From contig JALTWS010000029.1 of NCBI GenBank assembly GCA_027048495.1, forward strand, positions 1 to 44,320: a stretch of DNA of 44,320 nt, given 5' to 3'. Both the position numbers and the translations under genes were made by a program. Positions 1 through 44,320 of this stretch are shown here, piece after piece. Source of the DNA: Candidatus Azambacteria bacterium. GTDB taxonomy: Bacteria; Patescibacteriota; Minisyncoccia; GWC2-36-17; M10-OD1-4. The notes below the pieces were generated by a model. That model had not been told where the DNA came from, did no database searches, and saw only the letters and a program-made list of their open reading frames with translations. Numbering within the stretch: the stretch's first letter is position 1; each line of letters starts with the position of its first letter.

Positions 1-194
1 AAATTAAATTTATTTTATTTTGCAAGATAGAACTGAAATATGCTATTATTTCATTAAACATTATTTATAGTATTTATTGAAAGAATACTAATATTATTGA
101 TTTTATTAAGTAAATATTAAATTATTTTAATTTTAACTTTAGTATTATATATGTTTAAATTTATAAAAGTTTGTGTATGATTTGATTAATAATT
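1..194. other. Very AT-rich upstream region of the defence-like operon
   Basis: This stretch is more than 85% A+T by eye and holds no convincing gene. It must contain the promoter of the operon that starts at 195, because all five downstream genes are tightly packed. A TATATATG-like −10 around 147-154 is possible, but I see no clear −35 box and no Shine-Dalgarno sequence before the ATG at 195. Confidence 0.5.
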
Positions 195-3100
195 ATGGTA
201 GCAATTACAAACTTAGGTAAAAATACATTATCGGCAAAATTGAGAACAATTTTGCCAAAATGTGACCGAATAGATGCAATTGTCGGATATTTTTATTTTT
301 CCGGTTTTCAAGAAATTTATAAGGAATTGCAAGACAAGCGAATTCGTATTTTAGTTGGAATGAATATTGATGAAAAGATTTTAAAACAGATTGCAAATTT
401 AAAGGAATTAAATTTTGATGACCCTCTGATATCGCAAGGTTCGGTTTCACGTTCTGGTGCATTTGAGGAATATATTAAAAACTTTGCAATTATTTTTAAC
501 GATACAGATGAGTTTGATAATGAAGAATCCATTAGGGCATTTAAGGTATTTTTAAATAAAATTAAAGATGGAACCTTGGAAATAAAAAAAACACCCGAAC
601 CAAACCATGCCAAAAACTATATCTTTCATTTTAAGCCGGAGTATCAAAATAATGGAGAGACTCCTGGTGTGGTTATCGTTGGATCCAGTAATTTATCTCT
701 TGCAGGGCTGGAAGGGCAAAAAGAGCGGAACCGTCTTTTAGAGGAGAAGCATTATTACGAGGAAGACGTACAAAACTTTGAGCGTGAATGGAATAACCCA
801 GACAACATTCTTATTACCGATATCTCTGTGGCTGATTACTTTATCAAAGAGCTTAAAAAGAAGATTTGGTTATATCAATTGCCGGATCCTCTTTTGCTTT
901 ACTATCGTGTTTTGGATGAATATTTTTCCATTGAGGAAATAGAGGGTGTCAAAATGCCGAGTGAAATTACCGGTGGTAAGTTTACCGACTTAAAATATCA
1001 GCGTGATGCAATTGAGATGGGTATTGATCGCATCAAGCGTTTTGGTGGTGTGATTGTAGCAGATGTGGTGGGATTGGGTAAATCTATCATAGCTTCTACA
1101 ATTGCACATAATCTCGGTATGAGGGCGATTATCATCGCCCCTCCACATCTTAAAACACAATGGGAAGATTACCGTGCCGAATTTCAGTTTGATGCTTTTG
1201 TATATAGTACTGGGAAAATAGCCGAAGCATTAAAGCGACATGGTAATACAAAACAAAAATTGTTAATTATTCTCGATGAGGCGCACAAACATCGCAATGA
1301 AGATACTGAAAATTATAAGCTCTTGCACCAGCTCTGTGCCGGCAATAATGTTATGGCACTTTCCGCTACACCATTTAACAATGATCCAAAAGATATCTAT
1401 GCGCTTATTAAACTTTTTACCACGCCAGGTAAGTCAACTATTAAGACAGTGGAAAATCTTAGTATCTCATTTAACGAGCTGTTCACGCGTTACAAGAAAG
1501 CTCGTCGTGACTTGCGTAATGTTTCCTCTGGGAAGGAGCTGGAAAATATAAATAGGGAGATGCGTGCTATTGCTGATACTCTGCGGATGATGATTGAACC
1601 GCTGGTGATTCGTCGTTCAAGGCTTGATTTAGCGGAGATAGATGATTATCGGGAAGATTTAGAACGACAGAATATTGAATTTGCGGATGTGGAGGAGCCG
1701 AAATCTTTGGAGTATGATCTGGGAGATTTAACTGGGCTGTATCTTGATACACTGGAACAAATTTCTCCGGAAGATGAAATACCAAAAGGTCAGACTTTTG
1801 ATGGTGTGCGTTATAAGCCGGCTTCATACATCAAAGGAGATTCCAAGTTTATTGAAAAATTATGGCAGGAGGCAGAAGGAGATGAGGAAGAAGCAAAGAG
1901 CGCCAAACAAAAATTACAACAAATTACCCAAGCACAGATAAACGTGGCTAAGTTTATGCGACGTTTGCTTGTGCGTCGTTTTGAGAGTTCGGTTGATGCT
2001 TTTCGAATCTCTCTAGATAATATGATTAACTCATCTCAGTTAATGCTGGATTGGTACCTAAAACACGGAGAAGTGCCGATTTACAAGAAGGGTGACTTAC
2101 CGTCTCCGGAGGATTTGAAAAATATGGAGCCGGATGAAGCAAAAGCAACACTTGATAATCTTGAAGGTAAGGGGCTCATACGCGTCCCCGCAACCGAGAT
2201 TAACCCAAAGTTTAAAGCTGACTTAGAGGCAGATATACAACTCTTGCAAGAGATTAAGCAAAAATGGGAAGGTGTTGCTGATCCCAAATTTGAACATTTT
2301 GTGGAGCAGTTGCGTGCCTTACTCAAGGAAAATAAGAAACGCAAGATTATCGCATTTACCGAGTTTGCTGATACGGCTGAATATGTTTACAGAAGGATAT
2401 GTGTGGAACATGGAGACATGAGGGTGTTTAAATACACTGCCGCTGATGCCGGTGAGCGAAATAAGCAAATCATCAAAGAAAACTTTGATGCCGGGCTGGA
2501 TGAAAAATTACAAAAAGACGATTTTGATATTTTGATTGCTACAGATGCAATTTCTGAAGGGTTTAACCTGCATCGTGCTGGTGTGATTATTAACTATGAT
2601 ATTCCCTACAACCCTACGCGAGTAATTCAGCGAGTGGGGCGTATCAACCGTATCAATAAAAAAGTTTTTGACGAATTGTACATTTTTAATTTCTTTCCAA
2701 CTTTTACCGGCGAGATGGAAGTTAAAACCAAAACCATCGCGGTATTTAAGAAAAAAATCATAGACGCTTTACTTGGTGATGACACAAAAATATTTACCGA
2801 GGATGAAGAACTGCAAAACTTTTTTGCCAAGCAGTATAAAGAAGAAAAAGATAGACATGATGGTAGAACATGGGATTCCAAATATCGTAATGATTGGCAT
2901 AAAATCAGGCATAATGAAGAAATAATGAAACAGGTACGCGCTATTCCGCATCGCGTGCGCATTGCCAGAAAATCAAATGTAGAAGGTGTTTTAGTGTTTG
3001 CCAAAAAGGGTGATAGTTTTGTCTTTGCTTTTGGTAAGACTCCAGGGGAAGTGGAAATTATTTCACCAGAAGTGGCACTCGAGCTTTTTAATGGTGAAAT

Positions 3101-3500
3101 TGATAAAAACGAAAAAGCTGCTGAGACTGATATGAATTTTGACCCAATATATCAAGTCGTTAAGCGTCATATTTTTAAAGACAATACCATTGCGCCGACA
3201 AAGACGAGTAAAAACAGGCAAGAGGCGCTTGGAAAGGTGCGTCTTCTTGGGCAGAGTTTTGCTCCCGCACGTGAATATGCCAAAGATGTAGAAAAAATAA
3301 TCAAGGAATTGGACGCTCTGCCGGTGGCGACGTTGAAAGATATAACAAAACTTGAGATTAAAAAAGACCCAGAGGCGGCATTTGAGGAAATGCAAAAACT
3401 TGTCTCGCGTGAATACATTGAAAAACTATTGATAACGGCTGACCGCGCGGGAGAAAATGGCCAACTAGTGCTGTTGTCCGAAGAGCTTATTAAACAATAA
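195..3500 (+). CDS. PLD-nuclease/SNF2-type helicase fusion (anti-phage or restriction-type)
   Basis: This is a 1101-residue DNA-dependent ATPase with an N-terminal phospholipase-D-like domain. The PLD part shows H138-x-K140 followed by GSSN at 163-166, the layout of one HKD half-site; the usual Asp is not obvious, so it may act as a dimer or be weakened. The helicase core follows: Walker A around GLGKS (K296), DEAH at 361-364, and a C-terminal RecA lobe with the QRVGR motif near 812. PLD nucleases fused to SNF2 translocases are known from restriction and DISARM-like loci, so the likely role is translocation-coupled cleavage of foreign DNA. It is the first gene of a five-gene operon, and the methyltransferase gene starts 2 bp after its stop. 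Arginine is mostly CGN-coded, unlike the housekeeping genes of this window, which suggests transfer. The domain assignment is firm; the biological role is inference. Confidence 0.9.
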   Translation: MVAITNLGKNTLSAKLRTILPKCDRIDAIVGYFYFSGFQEIYKELQDKRIRILVGMNIDEKILKQIANLKELNFDDPLISQGSVSRSGAFEEYIKNFAIIFNDTDEFDNEESIRAFKVFLNKIKDGTLEIKKTPEPNHAKNYIFHFKPEYQNNGETPGVVIVGSSNLSLAGLEGQKERNRLLEEKHYYEEDVQNFEREWNNPDNILITDISVADYFIKELKKKIWLYQLPDPLLLYYRVLDEYFSIEEIEGVKMPSEITGGKFTDLKYQRDAIEMGIDRIKRFGGVIVADVVGLGKSIIASTIAHNLGMRAIIIAPPHLKTQWEDYRAEFQFDAFVYSTGKIAEALKRHGNTKQKLLIILDEAHKHRNEDTENYKLLHQLCAGNNVMALSATPFNNDPKDIYALIKLFTTPGKSTIKTVENLSISFNELFTRYKKARRDLRNVSSGKELENINREMRAIADTLRMMIEPLVIRRSRLDLAEIDDYREDLERQNIEFADVEEPKSLEYDLGDLTGLYLDTLEQISPEDEIPKGQTFDGVRYKPASYIKGDSKFIEKLWQEAEGDEEEAKSAKQKLQQITQAQINVAKFMRRLLVRRFESSVDAFRISLDNMINSSQLMLDWYLKHGEVPIYKKGDLPSPEDLKNMEPDEAKATLDNLEGKGLIRVPATEINPKFKADLEADIQLLQEIKQKWEGVADPKFEHFVEQLRALLKENKKRKIIAFTEFADTAEYVYRRICVEHGDMRVFKYTAADAGERNKQIIKENFDAGLDEKLQKDDFDILIATDAISEGFNLHRAGVIINYDIPYNPTRVIQRVGRINRINKKVFDELYIFNFFPTFTGEMEVKTKTIAVFKKKIIDALLGDDTKIFTEDEELQNFFAKQYKEEKDRHDGRTWDSKYRNDWHKIRHNEEIMKQVRAIPHRVRIARKSNVEGVLVFAKKGDSFVFAFGKTPGEVEIISPEVALELFNGEIDKNEKAAETDMNFDPIYQVVKRHIFKDNTIAPTKTSKNRQEALGKVRLLGQSFAPAREYAKDVEKIIKELDALPVATLKDITKLEIKKDPEAAFEEMQKLVSREYIEKLLITADRAGENGQLVLLSEELIKQ

Positions 3501-3502
3501 AT

Positions 3503-6500
3503 ATGTCGGAAATAGAACCAACATTTTTTCAAGAACCATATCAAAGAGAAAAATTTTTGACCTTTTTGGTGTCGTTTTTGCCTGAAGATTTTTCTATTAA
3601 AGAAGAAGATTTTTATAAACCTGATAAATACAAAACCATCACTGATTCTTATCGTATCGGTCAAGTTCCAAGCTTGGATTTAAGTGTTATTGAAATTACA
3701 CATAATACCAAAGATGCACGTATTGCGATCGCTACCGATGCTTTTAAATTAATGGCGGACAATTGGATACATCGGGCTTTGATTATATTTAAAAATGACA
3801 CAGACAATTACCGTTTTTCGTACCTTACTATTAAACTTGACGAAAACAGTAAAGGAAAAGTTGTACATACTTACTCAAATCCGCGTCGTTATTCTTTTTT
3901 CTTGGGGGCGGATGCAAAAATAAACACTCCATATCAACAACTTATTAAAAGTGGAAGGGTAAAAGATATAGACGATCTCCAGAATCGCTTTTCTCTTGAA
4001 GTAGTTAATAAAGAATTTTATAAACAGCTTGTCGGGTTCTTTAATGAATTGGTGAAAAAAGAGACAGGCGCGATGCAACTTCCCGAAGAGCAGAACGATG
4101 ATGTTCGCAAGCATTTTGTGGTGCGTCTCATAGGACGAATCATCTTCACTTGGTTTTTGAAACAAAAGTCCTCGCCCAAAGGGCAATTGGTGCCGGATGA
4201 AATTCTTTCATCAAAGGCGGTAGCTGCAGAAAAATATGTTGGTGGATATTATCATGATCGTTTAGAGCGACTCTTCTTTGAGCTTTTAAATACACCGATT
4301 GATAGACGAAATTTACGCAATGATTTGTTTGACCTTGTTCCATACCTTAACGGAGGACTTTTTTCACCACATAGCGATGATTTTTATAAACTCAATCAAA
4401 ATACCGGCTATTCCGAATACCTCAATACCCTTAAAATTTCCGATGATTGGTTTGCTCGTTTTTTTGAATTTTTAGAGACGTATAACTTTACCATTGATGA
4501 AAACACCGCTTTTGATCAAGATCTTTCCATTGACCCGGAAATGCTTGGCCGTATTTTTGAAAATCTCTTGGCTGAAATTGATGAGGATACCGGCGAAAGT
4601 GCCCGGAAGGCAACCGGAAGCTTTTATACACCGCGCGAGATTGTAGAATATATGGTGGATGAGTCGCTTTTAGCATATTTTAAAGAAAAAACAGATATCG
4701 CTGAGGATAAATTAAAAGCACTCATTAGTTACGACCGTGATGATGACAAAGAACACCCCTTGGAAGATGGTGATAAAAGAAAAATTATTGATGCAGTGGC
4801 GGAATTAAAAACTCTGGATCCGGCATGCGGTTCTGGGGCTTTCCCAATCGGAATGTTACAGAAACTTGTTTATATTTTATATGTGGTGGATGAAGAAGGT
4901 GTTTTATGGCGAGCAAAACGGCTTGAGAATGTGGCGCCGATTTACCGGCAAAGCATAGAGGCGGAGTTTGACTCACAAACAAAAAACTATATCCGTAAAA
5001 TAGAGCTGATTGAAAAATCAATTTATGGTGTTGACATACAGCCGATTGCCACAGAAGTTGCTCGCTTGCGGACATTCCTTACACTCATTGTTGACGAAGA
5101 AATAAACGACAACAAAGAAAATCGTGGCATCAAACCGTTGCCGAATCTGGAATTTAAATTTGTCTCCGCCAACACTTTGATTCCACTACCAGAGAGCAAT
5201 AGCCAGACTTTATTTGATGACAAAGAAGGGATTAAAAAACTTTCGGAAATTATGGCAGAATACTTTAGCAGTAGAGACAAAGAATCAGTAAAAGTAAAAT
5301 TCCAGCAAGTCCAGAAACAAATATTCCAACACATGATTCAAATCGGCCACGCAGCTGACCTAACTCAAAAACTTGCAACATGGGACCCATTTTCTGACGA
5401 AAGTGTGGGTTGGTTTGACCCCAAATGGATGTTTGGTGTTGAGGATGGTTTTGATATTGTCATCGGCAATCCGCCGTATGTGAGTTTGGAAAAAATAAAG
5501 GAAAATAAAGATATATATAAAGAGTATTACAGTGTCTTTGCGCCTCGTGGAGATTTGTATACTCTCTTTTACGAAAGGGGGCTGCAACTTGCCAGAAATA
5601 ACGGCTATTTAATTTACATAACCTCCAACAAATGGATGCGTGCCGGCTATGGTGAAAAATTACGCGGGTATTTTGCAGAGAAAAACCCACTCAAACTGAT
5701 TGATTTTGGTGGATTTAAAGTATTTGAAAGCGCCACAGTGGATACAAACATTTTACTGATCCAAAATACGCCAAACCGAAATCACCTGGAAGCTTGCCAT
5801 TTCAAAAACGACTACAAACGAGGGCAAAGTATTGCTGAGTACTTTGAACAAAATAAAGTTGTTTTAAAAAATTTGAATAGTGATACTTGGTTTATAGGCT
5901 CACATGCAGAAATTGCGTTGAAAGAAAAAATCGAGCGCATCGGTACGCCATTAAAAGATTGGGACGTAAAAATTTACCGTGGTATTTTAACGGGTTTTAA
6001 CGAGGCGTTTATTATTGATGAAGCTGTTAGGTTAAAGCTGATTGCCGAAGATCCTAAAAGTGAAGAGATTATCAAGCCACTTTTGCGTGGGCGTGATATT
6101 AAGCGGTATGGATATGAGTGGAAGGGGTTGTATTTGATAAATACTCACAATGGGTATATAGATGAGAATGGGGATAAGGTACCGCCGATAAATGTTAAGG
6201 ACTATCCAGCGATAAAAAAGTGGTTAGATCAATATTACGAGCGTCTGAAAAAGCGTACTGATAAGGGGGTTACTCCTTACAACTTGCGTGATTGTGCCTA
6301 TCTCCAAGAATTTGAAAAGGAGAAAATAATGTGGCAGGAAATGGTACAAGAAAATAGTTTCATTTTTGATAATGATGGATTTTTCTGTAATGACACTGCC
6401 AGAATAATGACAGGTGAAAATCTTAAATTCTTGCTCGCAATTTTTAATTCAAAATTATTCTTCTTCGCTATTAAACAATTTTACGGTGGTGGTGCGTTAG

Positions 6501-6739
6501 GAGCTAAAGGGATTAGAATGAAGCACACATTTTTTGAAAAATTCCCAATTCCCGAAATCACTCCTGAAAACGCTGTAATCGCCAAGCAAATAGAGCGTCT
6601 CGTGGACAACATCCTCACCGCCAAAGTCCAAAACCCCTCCGTTGACACCTCCACCCTTGAAGATCAGATTGATGAGCTGGTGTTTGAGTTGTATGGGTTG
6701 AGCGAGGAACAAAAAGTATTAGTGAAAAACTATGAGTAA
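3503..6739 (+). CDS. Eco57I/PglX-like N6-adenine DNA methyltransferase with specificity domain
   Basis: This 1078-residue protein carries the SAM-binding motif DPACGSGAF (residues 439-447) and the catalytic NPPY (656-659) of amino-methyltransferases that make N6-methyladenine. The residues after about 800, including a GAKGIRMKH-type stretch, look like the TaqI/Eco57I target-recognition domain, so modification and sequence recognition are probably in one chain. The N-terminal 200 residues are less clear. A segment near 50-65 has a D-x-x-x-x-E pattern that could be a degenerate nuclease fold, but I do not see a complete PD-(D/E)XK motif. Size and layout match type IIG enzymes and BREX PglX proteins. 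The helicase stop lies 2 bp upstream, and the last 8 bp overlap the next gene (ATGAGTAA). It probably marks self DNA for the system. CGN arginine codons again dominate. Confidence 0.9.
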   Translation: MSEIEPTFFQEPYQREKFLTFLVSFLPEDFSIKEEDFYKPDKYKTITDSYRIGQVPSLDLSVIEITHNTKDARIAIATDAFKLMADNWIHRALIIFKNDTDNYRFSYLTIKLDENSKGKVVHTYSNPRRYSFFLGADAKINTPYQQLIKSGRVKDIDDLQNRFSLEVVNKEFYKQLVGFFNELVKKETGAMQLPEEQNDDVRKHFVVRLIGRIIFTWFLKQKSSPKGQLVPDEILSSKAVAAEKYVGGYYHDRLERLFFELLNTPIDRRNLRNDLFDLVPYLNGGLFSPHSDDFYKLNQNTGYSEYLNTLKISDDWFARFFEFLETYNFTIDENTAFDQDLSIDPEMLGRIFENLLAEIDEDTGESARKATGSFYTPREIVEYMVDESLLAYFKEKTDIAEDKLKALISYDRDDDKEHPLEDGDKRKIIDAVAELKTLDPACGSGAFPIGMLQKLVYILYVVDEEGVLWRAKRLENVAPIYRQSIEAEFDSQTKNYIRKIELIEKSIYGVDIQPIATEVARLRTFLTLIVDEEINDNKENRGIKPLPNLEFKFVSANTLIPLPESNSQTLFDDKEGIKKLSEIMAEYFSSRDKESVKVKFQQVQKQIFQHMIQIGHAADLTQKLATWDPFSDESVGWFDPKWMFGVEDGFDIVIGNPPYVSLEKIKENKDIYKEYYSVFAPRGDLYTLFYERGLQLARNNGYLIYITSNKWMRAGYGEKLRGYFAEKNPLKLIDFGGFKVFESATVDTNILLIQNTPNRNHLEACHFKNDYKRGQSIAEYFEQNKVVLKNLNSDTWFIGSHAEIALKEKIERIGTPLKDWDVKIYRGILTGFNEAFIIDEAVRLKLIAEDPKSEEIIKPLLRGRDIKRYGYEWKGLYLINTHNGYIDENGDKVPPINVKDYPAIKKWLDQYYERLKKRTDKGVTPYNLRDCAYLQEFEKEKIMWQEMVQENSFIFDNDGFFCNDTARIMTGENLKFLLAIFNSKLFFFAIKQFYGGGALGAKGIRMKHTFFEKFPIPEITPENAVIAKQIERLVDNILTAKVQNPSVDTSTLEDQIDELVFELYGLSEEQKVLVKNYE

Positions 6740-7355
6740 TTTTTATGATAATCAAATACCCAAACCTGTTGATGAAGAAGATATTAAGATTGACTTATAT
6801 TATATTGGACTGGAAGAGTTGAATTTAACTGACAAGGATATAAAGAAAATAGCCGAGTTCTTCTTTTACATGTATAGTTGTTTAAATCAGAAAAGAAAGG
6901 AAAAGAATATTGCAAAAGATGCATTATCAATGCTAAAGGGAGCTGTTTCAGCATTTGGAACAAAAAAATTCAATAATATTGAATGGCGTGAGCATTGCGC
7001 TTCCTCCATTAGAGAGATTTTTCATGGTTTCTCAAATAATGGAGATTGGACACATGACTTCCAAAAAACATTTTTTGAAAATAAAGAAATTCCAGAAAAA
7101 TTAAAACCACTTATCGAATTTACGAGGTTTTATTATGGTTATTTTAGCGGGATAGACCATCATGAGCCAAACAAGATTCTTGGTAATTTTCAATCGATAC
7201 TTTTGTGTAAAGGGGAAATTGTTGAAAGGGGGAGTGTAAAATTAGAAGATCATACTAATGATGATTTCACTAAAATTGTGCAAGATTTCTTCTCAACAGT
7301 AAAGCAAATAATTTCATTTCTAATAAGTGAAGGGAAATATAGTATAAAAAATTAA
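6732..7355 (+). CDS. Unknown 207-residue protein of the defence-like operon
   Basis: I do not recognise this protein. It is predicted mostly helical, without a signal peptide or membrane segment. The most distinctive stretch is W-R-E-H-C-A-S-S-I-R-E-I around residues 85-96, followed by an aromatic-rich segment and paired histidines (GIDHHEP, about 139-145). Charged and aromatic residues around the WREH stretch could form a nucleic-acid or partner interface, but I see no catalytic triad. The start ATG overlaps the end of the methyltransferase gene by 8 bp, and the next gene begins 2 bp after the stop, so it is translated as part of the operon. A HEPN-like role was considered, but the R-x4-6-H motif is not met. 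It could be an adaptor, inhibitor or sensor subunit. Confidence 0.8.
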   Translation: MSNFYDNQIPKPVDEEDIKIDLYYIGLEELNLTDKDIKKIAEFFFYMYSCLNQKRKEKNIAKDALSMLKGAVSAFGTKKFNNIEWREHCASSIREIFHGFSNNGDWTHDFQKTFFENKEIPEKLKPLIEFTRFYYGYFSGIDHHEPNKILGNFQSILLCKGEIVERGSVKLEDHTNDDFTKIVQDFFSTVKQIISFLISEGKYSIKN

Positions 7356-7357
7356 TT

Positions 7358-10300
7358 ATGAACCAATTAGAAATACATAAAAAAATAGATGAAATCGTAA
7401 AAAATAATCCTTCTGATGAAGTGGAGGAGGAGGTTTTAGAAATTGTTAATACAAATTTTGACGCGCGAAATTATTTCTTTTCTCAAGTTGATGAGCGGTG
7501 GGTTGAATGGCTTTGGGGGAATGGTTTTTTAGATATTTTAAAGAAACAACCGGAAGATACAACGCGATACAGTTACACAACACCGGAGATAAATTATTTG
7601 GTGAAAGTTGCGCCAAAGAAACCAGATTTCGCAGTGGATGAAATTATTTTAAACGGCGGGTTGGCGACCACGAAAGAAAACTTTAATCCGGAGCTTGTAG
7701 ATAGGATCTTGCGGCTTTGCGCGGAGTTGGATGCAAAGTACATCGTAAAAATTATTCCCAAAATTAAAGAAGAAAATTGGGTTAAGCTTATGGCGCCGTT
7801 TGGGCATTGGGGTTTTGAGTATGAAAAAATGTTTGAAGCTCTGTATAAGGCGGGGGAGTTTGATGCGGTAATTGAACTTGCTGGCGTTGTTTTGACCGTG
7901 AGAAGCGGTGACGAATTAAGCAAAGATACTTTTGATAAAAATCCTTTTTATATAAGAGATTTCTCGTACACAAAAGTATTTGAATATTTGGAGAAAATAG
8001 AAGGTAAGCGTGGAGAGAAAGTGCTGGGATTGTTAACCAGTGTCATAAGAGAAATCGCGAATTTGGGAGAAGATGCCAAAGATTCGGTCTTTGCAAAAGA
8101 GGATATATTTTATTTGTGGGATGTAGACTTTTTTAAGGATGAATATACAGAAACAGAGCATAGAAGCTATAAGGATAGCGTGAAAGATTTGATGTTGTTT
8201 ACCGCTAAGGTTCTAAAAGATTTAATTAAAAAGGAGTGTGATAAAGATGATAAGGGTGGTGTAAAAAAGATTTTTGATGACTATATTGGGGGCTTTGATG
8301 ATGAGAAAGCAATATTGCCTGATACACGCATGACTTGGCAATTGCGCTTATTTGTATTGAGTTTGTGTCCGGAGGTGTTTAAAGATGAAATCAAAAAATC
8401 TTTGTTTAGATTGTTTGATGATGAAAATGAAAAAATAAATTTTGAAGTAAAAGGTGGGGCTGAATATGAGAGGTTACTGAAAAAATGTTTTTTTGTGTTA
8501 TCTTCAGAAGATCAAAAGCGATACAAGAAAAGAGCTGAGGAGCTATTTATACTTGAGTGTGAAGGAAAAACTGAAGAACAGCAAGAATACAGAAAACATT
8601 CCGGCGCTAGAATTTTTTGTTTGATTGGTGAAAAAGAGAAAGCAATGGAAGTTTTTGGAGTAAATTGCGATGAGATTGAAACTGAGCCGAGCACTTCAAT
8701 TAAAGTGGGTGAGGCAGGTTTTGTAGTTTCGCAATCACCTGTTCCTCAAGAAGAATTTGATAAAAAGACCATTGATGAGATTATAGAGCTTTTGCAGGGT
8801 GAATGGACGCCAAAGAAGCTAAATGAACAAAATGAAAATCAAGATTTTCATAGACCACAAAATGCTGAAGGTGTTGGCAATTTAATTGAAAATGGTGTTT
8901 TTAATAGATTTGAGAAATTTATAAAAAATGCAGAAAAATTTTTTGATAAAGATAAAATAGATGCGCATTATACTTATGCATTTTTACGTGGCGTACAAGA
9001 GGCGCTTAAAAAAGGCAAGAGGGTTGGTAGTGATGATTGGCAAGGGCTCGTAAGTTTGCTGAAAAATCTTGTAGATGCAGGTTTAAAAGGGGGTAAAAGA
9101 GAAGAAGGATTTTATGATACATGGCTAGCAAATTGGGAATCTGTTTATCGTGCAACGGCTGATGTTTTGCAGGGGTTGCTAAGTGAAGAGAATAAGGAAA
9201 TTGTAATTGGTGATTTTGGAAAATATCGGGACGATTTTCTGCACATTTTAGAGGTTTTACTTAACTACGAAGATCCAAAACCAAGTGATGAAGTGTCCGA
9301 GACGGCCAAGTCAAAAATTTCAGATGGTGGTGGGGGGAATATGGTAATAAGTGACCCTTATTCAATTGCAATAAATAGTGTGAAGGGAAGAGCTTTTCAA
9401 GCATTTTTGATGTTTGTTTATCAGGATGGAAAAGAATTGAAAGGTGAAAAGGTTAAAATTAAAGATGATGTAAAAAGTTTATATGAAGAAATATTAAGCA
9501 CTGAAAATACAAGGGCGATGATGTTTATGCACGGACATCATTTACCCACATTTTATTTTCGAGATGCAAGTTGGACAAAAGATAAATTAATTTCTTTTGT
9601 GTTTGAAAGTAGTAGCGCTGATTTAGCGCTTGCAGGAGCAGAAGGGTATTTATCGCAAAGTTTGTATAAAGAGATGTTTGAAGACGCGCATATTCGGAAA
9701 TTGTATGAGAAGTGGATTGACCTTAAGGATACACAGTATACCAATGGACAAAAACATTGGAAAAACATAGATGAGGCATTGGCTATCCACCTTGCGCTTG
9801 CTTTTATCCATTTTGGATTAGATGTGGATGTAGGGGGAGGATTTAAAGATGATTTGTTAAAGAAGTTTTGGGAAACTGAAAATCCTAATAATAAAACAAG
9901 ATATCATGAGTTTATATCGTTTATAGGTAGGAGTGTTTTAACAAAAGATCAAGTGAGCGATGAGTGGCTAGAGAAAAATGATATAGATAAAGAGAAGTTC
10001 GTTAGGTTTTGGGATTGGGTTCTTGGCAATAAGAAAATTAAAGATCCGGAGATTTTTAGCGGGTTTGGTTTTTGGATAAATCCAGAAAAAGAAATTATAA
10101 AAGATGAAATTTTAGCTGTTAAGTTAATTAAAACTCTTGAAAAATCAAAGGGAAGATTTGATTGGGATTATGGATTTATAAGAAGGTTGCCTGTTTTAGC
10201 TGATATCGCTCCAGAAGAGACATTAAAAATTATTAAGGCTTATTTACTTGATGAAAATAATAAATTAATAGATTATAAATCAAGGATTCCTATTCACGAA

Positions 10301-10447
10301 GAAGAGTACAAATCGGCTTTGGAAATAATTTATAATAAAAGTAGCTCGTATAAGCTGCGGGTCATTGATCTTGTTAATGTTTTAATTGAAAAAGGCGGTA
10401 GTGCATTTTGGAATTTAAAAAGTATTATAAAGCAAAATGAAAAATAA
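7358..10447 (+). CDS. Unknown 1029-residue helical protein of the defence-like operon
   Basis: I do not recognise this large, acidic, soluble protein. It is rich in amphipathic helices. Short helical-hairpin segments (for example the one ending EKEKAMEVFG near residue 430) suggest an alpha-solenoid (TPR/HEAT-like) scaffold. A glycine-rich break near 655-662 separates two halves, and the second half opens with DPYSIAINSVKGRA (about 664-677), which could be a conserved core motif. I see no Walker A, nuclease or methylase motif. It starts 2 bp after the 207-residue gene, and its last 11 bp overlap the NYN nuclease gene. A sensor or scaffold that joins the helicase/methylase part to the nuclease would fit this position, but that is inference. 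Its codon use is more AGA-rich than that of the first two genes. Confidence 0.85.
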   Translation: MNQLEIHKKIDEIVKNNPSDEVEEEVLEIVNTNFDARNYFFSQVDERWVEWLWGNGFLDILKKQPEDTTRYSYTTPEINYLVKVAPKKPDFAVDEIILNGGLATTKENFNPELVDRILRLCAELDAKYIVKIIPKIKEENWVKLMAPFGHWGFEYEKMFEALYKAGEFDAVIELAGVVLTVRSGDELSKDTFDKNPFYIRDFSYTKVFEYLEKIEGKRGEKVLGLLTSVIREIANLGEDAKDSVFAKEDIFYLWDVDFFKDEYTETEHRSYKDSVKDLMLFTAKVLKDLIKKECDKDDKGGVKKIFDDYIGGFDDEKAILPDTRMTWQLRLFVLSLCPEVFKDEIKKSLFRLFDDENEKINFEVKGGAEYERLLKKCFFVLSSEDQKRYKKRAEELFILECEGKTEEQQEYRKHSGARIFCLIGEKEKAMEVFGVNCDEIETEPSTSIKVGEAGFVVSQSPVPQEEFDKKTIDEIIELLQGEWTPKKLNEQNENQDFHRPQNAEGVGNLIENGVFNRFEKFIKNAEKFFDKDKIDAHYTYAFLRGVQEALKKGKRVGSDDWQGLVSLLKNLVDAGLKGGKREEGFYDTWLANWESVYRATADVLQGLLSEENKEIVIGDFGKYRDDFLHILEVLLNYEDPKPSDEVSETAKSKISDGGGGNMVISDPYSIAINSVKGRAFQAFLMFVYQDGKELKGEKVKIKDDVKSLYEEILSTENTRAMMFMHGHHLPTFYFRDASWTKDKLISFVFESSSADLALAGAEGYLSQSLYKEMFEDAHIRKLYEKWIDLKDTQYTNGQKHWKNIDEALAIHLALAFIHFGLDVDVGGGFKDDLLKKFWETENPNNKTRYHEFISFIGRSVLTKDQVSDEWLEKNDIDKEKFVRFWDWVLGNKKIKDPEIFSGFGFWINPEKEIIKDEILAVKLIKTLEKSKGRFDWDYGFIRRLPVLADIAPEETLKIIKAYLLDENNKLIDYKSRIPIHEEEYKSALEIIYNKSSSYKLRVIDLVNVLIEKGGSAFWNLKSIIKQNEK

Positions 10448-11033
10448 TCTAAAAAATCAAAATAATGTATATGTTTTCATTGATGCATCAAATCTTTGGA
10501 GTGCACAAAAATCAAAAGGCAGGTTTTTTGATTTTGAAAAATTAAAAAGTTTTTTAAAACAACAACATAATGCAAAAAGCATAAAAATATTCTACTATAC
10601 GGCGTATCCTGCAGAAGGAACAAGAGATTATTCATTAGATGGAAAACACAAGTTTTTTACATACCTTCGCAAAGGTCTTGGGGTTGTTGTTCGCAAAAAA
10701 GAATTGAAGCGAATTACTGTGCGTTCTGATAAGGGGGATATTATAGAAGAGAAAGGAAACATGGATGTAGAGATGACCATTGACGCTCTTCACTATAAAA
10801 ATAAATATGATATAGCAGTATTGTTTTCAGGGGATTCGGATTTTCTTGCGCTGGTAACTTATTTGAGAAATAATGGAAAAAATATATATATTTATTCTTC
10901 AAAAAATAACATATCAGAAGAATTAAGAACAGGAGGAGATGGATATATTGATGTATTGAAAATTTCAGAAGATATTTGGGGTCGTGAACTACAACACAGA
11001 GCAGGGAGAAACAAAGGAGAAAATTCGCCATAA
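10437..11033 (+). CDS. NYN/LabA-like (PIN-fold) nuclease
   Basis: This 198-residue protein has the acidic pattern of NYN-domain nucleases: D16 with N19 in the first strand (VFIDASN), D110 in GNMDVEMTID, D116, and D133/D135 in SGDSDF. These residues bind metal in PIN-like RNases such as the LabA/DUF88 family. The domain fills almost the whole protein; a short basic tail (HRAGRNKG) may contact nucleic acid. The gene overlaps the end of the 1029-residue gene by 11 bp, so it is translationally coupled and closes the operon. A probable RNase at the end of a restriction-like operon suggests an effector that attacks RNA after infection is sensed, or one that processes the small RNA encoded convergently just downstream. 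Family assignment is strong; substrate is unknown. Confidence 0.88.
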   Translation: MKNNLKNQNNVYVFIDASNLWSAQKSKGRFFDFEKLKSFLKQQHNAKSIKIFYYTAYPAEGTRDYSLDGKHKFFTYLRKGLGVVVRKKELKRITVRSDKGDIIEEKGNMDVEMTIDALHYKNKYDIAVLFSGDSDFLALVTYLRNNGKNIYIYSSKNNISEELRTGGDGYIDVLKISEDIWGRELQHRAGRNKGENSP

Positions 11034-11109
11034 ACGAAAAGCAACCCTCCTCGCGGAAGGCTGCCCTTGGATGTAAAACCCTTTCAGTTTATGGCTAAAA
11101 CTGAAAGAC
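11034..11109 (-). ncRNA. Candidate small RNA, about 75 nt, convergent to the defence-like operon
   Basis: Read on the minus strand, a near-consensus promoter (11116-11145) is followed about 7 nt later by a compact two-hairpin transcript. Hairpin 1 pairs 11107-11098 with 11090-11081 (10 bp, 7-nt loop). A single-stranded linker of about 16 nt follows. Hairpin 2 pairs 11064-11055 with 11050-11041 (10 bp including two G-U pairs) around a GCGA (GNRA) tetraloop and runs into TTTT at 11040-11037, as in an intrinsic terminator. The G-U pairs form only on the minus strand; read on the plus strand they become mismatches, which fixes the orientation. No open reading frame fits inside. I do not recognise a known RNA family. 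The RNA ends next to the stop codon of the NYN nuclease gene. Confidence 0.72.
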
Positions 11110-11115
11110 ATTCTT

Positions 11116-11145
11116 AGTATAACAAAATTAATTCTTTAAAGTCAA
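11116..11145 (-). promoter_or_regulatory. Promoter of the candidate small RNA
   Basis: On the minus strand TTGACT (11145-11140) is followed after 18 bp by TATACT (11121-11116). This close match to a housekeeping sigma-factor promoter places the start near 11109, immediately before hairpin 1 of the candidate RNA. It points away from the Cas4-like gene and towards the end of the NYN nuclease gene. Confidence 0.72.
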
Positions 11146-11219
11146 ATGGATTCTTAAAGGATTGTTTTGTGCCAAAATGAAGCTAAAAAATATAAAATTA
11201 AAATAAATGATTAGAAGTT

Positions 11220-11915
11220 ATGAAAACAAAAGAAGGATTATGGAAATTAAGCCCAAGTGGATTATATGGGTATACAGAATGCAAATCCTGCTTTTGGGTT
11301 GATAATAACTATAAAAAGCAAGGAACATTACCGTTGCTTTTAAATTCTGCTATGGACTCCATACTAAAGCACAGATATGACAAATACAGAAAAAAGAATA
11401 CATTTCCGCCAGAAGTTAAGGAGCTTGAAAAAGAGGGAATAATGCCATTTACAGACATTGTAAAGCTTGAGGAGTGGAGAGAGAAAATAAATTCTCTTAA
11501 AGTTATAAACAAAAAAGTTGGATATGTGCTTGCCGGCAAGATTGATGATGTTTTGCTTGAACCTGACGGAGAAACTTTAATTCCTGCAGACTATAAATCA
11601 TCTGGTAACGCTCCGGCAGAAGATAAGCAAAAATATTATCGTGATCAGCTGGCGGCATACGGATACATGTTTAAGTGTCATGGATATAAAGTGTCCAGTA
11701 GGGCTTACTTGCTTCATTATTTTCCAAAAGACAAAACAAATCCTAATATAAAAGTAGAATTTGTCGGTCATATTGATTTGGTTGATATATCTAAAATAAA
11801 TATTGAAAGAAAACTTAAAGATATAGTGAAATTATTAAATGGAAAATATCCGGGGCATAATCCAAAATGTAAAAATTGCAGTTATCATGAGGGTAGAGTT
11901 AAATATGTTCAATAA
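11220..11915 (+). CDS. Cas4-like PD-(D/E)XK nuclease with CxxC pairs
   Basis: This 231-residue protein resembles the Cas4/RecB-type PD-(D/E)XK exonuclease family. Active-site elements are visible: the acidic pair D109/D110 in GKIDDV, D124-x-K126 in PADYKS, and Q143-L-x-x-Y147 as motif QhxxY. Two cysteine pairs, C21/C24 near the N-terminus and C217/C220 near the C-terminus, could hold an Fe-S cluster as in Cas4 and AddB. No CRISPR array or other cas gene is present, so it is probably a stand-alone repair or defence nuclease. It lies 186 bp after the NYN gene, beyond the convergent small RNA, so it is unlikely to share the operon's transcript. Its codon use is closer to that of the housekeeping genes. 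Confidence 0.85.
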   Translation: MKTKEGLWKLSPSGLYGYTECKSCFWVDNNYKKQGTLPLLLNSAMDSILKHRYDKYRKKNTFPPEVKELEKEGIMPFTDIVKLEEWREKINSLKVINKKVGYVLAGKIDDVLLEPDGETLIPADYKSSGNAPAEDKQKYYRDQLAAYGYMFKCHGYKVSSRAYLLHYFPKDKTNPNIKVEFVGHIDLVDISKINIERKLKDIVKLLNGKYPGHNPKCKNCSYHEGRVKYVQ

Positions 11916-12587
11916 AATTTAGTTTGTGATGTTATTGAGGTAGAAAATTTGTTTTAGTAAAAAATATCAATATGACAGTAAAATTATCAAATGATGTGGA
12001 ATGTCTTTCAAGTGCTAAGCTGAATAAGAGAGTATATATTAATTAAATTTTGTGCGTAGCATCGTGTTATATAACAGATTGGGTTTTGTTTTAGTTAGTT
12101 TTGGGTTTTATAAAGGCTGACAAAGCCTATTTTTATATTTGCATCTTTTCCAAAAGCAGGATCGTTCGGGTCGCTAATTTTACAGCCTAGGCAAGAGTTG
12201 TTTGTTTAAGTTAGTTTGATTTTTTTTGACATAAAGAGTTTCAAGATACAGTTCTCCTGTTGAGTGTATGTTTGTTTATTGTTTATGATTGGAGAGATAG
12301 CAACAAAATTTTAATCAGAGATATAGAAAATATAGCATTTTTTATTTGTTTTTTGTACAAGTATTGCAAAGATTTAGTATTTTATGAGTGTGTTTGTATA
12401 TTTTTCTCATTTTTTCTATACAAATAATGGCATAAGCTTGGTATTTTTATAAATACCTTTTGGTTAAATTTAAAAATAAGTGTATTATTGAAAAATATAT
12501 TTATGTAACATTATCTTTGTTTTTCGGTCTTCTTATAATGAGCGAGGCTATTGGACTTGCTCTTTAATTAATAATTAAAGCAAAAAC
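11916..12587. other. 672-bp gene-free AT-rich region
   Basis: No credible gene is seen. A 24-codon frame at 11972-12046 is too short to call. A weak hairpin (12114-12118 with 12124-12128, then T-rich sequence) could be a terminator for the Cas4-like gene. At the right end TATAAT (12534-12539) without a good −35 probably starts transcription of the gene at 12588. Its leader has a 9-bp AT-only inverted repeat (12562-12570 with 12572-12580). A 12-mer at 11999-12010 equals the start of the candidate small RNA. Confidence 0.5.
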
Positions 12588-13736
12588 ATGAAAAAATTGC
12601 GAAATTTTATTTTTGTGTTTGCGTTTGCTTCCTTTGCTTTTTTTGGTGTGGCGGGGAATTTGCAAGCGGCAAAGCCGTCTGATTTTGGCCTTAAAGAAGG
12701 CAATCTTATAAGCGCTATATTTTCCGATGATCCTGATGTTTATATTATAAACAACGACGGATACAAGCGCTTGTTTCTTAACGAAGAAATATTTAATTTT
12801 TACGGGCATTTGGGAGGGTTTTTCAATGTAAAGCTTGTTCCTCAAGAAGTTGTTGATTCTTTTCCCACATCCGGACTTTTCAGAAACTGTGAAGCGGACG
12901 ATCCAAGAGTATTTGGCGTTTCTGTTGAAGGCGAGGATACAGGAACTATGAGCTGGATAAATATGACAGCAGAAGAAGCTCTTGCTGAAGATCCAGATTT
13001 TTTCAAGAAAGTTTTTTGTGTGAATGATAAAGAATTTAAGTGGTATCCAAAAAAAGGAGAATTTAAATCTTTAAAAAGCGTTCCAAATTATGAGAGGAAA
13101 AAGCACAAGATAAAAGAGCTAAAAGAGAAAAAAAGAAAGATAAAAGAACATGCAAATGATGATGACGATGAATTTTACAAAAGAAATTTTAAAAATGTAG
13201 GAAAAATACTTTTGTGTCATAAGGATAAAAAAACAATCCGTGTTTCATTGCATGCTTTAAGAGGGCATTTAAGGCACGGTGATGAAATTGGCGCTTGTTT
13301 TGGTATAGTTTACGATGATGATGAAGAAGATGAAGACAAAGATGACGACAAAGAAGATAAAAAAGATCACGACAAAAAGCATGATGACGATGATGACAAT
13401 GATGATAAAAAAGAGCACGAAGATGACTATGATAACACAATAGATACAGTATCTCCTTTAATTTCAAACATTGTTGCCACAAGTACAAAAGACACATCGG
13501 TAGATATTAAGTGGGAAACAAACGAAGCTTCAACAAGCAAGGTTTATTATTCAACTTCAACTCCAGTTTTGGCAGTAAGCGCAACAAGTTTTATTGAAGA
13601 CACCGCTTTGGTAAACTCACATACCATAAATTTGACAGGACTTACAGCATCAACTACTTATTACTTTTTAGTTGAGTCAACCGATACTTCAGGAAACACA
13701 GCAAAATCTCAAGAAGGGTCGTTTACCACAAAATAA
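12588..13736 (+). CDS. Secreted protein with acidic linker and fibronectin type III domain
   Basis: This 382-residue exported protein has a classical signal peptide (residues 1 to about 27, basic start, hydrophobic core, cleavage near LQAA). Residues 30-165 form a domain I associate with Parcubacterial surface proteins, with recognisable pieces such as GYKRLFLNEEIFNFYGHLGG. A Lys/Glu-rich helix follows, then a short motif near 209-237 with the pattern CHK...LRGHLRHGDEIGAC, which could bind metal through its Cys and His residues. Next is a strongly acidic Asp/Lys linker (about 243-285) and a C-terminal fibronectin III domain (about 290-382). A surface adhesion or host-contact role is plausible. 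The gene stands alone and ends at a strong terminator. No enzymatic motif is seen. Confidence 0.85.
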   Translation: MKKLRNFIFVFAFASFAFFGVAGNLQAAKPSDFGLKEGNLISAIFSDDPDVYIINNDGYKRLFLNEEIFNFYGHLGGFFNVKLVPQEVVDSFPTSGLFRNCEADDPRVFGVSVEGEDTGTMSWINMTAEEALAEDPDFFKKVFCVNDKEFKWYPKKGEFKSLKSVPNYERKKHKIKELKEKKRKIKEHANDDDDEFYKRNFKNVGKILLCHKDKKTIRVSLHALRGHLRHGDEIGACFGIVYDDDEEDEDKDDDKEDKKDHDKKHDDDDDNDDKKEHEDDYDNTIDTVSPLISNIVATSTKDTSVDIKWETNEASTSKVYYSTSTPVLAVSATSFIEDTALVNSHTINLTGLTASTTYYFLVESTDTSGNTAKSQEGSFTTK

Positions 13737-13747
13737 AAAGCAAAGCC

Positions 13748-13786
13748 AAACTTCAAAAACCCCCAAGTAGGGGGTTTTTGAAGTTT
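13748..13786. terminator. Strong bidirectional terminator hairpin
   Basis: A 17-bp perfect stem (13748-13764 with 13770-13786) has a 5-nt loop and contains a C5/G5 block next to an A5/T5 block. It ends the gene at 12588 and also works for the minus-strand gene at 13878-14090, which converges on it. Confidence 0.88.
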
Positions 13787-13877
13787 AATTTAAAAAAGCA
13801 TACCAAAGTTTAAAAGCTTTTAATTTTTGGTATGAAAAAAGATATAAGTTGCTTGTGAGAGGTTGACACAAAAAATA

Positions 13878-14090
13878 TTATTTATCTTTTGATGATGGGA
13901 GTGATTTTGCAAGAGAGTATGCTATTGGCAACATAACAACAATATAAAAAAACCAGTCTCTTGTTGTATGGAGCAGAGGATGAATGTTTTCGTTTAAAAG
14001 ATTTTTTGAGTGCAAAAGTCCAAGAATAGTTGATGCTATCCAGCCTCCTGCCAGTATGCCTATTATCCAATTTTTTGTGCTATAATTCAT
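13878..14090 (-). CDS. Small two-helix membrane protein
   Basis: This 70-residue protein has two likely membrane helices, roughly residues 7-25 and 45-64, and a short polar tail. I do not recognise a family. Support for the gene comes from context: on the minus strand a good promoter (14119-14147) points at it with a leader of about 20 nt, and it runs into the bidirectional terminator at 13748-13786. There is no clear Shine-Dalgarno sequence, as for many genes here. An overlapping frame of similar length (13882-14070) is less membrane-like and has no better support. Confidence 0.6.
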   Translation of the reverse strand: MNYSTKNWIIGILAGGWIASTILGLLHSKNLLNENIHPLLHTTRDWFFYIVVMLPIAYSLAKSLPSSKDK

Positions 14091-14118
14091 TTAGTTGTTT
14101 TTAGCAATTTAAGAAAAC

Positions 14119-14147
14119 ATTTTATCAAAAAAATTTTTGCAATTCAA
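14119..14147 (-). promoter_or_regulatory. Promoter for the small membrane protein gene
   Basis: On the minus strand TTGAAT (14147-14142), a 17-bp spacer and TAAAAT (14124-14119) lie about 30 bp upstream of the ATG at 14090. Confidence 0.5.
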
Positions 14148-14259
14148 AATTTTTTGTGGATAACTAAAATCAATTGTTTAAAATATATATCATTCTTTAG
14201 CCTTTTAATTTGTTATTTTTTTTGTTAATATAAAAGGAATTAATCATTAAAAAATAAAG

Positions 14260-15033
14260 ATGAATTTACAACAAGACGATTTTGATAAAGATGACATCTT
14301 AAGTGAAGTTATAAGCAAAAACGAAGATGACAAAACTTTATCAGAAAAAACAAAACAAACTAAAAAAAGCGGTAACATTATAAAATTAGTTCTGTTTATT
14401 ATTGTTATTTTGGCTTTTGTTTATTATGCTGATAATGCTGGTTTTTTTGATAAGTTCAAAAAAGGACATTTAGTTGCAAAAGTTAACAATGAGGCGATAA
14501 CAAAAAAAGACTTAGACCAAAGGATTAATTTGTTTAAAGTTCAGCTTCAAGGAGCAGGAGCTGATTTTTCAGAAGATGATATAAAAGCTCAGGCGCTTGA
14601 TTCCCTTATAAACGACAAGTTATTGGTGCAAAAGGCAAGGGAGAACGGTTATGTTGTTTCTGATGATGATGTTAGCTCTGAGATTGAAAGTATAATAGCT
14701 CAGCTTGGAGGCAAAGCAGAGTTTAAAAACCAGCTTTTAAAAGAAGGATTGACTGAAAAAGAGCTAAGGACGGGAATAAAAAATAGAATGCTTGTTCAAA
14801 AGTATATATCTGACAATATAGATCTTGAGTCTGAAAATGCGTCTTTGACAGAAGAGGAGATAAAAAGTTTTTATGATGATTTTTTTGGCTCACAACAGAA
14901 TCCTCCTTCATACGAAGATGTAAAAGATCAAATAAAAAATCAATTGCTTAACCAAAAAAGGAGAGATAAAATAAATGCTTTTGTAAGTTCATTAAGAGAT
15001 GAGGCAAAAATAGAGATTATAAATAACAATTAA
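14260..15033 (+). CDS. Membrane-anchored SurA-N-like chaperone
   Basis: This 257-residue protein has a cytoplasmic tail (1-38), one membrane helix (about 40-60) and an exported part that begins GHLVAKVNNEAITKKDLDQR, typical of SurA/PrsA N-terminal foldase domains. Helical segments with the patterns ALDSLINDKLLVQKA and KNRMLVQKYI match the SurA_N fold. No parvulin peptidyl-prolyl isomerase domain is seen; the sequence goes from the N-domain (about 70-200) to a short C-terminal helix. It probably acts as a holdase for exported proteins rather than as an isomerase. It heads a three-gene unit with a membrane protein (4-bp gap) and a DUF3105 protein. No Shine-Dalgarno sequence stands out. Confidence 0.85.
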   Translation: MNLQQDDFDKDDILSEVISKNEDDKTLSEKTKQTKKSGNIIKLVLFIIVILAFVYYADNAGFFDKFKKGHLVAKVNNEAITKKDLDQRINLFKVQLQGAGADFSEDDIKAQALDSLINDKLLVQKARENGYVVSDDDVSSEIESIIAQLGGKAEFKNQLLKEGLTEKELRTGIKNRMLVQKYISDNIDLESENASLTEEEIKSFYDDFFGSQQNPPSYEDVKDQIKNQLLNQKRRDKINAFVSSLRDEAKIEIINNN

Positions 15034-15037
15034 AAAT

Positions 15038-15481
15038 ATGAACTTAAAAAAATATACAACAAAAAAGAATTTGGACAAATATGCGTTTTTTTGGTCTGAA
15101 GCAAGGTTAGTTTTGGCGGCGTTGGCTTTGTTTTTTGGAGGAAAGCCGATTATTTTGTTTTTTGGTAGTGGGATGTTTGTAAGTTCAATTTTAAACCTTT
15201 CTTGGGTTATTTCTGGTATTGCCGCTTTATATTTGCTTTACAGATGGAACGCAAACCATAAAAAGATATTTGGGAAAAAAGACGCAAAGACTAATTTTGC
15301 TTTTTTTGTCAGTGTTGTTTCCGGAATAAATTTAGGTATAGCTGGTATTTTAGCAAATAATATAGGAATGCTTATTTCTTCAAACAGGCTTATATTTTTT
15401 GTTGTTGGTATTTTATATCTTTGGTCTGCAAGACAGCTTTTTGTGGAGTTCAAGCAAAACGAAAAAAGGATATTTAATTAA
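15038..15481 (+). CDS. Four-helix membrane protein of unknown function
   Basis: This 147-residue hydrophobic protein has about four membrane helices (roughly 22-41, 44-67, 86-108 and 112-131), with basic residues at the cytoplasmic ends. I do not recognise a family and see no conserved charged residue inside a helix that would suggest transport. It starts 4 bp after the SurA-like gene and is followed after 21 bp by the DUF3105 gene, so the three are probably cotranscribed and may work together at the membrane. Confidence 0.75.
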   Translation: MNLKKYTTKKNLDKYAFFWSEARLVLAALALFFGGKPIILFFGSGMFVSSILNLSWVISGIAALYLLYRWNANHKKIFGKKDAKTNFAFFVSVVSGINLGIAGILANNIGMLISSNRLIFFVVGILYLWSARQLFVEFKQNEKRIFN

Positions 15482-15502
15482 ATTAATTTTTAATTTAAAA
15501 CT

Positions 15503-16045
15503 ATGACAACAGAAAAAAACAATATAGGTTTTTTATGGTTTTTGGTAGCGGTTATCTTAATAGTCGCTTTTTGGTTTGCTTTTACCCAAAAAGACACAAG
15601 CCAAAGCGACACAACTTTTGAGAAAAAGCAGGAAAATGAGTTTTGGGAAAATGTGCCAATTCAAGGAGCAAACCATATAGCTTATGGAGCAAAGCATCCT
15701 CCTTACAACACGAATCCGCCAACGTCTGGTTGGCATTATGGAAACTCTGCAGACTGGGGAGTGTACCAAAAAGAGCTTGAAGATGAGCTTGTTGTTCACA
15801 GTCTTGAGCATGGCGGGATATGGATATCTTACAAAGACATAGACAAAAGCACAAAAGAAAAATTAGAGAAATTAGCAAAAAAATATCCTCAAAGGGTGGT
15901 GCTTTCTCCAAGGCAAAAAAATGATTCTAAAATAGCAGTCGTTTCTTGGGGTAAGATAATGAAATTAGATGAGTTTGATGAAAATAAAATAGAAACTTTT
16001 ATACTCAAAAACACAAACAAATCTCCAGAGAAGTTTGCAAGATAA
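15503..16045 (+). CDS. DUF3105 membrane-anchored extracellular protein
   Basis: This 180-residue protein has one N-terminal membrane helix (about 9-27) and an exported domain with the DUF3105 signature: HPPYNTNPPTSGWHYG near 70-85, then GVYQKELEDELVVHSLEHGG (about 92-111), and a late SWG motif. Conserved His, Pro and Trp residues suggest a metal or ligand site, but the family has no established function. It is the third gene of the unit that starts at 14260. A new promoter follows within its 3' end (16048-16080). Confidence 0.85.
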   Translation: MTTEKNNIGFLWFLVAVILIVAFWFAFTQKDTSQSDTTFEKKQENEFWENVPIQGANHIAYGAKHPPYNTNPPTSGWHYGNSADWGVYQKELEDELVVHSLEHGGIWISYKDIDKSTKEKLEKLAKKYPQRVVLSPRQKNDSKIAVVSWGKIMKLDEFDENKIETFILKNTNKSPEKFAR

Positions 16046-16047
16046 TT

Positions 16048-16080
16048 TTGACTTTTAGCTTTTTTGTGCTAAATTATAAT
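16048..16080 (+). promoter_or_regulatory. Promoter before the 111-residue orphan gene
   Basis: TTGACT (16048-16053) is followed after 16 bp by an extended −10 (TG-C-TAAATT, 16067-16075). A perfect TATAAT lies at 16075-16080 but is 21 bp away. Either box would start a transcript shortly before the strong Shine-Dalgarno sequence at 16104-16113. Confidence 0.5.
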
Positions 16081-16121
16081 AGCAATCTGAACATAAACAA
16101 TCCAAAAGGAGGACAAAAAAG

Positions 16122-16457
16122 GTGAAAAACCAGCATACAAAACAAAGGGTTCTTTTTGATACCAAAAAGATGAACAGGGAGAGCTTAAAAAAGGCTATCC
16201 TTGAAGATATGCTAAGTTTCTATTTTTCTGGTCGCGGCGCCACGCTCTACGATCTTTTAGAGTGTGTTGAAGAAGAAGAAAAAGAGCGGGTTGAAGCTTT
16301 GTTTTTCTCAAGCGACATCCAAAGATTTTTTTACAAAACAGGACAGGTTTATGTCCTTTTAGGAACAAAAAAGAACTTGCAGGAAGTTATGGAAATTACT
16401 GGCGTCTGGTATGAGAGTTTCTCTCCAGTGCCTCCGCTTGTTGCAAGCAACCAATGA
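16122..16457 (+). CDS. Orphan 111-residue protein with strong ribosome binding site
   Basis: I do not recognise this soluble protein. It is charged, with an acidic helix (VEEEEKERVEALFF, about 48-61), and predicted to mix helices with a short beta segment (TGQVYVLLGTKK, 72-83). The GTG start at 16122 is set by an AAAAGGAGGA Shine-Dalgarno sequence at 16104-16113, 8 bp upstream. The gene is a single unit: its own promoter in front and a strong terminator at 16465-16497 behind. The same architecture, with an almost identical leader, occurs at 21449 and 27047. Confidence 0.75.
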   Translation: MKNQHTKQRVLFDTKKMNRESLKKAILEDMLSFYFSGRGATLYDLLECVEEEEKERVEALFFSSDIQRFFYKTGQVYVLLGTKKNLQEVMEITGVWYESFSPVPPLVASNQ

Positions 16458-16464
16458 ATATTTT

Positions 16465-16497
16465 GCGCTTGGATACAAATGTGTCCAAGCGCTTTTT
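16465..16497 (+). terminator. Intrinsic terminator
   Basis: A 12-bp stem (16465-16476 with 16481-16492, one T-G pair), an AAAT loop and a T5 run end the 111-residue orphan gene. Confidence 0.9.
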
Positions 16498-16565
16498 GGT
16501 TATTTACTAATATTTTTTGTTGTGCTATAACCTAAAATAATATTGAACCAAAGAGGTGGTTTGTT

Positions 16566-17234
16566 ATGGTTCGCTTCTGCTTTTTGACAATTATTTTTTT
16601 GTTTTTGCTTTCTTGCGTATCATATTCTATTACAAAAACAGGAGTTGTTTTTTCTGATGAAAAATCTTGGGAAAGATACAAAGATAAATTTGTGGCCTGG
16701 GCAAGTAAAGGAATTGGCAAAATAACAGAAGAAGATGCTGAGAAAATGCTTGGCAGGCCTCTTAAAATAAAAAGCACAAAAGATTTAACAGCAAAAGGCT
16801 GGTCTTTTTCTACAAACGAAGTGTCAAAATTTGATTCTGGGTTTTACAGAAGGGTTAATGGAAGTTACAAAGAGCATATTGTGGTTATGACGTTTACCAA
16901 AGACAAAAAGCTTTTTGATTTTGAAGTCCAGTCTTCTTTTGTTCCTACTTCAACCGATTATTTTTCTTCTGAACCTGTAGTGAGATATTATCTTTATGTG
17001 TATTTTATGGATAGGTTAGGAGATGTCCTTTCAGATTCTTTGGACAGATCACTTGAAAAATTCAGAAGAAAAGTAAAATTAGATGTAAAAGAAGTATCAG
17101 ATAATTTTGAAGAAAAGTATGTTGTGAAAGATAAAAAAGAGGAAGGAAACAACACATCAGAAAGCATAGATAAAGAAAAGCTAAAAAATGATGTGAATGA
17201 ATTTATAGATGAAGTATTTGATGAAAGCGGCTAA
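16566..17234 (+). CDS. Putative lipoprotein of unknown function
   Basis: This 222-residue protein begins with a short hydrophobic signal ending in the lipobox-like LLSC (C17), so it is probably lipid-anchored outside the membrane. The region 30-165 mixes charged and aromatic residues with a plausible beta-rich domain (KEHIVVMTFTKDKKLFDFEV, about 100-119). The C-terminal 60 residues are acidic/lysine-rich and probably a helical tail. I do not recognise a family. A GAGGTGG ribosome binding site lies about 7 bp before the ATG, and an extended −10 (TGCTATAAC, near 16523-16531) lies further upstream. The stop codon lies inside the stem of its own terminator. It is a monocistronic unit. Confidence 0.75.
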   Translation: MVRFCFLTIIFLFLLSCVSYSITKTGVVFSDEKSWERYKDKFVAWASKGIGKITEEDAEKMLGRPLKIKSTKDLTAKGWSFSTNEVSKFDSGFYRRVNGSYKEHIVVMTFTKDKKLFDFEVQSSFVPTSTDYFSSEPVVRYYLYVYFMDRLGDVLSDSLDRSLEKFRRKVKLDVKEVSDNFEEKYVVKDKKEEGNNTSESIDKEKLKNDVNEFIDEVFDESG

Positions 17235-17250
17235 AACTTAGCCGCTTTTT
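17225..17250 (+). terminator. Intrinsic terminator overlapping the stop codon
   Basis: A 10-bp stem (17225-17234 with 17238-17247), a 3-nt loop and a T-run follow the lipoprotein gene. The TAA stop (17232-17234) is part of the stem, so the terminating ribosome sits on the hairpin. Confidence 0.85.
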
Positions 17251-17273
17251 GTTTTTAATATAATGGTAATGTA

Positions 17274-17282
17274 TGTTATAAT
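17274..17282 (+). promoter_or_regulatory. Extended −10 promoter element
   Basis: TGTTATAAT (17274-17282), an extended −10, lies 30 bp before the ATG at 17312. No convincing −35 is needed for this class. Confidence 0.5.
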
Positions 17283-17311
17283 TTAAGTATGCTAATTAAT
17301 TTATATTTTTT

Positions 17312-17764
17312 ATGAAAAGCATTATGTTAAACAAAGGAAAGATAATTCAGCTTGGAACAGTTGTCTTTTGGCTTTTGTTTTGGTTTTTTAGCGTTTTGGA
17401 TAAATTTATAACCCAGAAATTTTTATGGGTAGGAAAAGATTTTTTTGATGAGTTTGTTGAGCTTTTTGAGTCAATAGGAATAAGCAATATAGTTGTGGTT
17501 GGGGCGTTTTACTGGTTTGTTGTAGCTTTGGAGATTGTAGCTTTTTTGTTTATGTTTTTTGCTTTTTTATCATATTTTAAAAATCAAAAAAAATCCGAGA
17601 ATTTCTTTTTTTGGGGAATATTTTTTAGCTTGTTTATTTTTTCTTTTTTTATGGTGGGTGATCAAATTTTTGGTGAAAGAGAAGAGCTTTTGGAACACAC
17701 TATTTATTGGGTGGCTGTTATAGTCTCGTGGGGAGCTTATAAATATTTTCCTAAGTTGGATTAA
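17312..17764 (+). CDS. Four-helix membrane protein of unknown function
   Basis: This 150-residue hydrophobic protein has about four membrane helices (roughly 12-29, 60-87, 97-115 and 128-144). An acidic loop between the first two helices (DEFVELFES, about 44-52) is the most polar part. I do not recognise the family; the layout is reminiscent of small DoxX-type proteins, but no diagnostic motif is seen. It has its own extended −10 promoter. It converges on the rhodanese/cupin pair, whose last gene ends only 4 bp past its stop, and no terminator hairpin separates them. Confidence 0.72.
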   Translation: MKSIMLNKGKIIQLGTVVFWLLFWFFSVLDKFITQKFLWVGKDFFDEFVELFESIGISNIVVVGAFYWFVVALEIVAFLFMFFAFLSYFKNQKKSENFFFWGIFFSLFIFSFFMVGDQIFGEREELLEHTIYWVAVIVSWGAYKYFPKLD

Positions 17765-17768
17765 TATT

Positions 17769-18089
17769 TTATTCTACAGGAAAGCCTTTTTCCTGCCACT
17801 CTAGCATACCTCCAGAAACATTTTTTGCATTTTGGTATTTTTTCCCAAAAAGAAGCTCTTGTGCCATTGCGCTTCTTCCTCCGCTTCTGCAAATAAGGTA
17901 TATTTGCGCGTTTTTGTCTGGAACTTGTTTTTCTATTTCGCTTTCAATTATATCCAAAGGTATATTTATACTTTCTTTTATGTGTCCTTGTTGATATTCT
18001 TCTTCTGTCCTTACATCTATTATTTTTATGTCTTCTTTTTGTTGTATTTTTTTGTAAAGTTCTTCTGTGCTTATTAAATTTGAATTCAT
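17769..18089 (-). CDS. Rhodanese-like sulfurtransferase domain protein
   Basis: This single-domain rhodanese of 106 residues has the active-site loop CRSGGRS with C67 as catalytic cysteine, the CH2A-type IIDVRTEEEYQQGHI near 23-37 and the C-terminal GGMLEWQEKGFP. Such proteins carry persulfide sulfur in the cytoplasm. I chose the ATG at 18089, just after the stop of the cupin gene and in front of the start of the domain. An in-frame ATG at 18131 would add 14 residues but overlap the cupin gene by 26 bp. It forms a two-gene unit with the cupin gene, transcribed from the divergent promoter region shared with uvrA. Confidence 0.88.
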   Translation of the reverse strand: MNSNLISTEELYKKIQQKEDIKIIDVRTEEEYQQGHIKESINIPLDIIESEIEKQVPDKNAQIYLICRSGGRSAMAQELLFGKKYQNAKNVSGGMLEWQEKGFPVE

Positions 18090-18105
18090 TTTTTTTGTTA
18101 TTTTG

Positions 18106-18453
18106 TTAATTATTAACTCTTCCATAGTCATCTTGCAGTCTGACTATGTCGTTTTCATCAAAATGCCCGAAGGCTATTTCTAAAATTCTTGCGGGATTTT
18201 GCTTCGCTTTTATGCAATGAATTGCTTTTTTAGGGACAAAAAGCTCGTCTCCAGCTTTTGCTTCTATTTTTTTATCATTCAAAGTAAAGATAACTTCTCC
18301 GTCTAGAACTCTCCAAAACTCGTCTCTGAAGTTGTGATACTGCAAGCTTAGTTTTGAGTTTGGATTTATGTTTATTATTTTTACAGTGCAGTTTTCTTCT
18401 TGAGTAAATTGTTCAAAATATCCCCATGGCCTTTTTTGTTTGTGAGTTTTCAT
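18106..18453 (-). CDS. Cupin, mannose-6-phosphate isomerase type II-like
   Basis: This 115-residue single cupin domain matches the C-terminal phosphomannose-isomerase part of type II PMI/GMP enzymes. It shows RPWGYFE at 8-14, the metal-site segment YHNFRDEFW with H40 and E45, a second histidine H79 in KKAIHC, and the typical ending FDENDIVRLQDDYGR. It probably isomerises fructose-6-phosphate and mannose-6-phosphate or binds a related sugar. The guanylyltransferase half is missing, so it acts alone. It is the first gene of a two-gene unit with the rhodanese gene. Confidence 0.85.
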   Translation of the reverse strand: MKTHKQKRPWGYFEQFTQEENCTVKIININPNSKLSLQYHNFRDEFWRVLDGEVIFTLNDKKIEAKAGDELFVPKKAIHCIKAKQNPARILEIAFGHFDENDIVRLQDDYGRVNN

Positions 18454-18477
18454 ATATTTGGTTTAATAAACATTTAT

Positions 18478-18505
18478 ATTATACATAATAAGCATTTTAT
18501 ATCAA
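18478..18505 (-). promoter_or_regulatory. Promoter of the cupin–rhodanese unit
   Basis: On the minus strand TTGATA (18505-18500), a 16-bp spacer and TATAAT (18483-18478) lie 25 bp upstream of the cupin ATG. It stands back-to-back with the uvrA promoter; the two −35 boxes are only 3 bp apart. Confidence 0.65.
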
Positions 18506-18508
18506 TCA

Positions 18509-18537
18509 TTGAAAATAAGCTGTTTTTGGTGTATAAT
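18509..18537 (+). promoter_or_regulatory. Promoter of uvrA
   Basis: TTGAAA (18509-18514), a 17-bp spacer and TATAAT (18532-18537) form a near-consensus promoter. The predicted start, near 18544, lies only about 4 nt before the ATG at 18548, so the mRNA would be nearly leaderless. The in-frame TTG at 18509 is the −35 box itself and cannot be the translation start. Confidence 0.75.
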
Positions 18538-18547
18538 TTTTTGTTAT

Positions 18548-21355
18548 ATGAAAAAAGCAAATCTAAAAAATGACAAGATAGTTATAAAAGGTGCAAAGAT
18601 GCACAATTTAAAAAACATATCTTTGGAGATACCAAGGAATAAGCTTGTTGTTATTACTGGGCTTTCTGGATCTGGAAAATCTTCTTTGGCGTTTGACACT
18701 ATTTACGCAGAGGGACAAAGAAGGTATGTAGAGTCTTTGTCTTCTTATGCCAGGCAATTTTTGGGGGTTATGGGAAAACCCGATGTTGATTCAATAGAAG
18801 GATTGTCTCCTGCAATATCAATAGACCAAAAAAGCGTTTCTTCCAATCCAAGATCAACTGTAGGGACAATAACCGAAATATACGACTACCTTAGGCTTTT
18901 GTTTGCAAGAGTTGGAACTCCACATTGTCCAAGATGCAAAAAGCCAATATCCAGCCAAAGTGTCAGCCAGATTGTGGATAGTATTTTAAAATTCAAAAAA
19001 GGAACAAGCATACAAATTTTGGCTCCAACAATAAAAGACAAAAAAGGGGAGCATACAAATGTTATAAACACAATAGCAAACTCTGGATATCTAAGAGTAA
19101 GAATTGACGGAGAAGTTTACAATACCCAAGATGCTTTGTCTTTAAATTTAGACAGATACAAAAAACACAACATAGAGGTAGTGGTGGACAGAATGATTAT
19201 TGAAAAGGATATGGACAGAGCAAGGTTGGCAGATTCTGTTGAAACTGCATTAAAAATAGGAGAAGGAACCTTAATAATTTCAAAAAATGAAAAAGAAGAT
19301 GAAGTTTTTTCTGAAAAGTTTGCTTGCGCTGAATGTCAAATATCAATATCAGAGATAGAGCCAAGAAGCTTTTCTTTTAATAGCCCGCATGGCGCTTGCT
19401 CATCTTGTACTGGGATAGGAAAAAAGTTGGAAGTTGATCCCTCTCTTGTAATACCAAACGAAAATTTAACTTTAGCAGAAGGCGCAATAAAGCCGTGGGC
19501 GCAAGCATCAAGATCAAATTGGAACTGGCTTGCTTTGGAAGACCTTTCGCATCATTTAGGATTTTCTTTGAATGTCAAGGTAAAAAATCTCCCAAAAGAA
19601 ATTTTGCAAATAATACTTTATGGTGATCCAAAAAGCCAATTTGAGGGAGTAATAACAAATCTAGAAAGAAAATGGAAAGAAACAGATTCTGAATGGATAA
19701 GATCAGAAATTGAAAAATATATGGTAGTAAAAAAGTGTCCTGCCTGCAAAGGAAGGAGGCTAAAAGAAGAGGTTTTATCTGTTTTGTTTTGCAAAAAAAA
19801 CATAGCGGAGGTGACAGCGCTTTCCATTTTAGATGCGCAAAAGTTTTTCAAGGAAGCAAAGCTTAACAAGACCCAAGAGAAAATAGCAAGTCTGATAATA
19901 AAAGAGATACAATCAAGGCTTTCTTTTCTGATAGATGTTGGATTGGGGTATCTTTCTTTGGACAGGGAGTCAGAAACGCTTTCTGGGGGAGAGGCGCAAA
20001 GGATACGGCTGGCAACCCAGATAGGATCTCGTTTGGTTGGTGTTTTGTATATTTTGGACGAACCTTCTATTGGACTTCATTCAAGAGATAATGCAAAGCT
20101 GATAAAAACATTAAAGGATTTAAGGGATTTAAACAACACAGTGATAGTGGTAGAGCATGATGAGGAGACGATGCTTGCCGCTGACTGGATAATAGAAATA
20201 GGTCCTGAAGCTGGAGCAAAAGGAGGGAAGATCGTGTTTGAAGGAACCCCACAAGAGCTTAAAAAGTCAAAAACAATAACTGGGCTTTACCTTTCAAAGA
20301 AAAAAAGAGCTTATCAGGAAAGTTTGAATCTCAAAGAAAACACAGAAAAAAAAGAACAAAAATATCTTGAGGTTAAAGGAGCTTCAGAAAACAATTTAAA
20401 AAACATAAACGTTAAAATTCCACTTTCAAAATTTGTTTGTATAACCGGAGTTTCTGGATCAGGAAAAAGCACTTTTGTTGATGACATTTTGGCAAAGGCG
20501 CTTGCTCAAAGATTTTACAATTCAAAGCAAACTCCCGGAAAACACAAAGAAATTTTGGGAGCGGAAAATTTAAACAAAGTTATTCATATTGACCAGTCGC
20601 CAATTGGCAGAACGCCAAGATCAAATCCGGCAACCTATACTGGTGTTTTTTCTCATATAAGAGACATATTTGCAAAAACCCAAGAGGCTCAAATAAGAGG
20701 CTATAAAGTTGGAAGGTTTAGTTTTAATGTAAAAGGTGGAAGATGTGAAAGCTGTGAGGGTCAGGGCATTAAAAAAATAGAAATGCATTTTTTGCCGGAT
20801 GTTTATGTTGAATGCGAGGAATGCCATGGCACAAGGTATAACAAAGAAGTTCTTGAGATAACCTACAACGGAAAAAATATAGCTCAAGTTTTGGATATGA
20901 GCGTAGATGAAGCATACGAATTTTTCAAAAATATACCAAAAATAAAAAATATACTTGGAGTATTAAAGGAAGTTGGGATAGGATATATTAAGCTTGGGCA
21001 GGGAGCGACTACTTTGTCTGGAGGAGAAGCGCAAAGAATAAAGCTGGCAGACGAGCTTTCAAGAAAAGACACTGGCAGAACTCTTTATATTTTAGATGAG
21101 CCAACAACTGGGCTTCACTTTGATGATGTTGCAAAACTGCTTTCTGTATTAAGAAAACTGGTAAACAAGGGAAATACTGTTTTGGTAATAGAGCACAATA
21201 TGGATGTTATAGCGGCATCTGACTGGATAATTGATTTGGGTCCCGAAGGCGGAGAAGCAGGAGGAAAGATAGTGGCCCAAGGCACGCCAGATCAAATAAA
21301 AAAATCAAAAAAAAGCCATACAGGACAATTTTTAAAAAAATATATGGAAAGTTAA
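18548..21355 (+). CDS. uvrA: UvrABC excinuclease subunit A
   Basis: This 935-residue ABC ATPase finds DNA damage for nucleotide excision repair and loads UvrB. Both ATPase halves are intact: Walker [10 protein letters not shown] near residue 40 and GVSGSGKST in the second half, and the signatures [12 protein letters not shown] and [12 protein letters not shown]. Cysteine pairs of the zinc modules are present (CPRCKKP, CAEC...CSSC, CPAC, CESC...CEEC), and so are the signature-domain stretches typical of UvrA. Length is normal for the family. I chose ATG 18548 because the longer TTG start lies in the promoter. No terminator follows, and the next gene has its own promoter. Confidence 0.97.
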
Positions 21356-21369
21356 CAGGTTAAAACAGC

Positions 21370-21398
21370 TTGACCATAGTAGCATTTAATGGTATTTT
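21370..21398 (+). promoter_or_regulatory. Promoter before the 181-residue orphan gene
   Basis: TTGACC (21370-21375), a 17-bp spacer and TATTTT (21393-21398) precede the strong Shine-Dalgarno sequence (21432-21440) of the gene at 21449. Confidence 0.5.
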
Positions 21399-21448
21399 CA
21401 TAAATAGTTCTTTTACATCAGCAAGCCACACAAAAGGAGGGTTTTAAA

Positions 21449-21994
21449 ATGTCATCTGTTGTTAGCTTTTGCAAAGATCTTGGTGTTGTGATAAAAGAAG
21501 TGAAAATAGCTTTAGATTTGAAAAGAAGAAATTTTTCCTCAGAGTGGTTTTTTATTGAAGATATAGCATCTTATGGATGCGCTATCCATTCTGCCATAAA
21601 AGAATTTAGGCAATGCAGGTTTTTTGTTACGGACAAGGGGTACTTTGTTATGGGTACTCTCGTAAAAAATCCAATTGTTGATATTCCCATAGTAAAAGCC
21701 ACAATGCTGGTAGATAAAAATATAACACCATTGCTTAGGATTTTTATACTACGCGAAGAGTTGTCCCAAAAAATAATTCCATCAAAAACAGAGATAAACT
21801 CTGAAAAAGATGGTAACAAGCTGAGATTGTTTGCAACGCAAACGGGGAAAATGCCTCATCTTGATCAAACTTTCATTTTTCATATGGAAGATGGATCAGG
21901 GTTTTTTATAGCTCCAACAAAGTATACAGGAGTGTACAGGCATGTAAAATCATTTCCAGAAAAAAAACATCATCCGGCCTGCTCTATGAAGTAA
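21449..21994 (+). CDS. Orphan 181-residue protein with strong ribosome binding site
   Basis: I do not recognise this soluble protein. The first two thirds alternate strands and helices, with a hydrophobic, possibly beta-rich centre (RFFVTDKGYFVMGTLV, about 56-71). The end has several His and Cys residues (KKHHPACSMK). The ATG is set by AAAAGGAGG at 21432-21440. The gene is a single unit with its own promoter in front and a perfect 10-bp terminator at 22003-22032. This architecture matches the orphan genes at 16122 and 27047. Confidence 0.75.
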   Translation: MSSVVSFCKDLGVVIKEVKIALDLKRRNFSSEWFFIEDIASYGCAIHSAIKEFRQCRFFVTDKGYFVMGTLVKNPIVDIPIVKATMLVDKNITPLLRIFILREELSQKIIPSKTEINSEKDGNKLRLFATQTGKMPHLDQTFIFHMEDGSGFFIAPTKYTGVYRHVKSFPEKKHHPACSMK

Positions 21995-22002
21995 ATATTT
22001 TA

Positions 22003-22032
22003 CCCGAGCTGAATTTTCAGCTCGGGTTTTTT
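22003..22032 (+). terminator. Intrinsic terminator
   Basis: A perfect 10-bp stem (22003-22012 with 22017-22026), an ATTT loop and a T6 run end the 181-residue orphan gene and insulate the mraZ promoter. Confidence 0.92.
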
Positions 22033-22060
22033 GTTGTGTATAACTTTGGTGGATAAGTGT

Positions 22061-22089
22061 TTGACTTTGGTGGTTTGTGGGTTTATAAT
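22061..22089 (+). promoter_or_regulatory. Promoter of the mraZ division cluster
   Basis: TTGACT (22061-22066), a 17-bp spacer and TATAAT (22084-22089) form the best plus-strand promoter in the window. The predicted start, near 22096, lies at the first AGTGG operator repeat. A direct repeat ACTTTGGTGG occurs at 22043-22052 and 22064-22073, 21 bp apart, overlapping the −35. Confidence 0.82.
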
Positions 22090-22095
22090 TAACAA

Positions 22096-22123
22096 TAGTG
22101 GTTGAAAGTGGGGAAAAGTGGGG
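22096..22123 (+). promoter_or_regulatory. MraZ operator: three AGTGG direct repeats at 10-bp spacing
   Basis: AGTGG occurs at 22097-22101, 22107-22111 and 22117-22121, exactly one helical turn apart. The last two are embedded in the identical unit AAAGTGGGGA. Short direct repeats with one-turn spacing upstream of mraZ are the known binding sites of MraZ octamers in other bacteria. The position directly downstream of the −10 box predicts autorepression. Confidence 0.8.
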
Positions 22124-22169
22124 AATATACTTTTTTCCATTTTCAAACCCAAAGGTCATTTAACTTGGC

Positions 22170-22243
22170 GGCAAATAGAGCTAAGTTCTTAATAAGATTA
22201 AATGTATCAAACTTCCTCTCAATACAGCTTAGCTCTGTTTGCC
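22170..22243 (+). promoter_or_regulatory. Long-stem leader hairpin of mraZ mRNA
   Basis: A 16-bp stem with one G-U pair (22170-22185 with 22228-22243) closes a 42-nt loop in the roughly 168-nt mraZ leader. It ends about 5 nt before the GAGGG ribosome binding site (22249-22253). The loop contains CCTC (near 22215-22218), which could pair with that site. It may control translation or mRNA stability; no known riboswitch class is recognised. Confidence 0.6.
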
Positions 22244-22263
22244 TGCATGAGGGCAAGTTTTAT

Positions 22264-22695
22264 ATGTTTGTTGGAGAATATAAACATTCAATAGATGAAA
22301 AAGGCAGAATAGCGGTGCCTTCAAAATTCAGGAGCTCTTTAAAAAGCGGTGCTGTTGTTACAAAAGGATTGGATAACTGCTTGTTTGTGCTTCCGATGGC
22401 AGAATGGAAAAAGTGGGCATCTGAAATTTCCAAGCTTCCTGTTTCCAAAGCAGACTCAAGGGCTTTTGCAAGGCATATGTTTGGAGAAGCTTCTGATGTT
22501 AAATTGGACGGTCAAGGTAGGATTATTTTGCCAACAAGACTTAAAAAATTTGCCAATATTAAAAAAACAGCTGTTTTTGTAGGGCTTTACAACAAATTAG
22601 AGCTTTGGGATGAAAAGACATGGGAAAGATACAAACAAAAAACAGAAAGGCAAAGCACGCAAATTGCAGAAAGAATGAGCGATCTGGGAATATGA
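22264..22695 (+). CDS. mraZ: Transcriptional regulator MraZ
   Basis: MraZ is a 143-residue AbrB/SpoVT-fold DNA-binding protein that regulates the division and cell-wall cluster. Both DxxxR half-domains are present: DEKGRIAVPSKF near 11-22 and DGQGRIILPTRL near 82-93. The ATG at 22264 is right for the family and has GAGGG about 10 bp upstream. An in-frame ATG at 22102 would add 54 residues that lie in the structured leader and operator, which is implausible. The stop overlaps the rsmH start (ATGA), so the two are translationally coupled. The operator repeats upstream imply autorepression. Confidence 0.95.
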   Translation: MFVGEYKHSIDEKGRIAVPSKFRSSLKSGAVVTKGLDNCLFVLPMAEWKKWASEISKLPVSKADSRAFARHMFGEASDVKLDGQGRIILPTRLKKFANIKKTAVFVGLYNKLELWDEKTWERYKQKTERQSTQIAERMSDLGI

Positions 22696-23561
22696 TCCAC
22701 AAGCCTGTTCTTTTAAATGAAATCATTGAAATTTTAAGCCCTAAAAAAGGAGATATTTTTGTTGACGGGACAGCAAACGGAGGCGGGCACACTTTGGCAA
22801 TCTGGGAGAAAATAAAGCCAAGCGGAAAAATTATAGCAATAGACAAAGATAAAGAAGCAACAAAAAGCCTGCAAAAAAAAGCAAAAAGAAAAAACATAAA
22901 AATAGTTTGCGCAAGCTATGCTGATCTGAAAAATATCATAGACAAGCAAGACTTCGGAAACATTTCTGGAATTTTGCTTGATCTGGGATATTCAAGCTTT
23001 CACATTGAAAAGTCAAAAAGGGGATTTTCATTTCAAAAAGACGAACCTTTAATAATGAGATATGACGCAAACAAAGATGAGCTTTCTGCTTATGATGTCA
23101 TAAACAGCATGCCAGAAAAAGAGCTTGCAGATATTATTTACAAATACGGAGAGGAGAAAAATTCAAGAAAAATAGCAAAAAAGATAGTCCAAAAAAGAAA
23201 AGAAAAAAAGATAGAAACATCTTTGGAACTGGCAGAAATCATAAAAAGCGCATTTTCAAAAAAAAGATATAAAATACATCCCGCAACAAAAACTTTCCAA
23301 GCTTTAAGGATATTTGTAAATGATGAGCTTGGGGAGCTAGAAAGATTTTTGCCTCAGGTGGTTGATGTTTTAAAAAAGAAAGGAAAGCTTGCTGTAATAT
23401 CATTTCATTCTTTGGAGGATAGGATAGTAAAGAGGTTTTTAAAAGAAAAAAAAGATGTGTTTAAAATTTTAACCAAAAAGCCAATTACGCCTTCAAAAGA
23501 AGAGATAATAAAAAATCCAAGATCAAGGTCAGCAAAGCTTAGGGTAGCAGAAAAAATATAG
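22692..23561 (+). CDS. rsmH: 16S rRNA (cytosine-1402-N4)-methyltransferase RsmH
   Basis: This 289-residue SAM-dependent enzyme methylates N4 of C1402 in 16S rRNA. It shows the SAM motif FVDGTANGGGHT near 26-37, ILLDLGYSS near 96-104, the family-specific FQALRIFVNDEL stretch and the late ISFHSLEDRIVKRF and RSRSAKLRVAE segments. The ATG at 22692 overlaps the mraZ stop; a longer start at 22620 would lie inside mraZ without purpose. It is the second gene of the cluster, as in most bacteria. Confidence 0.96.
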   Translation: MIHKPVLLNEIIEILSPKKGDIFVDGTANGGGHTLAIWEKIKPSGKIIAIDKDKEATKSLQKKAKRKNIKIVCASYADLKNIIDKQDFGNISGILLDLGYSSFHIEKSKRGFSFQKDEPLIMRYDANKDELSAYDVINSMPEKELADIIYKYGEEKNSRKIAKKIVQKRKEKKIETSLELAEIIKSAFSKKRYKIHPATKTFQALRIFVNDELGELERFLPQVVDVLKKKGKLAVISFHSLEDRIVKRFLKEKKDVFKILTKKPITPSKEEIIKNPRSRSAKLRVAEKI

Positions 23562-23565
23562 TTTT

Positions 23566-23880
23566 ATGAAAAAAACACAAAAAAAACCAAAAACAGAAAA
23601 GATAAAAACAGGGATATCAGTATGTCTTACTTTTATTGTTTTTGTTTTTGTGTTTTTTTCTTTTGAAGCTTTAAAATTTGCTGATTTAAAAAATGAAAGA
23701 TTGCAAAAAATAAATCTAATTTCTCAGTTAGAAAAGGAAAATGAAAAATTAGAAATTGAAGTAGTAAGATTGCAGGCCGCACAAAATTTAAGAGAAAAGG
23801 CAATTTCACTTGGCATGACAAATGTTTCAGAAGTTTCTTATCTTAACATAGCTTCTGAAGAGGTTGCGATAAACAGGTAA
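23566..23880 (+). CDS. FtsL/DivIC-like septum protein
   Basis: This 104-residue protein has a basic cytoplasmic tail, one membrane helix (about 19-36) and an extracellular coiled coil (about 40-75, leucine/glutamate heptads) followed by a short tail. Topology, size and position between rsmH and ftsI match FtsL, which joins the FtsQ/DivIB complex and activates septal synthesis by FtsWI. Sequence conservation of FtsL is low everywhere, so the call relies on context. The gene starts 4 bp after rsmH. Confidence 0.8.
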   Translation: MKKTQKKPKTEKIKTGISVCLTFIVFVFVFFSFEALKFADLKNERLQKINLISQLEKENEKLEIEVVRLQAAQNLREKAISLGMTNVSEVSYLNIASEEVAINR

Positions 23881-23892
23881 AGTTAAAGTTTT

Positions 23893-25626
23893 ATGGTTGC
23901 CTTTTTTCAAAGACTTTTTAAAAAAAAAGATGAAAATTTTAGGGTAACAGTAATTTTCTTATTTGTTGTTTTTTTATTTGTTGCTGTTTTGATGAAGTTT
24001 TTTTTACTGCAGATTTTGTATTATGAAAAATTTGCAAAAAAAGCAGACAGCCAAAGACAGCTTTCTTCTTCTGTTGAGCCAGAAAGAGGGAAAATATTTT
24101 TGGTTGATAGGTTCAACAAATCTTTTGAGTTGGCAACAAACGGAAAAGAATATGAAGTTTTTGCCATTCCAAAAGAAATAGAAAACAAAGAGGAGTTTGC
24201 AAGGTTGGTTTCGGAGCTCTTGGAAGTTGATTATGATGTTATTTTAAAAAGAATTTCAAAAAAAGATGATCCTTATGAACCAGTAAAATCAAAAGTATCT
24301 GAAGAGGACAAGTTAAAACTGGACGCTTTAAATCTAAAAGGTTTAGGATTTAAAGAAACGGTAACAAGGGTATATCCGCAGGGTAGTTTGGCTTCTCATG
24401 TTTCTGGTTTTTTAAGTAAAAAAAATGATAACGGGGTTGGGCAATACGGCATAGAGGAATATTTTAACAAAGAACTTTCCGGAAAGCCCGGATTTTTTTC
24501 AGGAGAAAAAGACACTTTTAAATTTGCCTTGGCAAGCAAAGAGGTGAAGAAGTACTCTGCTATAAACGGAAGTTATGTATTTTTATCTTTAGATCCAAAT
24601 GTTCAGTTCAAAATAGAAGATGAGCTTAAAGCGGCCGTGGAAAAATGGGAGGCAGAGTCTGGTTCTGTTATCGTTATGGATCCGAAAACAGGCAGGATTT
24701 TAGGAATGGCAAACTATCCAAATTTTGATCCTAATAAATATTATGAACAAAAAGATATCTCTGTTTTTCAAAATAAGGCTGTTTCTTCACAGTATGAGCC
24801 AGGGTCAATATTTAAGCCAATAACCATGGCAATAGGCATAGATGTTGGAGCGGTAACTCCAAAAACTGTTTATGAAGATAAAGGCTATGTCTCTCTTTCT
24901 GGATATACAATACGAAATTATGACGGCAAAGCAAGAGGAGAAAAAAATATGACCGAAGTATTGGAAGAGTCTTTAAATACAGGGACGGTCTTTGTTGTCA
25001 GTAAGATAGACAAAGATGTTTATTTGGATTACGTTAAAAATTTTGGATTTGGAGAAAAAACCAATATAGATTTGCCTGCCGAAGCAAAAGGTAATATAAA
25101 AAATTTATATTCCAAAAGGGATATTAATTTTGCTACTGCTTCTTTTGGGCAGGGTATAGCAGTTACTCCTATTCAGATAGTATCTGCAATATCAGCAATA
25201 GCAAACGGAGGGGTTCTTATGAGACCTCATGTTGTTGACCAAATATTTCATGCTGACGGATCAAAAGAGTATACAAAACCTCAAAAGATAAGAAGGGTTG
25301 TTTCAGAAGATACGGCAAAAAAGGTGCAAACAATGCTTGTTTCTGTTGTAGAAAATGGATTTGATAAAGCTAAAATTCCCGGGTACTTTGTAGCAGGAAA
25401 AACCGGTACCGCACAAATACCAAATTATGGCAAAAAAGGATATTCGGAAGATACAATCCATTCTTTTGTCGGATTTGCTCCCGCTTATGATGCTAAATTT
25501 ACAGTTTTAATAAAACTGGAAAAACCCAAAGGAGTAAGGTTTGCTTCTCAGTCTTTGCTGGATCCGTTTAAAAATATAATGAAGTTTTTGCTTAATTATT
25601 ATGAAGTTCCGCCTGATTATCAGTAA
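23893..25626 (+). CDS. ftsI: Division transpeptidase FtsI (PBP2/PBP3-type)
   Basis: This 577-residue class B penicillin-binding protein cross-links septal peptidoglycan. One membrane helix (about 20-40) is followed by the dimerisation domain with its ERGKIFLVDR-type box and then the transpeptidase domain with all three active-site motifs: S305-x-x-K308 (GSIFKP), S360-L-N362 and K503-T-G-T506. No PASTA domain follows. Start spacing (12 bp after the FtsL-like stop) and order are as expected for the cluster. The lack of a Shine-Dalgarno sequence is common among genes inside operons here. Confidence 0.95.
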   Translation: MVAFFQRLFKKKDENFRVTVIFLFVVFLFVAVLMKFFLLQILYYEKFAKKADSQRQLSSSVEPERGKIFLVDRFNKSFELATNGKEYEVFAIPKEIENKEEFARLVSELLEVDYDVILKRISKKDDPYEPVKSKVSEEDKLKLDALNLKGLGFKETVTRVYPQGSLASHVSGFLSKKNDNGVGQYGIEEYFNKELSGKPGFFSGEKDTFKFALASKEVKKYSAINGSYVFLSLDPNVQFKIEDELKAAVEKWEAESGSVIVMDPKTGRILGMANYPNFDPNKYYEQKDISVFQNKAVSSQYEPGSIFKPITMAIGIDVGAVTPKTVYEDKGYVSLSGYTIRNYDGKARGEKNMTEVLEESLNTGTVFVVSKIDKDVYLDYVKNFGFGEKTNIDLPAEAKGNIKNLYSKRDINFATASFGQGIAVTPIQIVSAISAIANGGVLMRPHVVDQIFHADGSKEYTKPQKIRRVVSEDTAKKVQTMLVSVVENGFDKAKIPGYFVAGKTGTAQIPNYGKKGYSEDTIHSFVGFAPAYDAKFTVLIKLEKPKGVRFASQSLLDPFKNIMKFLLNYYEVPPDYQ

Positions 25627-25635
25627 TGTAAAAAA

Positions 25636-26919
25636 ATGAAAAAAGCATTGGAAAAAATCTTAAAACTTCTTGCAATTTTGACCATAAAAAGGTACAAGCC
25701 AAAAGTTATAGCAATAACCGGCAATGTAGGCAAAACAAGTACCAAAGATGCTGTATTTGAAGTTTTATCAAAAAAACAAAAAGCAAGAAAAAGCCAAAAA
25801 AGCTATAACAACGAAATAGGCGTTCCGGTTGCTATTTTGGGCATAAAAGCAGAAAATAATATTTTTTTGTGGTTTTTTTATTTGGCGCTTTCTGTTTTTA
25901 AGCTTATTTATACAAGATATCCTAAAATTTTGGTTTTAGAGTACGGCGTGGACAAGCCAAACGACATGGATTATTTGCTTGAAATTGCTGTTCCTGATAT
26001 AGCTGTTGTTACCGCTTTGGGAGATATACCTGTGCATCTTGAAAATTTTTCTTCTCCATCTGAGCTTGTAAGAGAGAAAACAAAATTGCCAAAAGCGGTA
26101 AAAAAAGAAGGGAAGGTTGTTTTAAATGCTGATTTTCCATTAGTTGAGCAGATGAAAGAAAAAACCAAAGCAAAAGTTTTTATGTATGGATTTTCTTCTT
26201 TTGCTGATTTTAAAATATTGGATCCTGAAATAAAATTTTCCCAAATAAATGAAGTAAATGTGCCTTCTGGAACATCTTTTAAAGTTGAATATAAAGGGAG
26301 TATAGTGCCTGTAAGAATAAATGAGTTTGGAATTCCAAATGTGTATGCGGCCGCTTGTGCTTGTTTTTTGGGCGTATTGAACGGAATGAATTTGGTGGAG
26401 GCTTCAGAAGCAGTATCTTCTTATAAGGCTCCAAAAGGCAGAATGAACCTTATTTTTGGCGCAAAAGACACATTTATATTAGACGACAGCTACAATGCGT
26501 CTCCATCTTCTATGATTGCTTCTTTGGAAACTTTCAAAAAAATTCCGGCAAAAAGAAAAGTTGCTGTTTTGGGAGATATGCTGGAAATTGGCAAGTATTC
26601 AGAAGAAGCGCACAGAAGTTGCGCAAAACTTGCCGCTTCTTTTTGTGATGTTATTATTGCTGTTGGCACAAAGTCACTATTTGTTGTTGATGAAGCTCAA
26701 AAACATGGATTTGAAAAAGGAGAAAATTTATTTTATTTTGAAACATCAGAGAAGCTTTCAGAAAAAATATATGACTTAATCCAAAAAGGAGACTTTATTT
26801 TATTTAAGGGATCTCAAGGAGTTCGCCTTGAAAAGGCTATAAAAGAAATTTTAAAAGATAAAAGAAACGCAGACAAATTTTTAGTCAGGCAAAGTAAAAA
26901 ATGGTTGAAAAAAAATTAA
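25636..26919 (+). CDS. murF: MurF-like Mur ligase lacking the N-terminal domain
   Basis: This 427-residue Mur ligase should join D-Ala-D-Ala to UDP-MurNAc-tripeptide. The ATP loop TGNVGKTSTK begins at about residue 28, so the normal 80-90-residue N-terminal substrate-binding domain is missing or reduced to one helix. The central domain (NNEIGVPVAILG, HLENF) and the C-terminal domain (LDDSYNASPSSM near 280-291, then a LGDMLEIG motif) are typical of MurF. A free N-terminal domain is not seen nearby. It is 10 bp after ftsI; murE, usually between the two, is absent. A related Mur-type ligase with another substrate remains possible. Confidence 0.85.
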   Translation: MKKALEKILKLLAILTIKRYKPKVIAITGNVGKTSTKDAVFEVLSKKQKARKSQKSYNNEIGVPVAILGIKAENNIFLWFFYLALSVFKLIYTRYPKILVLEYGVDKPNDMDYLLEIAVPDIAVVTALGDIPVHLENFSSPSELVREKTKLPKAVKKEGKVVLNADFPLVEQMKEKTKAKVFMYGFSSFADFKILDPEIKFSQINEVNVPSGTSFKVEYKGSIVPVRINEFGIPNVYAAACACFLGVLNGMNLVEASEAVSSYKAPKGRMNLIFGAKDTFILDDSYNASPSSMIASLETFKKIPAKRKVAVLGDMLEIGKYSEEAHRSCAKLAASFCDVIIAVGTKSLFVVDEAQKHGFEKGENLFYFETSEKLSEKIYDLIQKGDFILFKGSQGVRLEKAIKEILKDKRNADKFLVRQSKKWLKKN

Positions 26920-26932
26920 AATATGCTAAACT
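26905..26932 (+). promoter_or_regulatory. Candidate tRNA-Glu promoter
   Basis: TTGAAA (26905-26910), a 16-bp spacer and the extended −10 TG-C-TAAACT (26924-26932) lie at the end of murF. The start would be about 7 nt before the mature tRNA. Confidence 0.5.
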
Positions 26933-26944
26933 GATTAGGTTTTT

Positions 26945-27017
26945 GGCCCCTTCGTCTAGTGGCCTAGGACGCCGCCCTCTCACGGCGGTAACAGGGGTTC
27001 GAGTCCCCTAGGGGCTG
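26945..27017 (+). tRNA. tRNA-Glu (anticodon CTC)
   Basis: A complete cloverleaf: acceptor GGCCCCT (26945-26951) pairs with AGGGGCT (27010-27016), the anticodon stem is CCGCC/GGCGG with loop CTCTCAC, and the T arm is AGGGG/CCCCT with GTTCGAG. The discriminator is G73. The first acceptor pair is G-U rather than the usual G-C. CCA is not encoded, so it is added after transcription. Confidence 0.95.
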
Positions 27018-27046
27018 CTGTTTTGTTGTCAAAAGGAGGACGATAA

Positions 27047-27271
27047 GTGCAAAAAAAACCAGATGTAAAAATATTACTTTGCCTTGTAAAAAAAGGAAAG
27101 GCAAAAGAACTGGCAAGCATTTTCAAAAAGGCCGAGCTTGTATCAGATGATACAAGAAAAGTAGCGGCTCATATCATAAGAGTCGCAAGAAGGCCGAAAA
27201 AACAAAGGCAAATGTTTTATGACGACATAATACACTGCCTTAATATTATCAATTCCAGACGCCCCGGATAA
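27047..27271 (+). CDS. Orphan 74-residue basic protein with strong ribosome binding site
   Basis: I do not recognise this small basic protein, which is predicted to be all-helical. Its Lys/Arg-rich segment (RVARRPKKQRQ, about 45-55) suggests nucleic-acid or ribosome contact. The GTG start is set by AAAAGGAGGAC at 27031-27041, a leader identical over 11 bp to that of the gene at 16122. It may be cotranscribed with the tRNA 30 bp upstream. The TAA stop lies in the loop of its terminator. Confidence 0.72.
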   Translation: MQKKPDVKILLCLVKKGKAKELASIFKKAELVSDDTRKVAAHIIRVARRPKKQRQMFYDDIIHCLNIINSRRPG

Positions 27272-27288
27272 TCCGGGGCTTTATTTTA
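27261..27288 (+). terminator. Intrinsic terminator with stop codon in its loop
   Basis: An 8-bp GC-rich stem (27261-27268 with 27272-27279) has the TAA stop codon as its 3-nt loop and is followed by TTTATTTT. Confidence 0.88.
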
Positions 27289-27313
27289 CACTTTTTTATT
27301 TATGTAATAATAT
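27285..27313 (+). promoter_or_regulatory. Promoter of the YhaO/YhaN-like pair
   Basis: TTTACA (27285-27290), a 17-bp spacer and TAATAT (27308-27313) predict a start at about 27320, which is the A of the ATG. The mRNA may be leaderless. Confidence 0.5.
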
Positions 27314-27319
27314 ATAAAT

Positions 27320-28468
27320 ATGCTAAAAATTATTCACACAGCAGACATACATCTTGGAGCAAAATTTGCTTCTTTTGGAGATAAATCCGGCCAGCAAAGG
27401 CAGGCGCTTTTGGATTCTTTTAAAAAAATAATAGATACCGTTATCTTAAAAAAAGCAAATATGCTTTTGGTAGCAGGGGACCTTTTTGACTCCAATTTTC
27501 CTTCTTATGATACGGTAAACCTTGTTAAATCAGAGTTTAAAAAATTAAACGATCTTGGCATATTTGTTGCTGTTTTGCCAGGAACCCACGATTGCCTTGG
27601 CGCTGAATCAATATACAAAAGAGAGGATTTTGCTGATGGACTTGAAAATGTTTATGTTTTTGATGATCCGAATGTTTTTTGCAAAGAATATGAAAGCTTA
27701 AACCTTGCTTTGTATGCTCAAGCAAACACATCAAACAAGTCTTCAAAAAGTCCTTTGGAATTTTTAGAGAAAACTGATATTAAAAATTCTAATTTTAAGT
27801 ATAAAGTTATTATGGCGCACGGCTCTGTAAAAATAGAAGGCAAATCAGCAGAAGATGACTGGCCAATATCTCTTTCTGAAATATCAAAGTCTCAGGCAGA
27901 TTATATAGCTTTAGGCCATTGGCATGGGGCGCAGGATTTTTCTTTTGGCAAAACAAAAGCTTGGTATTGCGGATCTCCAGAAATAACTTATCAGGAAGGC
28001 AAAGGGGGAATTGGGCAGGGGTATGTTTTAGAAGTTGATTTTTTAGATGATGTTGAGGTAAAAACAGTAAAGATAAGCGACAAAAGAGTTGAGGAGTTAA
28101 ATTTGGATCTTAGCGCTTTTTCTTCAATTGACAGCCTTTACAAGGAGATAGAAGCAAAGGCAGATCCAAACCTTATTTTGTTTGTTAATATAACCGGAAT
28201 GGCAGACCAAAACTTAATTGTTTCAGAAGAGGCTTTAGAAAACGAATTTAAAGACAAATTTTTCAGCATAAGGGTAAAAAACAGTTCTGTTTTGAGAATG
28301 GATGATATAAACGAGCATAATTATCCGGAAGATATGGTTATTGGCCAGTTTGTAAGGATAATGCAAAAAAAGATTGAAGATGCTGAAGACGAGCAAAAAA
28401 AAGAGATATTAAAAAATGCGCTAAAAGCAGGAGTGGCAGAGCTTGAAGGGAAAAATGTAATAAAATAA
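27320..28468 (+). CDS. SbcD/YhaO-like metallophosphoesterase (DNA repair exonuclease)
   Basis: This 382-residue calcineurin-fold phosphoesterase partners with the ATPase encoded next to it, as in SbcCD and Mre11-Rad50. Metal-site motifs are visible: D9-x-H11 (TADIHLG), G53-D54 (VAGDLFD), then PGTHD at 87-91, MAHGSV and LGHWHG. The third motif is normally GNHD; here threonine replaces the catalytic asparagine (T89), so activity may be altered. The C-terminal 150 residues correspond to the capping and partner-binding region. The ATPase gene starts 4 bp after the stop. It probably processes DNA ends or hairpins. Confidence 0.9.
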   Translation: MLKIIHTADIHLGAKFASFGDKSGQQRQALLDSFKKIIDTVILKKANMLLVAGDLFDSNFPSYDTVNLVKSEFKKLNDLGIFVAVLPGTHDCLGAESIYKREDFADGLENVYVFDDPNVFCKEYESLNLALYAQANTSNKSSKSPLEFLEKTDIKNSNFKYKVIMAHGSVKIEGKSAEDDWPISLSEISKSQADYIALGHWHGAQDFSFGKTKAWYCGSPEITYQEGKGGIGQGYVLEVDFLDDVEVKTVKISDKRVEELNLDLSAFSSIDSLYKEIEAKADPNLILFVNITGMADQNLIVSEEALENEFKDKFFSIRVKNSSVLRMDDINEHNYPEDMVIGQFVRIMQKKIEDAEDEQKKEILKNALKAGVAELEGKNVIK

Positions 28469-28472
28469 AAAG

Positions 28473-30560
28473 ATGTATTTAAAATCTTTATCAGTAAAAA
28501 ACTTCAAAAAATTCAAAGATTTTTCTGTTGATTTTCCTTCCGATATTACGATAGTAAAAGGGCCAAATGAACAGGGAAAGTCCACGATTTTACTTGCTAT
28601 TTTAGCAGGGCTTTTTTATGATCCTAAAAAATCAAACAAAGATATAGAAGCATTAAAATCTTGGAATTCTGATGACCTTTATGAAATAAAAATGGAGATT
28701 GAAAATGAAGGAAATGAGATTTCCCTTGAAAAGAATTTTCAAAAAAAAGAAATGCTTCTTGTAAACAAAACCACCCAAGAGGAGATTAACACCTACAAAG
28801 AAATTTCTGACTATCTTTTTGAAATAGGAGCATTAAGATCTTTGCCTTTGTTTGAAAGCACAGCCTGTGTAAAACACGATGCTTTGTCTTTAATAACCCA
28901 AGGGAAAAGGGAAATATCTCAAGCTTTGCAAAGCATTTTAACTTCATCATCTGAAAATGTAAGCGCAGATAAGGTTATCAAAAAGATAAATGGAATATTA
29001 ACAGATTTACAAAAAGGATTAAAGCAGGCTTCCAAAACTCCGGGACAGTTAAAGGAACTTGAAGAAAAAATATCAGAACTTAAAGCAAAAAAAGAAAAAA
29101 TTATCCAAGACTTACAAGACATAGCAAAAAAATCAAATTACCTGTGGTCTTTAAGAGAAAAATATTCAAAACTTAAAAAAGAACACGATGCAAAAAGCAG
29201 GCAATATGAAAACAATCTAAAGTATTTTGAGGTTGTTGATGAGCTTGATAAGTTAAATGAAGCTTTCAAAAAAGTTGATTCTGACATACAAAAAATTGAA
29301 GACATTGAAAAAAAGATAGAATATATAATTTTAAAACTGGAAAAGATGAAGCCATTGAAAGGGTTTAATTTCAAAGATTTTTACAAAAAGCTCAAAAAAG
29401 CAGAAGGTTTGCATGCAAAAATTGAGTATTTAAAAAAGCATCAAGAAGCTTCTAAAAAAGAAAAAAAATCGGACAAAAAAACATTTTCTTTTGTTTTGGC
29501 TGTTTTTGGTTTTGCTTTTTTGATTTTGGGAGGGGCTTTAGGATTTTTGTTTAATGAAATTTTTTATGCTGGTATTGCTTTTGGGTTTTTGTTTTTGGCA
29601 TTTGCTTTTTTGGGGAAAAACAAAGGCAAAAGCAAAAAAGATCAAAAACAAAACAGCGAACTAAAAAAATTAGAAAGGGAACTTGATCTTTTAGTTGGGC
29701 ATATAAATGCTGTTTTTTCTGAAAATGAGGTAAAAAATGAAGAAGAGCTTATGAAAAAAATAGAAACTTACAATGATTTTTGCAAAGAACTGGATAAGTT
29801 AAAAAGCAAGCAAGAAGGCATCTTGCGGGGACAAACATCAAAAGAGCTAAAAGAAGAAAGAAGAGAGCTTTTAAAAAATATAGGAATACTGGAGGAGAAA
29901 ATATCAAAAGAGCAAAAAGTAAACGCTCCAACTCCTCAGGAGCAAAGGTTGCTTGAGATTGATCTGGAAAAAATGTCAGATGAGCTTGAAAAATTAAAAG
30001 ATGAGATTGTCAGAGTATCTGCTGTTTCCAACCAATATAATACAAGCAACGAGGATTTAGTTGAGGTTGAAGAAAAAATAGCTTTCCTGCAAGAAAAAAA
30101 GGAAAACTTACAAAAAAAAGTCCTTATGCTTGAAGCATTATCAGAAAGTTTGCAAAGCGCGCAGGCAAATATAATATCAAAATCAAAAGCTTGCATAGAG
30201 GATTATATGAAAAAATATATATTTGCGATAACGGACGGAAGATATGATAATGTCAAAGTAAACGATGACCTTTCATTTGAAGTTTTCTCAAGTGAAAAAC
30301 AGGGAATGGTTGTCCCAGAAGAACATTTGTCTCAAGGAACTATTGACCAGTTTTATCTTGTTGCCAGATTTGCAATTTTAGATATTTTAAACAAGGGTAA
30401 AAAGTCTCTTGTTTTGCTTGATGATCCTTTCCATTCTTTTGATGCAAAAAGAAGGGAAAACACAAAAAGAGTTCTTATGGATTTGTCAGATAAATTTCAA
30501 ATTATTCTTTTTACCCATTCATCCGATTATGATAGCTGGGGAGAAGTGGTAAAGATATAA
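28473..30560 (+). CDS. YhaN/SbcC-like ATPase with two membrane helices
   Basis: This 695-residue SMC/Rad50-type ATPase has Walker A GPNEQGKST (30-38) and a C-terminal signature LSQGT with Walker B LVLLDDPF near 645-652. Coiled coils occupy about 180-330 and 390-590. Between them lie two strongly hydrophobic segments (about 337-382), as in Bacillus YhaN and unlike SbcC. The two halves therefore fold back through the membrane, which would place DNA-end processing at the cell envelope. It forms a pair with the phosphoesterase gene and is followed 2 bp later by a small membrane-protein gene, so all three may act together. Confidence 0.88.
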   Translation: MYLKSLSVKNFKKFKDFSVDFPSDITIVKGPNEQGKSTILLAILAGLFYDPKKSNKDIEALKSWNSDDLYEIKMEIENEGNEISLEKNFQKKEMLLVNKTTQEEINTYKEISDYLFEIGALRSLPLFESTACVKHDALSLITQGKREISQALQSILTSSSENVSADKVIKKINGILTDLQKGLKQASKTPGQLKELEEKISELKAKKEKIIQDLQDIAKKSNYLWSLREKYSKLKKEHDAKSRQYENNLKYFEVVDELDKLNEAFKKVDSDIQKIEDIEKKIEYIILKLEKMKPLKGFNFKDFYKKLKKAEGLHAKIEYLKKHQEASKKEKKSDKKTFSFVLAVFGFAFLILGGALGFLFNEIFYAGIAFGFLFLAFAFLGKNKGKSKKDQKQNSELKKLERELDLLVGHINAVFSENEVKNEEELMKKIETYNDFCKELDKLKSKQEGILRGQTSKELKEERRELLKNIGILEEKISKEQKVNAPTPQEQRLLEIDLEKMSDELEKLKDEIVRVSAVSNQYNTSNEDLVEVEEKIAFLQEKKENLQKKVLMLEALSESLQSAQANIISKSKACIEDYMKKYIFAITDGRYDNVKVNDDLSFEVFSSEKQGMVVPEEHLSQGTIDQFYLVARFAILDILNKGKKSLVLLDDPFHSFDAKRRENTKRVLMDLSDKFQIILFTHSSDYDSWGEVVKI

Positions 30561-30561
30561 A

Positions 30562-30921
30562 ATGCTAAAAAGACTAGCAAAAAAATTAAATAAATTTTAT
30601 TTTTTTGGAAACCCCTTTGTTTTAAATATGTTGTTTCTGGGCATTTTAGCAAATGCAGGAGTTTTTTATTTTGTTAAAAGCAAGTTAGATAAAATTGATT
30701 TTAACGATTCTGTTGTATCTGGTATGGGGTATGAGATAATAGCTTCTTTTGACAAAAACCAATATCAAATACCTTTTATTTTGCTTGGATTTTTAATTTT
30801 AAACTTAATTTTAGCTAGGATTGTTTATAAATATGATATCTTTGCCTCTTATATTTTAATATCTTCAGCTTTTGCGCTAAATGTTTTTTATCTTGTTGGC
30901 ATATTTATATTTTTAAACTAA
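30562..30921 (+). CDS. Three-helix membrane protein linked to the YhaN-like gene
   Basis: This 119-residue protein has three likely membrane helices (about 20-39, 70-91 and 96-117), with a loop between the first two (KSKLDKIDFNDSVVSGMG). I do not recognise a family. Its start lies 2 bp after the ATPase stop, so it is cotranscribed with the YhaO/YhaN-like pair and may help anchor it. A terminator-like palindrome region follows. Confidence 0.75.
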   Translation: MLKRLAKKLNKFYFFGNPFVLNMLFLGILANAGVFYFVKSKLDKIDFNDSVVSGMGYEIIASFDKNQYQIPFILLGFLILNLILARIVYKYDIFASYILISSAFALNVFYLVGIFIFLN

Positions 30922-30959
30922 ACCCAACAACATTCAAAATCTTTTTTTAAAAATTCGTC

Positions 30960-30987
30960 ATTTTAAAACACGATCGTGTTTTAAAAT
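30960..30987. repeat. Perfect 28-bp palindrome centred on CGATCG
   Basis: Both arms are 14 bp and match perfectly around CACGATCGTG, with AT-only outer arms. It lies between convergent genes and can act as a terminator in either direction, but the shared CGATCG core with the palindromes near 39.5-39.8 kb suggests another role too. Confidence 0.85.
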
Positions 30988-31004
30988 AACAAAAACATCT
31001 TTTT

Positions 31005-31054
31005 AAAAATCATCATTTTAAAATGCGATCGTGTTTTAAATTGATGATTTTTTT
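31005..31054. repeat. Near-perfect 48-bp palindrome centred on CGATCG, with T-run
   Basis: Arms 31005-31028 and 31029-31052 pair over 24 bp with one T-T mismatch and a TG/TG wobble pair, and a T-run ends at 31054. Together with the preceding palindrome it forms a direct repeat of about 55 bp (both begin ATCTTTTT or similar). It is probably also the terminator for the convergent genes at 30921 and 31140. Confidence 0.82.
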
Positions 31055-31139
31055 AAGAGGGAGATAAGGTGTATAGTTGGGGAAAATAAATAAACACAGA
31101 AAAATCAAAGCACAAAAGAATAAAAAGAGTTAAAAAAGA

Positions 31140-32723
31140 TTATCTGTTTTTTGTTTTAAATACTTCTCTTTCAGAAAGGAGATATATGTATTGGTCATCT
31201 TCTGAGACAGTAAAGTCGCGAATTCTTATAAGAGACAGAAAATTTAGATATTTTTTCTTGTCTTTTTCTTCCTTTATTATCTGATTGTCATCCATTTTGT
31301 AGCTTATATCGTTAAATGTTTTGTTGTATGGGGTTGGCTTTTCTTTTAGCAGAACTCTAAGTTCTTTTTCTGAATCTACTTTGAAAAATTTTTCTTTTTC
31401 TAAATCAAAATAAGATACTTCGTTTTGAGCGTAGTTTAAAAAATATACAAGCCCATCTTTTTTAAATGCTCTTTCTATTTCAAAATTTACGTTCTGAGGG
31501 AATATAAATCTTCCTTTGTTTTGCCCAGATTTTATTTTATAATATGCTTTTGTGTTTTCTGAAAATACATATACATTACCTTTGTATTCAAATATAAACC
31601 TTGGAGAAAATCCAAAAGACCTTCCTGTTATTTTCCCAAACCTTTCAAGATCTTTTATGTTGTATATTCCATTTAATTCATTTATTTTTTTCTCTATCTT
31701 TTTTTGCAGATCTTTTGCTTTTTTGGATAAGAAAGAATAAGATTGAAGTTCTTCTGCTGTTTGTTTTGCTTGATTTAATATGTCTATTGCTTCTTGGTAT
31801 TTTTCTTCCGGTAGCTGTTCTACTTGGGCAGTTTTTTGAAGGGCGGATTTGTAAAGTTTGTTTTTAGATTGGAATTTAACATAAAAAGATACAGAAAAAA
31901 CCAAAGCCAAAACAACAAAAACAGATATTATAAAATCTTTTTTCTTTTGAAGTTTTCTTGCAAGCTTATATAAACTATGGTGAATTTTTTGCCAAATAGG
32001 AATTTTTAGTTCTCTTGGTCTTTGTGTTTGTTCTTGCCTTTTTTTAAATATTTTTTTTCTTTTTTCTTGGTCGGTTATCTCAAAAGTGATAATAGCTTCA
32101 GAAAGGTTGTTTTGCTCTTTTGGCTTTTTTTCATATAGGTTAGTTATAATTTCTGCTTGTTTTTCTATATCGTTGCTTAATATCTTTTTTAGCAGGTCTT
32201 TTGGCAGAGTTTTTAAAAATCCTGCGGTTGTGAGTATAAATTTATCTTTTGGTTTTATTTCTCCAGAAACAATAGATGAAAACGAATTTTTTTGTTGTTT
32301 TTCTTGGTTTATGTTTATGAGCGAGTTTCCTCTTAACAGAAAAATAAGATTTTCTCCAATTTGGGAGAACTGCATTTTGTTTTTTGCTGTATTTATAATG
32401 CAAAAAGATATATGATTTTTTAAATTTTTATGCTGTTTTGACAAATCCAGCAAAGAAGCGTTTATTTTTTTTAATGTATTTTCAAAAGAAATTTCCGGAT
32501 CTTTTGCTTTCAGGGAATAAAACTCTCTTTTTGCCATTGATGCTATTAAATTTGGCAGAAAGTCAAGTTCGTTTTTTTTGGTTTTTATGCATCCTATTAT
32601 ATATAAGTTTCCCAAATTTTCTTCTTCTGGGTTTGCTGGCTCATATACAAAAGTTTCGCATTCTTGCGAATCTGATGAGTCTGATAATATTAGCTCTTGT
32701 ATTTTAATATGATAGTTTTTCAT
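31140..32723 (-). CDS. Degenerate PP2C-like membrane protein with beta-propeller-like exterior
   Basis: This 527-residue protein has an N-terminal cytoplasmic domain (1-225) with a PP2C phosphatase-like pattern (YIIGCIKTKKNELDF, HISFCIIN, KFILTTAGFLKTLP), but the metal-binding Asp and DG motifs of active PP2C enzymes are missing. A membrane helix spans about 264-287. A coiled coil (about 300-350) and an exported, beta-rich domain follow, with repeated YxF/VYFLN-type strands that may form a small propeller. It could be a sensor that passes an outside signal to the cell. It converges on the YhaN-like operon at the palindromes. Family membership is tentative. Confidence 0.78.
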   Translation of the reverse strand: MKNYHIKIQELILSDSSDSQECETFVYEPANPEEENLGNLYIIGCIKTKKNELDFLPNLIASMAKREFYSLKAKDPEISFENTLKKINASLLDLSKQHKNLKNHISFCIINTAKNKMQFSQIGENLIFLLRGNSLININQEKQQKNSFSSIVSGEIKPKDKFILTTAGFLKTLPKDLLKKILSNDIEKQAEIITNLYEKKPKEQNNLSEAIITFEITDQEKRKKIFKKRQEQTQRPRELKIPIWQKIHHSLYKLARKLQKKKDFIISVFVVLALVFSVSFYVKFQSKNKLYKSALQKTAQVEQLPEEKYQEAIDILNQAKQTAEELQSYSFLSKKAKDLQKKIEKKINELNGIYNIKDLERFGKITGRSFGFSPRFIFEYKGNVYVFSENTKAYYKIKSGQNKGRFIFPQNVNFEIERAFKKDGLVYFLNYAQNEVSYFDLEKEKFFKVDSEKELRVLLKEKPTPYNKTFNDISYKMDDNQIIKEEKDKKKYLNFLSLIRIRDFTVSEDDQYIYLLSEREVFKTKNR

Positions 32724-32771
32724 AATAAGATAATTTTATCATAAAAACAGCAAAAATTAAAAAACGACTTT

Positions 32772-32800
32772 TTGCCTTTTTTTGTTTTATTTATTATAAT
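32772..32800 (+). promoter_or_regulatory. Promoter of the winged-helix regulator unit
   Basis: TTGCCT (32772-32777), a 17-bp spacer and TATAAT (32795-32800) lie 30 bp before the ATG at 32831. Confidence 0.6.
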
Positions 32801-32830
32801 ACCAGCATAAAGCATTAATTCTTGTTTTTT

Positions 32831-33400
32831 ATGGTTACTTTTGAGCAGTTTTTTAATTCAGAGACAAAAGCAAGGTTAGTTAAGTTTTTTGTGTATAATT
32901 CAAACACAGCTTTTGAAGTAAGAGAAATAGCTTTGAAATTAAATTTAAAGCCTCAATCTATAAAAAAGCCGTTAGAGGAGCTTTCTTCTGCCGGATTTTT
33001 AAAATCTAGAAAGATAAAGTCAAAAAGATTTTACCAACAAGATCCAAAGTGCCATTTCAAAACACAGCTTAAAAATTTGGTTTTGCAGTTTGCGGCGGCG
33101 TCTCACGACAAAATCTATAAAGATGTCAAAAAAATAGGATCTGTTAAGCTAGTGGTTTTGGGTGGAGTTTTTTTAAATACTGATAAGTTTAGGGTTGATA
33201 TTTTTATAGTTGCCGATAAGGTCAGAGAATCTCAATTAAGAAAATTTCTAAAAAATTTGGAAGCAGAAGTAGGAAAAGAAATATCCTATGCTATTATGGG
33301 AACAAAAGAATTTAAATACAGAATGGATATGTTTGACAGGTTTGTCAGGGATATTTTAGAGTTCCCGCACGAGAAAATAATAAATAAATTAAAAGTATAA
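32831..33400 (+). CDS. Winged-helix regulator with nucleotidyltransferase-like domain
   Basis: This 189-residue protein has an N-terminal winged helix (about 5-75, with the recognition-helix region KPQSIKKPLEELSSAGFLK) and a C-terminal domain resembling a minimal nucleotidyltransferase fold (VKLVVLGGVFLN...RVDIFIVADK). The GS and two-Asp catalytic pattern is incomplete, so ligand binding rather than catalysis is likely. I chose the ATG at 32831; the in-frame TTG 9 bp upstream adds three residues. It is followed after 4 bp by a DUF1622 gene and then a P-type ATPase gene, so it may control ion transport. Its target is unknown. Confidence 0.82.
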   Translation: MVTFEQFFNSETKARLVKFFVYNSNTAFEVREIALKLNLKPQSIKKPLEELSSAGFLKSRKIKSKRFYQQDPKCHFKTQLKNLVLQFAAASHDKIYKDVKKIGSVKLVVLGGVFLNTDKFRVDIFIVADKVRESQLRKFLKNLEAEVGKEISYAIMGTKEFKYRMDMFDRFVRDILEFPHEKIINKLKV

Positions 33401-33404
33401 AAAT

Positions 33405-33692
33405 ATGAATGACATTTTTAGCCAAATTGCGCTTTGGGTTGAGTATATTGGAATGATAATAATAGCGATCTCTGCTGTAGTTGCTCTTTTTAATGTTGTG
33501 TTTAATTTTAAAGATCTTAAACAAATAAGAAGAAAGTTTGGAGAAAGGATACTTACTGGACTTGAATTTATAATAGCCGGAGAGCTTATTATAGTAACTA
33601 TACTGCCTGACTTTACAGACTTGCTTGATATAGCTGTTATAGTTGCAATAAGGGCTGTTTTGGGCTTTATCTTAAAAAAAGAAATAGCATAG
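33405..33692 (+). CDS. DUF1622 family membrane protein
   Basis: This 95-residue protein matches DUF1622: a first membrane helix (about 12-33), the conserved FGERILTGLEFIIAGELI stretch (about 45-62) and a last helix ending in ILKKEIA. The function is unknown. It lies between the winged-helix gene (4 bp) and the P-type ATPase gene (9 bp), so it probably belongs to a membrane ion-homeostasis unit. Confidence 0.85.
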   Translation: MNDIFSQIALWVEYIGMIIIAISAVVALFNVVFNFKDLKQIRRKFGERILTGLEFIIAGELIIVTILPDFTDLLDIAVIVAIRAVLGFILKKEIA

Positions 33693-33701
33693 ATTGTTTC
33701 T

Positions 33702-36419
33702 ATGGATTCTCAAAAAATTAATTTTCCTTGCCTTAAAAAAGAGCAAATTTTTTCCTCTTTGAACTCTTCTGAGTTTGGACTTTCAGAAAAAGAGGTCAAA
33801 AAAAGATCTAAAATATATGGAAAAAACGAGCTTCCTAAAAAGAAAAGAGGGGGGGCTTTTTTATTGTTTTTGAAGCAATTTAAAAGTTCGTTGATATTTA
33901 TACTTTTTGCCGCTTCTTTTATATCTTTCCAATTTGGAAAGTATGTAGATGCTTATGTTATTTTGGCTATTATTTTTATAAATGCAATCATAGGCTTTTT
34001 TCAAGGCTGGAGGGCGGAAAAGGTTTTGGAAGCTTTAAAGAAAATGGTAACCCAAAAAGCAAGGGTTATAAGAGAAGGCAAAGAGATTAAAATTTTAGCA
34101 AAGGATATAACTTTAGGAGATATTGTTGTTTTGGAGGCTGGCGACAGAGTGCCCGCTGATATTAGAATATTGGAAGCAAAAAACACAAGAGTGAATGAGT
34201 CTTCTTTAACAGGAGAATCTTTGCCTGTTGAGAAAAAAGATATTACATTAAAAAGCATTCCAAAAGAAGGCACTCCAGAAAATATTTTATTTATGGGAAC
34301 ATCCTTGGTCTCTGGATATGCAAAAGGGATCGTATTTTCTATAGGAAAATCAACAAAACTTGGAGAAATAGCGCAACAATTTAAAAAGATAAAATACGAA
34401 AAAAGCCATTTTGAAAAAAAGGTTGATGAGCTTGTCTTGCAGATGGGAATGATAGCCTTTTTTGCCGCTTTTGTCACTTTTTTTATAGGGTTTTTTTTAA
34501 AAGGGCTTGAGTTTTTTGAAATATTTTTATTTGCTGTTGCTTCTTTGGTTGCTGGTGTCCCGGCGGGATTGCCTGCGGTTTTGACAATAGTTTTGGCAAT
34601 AGGAGCATCAAAAATGGCAAAGAAAAATGCGATAATAAAGCATTTGCCTTCTGTTGAGACTTTGGGAGTAACAAATGTAATATGCACAGACAAAACAGGA
34701 ACATTAACAAAAAATATACTTACAGTAAAAAAAATATATACAAACAAAAAGATGGTAGATGTCTCAGGAGTGGGAACTGACATAAAAGGAAACTTTAATA
34801 TCAACTCCACAAGTATAATGCCAAAAATATATGATGATCTTAAATTTATTTTAAAGTCTGTGTTTTATACCTCAGATGCATCTTTGATAGTTGAAAAAGA
34901 CAAAGTTATATCTTCTGGAGAGCCGGTTGAGATCGCTATGGAGGTTGTCTCAACAAAAGGAGGAATTAGAAAAGAAGATGTTTTAGAAAAAGCAGATATA
35001 ATAGACAAGATACCGTTTGATACACAATACAAATACAAAGCAGCGTTTGTAAATTTAGGCAAGGCCGGGCATCCGCAAAAAAAGATATTTGTTTCAGGTG
35101 CTTTTGAAGTTGTTTTAAAAAAGTCCAAAAAAATATTTCAAGACGGAAAGATAAAGCCTTTATCTGAAAAAGACAAAGAAGATATATTAAAATATGCGCT
35201 TGATATGGCGCAAGATGCGCTTAAGGTTGTTGGTTTTGCATTTAAAGATGTATCTGAAGACACAAAATCAATTTCTAAAAAAGATATTTCTGATCTTGTT
35301 TTTGTTGGGCTTTTTGGAATGATAGATCCTCCAAAAGAAGGAGTGAAAGAGGCGATACAAAAATGCAATTTAGCTGGAGTAAGGGTTTTGATGCTCACAG
35401 GAGACCACAAAGAAACAGCAGTTGCCGTTGCAAAAGAGATTGGACTTATGCAAAAAAAAGAATTTTATGACGATGAAGTGTTCACAGAGTCGGACTTAAT
35501 TGGCATCTCAGAAGAGGATCTTCAGGAAAAGTTAAAAAATGCTGTTATTTTTGCAAGAGTAACTCCAGAAACAAAGCTTAAAATAGCAAAAGCTTTGCAA
35601 AAGCAGGGCAATATCGTTGCTATGACGGGGGATGGTGTAAATGACGCCCCGGCTTTAAAACAGGCAGATATTGGTGTTTCAATGGGTATTTCAGGGACAG
35701 ATGTTGCAAAAGAGGCGTCTGAGATTATACTTGTTGACGACGATTTTTTTTCTATTGTCAATGCAATAGAAGAGGGAAGACTAGTTTTTTCTAATGTTAA
35801 AAAGACCAGTTTTTATCTGACAACAACAAACATAGCAGAAAGCGCAACTATAATATCAAGCTTGTCTTTTGGGCTTCCTTTGCCTTTGCTTCCAACTCAG
35901 CTTTTATGGTTAAATTTGGTTACAGATGGAATAACTGTCATTGCTCTTGCCGCAGAACCAAAAGAAAAAGATATCTTGCAAAAAAAACCAATATCCAAAA
36001 AAGAAAAAATTTTATCCAAAGATGTAATACCTTTGCTTGCATTTACTGTTATTTTGATGACGGCAGGAACAGTTGGGTTGTTTTTGTATTTTTTGCCTGA
36101 AGGCATAGACAAAGCAAGAACAATAGCGTTTTCCTTTATGGCGTTTTCTCAATTTTTTAATGTTATAAATATGAGGTCTCTTGATGTTTCTGTTTTTAAG
36201 CTTGGGCTTTTTTCAAATAAATTTATGGTTGTTGCCCTTATTATCTCCATAGCGCTACAGATGTTTGTTATTTACAATCCATTTTTTCAAAATATATTTA
36301 GCTTCAAAGATATATCCTTTTTTGAGTGGGTGGTGATAATATCTTTGTCATCTTTGATTTTGTTTGTTGTTGAAATATATAAAATTTTCAAAAGAAAAAA
36401 CAAAATAGCTCAAAAATAA
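33702..36419 (+). CDS. P-type cation-transporting ATPase (PacL/SERCA-like)
   Basis: This 905-residue P2-type ATPase pumps a cation with ATP. It has the actuator motif TGES, the phosphorylation site DKTGT with D330, the nucleotide domain and a hinge with MTGDGVNDAPALK, plus about ten membrane helices. M5 keeps N710 and E713, and M6 keeps N738, T741 and D742. In M4 the normal PEGLPAV is PAGLPAV: alanine A288 sits where the calcium-ligand glutamate of SERCA is. Calcium transport by the usual mechanism is therefore doubtful, and another ion or stoichiometry is likely. It is the third gene of the winged-helix unit. Confidence 0.92.
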   Translation: MDSQKINFPCLKKEQIFSSLNSSEFGLSEKEVKKRSKIYGKNELPKKKRGGAFLLFLKQFKSSLIFILFAASFISFQFGKYVDAYVILAIIFINAIIGFFQGWRAEKVLEALKKMVTQKARVIREGKEIKILAKDITLGDIVVLEAGDRVPADIRILEAKNTRVNESSLTGESLPVEKKDITLKSIPKEGTPENILFMGTSLVSGYAKGIVFSIGKSTKLGEIAQQFKKIKYEKSHFEKKVDELVLQMGMIAFFAAFVTFFIGFFLKGLEFFEIFLFAVASLVAGVPAGLPAVLTIVLAIGASKMAKKNAIIKHLPSVETLGVTNVICTDKTGTLTKNILTVKKIYTNKKMVDVSGVGTDIKGNFNINSTSIMPKIYDDLKFILKSVFYTSDASLIVEKDKVISSGEPVEIAMEVVSTKGGIRKEDVLEKADIIDKIPFDTQYKYKAAFVNLGKAGHPQKKIFVSGAFEVVLKKSKKIFQDGKIKPLSEKDKEDILKYALDMAQDALKVVGFAFKDVSEDTKSISKKDISDLVFVGLFGMIDPPKEGVKEAIQKCNLAGVRVLMLTGDHKETAVAVAKEIGLMQKKEFYDDEVFTESDLIGISEEDLQEKLKNAVIFARVTPETKLKIAKALQKQGNIVAMTGDGVNDAPALKQADIGVSMGISGTDVAKEASEIILVDDDFFSIVNAIEEGRLVFSNVKKTSFYLTTTNIAESATIISSLSFGLPLPLLPTQLLWLNLVTDGITVIALAAEPKEKDILQKKPISKKEKILSKDVIPLLAFTVILMTAGTVGLFLYFLPEGIDKARTIAFSFMAFSQFFNVINMRSLDVSVFKLGLFSNKFMVVALIISIALQMFVIYNPFFQNIFSFKDISFFEWVVIISLSSLILFVVEIYKIFKRKNKIAQK

Positions 36420-36432
36420 AGCTGGTTGGGTT

Positions 36433-36459
36433 TTGTTACGCCTTCTTTTTTGATATAAT
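36433..36459 (+). promoter_or_regulatory. Promoter of the membrane protein–Clp unit
   Basis: TTGTTA (36433-36438), a 15-bp spacer and the extended −10 TGATATAAT (36451-36459) lie 20 bp upstream of the ATG at 36479. Confidence 0.55.
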
Positions 36460-36478
36460 TTTTATATAAACAAAAGCT

Positions 36479-36853
36479 ATGTTTTCTTACTTTTTAAAAT
36501 GGAAATTTTACTACTCTTTGCTTGATTTTTTAAAAGCATGGCGAGGCTTTTTGTATTTTGGGCTTTATGTTTTCTCTGTTCCTTTGCTTTTGAGGACATT
36601 TTTTTGGCCTTGGCATAGGTATTATTCTGGATATCCGGTTAATTTCAATCCAAAAGAAGCGTTTATGGTGTTTTTTGGAAATATGATGTCAAGGATTATA
36701 GGAATGTTTTTAAGAACCCTGTTCATTCTTATAGGAGTTTTTTTTGAGGTTTTTATACTTGTTGTTGGATTTTTGTTGTTTGCGTTTTGGTTTTTTCTTC
36801 CTTTTATTATTTTATACCTTTTTTATCTTGGCTTTTTGTATTTATTTTTATAG
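36479..36853 (+). CDS. Membrane protein cotranscribed with a Clp-type ATPase
   Basis: This 124-residue protein has an amphipathic start and about three membrane helices (roughly 20-40, 70-98 and 98-122). A polar segment with YYSGYPVNFNPKEAF (about 49-63) lies between the first two. I do not recognise the family. It starts a two-gene unit with the membrane-anchored Clp ATPase 6 bp downstream, so a shared role in membrane protein quality control is plausible. Confidence 0.75.
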   Translation: MFSYFLKWKFYYSLLDFLKAWRGFLYFGLYVFSVPLLLRTFFWPWHRYYSGYPVNFNPKEAFMVFFGNMMSRIIGMFLRTLFILIGVFFEVFILVVGFLLFAFWFFLPFIILYLFYLGFLYLFL

Positions 36854-36859
36854 CAAACT

Positions 36860-39391
36860 ATGATTTTTGATCCGCAAAGCACAAAAGCATACAAAGCAAT
36901 ATTATTCAAAGGAACCTTTGCTAGGGCAATGCTTTTTGTGTTTTTGCTTTTGTCTTTTTTGTTTTTTTTAGCATTTGTTTTGTTTGATGTTGTTAAGCTT
37001 TTTCCTTTGTGGATTTCAAAAGATGAGATTTTAGGGTTTTTATTTTTTTCTTTGGGCTTTTTGTTTTTGTTTTTTTCTTTGGTTAAGTTTGCCAAAAGCC
37101 TAAACTCTCAAGACAACAAAAAAACATTAAAAGATGCAGAAGATTTAATAAAAAAAGGGGAAAATGTAAATATAGCAGAATACCTTACAAAAGATGCGCT
37201 TGAATCTGTTTTAAAAGCGATTTTGTTTACAAAAAACAAATCAATAGATTTAACTTATAACTCTGTATTTTTGTTTTTGCTTCAAAACAAAAGATCAGAT
37301 TTTATTTTTTCCCGCCTTCTTATAAACAAAGAACACTTCACAAGAAGCGTTGAGGTTATAGTCCAAAGCCAAAAAAAGAAAAAAGAAAAAGATATTCAAA
37401 ACCACCTTAACGATATTATTTCAGACGCTTTTGATATTGCAAAAAAAAGGGGAAACGAAAAAATAACCTATGGAAGCATTTTTGCCGCGGTTGCTTTGCA
37501 TGACAAGACAATCCAAAACCTGTTTTTTGATTACGGAGCAAAAAAAGAAGATGTTATTGAAGTTGCTTTTTGGGAGGAGCTTTACTTTAAAGAAAAAAAC
37601 AAAAAAGTGCCTTTGCATATAAGCCTTATGCAAACGCCGGGAATAGCAGATGATTGGGCATTTGGATATACCCCAACGCTAAATGTTTATTCAAGGCCGG
37701 TAAACACATCAAAAAGTTCTGGAGAGCATATCCATCCTTTAGGAAGGGAAGAGGAGATACTAAAAATAGAAGAAATTTTATCTTCTTCTGGGACAAATAA
37801 TGTGATACTGGTTGGCGAGCCGGGAGTAGGAATTGATAGTGTTATTTTAGGCTTTACAAAAAGAATAAAAAAAGGACTCTGTCCTGTAAATTTAAGGTTT
37901 AAAAAAGTTGTAAAGCTGGATATGAATGCTGTTGTGTCAAAATCAAAAGATATTTCTGCAACAACTTCGCTTCTTGATAAGATCTTTTCGGAGGCAAAAG
38001 GAGCGGGAAATATTATTTTAATAATAGAAAATTTGCATAACTATATATTATCAGAACCATCAAATGACAAAATTGACATTTCAACAGTGCTTAATCCTTA
38101 CTTAAAATCAGACCAATTTCAGCTTATAGCGACATCTGACCACTTTTCTTATCATTCAAATATTGAAGCAAACTCTTCTATTTCTGTATTGCTTCAAAAG
38201 GTAGAGATAAAAGAGCCTTCAGAAGAACAGACTCTTATTATTTTACAGGACCTTGCTCCATATATTGAAAGAAAAGAAAAAGTTTTTATATCTTACCCGG
38301 CTTTATCTTCTTGTGTGTCAGATGCTGGATCTTATATTCAAAACATTCCTTTTCCGGAAAAAGCATTGTCTTTGCTTTCTGAGGTTATATCTTTTGTAAA
38401 ATCCCATAAAGTTTATGGCAATATCATAACTCAAGATCATGTAACAGAGGTTATCTCCCAAAAAACAGGCATACCTTTGGGAAGAATAACCGGAGAAGAA
38501 AAAGCAAAGCTTCTAAATATGGAAAGGCTTTTGCATGAGAGGATAATCGGACAGGATCAGGCTATTAAAGTTCTAGCAGAAGCTTTAAGGAGGGTGCGTT
38601 CTGGAATATCAGAAAGAAAAAAACCGATAGGAACATTTTTGTTTTTAGGGCCTACTGGCGTTGGAAAAACAGAAACCGCAAAGGCGCTTGCTGAAGTATA
38701 TTTTGGATCTGAAAACAGAATGATAAGACTGGATATGACAGAGTATCAGGACAAAGATTCTATTCAAAGGCTAATAGGAAGCGCAGATAAAAATGTGGAA
38801 GCTCAGTTTGCAAACAAAGTCAGGGAAAATCCGTTTTCTTTGATACTTTTGGACGAGTTTGAAAAATCTCATCCTGACATAGCAGATCTTTTTTTGCAAG
38901 TATTAGATGAAGGAAGGCTTACAGACGCTTTTCAAAGGAAAGTGTCTTTTAAAAATACGATAATAATAGCAACTTCAAATGCAGGAGCTGAGTTTATAAG
39001 GGAATATGTTTTGTCTGGACAAAATTTGGATATTTTGCATGAGAAACTGGTGGAACATCTTTTAAAAGAGGGGATATTCAAACCTGAGTTTTTAAATCGT
39101 TTTGATGCAACTGTTGTTTTCAAGCCATTAGAAAAAGAACAGATAAAACAAATAGCAAAGCTTAACTTGATGTCTTTGTCAGCAAGGCTTGAAGAGAAGG
39201 GAATGAAGTTTAAAATAACAGATGAACTTTTAGAGAAGATAGCCGAGATAGGATACAATCCAGTTTTTGGAGCAAGAGAAATGAAAAGAATAATCCAAGA
39301 AAAAATAGAAAATAAAATTGCAGAGGATATTATAAAAGGCAAGTACAAATACGGATCAGAAATATACATAGATCCGCAAACTATAATTTAA
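36860..39391 (+). CDS. Membrane-anchored Clp-type AAA+ ATPase with inactive first module
   Basis: This 843-residue ClpA/ClpC-like unfoldase has two N-terminal membrane helices (about 22-45 and 56-77), a Clp N-domain-like region (about 100-250) and two AAA+ modules. D1 is degenerate: its Walker A reads GEPGVGIDS (319-327), with I325 in place of the lysine, and its Walker B reads IILIIENLHN without the Asp-Glu pair. D2 is intact: GPTGVGKT (K603), LLDEFE (D665-E666), sensor ATSNAG, arginine finger region FLNRFD and sensor-2 GAREMKR. No obvious IGF/LGF loop for ClpP binding was identified. It probably remodels membrane or exported proteins. Confidence 0.9.
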   Translation: MIFDPQSTKAYKAILFKGTFARAMLFVFLLLSFLFFLAFVLFDVVKLFPLWISKDEILGFLFFSLGFLFLFFSLVKFAKSLNSQDNKKTLKDAEDLIKKGENVNIAEYLTKDALESVLKAILFTKNKSIDLTYNSVFLFLLQNKRSDFIFSRLLINKEHFTRSVEVIVQSQKKKKEKDIQNHLNDIISDAFDIAKKRGNEKITYGSIFAAVALHDKTIQNLFFDYGAKKEDVIEVAFWEELYFKEKNKKVPLHISLMQTPGIADDWAFGYTPTLNVYSRPVNTSKSSGEHIHPLGREEEILKIEEILSSSGTNNVILVGEPGVGIDSVILGFTKRIKKGLCPVNLRFKKVVKLDMNAVVSKSKDISATTSLLDKIFSEAKGAGNIILIIENLHNYILSEPSNDKIDISTVLNPYLKSDQFQLIATSDHFSYHSNIEANSSISVLLQKVEIKEPSEEQTLIILQDLAPYIERKEKVFISYPALSSCVSDAGSYIQNIPFPEKALSLLSEVISFVKSHKVYGNIITQDHVTEVISQKTGIPLGRITGEEKAKLLNMERLLHERIIGQDQAIKVLAEALRRVRSGISERKKPIGTFLFLGPTGVGKTETAKALAEVYFGSENRMIRLDMTEYQDKDSIQRLIGSADKNVEAQFANKVRENPFSLILLDEFEKSHPDIADLFLQVLDEGRLTDAFQRKVSFKNTIIIATSNAGAEFIREYVLSGQNLDILHEKLVEHLLKEGIFKPEFLNRFDATVVFKPLEKEQIKQIAKLNLMSLSARLEEKGMKFKITDELLEKIAEIGYNPVFGAREMKRIIQEKIENKIAEDIIKGKYKYGSEIYIDPQTII

Positions 39392-39475
39392 TTTTAATAC
39401 AACTATTCAAAAAACTAATAATAATCCCAATCTATTTTTAAATATAATTTTTACTAATTTATCTTGTCTGCACAC

Positions 39476-39515
39476 CTCACTCACTCAACTCACGATCGTG
39501 AGTTGAGTGAGTGAG
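39476..39515. repeat. Perfect 40-bp palindrome centred on CGATCG
   Basis: Each 20-bp arm matches perfectly around CACGATCGTG; the outer part is a CTCACTCACTCA-type microrepeat. It is the longest perfect palindrome in the window. No T-run follows on either side, so it is not a standard terminator. Confidence 0.9.
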
Positions 39516-39539
39516 AAAACTTCCAAACTTTAATTGCGT

Positions 39540-39685
39540 CTTTATTTTTCACTATATTACATCTTTATTTTTCACTATATTACCATATTCACATTTTCAT
39601 TGCATTTGTCTTTTCATATTTTCATTGTATTTTATCTTTTCACATCTTCATTGTATTTTATCTTTTTACATTTTCATTATTAAAC
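39540..39685. repeat. Imperfect tandem repeats (22-bp and 26-bp units)
   Basis: Two copies of a roughly 22-bp unit (ending CACTATATTAC) are followed by about three copies of a 26-bp unit (CTTTTCACATCTTCATTGTA and variants). The strand is strongly pyrimidine-biased. Confidence 0.75.
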
Positions 39686-39701
39686 ACATTAACACATTTT
39701 A

Positions 39702-39735
39702 CTCACATTTAATGACGATCGTAGTTAAATGTGAG
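39702..39735. repeat. 34-bp palindrome centred on CGATCG
   Basis: Arms of 17 bp (39702-39718 with 39719-39735) pair with two mismatches. The outer arm CTCACATTTAA differs from that of the other copies while the core ACGATCGT is kept. Confidence 0.8.
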
Positions 39736-39809
39736 CGAAAAACTTTCAAGAACAAATCGCTAATGACAATTGTAAATTAAATGTAAGTGAAAAACTTTTA
39801 AGAACAAAT

Positions 39810-39845
39810 CACTCACCTAACTCACGATCGTGAGTTGGATGAGTG
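39810..39845. repeat. 36-bp palindrome centred on CGATCG
   Basis: Arms of 18 bp (39810-39827 with 39828-39845) pair with two wobble-type differences, around CTCACGATCGTGAG, the same core as the copy at 39476-39515. Confidence 0.82.
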
Positions 39846-40005
39846 AAGAAAGATTTTTATTTTGGGGAATGTTTGTGCAGAAAATTTTCATTTTGGTTAG
39901 GCTTGTACAAAAAATTTTTGTTTTTGGTAGCGTTTGTACAAAAGATTTTTATTTTAGCTTATACAAAAGATTTTTGTTTTGGACGGGTTTGTTTTGTGGC
40001 TTTAT
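39846..40005. repeat. Imperfect tandem repeats of about 25-30 bp
   Basis: About five degenerate units share the pieces AAGATTTTTATTTTGG and GTTTGTACAAAA. They run to roughly 40005 and give the repetitive VQKIF-type translations seen in several frames. Confidence 0.7.
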
Positions 40006-40094
40006 TTTCCTTTGTTTTTGTGGTAAACTTTTTAAAAAGTTAAATCCGGAAATTGCCGTTTTTTCTGTTAAATAAAAATTAAATTTAGTTTTTT

Positions 40095-41582
40095 ATGTCA
40101 TCTGGGCTTGAAAAAATAAAAAGAGACAAGCTGGAGAAGCTTGAGAAAATAAAATCAAAAGGAATAAACCCATATCCTTCAAAGTCAAAAAGAGACACCT
40201 CTTTGTCTTTTGTCAGAAAAAATTTCCAAGCTCTTTTTGATGAAAAAAAACAAATAACAATTTCGGGGAGAATAATGGCAAAAAGAGAACATGGGGGGTC
40301 TACCTTTTGTGTGCTTGATGACGGAACGGAAAGACTACAAATTTACCTTAAAAAAAACACTCTTGGCGAGGAAAAATACAATTTTTTTATTGAGCTTTTA
40401 GAGGTTGGAGATTTCATAGACGCAAAAGGAACATTGTTTGTAACAAAAAAAGGAGAAGAAACTCTTGAAGTTTTGGACTTTGCTGTTTTGGTAAAGACGC
40501 TTCTGCCATTGCCAGAAAAGTGGCATGGGCTTTCTGATATTGAAGAAAGATACAGGAAAAGATATCTGGATCTTCTTGTTAACAAAGAAGTAAAAGAAAA
40601 ATTCCAAAAAAGATCGCAAATAATAAAAGCGATGCGCGAGTTTTTAGAAGAAAACGGCTTTTTGGAGGTTGAAACCCCTATACTTCAAACCATACCCGGT
40701 GGAGCTTTGGCAAAGCCATTTAAAACTCATCTTAACGCTTTGAATTTAGATTTGTATTTAAGAGTAGCTCCTGAGCTTTACTTAAAAAGGCTTTTGGTTG
40801 GCGGGTTTGAGAAGGTTTATGAGATAGGCAGATGCTTCAGAAACGAAGGAATGGACGCAACTCATAACCCAGATTTTACAATGATGGAATGCTATGCAAG
40901 CTACCAAGACTACAATGACTTTATGCAGATGACAGAAAACATGATACAGCACATAGTTAAAAAGATAAATAACGGAAGTTTAAAGATAAAGCATACAAGA
41001 AACGAAAGGGAAGAGGAGATTGACTTTTCTGGACCATATCCAAAAATTGAATTTTCCGAACTTTTAAAAAAGCACACGGGCATTGACTACGATGCAGTTT
41101 CTGAAAAAGAGCTTTTTGATAAGGCAGTGGAGCTAAAAATAGACATACCAAAAGGAGCAAATAAAGGCAAAATAGCAGACGAAATTTACAAAGAACTGGT
41201 AAGACCAAATATACTTCAGCCGATATTTATGATAAACCATCCAATAGAGCTTTCTCCGCTTGCAAAAAAAATGGAAAGTGACGAAAGGAAAGTGGAAAGG
41301 TTTCAACTTGTGGTTGCCGGAGTTGAAGTTGCAAATGCGTTTTCTGAACTAAACGACCCGCAAGATCAATTAGAAAGGTTCAAAGCGCAACAAGAAGATG
41401 CAAAAAGGGGAGACGACGAAGCTCAAAGAATGGACAAAGACTTTATTGAAGCTTTAGAATACGGCATGCCTCCAGCGGCGGGGCTTGGCGTTGGCATAGA
41501 ACGTCTTGTTATGCTCCTTACAAATTCACACCATGTTCGGGAAGTGATACTTTTTCCAACGATGAGGCCGAAAAATGATTGA
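40095..41582 (+). CDS. lysS: Lysyl-tRNA synthetase, class II
   Basis: This 495-residue class II synthetase attaches lysine to tRNA-Lys. An OB-fold anticodon-binding domain (about 45-150) precedes the catalytic core: motif 1 around EENGFLEVETPIL, motif 2 with GRCFRNEGMDATHNPDFTMM, and motif 3 GLGVGIERLVMLL near the end. Length is normal. Its last 62 bp before the final codons (41508-41569) recur at 41951-42012, so the 3' end of this gene has been an insertion point. No clear promoter is seen in the repeat-rich region upstream. Confidence 0.96.
   Translation: MSSGLEKIKRDKLEKLEKIKSKGINPYPSKSKRDTSLSFVRKNFQALFDEKKQITISGRIMAKREHGGSTFCVLDDGTERLQIYLKKNTLGEEKYNFFIELLEVGDFIDAKGTLFVTKKGEETLEVLDFAVLVKTLLPLPEKWHGLSDIEERYRKRYLDLLVNKEVKEKFQKRSQIIKAMREFLEENGFLEVETPILQTIPGGALAKPFKTHLNALNLDLYLRVAPELYLKRLLVGGFEKVYEIGRCFRNEGMDATHNPDFTMMECYASYQDYNDFMQMTENMIQHIVKKINNGSLKIKHTRNEREEEIDFSGPYPKIEFSELLKKHTGIDYDAVSEKELFDKAVELKIDIPKGANKGKIADEIYKELVRPNILQPIFMINHPIELSPLAKKMESDERKVERFQLVVAGVEVANAFSELNDPQDQLERFKAQQEDAKRGDDEAQRMDKDFIEALEYGMPPAAGLGVGIERLVMLLTNSHHVREVILFPTMRPKND
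41508..41569 (+). repeat. Direct repeat copy 1: 3' end of lysS
   Basis: This 62-bp segment, coding for the last part of LysRS, is 60/62 identical to 41951-42012. The two copies bracket a cassette with a CopG-type antitoxin, 443 bp from copy to copy, like the attachment repeats of an integrated element. Confidence 0.9.
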
Positions 41583-41597
41583 TTTTCATTATAGAGA

Positions 41598-41666
41598 ATG
41601 AAAAGACTATTATTTATTCCAAGCAGAAAATTTACTAAAAAATATTTAAAAGAAAATTATGAATAA
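41598..41666 (+). pseudogene. Possible 22-codon toxin remnant or leader peptide
   Basis: A short frame encodes MKRLLFIPSRKFTKKYLKEN plus two residues. It resembles the first strand and helix of RelE/YafQ-type toxins and then stops. Its end overlaps the antitoxin ATG (41659) by 8 bp, as in toxin-antitoxin pairs with the toxin first. It may be a truncated toxin or a leader that couples translation. Confidence 0.4.
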
Positions 41667-41937
41667 AAATATAAGATTAAGCAAAGAAGAAAAAAATATT
41701 GTAAACTTGGCAGAAAAGGGTAAGCTTGTTTCTGTTAAAAACAAAAAAAAAGAAATAAAAAAGTATTCTCAAATAGCAAAACAAACTTTAAGAAAAAACA
41801 AAACTATATCAATAAGGATATCAGAAGCCGACCTTTTAAAATTAAAAGCAAAAGCTATTGAAGAGGGAGTTCCTTACCAAACCTTAATATCATCCTCTTT
41901 ACATAAAATGGTTAATGTAAAAAATAATAAAGTGTAA
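41659..41937 (+). CDS. CopG-type (ribbon-helix-helix) antitoxin
   Basis: This 92-residue protein is basic, with a disordered N-terminal half that would wrap a toxin and a C-terminal ribbon-helix-helix: TISIRISEADLLKLKAKAIE (about 50-69), then GVPYQTLISSSLHKMV, typical of CopG-family antitoxins that pair with RelE- or BrnT-like toxins. No intact toxin gene lies next to it; only a 22-codon remnant precedes it. It sits between two copies of the lysS 3' end, so it was probably brought in as a cassette. Confidence 0.85.
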   Translation: MNKNIRLSKEEKNIVNLAEKGKLVSVKNKKKEIKKYSQIAKQTLRKNKTISIRISEADLLKLKAKAIEEGVPYQTLISSSLHKMVNVKNNKV

Positions 41938-41950
41938 AGACCTCTCACAA

Positions 41951-42012
41951 GTTATGCTCCTCACAAACTCACACCATGTTCGGGAAGTGATACTTTTTCC
42001 AACGATGAGGCC
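41951..42012 (+). repeat. Direct repeat copy 2: displaced 3' end of lysS
   Basis: This segment is identical to 41508-41569 at 60 of 62 positions. Read in the lysS frame it continues to MRPRGNV and a stop (TAG at 42027-42029), which looks like the original end of the gene, cut off when the cassette provided a new end. Confidence 0.88.
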
Positions 42013-42043
42013 AAGGGGGAATGTTTAGATTTAGTTTAAAATG

Positions 42044-42052
42044 TGATATAAT
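42044..42052 (+). promoter_or_regulatory. Extended −10 promoter of the MntA/HepT pair
   Basis: TGATATAAT (42044-42052) lies 19 bp upstream of the ATG at 42072; the −35 region (TTTAGA) is weak. The same TGATATAAT is used before the gene at 36479. Confidence 0.6.
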
Positions 42053-42071
42053 AGTGTAAAGTGAGCTTTTT

Positions 42072-42362
42072 ATGTTAAAAAAAAGATATATAACACAACT
42101 GGAAAAATATGTAAAAGATGCTTTGAAAGGCAAAAAAGGCACACGCGCTTTTTTGTTTGGCTCAAGCGTGTCGCAAGATAAGTTTGGAGATGTAGATATT
42201 GCTGTTTTGGGCAATGTAAGCGAAAAGGATTTAAATGTGTTAAGAGAAACCCTTCAAAACTCCAATTTTCCTTATTTTGTTGATATTGTTCACTTAAACA
42301 AAGCGGACAAATCTTTCAAAGATAATATTTTAAACAGCAAAATAATATGGATAAAACATTAA
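42072..42362 (+). CDS. mntA: MntA-like nucleotidyltransferase antitoxin
   Basis: This 96-residue minimal nucleotidyltransferase has the signature G30-S31 with D40-x-D42 (FLFGSSVSQDKFGDVDIAV) and a later acidic strand (PYFVDIVHL). In MntA/HepT systems this enzyme adds AMP to the toxin's tyrosine and so silences it. The last 16 bp overlap the HepT gene, as expected for a translationally coupled pair. Confidence 0.88.
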   Translation: MLKKRYITQLEKYVKDALKGKKGTRAFLFGSSVSQDKFGDVDIAVLGNVSEKDLNVLRETLQNSNFPYFVDIVHLNKADKSFKDNILNSKIIWIKH

Positions 42363-42766
42363 AGTTAAAGATAGGCCAGTTTAAAAAGTCTTTAGACAGG
42401 TTAAATGAGGTTTTATCTGAAAAAGACAAAAGTGATATATTAAGGGATTCTACAATAAAAAGATTTGAATTTTGTTTTGAGCTGTGCTGGAAAGTGTCAA
42501 AAGTTTATTTAAGAGATGTGTTGGGTCAGGACTTTTTTTCTCCAAAAGAAGTTTTTAGAGGGCTGTTAAAAAACCAACTTTTAAATGAAAAAGATGTTGA
42601 GTTGTTGCTTCAGATGACAGACGACAGAAATCTAACAACTCACACCTACAACGAGAAATTTATAAAAGCTTTATACAGAAAGCTTCCAAAGTATTATAAG
42701 ACAATGTTAAAAGTTTTAAATGTTTTAGAAAAGCAAAACATCAAAAACAAAAAAAGCAAAAAATAG
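42347..42766 (+). CDS. hepT: HepT-like HEPN toxin (putative RNase)
   Basis: This 139-residue all-helical HEPN protein carries the RX4HXY motif as R94-N-L-T-T-H99-T-Y101, the RNase active site and the tyrosine that MntA adenylylates. It belongs to the HI0074 group once called nucleotidyltransferase substrate-binding proteins. When not modified it would cut RNA and stop growth. It overlaps mntA by 16 bp and ends before a strong bidirectional terminator. The short basic tail (KNKKSKK) may help bind RNA. Confidence 0.88.
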   Translation: MDKTLKLKIGQFKKSLDRLNEVLSEKDKSDILRDSTIKRFEFCFELCWKVSKVYLRDVLGQDFFSPKEVFRGLLKNQLLNEKDVELLLQMTDDRNLTTHTYNEKFIKALYRKLPKYYKTMLKVLNVLEKQNIKNKKSKK

Positions 42767-42804
42767 CCCATTGGCAGATTTGATGTTGTAAAGATCAAAA
42801 CAAA

Positions 42805-42848
42805 CCCACCAAAAAACCAAGAGCTGTTGCTCTTGGTTTTTTGGTGGG
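42805..42848. terminator. Strong bidirectional terminator
   Basis: A perfect 20-bp stem (42805-42824 with 42829-42848) with a TGTT loop has A6 and T6 blocks inside it. It separates hepT from the convergent kelch-like gene. Confidence 0.92.
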
Positions 42849-42860
42849 GTTAAAACTATA

Positions 42861-44320
42861 CTAATCTATTATTTGGACTTTATAAAATCGTGAAATAGGA
42901 GTAGAAACTGAAGTACTTCCAGTTAGCAGATAAACATAATTACCACTTCCAGGATAAACTATAGATGCTCCATATCGCGCTTTATTAGGTAGAGGTTCTC
43001 TTGCTTCCCATGTATTTGTTGATATTGAATATCTATAAAATGAAGACGTATCTGAAGCTCGTATAAGATATATATAATCAGTTCCTGTTATGTAAGCTAT
43101 ACCTGCGTCATAATCTAATGTAAATGGAAGATTTGCCAATGTGGTCCATGTATTTGTTGATATTGAGTATCTATAAAATCTTGAAGTATATGATGATGCT
43201 ATCGCATATATGTAGTCATTTCCATCATATGTCAATCTATTATTATTTCCCGCACTAACATTATAAGGAAAGTTAGCAAGATACGACCATGAGTTAGAAC
43301 TTGGTGAGTATCTTGCAAATTTATTTCCGCCACCCTGAACATATATATACCCTCCTGCTCCTATTGCTGATGTTCCATTAGATATGCTAAACGGAATGTT
43401 AGCAAGCGTTGTCCATGTATTGTTTGAAATAGAATACTTTGAAAATTCTATAGAACTACTTCCTCGTCCGGCATAAATAAAATCACCAGATCCTGGGTAT
43501 GCTAAAAATGATCCTGTTCCAACAGAGCCTCCACCTGTAAATGACGGGGTTGCCATTGCTTGCCATTGATTTGTATTTATATCGTATCTATAAAATCCCC
43601 CATTATTAGCAAACGAATATAAATAATTGCCAACAGCAACCATATGAGGAGAAGGAGATAAATCAACTCCATTTGGTATATCAGCAATTTGCGTATAAAT
43701 TTCAGGTGATAAAAATGTCTTTACACTTGCCAGCTTAATACTTCCATTAGAAGTAATCGCAGTATTATTATTAGTCCCCAAATCAAAATCCCCTCCAGAT
43801 GTCCCTGTCGGCCTTGTAGGATTTGTTGAGTCTATGAAGTTTTGAGGAGTAGCAAGCAAAGAAACGCTTGTGGTTGCTATCATTCCGGTAGTGGTTGATG
43901 TATATTCTGTCCAGCCTGTCCTGTTGGCAGGATCAGAAGCTGTGTTTGAGGTTGCCCCTCCTGTCCAGTCGCTTTGCGTCCAAGTATATGAAGCGGCAAA
44001 TGTATCTTGCCTCTCTGGAGAGACAAAGGATATTAAAAAAGAAATAGCCAAAACAGCAACAGAAGAACCAAGCAGGGTTGCAAAAGAAGCAAGCCTTGTT
44101 TTTTTATGCACTCTTTTGAACCTTTCAAAATGCTCTGATTTTAACAATTCTTCCTCTTTTGCTTCTATTTTCTCAATCGGAGCTGTAAGTATCTTGTATC
44201 CCTCATGAGGATCTTTGAGTATCAAAACAAAAAACTTAACAACAAACTCTAAAATACCATAAAACAGGTATCTTATTCCTATAGAAAGATAAGCAAAGAG
44301 TTTCGCAAAATATACATTGT
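42861..44320 (-). CDS. Membrane-anchored kelch-like surface protein, partial at the N-terminus
   Basis: The C-terminal part (after about residue 170 counted from the TTG at 44225) has five to six kelch-like repeats of about 45-50 residues, each around FYRYSISTNTWTTLANLPF or a close variant, likely a beta-propeller for binding outside the cell. Before it lie a Ser/Thr/Gly-rich stretch and a membrane helix near 46-66. The in-frame TTG at 44225 is the only start-like codon, but the same frame stays open through 44318 without a stop and encodes another hydrophobic segment (YLFYGILEFVVKFFVLIL). The real start is therefore probably beyond the window. Confidence 0.8.
   Translation of the reverse strand, partial: NVYFAKLFAYLSIGIRYLFYGILEFVVKFFVLILKDPHEGYKILTAPIEKIEAKEEELLKSEHFERFKRVHKKTRLASFATLLGSSVAVLAISFLISFVSPERQDTFAASYTWTQSDWTGGATSNTASDPANRTGWTEYTSTTTGMIATTSVSLLATPQNFIDSTNPTRPTGTSGGDFDLGTNNNTAITSNGSIKLASVKTFLSPEIYTQIADIPNGVDLSPSPHMVAVGNYLYSFANNGGFYRYDINTNQWQAMATPSFTGGGSVGTGSFLAYPGSGDFIYAGRGSSSIEFSKYSISNNTWTTLANIPFSISNGTSAIGAGGYIYVQGGGNKFARYSPSSNSWSYLANFPYNVSAGNNNRLTYDGNDYIYAIASSYTSRFYRYSISTNTWTTLANLPFTLDYDAGIAYITGTDYIYLIRASDTSSFYRYSISTNTWEAREPLPNKARYGASIVYPGSGNYVYLLTGSTSVSTPISRFYKVQIID

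Follow-up and report, generated by a model that had tools for sequence, protein, structure and literature searches.

The DUF3800 and abiF RNA motifs, which are said to have their source in Weinberg et al. 2017, lie beside nuclease genes. The DUF3800 motifs (RF02964 DUF3800-V) are structured sRNAs convergent with a putative nuclease gene and abutting its stop codon; several RNA types occur with the protein family, which has an RNase H-like fold (PMC10910872). The abiF motif (RF03085) is a conserved ncRNA upstream of the gene for its one partner family, Abi_2 (Cas13-ancestor). It serves as a type III-like antitoxin: the RNA binds its toxin directly and so neutralises it, both in cis and in trans (PMC12373285). 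In the type III toxin-antitoxin systems (ToxIN, CptIN, TenpIN) an endoribonuclease of the ToxN/AbiQ family is paired with a small structured RNA made of tandem repeats, encoded upstream and co-transcribed, with a terminator in between. In the type I system txpA/RatA a convergent RNA lies at the 3' end of the gene for a small peptide toxin, and RatA acts through base pairing (PMC4147584).

Here we describe an RNA convergent with a nuclease gene of the NYN family in Candidatus Azambacteria bacterium. The whole stretch of DNA that was analysed (contig JALTWS010000029.1, 44,320 nucleotides) is called the window, and the features of the locus are listed in Table 1.

Table 1. Predicted features of the NYN-RNA locus in the window.
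Feature	Position	Strand	Support or remark
NYN-domain (PIN-like) ribonuclease, 198 aa, putative toxin partner	10437..11033	+	Pfam NYN 2.5e-25
Terminator hairpin, 13-14 bp, loop GCGA	11037..11068 (11068/67-11055 pairs 11050-11038/37)	-	
Small RNA, about 75 nt, 5' end approximate	11037..11112	-	Covariance model R1, 87.6 bits; 78-sequence alignment
Linker GGUUUUACAUCCA, single-stranded, 13 nt	11068..11080	-	Near-invariant in 78 sequences
Hairpin 1, 10 bp, 7-nt loop	11081..11107 (11107-11098 pairs 11090-11081)	-	Folding and alignment
RNA promoter, -10 hexamer TATACT, extended with preceding TG (TGTTATACT)	11116..11121	-	18-nt spacer to -35
RNA promoter, -35 hexamer TTGACT	11140..11145	-	TTGAC kept at nearly every homologous locus

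The original prediction placed on the minus strand a small RNA gene with its own promoter and terminator, and folding and conservation in homologues both agree with such a predicted gene. The folding energy of the 75-mer is -32.9 kcal/mol on the minus strand (z -5.2, with 0 of 200 shuffles equally good) and -19.4 kcal/mol on the plus strand (z -1.8). The terminator stem by itself reaches z -3.9 on the minus strand versus -0.2 on the plus strand; as had been predicted, the stem is complete on the minus strand only, because of its G-U pairs. Two dimensions had to be revised. The linker, given as about 16 nt, measures 13 nt (11080-11068). The second hairpin does have a loop of the predicted GNRA type, GCGA, but this loop is not kept in homologues, and a stem of 10 bp was too short, the 13-14 bp found here including G-U pairs and A-U pairs with the T run. 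The T run stops 3 nt short of the NYN stop codon. We rejected the reading of the RNA hairpin as a plus-strand terminator of the NYN gene, as the polarity is wrong and the U tract is absent.

It should be noted that the promoter match is, by itself, no more than chance would give in this AT-rich region, with 16 promoter-like sites against 15.5 expected. It rises above chance because it is conserved among homologues, where the -10 element is likewise of the TGnTATAnT type. The RNA is present in a single copy in the genome of the window. At gathering cut-offs it had no match in Rfam 15, and a permissive Rfam scan gave BTnc231 as the sole match, below threshold at 25.4 bits versus a cut-off of 80.4.

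The acidic residues D16, D110, E112, D133 and D135 of the NYN protein (PF01936) are invariant. An AlphaFold2 model of the protein has a pLDDT of 91, and its nearest folds are 2qip (VPA0982) and the NYN domain of MARF1. The NYN domain and the catalytic acidic residues, by which the NYN nuclease family is defined, are both present, and from sequence and model the protein is probably an active RNase. PADLOC matched it weakly, at 28.9 bits, to the candidate defence protein HEC-09.

A DNA search of the order gave one homologue of the RNA, with 80% identity, and this lies convergent to and immediately 3' of a NYN gene 65% identical to that of the window. When 383 genomes of the class were searched at the protein level, 27 close NYN homologues emerged, spread across many families; at every one of them the RNA has this position, convergent and at the NYN stop codon. 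An RNA-first covariance-model scan of the same genomes gave strong matches in 31, of which 27 are the NYN genomes. In a second, named collection, which overlaps the first in that some genomes are common to both, 66 of 68 close NYN loci have a strong RNA match at the NYN end. The hosts in this collection include many Patescibacteria lineages, Saccharibacteria among them, as well as the isolate Niastella vici and a MAG labelled Acidobacteria. Two loci deposited as Flavobacteriaceae and Sulfurimonas MAGs (L140, L141) encode a NYN protein 100% identical to that of the window, and are probably mis-binned contigs. One locus (L190) holds the RNA twice (1303-1377 and 2076-2150), which suggests tandem NYN-RNA modules.

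In an alignment of 78 distinct sequences, 95.1% of the pair cells hold standard pairs. Changes on both sides were found at 12 of 23 pairs, in hairpin 1 at 7 of 10. Double-change cells numbered 192, versus 60 in shuffles (0 of 500 shuffles as high), and the signal was lost once the partners were slid by one to three columns. The covariation analysis of homologous loci that had been proposed as a check thus found abundant compensatory changes in both stems. The linker consensus, GGGU-n3-ACAUCC-n-AG, in which the final base of hairpin 1 and the two opening bases of the terminator stem are counted, is near-invariant: columns G35 G36 T37, A41 C42 A43 T44 C45 C46 and A48 G49 have 97-100% identity, against a mean difference of 36% between the NYN proteins. 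RNA and NYN distances are correlated (Mantel r 0.66, 0 of 2000 permutations). On this covariation and linkage, the window RNA is a member of a real conserved RNA family with a near-obligate link to one NYN clade.

We found no such RNA with the alphaproteobacterial NYN homologues. The viral contigs encode only four distant NYN proteins, 30-33% identical, and the two loci inspected have no convergent RNA; a viral origin of the pair was rejected on these grounds. The plasmid collection likewise gave distant NYN proteins only, 29-33% identical among the best matches listed.

The original prediction took the placement of the RNA at the end of a defence-like operon, between a NYN RNase and a Cas4-like nuclease, to suggest an RNA partner. 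The linkage to NYN is conserved, as described above; that to the operon and the Cas4-like gene is not. In brief, the operon in the window (195-10447) encodes, besides a helicase-like protein and a Type IIG-like methyltransferase, two proteins of 207 and 1029 aa, the latter without a Pfam or PADLOC match, and the NYN gene overlaps the 3' end of the 1029-aa gene. Among the tier-1 loci, the 1029-aa gene recurs on no more than two contigs, which belong to one organism; homologues of the Cas4-like gene occur at two loci and are distant. At other loci the NYN-RNA pair is free-standing, near rpoB, dnaX-like, RecQ-like and other unrelated genes, and in Niastella it adjoins a serine recombinase. We therefore rejected the idea that the RNA is linked to either the Cas4-like gene or the defence operon, since these neighbours are not conserved at homologue loci; on the gene orders compared, their presence is incidental.

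The two partners are lost unequally. The NYN gene is intact at 68 of 80 distinct loci, and nine broken NYN genes that do not lie at a contig edge retain a high-scoring RNA; some of the breaks may be assembly errors. Four genomes have the RNA without NYN, one of them with an adjoining NYN remnant and one with a decaying linker; in G253 the orphan RNA retains promoter, linker and hairpin, and no NYN gene was found. Only one intact NYN gene lacks the RNA (L197), and at L205 a partial RNA-like match lies upstream of a broken NYN gene. The RNA thus outlives the nuclease and hardly ever the reverse, which is the pattern to be expected if the RNA were an antitoxin.

At NYN homologues of only 29-40% identity this convergent position is taken by short RNAs of other types, and further such RNAs were found beside NYN genes in other classes of the phylum. 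A strong promoter facing the gene close to its stop codon was scored at 18 of 27 close NYN genes, 18 of 22 distant ones and 6 of 8 in the phylum set, versus 0 of 19 pnp-adjacent NYN genes and 4 of 186 other genes (Fisher 1e-18 for the distant set); these counts score the promoter alone. By a separate, earlier score that required promoter and terminator, one non-target control gene passed (promoter score 10, combined 18), and this is a third NYN type. A third NYN type of 236 aa with its own convergent promoter-and-terminator RNA is seen at L105:4371-5081 and its 3' flank. In a maximum-likelihood tree the RNA types track the NYN clades. Five pnp-linked NYN proteins form a separate clade, and a sixth so labelled (L126) is placed among the others on a long branch. 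In many cases the gene that immediately follows such a housekeeping NYN gene reads as pnp, polynucleotide phosphorylase (L120-L137, L139), and the NYN-PNPase pairing is conserved in the class. Judged from sequence alone, the convergent-RNA architecture is general for mobile NYN genes.

A similar arrangement was observed for DUF3800 genes in Paceibacteria-type genomes (L233-L247, L172, L104:1129-1767), which have a conserved convergent structured RNA with the core GGNNNCCGNANGG and its own promoter and terminator. Of the DUF3800 genes found in the class, 14 of 15 have one conserved RNA type that is not listed in Rfam; the convergent RNA of the most distant gene (L245) matches RF02964 DUF3800-V. 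At L078:3078-3240 the RNA beside a DUF3800 gene has a 5' half of the NYN type (hairpin 1 and GGGTATTACATC) and, fused to this, a terminator that is unrelated; it may be a chimera or the product of a partner swap. A DnaA-box-like sequence, TTATCCACA, was seen in the 60 bp that precede the RNA promoter at 15 of 55 NYN loci of tier 1, 5 of 26 of tier 2 and 8 of 16 DUF3800 loci; the background is 4 of 454 intergenic 60-mers and 2 of 37 other promoter-like sites. This sequence is absent upstream of the RNA promoter in the window.

Taking the sequences and the analogy with described systems together, an RNA partner of antitoxin type, one of the roles named in the original prediction, is the best reading of this conserved, covarying RNA tied to NYN. 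We lean, by a little, towards a mobile two-gene, type III-like module in which the RNA restrains a toxic NYN RNase by direct binding, and direct binding is the most likely way for such restraint to work. A strong promoter of its own would drive a small structured RNA in the direction of the nuclease gene, with the transcript ending at the nuclease stop codon. The NYN protein would be a toxic or growth-arresting RNase, and the abundant RNA would bind it directly and hold it inactive, as in type III and AbiF, with hairpin 1 and the GGGU-n3-ACAUCC linker as the putative recognition site. If this short-lived RNA were lost or drawn off by a decoy, as might happen upon phage attack, the nuclease would be freed. 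Against this model stand the lack of tandem repeats and of co-transcription, both of which classical type III has, as well as the intact NYN gene without RNA and the upstream RNA-like match described above.

We consider it unlikely that the RNA is instead a type I-like cis-antisense RNA, where a read-through NYN mRNA, complementary to the whole RNA, would form a duplex that decays through RNase III, as with txpA/RatA. A convergent geometry that is constant across very different NYN clades, with the 3' end of the RNA at the stop codon of NYN, would suit such a mode, as would the lack of an obvious plus-strand terminator between NYN and RNA and the 3'-end pairing known from txpA/RatA (PMC4147584). 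Sequence conservation is not required for antisense pairing, but the linker hardly varies from lineage to lineage; the hairpin covariation uses G-U pairs that are valid on the RNA strand only, and the orphan RNA of G253 keeps its elements without a NYN gene. We also rejected the idea that ACAUCC pairs with the MDV motif in the NYN coding sequence (GGAUGU): the 8-nt complementarity is lost on codon change (GAC in 10 of 66 genes), the RNA ignores such changes, and codon usage at this site differs little from the background (GAT at 85% versus 72%). The invariant linker, the strand-specific pairs and the apparently maintained orphan RNA lead us to favour direct binding over antisense.

The near-obligate pairing and co-divergence of RNA and NYN, the invariant unpaired linker and the fact that NYN proteins are RNases would also be expected if the RNA were a subunit, substrate or activator of NYN (a guide, a scaffold or a bait cut upon infection) and not its inhibitor. 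We regard such a cofactor or sensor as quite improbable, given that the RNA outlasts broken NYN genes, which is odd for a mere subunit, and has no variable guide segment. For the latter reason a CRISPR or guide RNA was rejected, and the guide scaffold of the original prediction falls with it, the unpaired linker being near-invariant. The strong convergent promoter at the gene end could also belong to an RNA whose sole effect is on its own expression or on that of NYN, which would then be a non-toxic regulator; the RNA would act as an autoregulatory sRNA or by transcriptional interference. This is very improbable: the housekeeping NYN in the pnp operon has no RNA, and the patchy lineage distribution and the asymmetry of erosion resemble a conflict module. 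That the element is a recombination site or repeat (attC-like or an IS end) and not an RNA gene can nearly be dismissed; the unit is mobile and in Niastella has a serine recombinase beside it, but promoter and U-tract terminator are conserved, the G-U pairs are strand-specific and the genome of the window holds a single copy.

If direct binding by an antitoxin RNA holds, toxins neutralised by RNA would come to include the PIN/NYN fold and would be known from the ultra-small Patescibacteria as well, and the view that orphan RNA motifs beside nucleases (DUF3800, abiF, NYN) are antitoxins would gain support. An anonymous intergenic hairpin becomes a testable RNA-protein pair whose several RNA types correspond to several clades of NYN, and the copy on a 405-kb contig of Niastella vici DJ57, a named isolate, is a possible experimental system. 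We further speculate, at a little less than an even chance, that the Patescibacteria (CPR) hold a broad, undescribed class in which mobile NYN clades and DUF3800 proteins each have their own convergent structured RNA antitoxin. If true, this would be a new toxin-antitoxin architecture with PIN-like toxins and a convergent, non-repeat, direct-binding RNA, in organisms where few anti-phage systems are understood.

The literature searched, which took in few subscription papers and had the 2017 DUF3800/abiF motif catalogue outside its scope, contained no NYN-linked RNAs. The NYN match to HEC-09 of PADLOC is weak and that model contains no RNA; the pair described here stands alone elsewhere. Type I toxins are usually small and hydrophobic; the NYN protein is a soluble nuclease of 198 aa, and its RNA, unlike that of txpA/RatA, is conserved in sequence across lineages. 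The convergent geometry permits type I base pairing; complementarity to the NYN ORF is not conserved. With type III systems the pair has in common an endoribonuclease and a small structured RNA, but the fold is NYN/PIN-like and not that of ToxN/AbiQ, and the RNA is single, on the opposite strand and under its own promoter. Among described RNAs, those of DUF3800 and abiF come nearest to the NYN RNA. As with abiF, a conserved ncRNA is paired with one protein family; the RNA is not upstream of the gene and the protein is not Abi_2, and in the window we found neither a match to RF03085 nor an adjacent Abi_2 gene. The NYN RNAs resemble the DUF3800 motifs in their convergent position at the stop codon and in having several RNA types per protein family, with a NYN in place of an RNase H-like protein; the NYN RNAs tested match no Rfam model, and the window region has no DUF3800 match. 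We class the NYN-RNA pair as a putative variant of the RNA-neutralised nuclease modules, and place it in neither type III nor type I.

Follow-up and report, generated by a model that had tools for sequence, protein, structure and literature searches.

The window analysed here is a stretch of 44,320 nucleotides from Candidatus Azambacteria, corresponding to contig C29 of a 0.80 Mb genome in 46 contigs. It carries mraZ (22264–22695; PF02381, E 4.3e-43; ATG at 22264) as the first gene of an operon, followed at 22692–26919 by rsmH/mraW, an FtsL/DivIC-like gene and genes for a penicillin-binding transpeptidase (ftsI-like) and a Mur ligase (murF-like); from mraZ onward the gene order is that of an ordinary dcw operon start, and these genes, like all features of the leader described below, lie on the + strand. 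The nearest named relatives of this MraZ belong to Patescibacteria MAGs (Uhr-, Magasanik-, Falkow- and Buchananbacteria). Upstream, an intrinsic-terminator-like hairpin with a T tract (22002–22027) closes the preceding transcription unit, and a strong sigma70-type promoter, TTGACT-17-TATAAT (22061–22089; 11/12), follows, from which the mraZ transcript would be expected to start at about 22095. An identical promoter serves the mraZ leader of G001, a genome from a sister genus in the same family, whose MraZ is 78% identical and which provides the second of the two sequences compared here. In G001 this leader lies directly after uvrA, unlike in the window, where a 181-aa ORF (21449–21994) without any Pfam match intervenes between uvrA and mraZ.

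The mraZ leader is about 170 nt long in the window, and about 170–265 nt in the two family members. Its early transcribed region contains three MraZ boxes (22098–22121), with GTGG at 22098, 22108 and 22118 in 10-bp phase, and among 129 related mraZ genes most are preceded by phased [AT]GTGG boxes. The distance from boxes to ATG is some tens of bases in most relatives, as against ~140 in the window and ~230 in G001, and in these two leaders it is the extra bases that hold the structured element. A Shine-Dalgarno-like GAGGG lies at 22249–22253 in the window, without an equivalent placement in G001.

As RNA the boxes are also predicted to pair, providing the 5' arm of a hairpin, H1 (22101–22148; z −4.75), which an earlier note on this DNA had missed and whose 3' arm is a G.U-tolerant complement of the boxes; the equivalent hairpin in G001 gave z −5.03. 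Within the 15 inner pairs no box position differs between the two genomes, and six of the seven substitutions on the other arm keep pairing, with P = 0.007 if one third of substitutions keep a pair and P = 0.26 if all are transitions, so that the pattern is suggestive only. When 167 mraZ leaders were ranked for boxes paired with downstream sequence as an arm of an RNA hairpin, 17 reached p < 0.05 (8 expected); the window came first, with further cases in L115, L103, L061 and L120.

Beyond H1 and a linker, CAAAGGTCATT (22150–22160), that is identical in G001 at 11 of 11 positions, lies the long hairpin P1. The earlier note had placed a 16-bp stem at 22170–22185 with 22228–22243; the stem was found at exactly these positions, with one G.U pair, and extends to 20 bp, comprising 18 contiguous pairs (22170–22187 with 22226–22243), a bulged U22244 and two further pairs (22168–22169 with 22245–22246). 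P1 is interrupted above by an asymmetric internal loop, the longer strand of which, CUCUCAAUAC, is conserved; the conserved 3' strand CTCTCAATAC (22216–22225) is identical in G001 at 10 of 11 positions. A small apical hairpin, UCUU-AAU-AAGA (22187–22197), caps the structure in the window; in G001 a 10-bp stem takes its place. The region 22163–22250 folds at −29.0 kcal/mol, compared with −15.7 ± 2.7 for shuffled sequences (z −4.9; 0 of 200 as good), the whole window leader at z −5.3, and the P1 equivalent in G001 at z −6.0. Stem length alone is weak evidence, since shuffled 44-kb sequences yielded ~1.5 (0–3) G.U-tolerant stems of at least 16 bp. The case for P1 is carried by folding energy and conservation, and on these same grounds, rather than on stem length alone, a chance origin of the hairpin was ruled out.

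Against a neutral expectation of 43% identity at the fourfold-degenerate sites of uvrA and rsmH, 80 of 106 positions of the whole core are identical between the window and G001 (P = 8e-12). Conservation is high in the 5' arm of P1 (22168–22187; 18/20) and in its 3' arm (22226–22246; 19/21), while the apical loop (13/27) and the tail (6/10) are both neutral. All 20 pairs of P1 are retained in G001, 17 of them unchanged, three substituted and none broken. Compensatory changes, which the earlier note had asked for in related leaders, were found in this one homologue: the two-sided replacement of U-A by C-G (U22187>C with A22226>G) and two wobble changes (C-G to U-G and G-C to G-U). Sliding the pairing register lowered the paired cells from 100% to 22–50%; a column-shuffle control on P1 pairing (250/500) cannot discriminate with two sequences, since at that number no covariation statistic can reach significance, and a constraint unrelated to pairing could explain why the arms are so conserved in primary sequence. 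The loop is 42 nt long in the window and 50 nt in G001, and this altered length, together with the use of G.U pairs, points to RNA rather than DNA symmetry. Because the pairs of P1 are kept and its arms and CUCUCAAUAC are conserved far above fourfold sites, and the apical loop is not, comparison of the sequences indicates that the element is a constrained RNA fold, neither chance nor coding.

A coding origin, as an N-terminal extension of MraZ, was rejected, as the frame that is open across the hairpin in the window does not exist in G001 (open frames of 198 and 147 aa, respectively), and no conserved ORF for a leader peptide runs through the element in the two genomes. An extra basal helix, GGUCAUU / GCAURGGG, was inconsistent when inspected by eye in both sequences. 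In G001, the segment just before mraZ (L050:2050–2096) has a predicted tight fold of its own, in which AGGGAG, 28 nt before the ATG, is fully paired.

We searched 384 genomes of the class with a sequence pattern and a covariance model and recovered only two copies, one per genome and both before mraZ, so that the copy in G001 is the sole homologue recovered; being single-copy, the element was ruled out as a repeat or mobile element. The locus is absent from the assembly of another genome of the family (G002), and no homologue of the leader element was found in viral contigs. At gathering threshold, Rfam 15 matched only a tRNA at 26945 in the window, and no Rfam family matched the leader, in agreement with the earlier reader, who had recognised no riboswitch. 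The covariance model RF01746 gave no match at gathering level in the window, nor at E ≤ 5 in both leader loci; sub-threshold Rfam matches in the leaders (L20 leader, sraA and others) scored far below gathering and were treated as chance. An attenuator was rejected, there being no conserved terminator in the leader (a weak overlapping candidate in the window and none in G001). A literature search for riboswitches and other structured RNAs of the Candidate Phyla Radiation returned no paper.

Other leaders of the group contain a different motif, the strand-specific octamer TGCTTGTC (mostly ATGCTTGTC), which was found between boxes and ATG in 11 of 209 related mraZ leaders (L057, L066, L067, L081, L103, L104, L111, L112, L115, L116 and L125), 25–92 nt before the ATG. 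Single-letter variants occurred at most four times each and the reverse complement once. In 9 of the 11 the octamer occupies the loop of a hairpin of at least 6 pairs (mean 8.1 bp, compared with 3.9 for shuffled flanks), the stems being unrelated in sequence but complementary and the loop constant; a longer form, TATGCTTGTC, was not clearly enriched genome-wide. Judged from these sequences, this hairpin appears to be another, unrelated RNA motif of mraZ leaders, present in other lineages of the group. In the Magasanikbacteria leaders L104 and L111 the ATGCTTGTC loop is flanked by a shared long inverted repeat, ACACAGATCACACAGAT...ATCTGTGCTATCTGTGT, different from P1. Elsewhere in the window, the longest inverted repeat (30962–31040) has a 26 bp stem, TTTAAAACACGATCGTGTTTTAAAAT, each arm of which is itself palindromic, and three perfect Watson-Crick hairpins, possibly terminators, with stems of 20, 18 and 17 bp and loops of 4–5 nt, lie at 42805–42848, 39476–39515 and 13748–13786.

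Our leading explanation, which we hold tentatively, is that the hairpin forms the central part of a cis-acting RNA leader, specific to this lineage, on the mRNA of the mraZ-rsmH-ftsL-ftsI-murF operon, most likely a constitutive platform. Transcription from about 22095 would copy the MraZ operator first, and as RNA the operator would fold into H1 and shut the 5' end of the transcript. The conserved linker would then be followed by P1 as a permanently folded 20-bp stem carrying the asymmetric internal loop, with CUCUCAAUAC as its conserved longer strand, under an apical hairpin that is free to vary. P1 might serve as a constitutive site at which a sequence-specific trans factor docks or processing takes place and, together with protection of the 5' end, the platform would determine how stable the operon mRNA is or how well it is translated, atop the action of MraZ at the DNA. 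The fold itself is a prediction of the folding model, and the trans factor and the effect on the mRNA are conjecture. A bolder version, which we consider doubtful, is that the leader RNA is of an undescribed type and gives the MraZ operator two uses, as repressor boxes in the DNA and as the RNA arm of H1; together with the conserved P1 platform this would tie autorepression of transcription to control of the whole division operon after transcription, in a lineage with reduced genomes.

A translational switch had been suggested in the earlier note, which observed that the stem ends just before the ribosome binding site and that CCTC in the loop (22215–22218) might pair with GAGG of that site (GAGGG at 22249–22253). 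In the window the site does begin 2 nt after the stem, and the complementarity proved longer than proposed: the loop segment GUAUCAAACUUCCUCUCA (22204–22221) is complementary to UGAGGGCAAGUUUUAUAU, which spans the ribosome binding site and start region, over 16 pairs with two mismatches (GUAU.AAACUU.CUCUCA with UGAGGG.AAGUUU.AUAU; p = 0.004 versus shuffled loops), although the test was post hoc. Such a switch would alternate between P1, with the ribosome binding site open, and a hairpin of 22204–22221 with 22248–22265 that hides this site and the start codon, the freed 5' arm of P1 then pairing upstream (ACUUGGC/GCUAAGU). The fully formed alternative fold, when enforced, reached −60.6 compared with −67.5 kcal/mol. 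It excludes the 20-bp stem, is 6.9–8.3 kcal/mol worse at equilibrium with a pairing probability below 1e-5, and P1 would be completed before it during transcription; as a pseudoknot beside P1 the same pairing is impossible, as the 20 bp would have to be bridged by 1–3 nt. The corresponding segments of G001 are complementary only at chance level (p = 0.33), and the stem there lies ~100 nt from the start codon with no adjacent ribosome binding site, so the conserved link that a switch would need is not supported. Given the exclusion of P1, the energy cost, and the chance complementarity and distant start codon in G001, we regard a switch as possible in the window genome only and not favoured, and on the whole unlikely. 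The constitutive platform is preferred to it in view of the invariant stem and internal-loop strand, the free apical loop and the variable distance to the gene.

By analogy with the autoregulated rnc leaders and the T7 processing signals (R1.1-type), P1 might instead be an RNase III target, as the earlier note also suggested, where cutting of the stem would take off the 5' leader segment and set the half-life of the mRNA. The stem is near two helical turns (~20 bp) with an internal loop above it, and a gene for RNase III is encoded in both the window genome and G001. RNase III substrates require shape rather than sequence, whereas here it is the very letters of the linker, loop strand and arms that are conserved, and we think processing improbable, in about the same degree as the switch; RNase III remains a candidate partner of the platform. 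Strong sequence conservation of the leader also speaks for an sRNA source, that is, a leader released by attenuation or cleavage and acting in trans, for which UpsM in the mraZ leader of Rhodobacteraceae is a precedent (PMC5089854), as does a terminator-like site at 22237–22258 in the window. This site is weak, though, and overlaps the 3' arm of P1 and the ribosome binding site, and the G001 leader has none, which makes this analogy quite unlikely to apply. The inverted symmetry and highly conserved arms would also fit a protein-binding palindrome or cruciform in the DNA, but the arms are 42–50 bp apart with a spacing that differs by 8 bp, two further G001 pairs would be G.T as DNA and are valid wobble pairs as RNA, and U.G pairs are kept in both genomes; such an element seems very unlikely. 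Least probable of all is a neutral or relic inverted repeat, such as a functionless remnant of a mobile element: the element is confined to a single family and absent from all other leaders examined, as a relic might be, but it is single-copy in each genome and its conservation is far above neutral.

Several known systems resemble parts of this leader. The phased GTGG repeats at the promoter are shared with the MraZ boxes through which MraZ autorepression operates in E. coli and Mollicutes, and they match the Mollicutes site, AAAGTG[T/G] direct repeats (PMC8475190); in the window, by contrast, the boxes would double as one arm of H1. RNase III-processed leader hairpins likewise have a long leader stem with an asymmetric internal loop in organisms that encode RNase III, but the sequence of the window element is conserved well beyond shape, and cleavage here is putative. 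The mraW RNA motif of Actinobacteria (RF01746), recorded in C. glutamicum as an observed mraW 5' UTR (PMC3890552), is also a structured RNA and a candidate cis-regulator in the 5' UTR of an mraZ/mraW-type operon; it belongs to another phylum, its covariance model is unmatched, and the window element lies upstream of mraZ with MraZ boxes. UpsM of Rhodobacteraceae is an unusually long, family-restricted structured mraZ leader as well, compared with leaders of at most 70 nt in other taxa, and it has a strong Rho-independent terminator and yields a 206-nt sRNA with RNase E/Hfq processing (PMC5089854), whereas the leaders of the window and G001 lack a conserved terminator. Since the element fails both to match RF01746 and to show a conserved terminator, it would be a new, small, family-restricted leader RNA outside both, and the best reading is a lineage-restricted cis-acting dcw leader RNA, analogous to mraW RNA and UpsM and unrelated to either. 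Little is known of how the dcw operon is controlled after transcription, and regulation in Patescibacteria has hardly been charted; a constrained RNA before mraZ would give a concrete test case and, alongside UpsM and mraW RNA, would point to the evolution of unrelated leader RNAs at this one operon in separate lineages.
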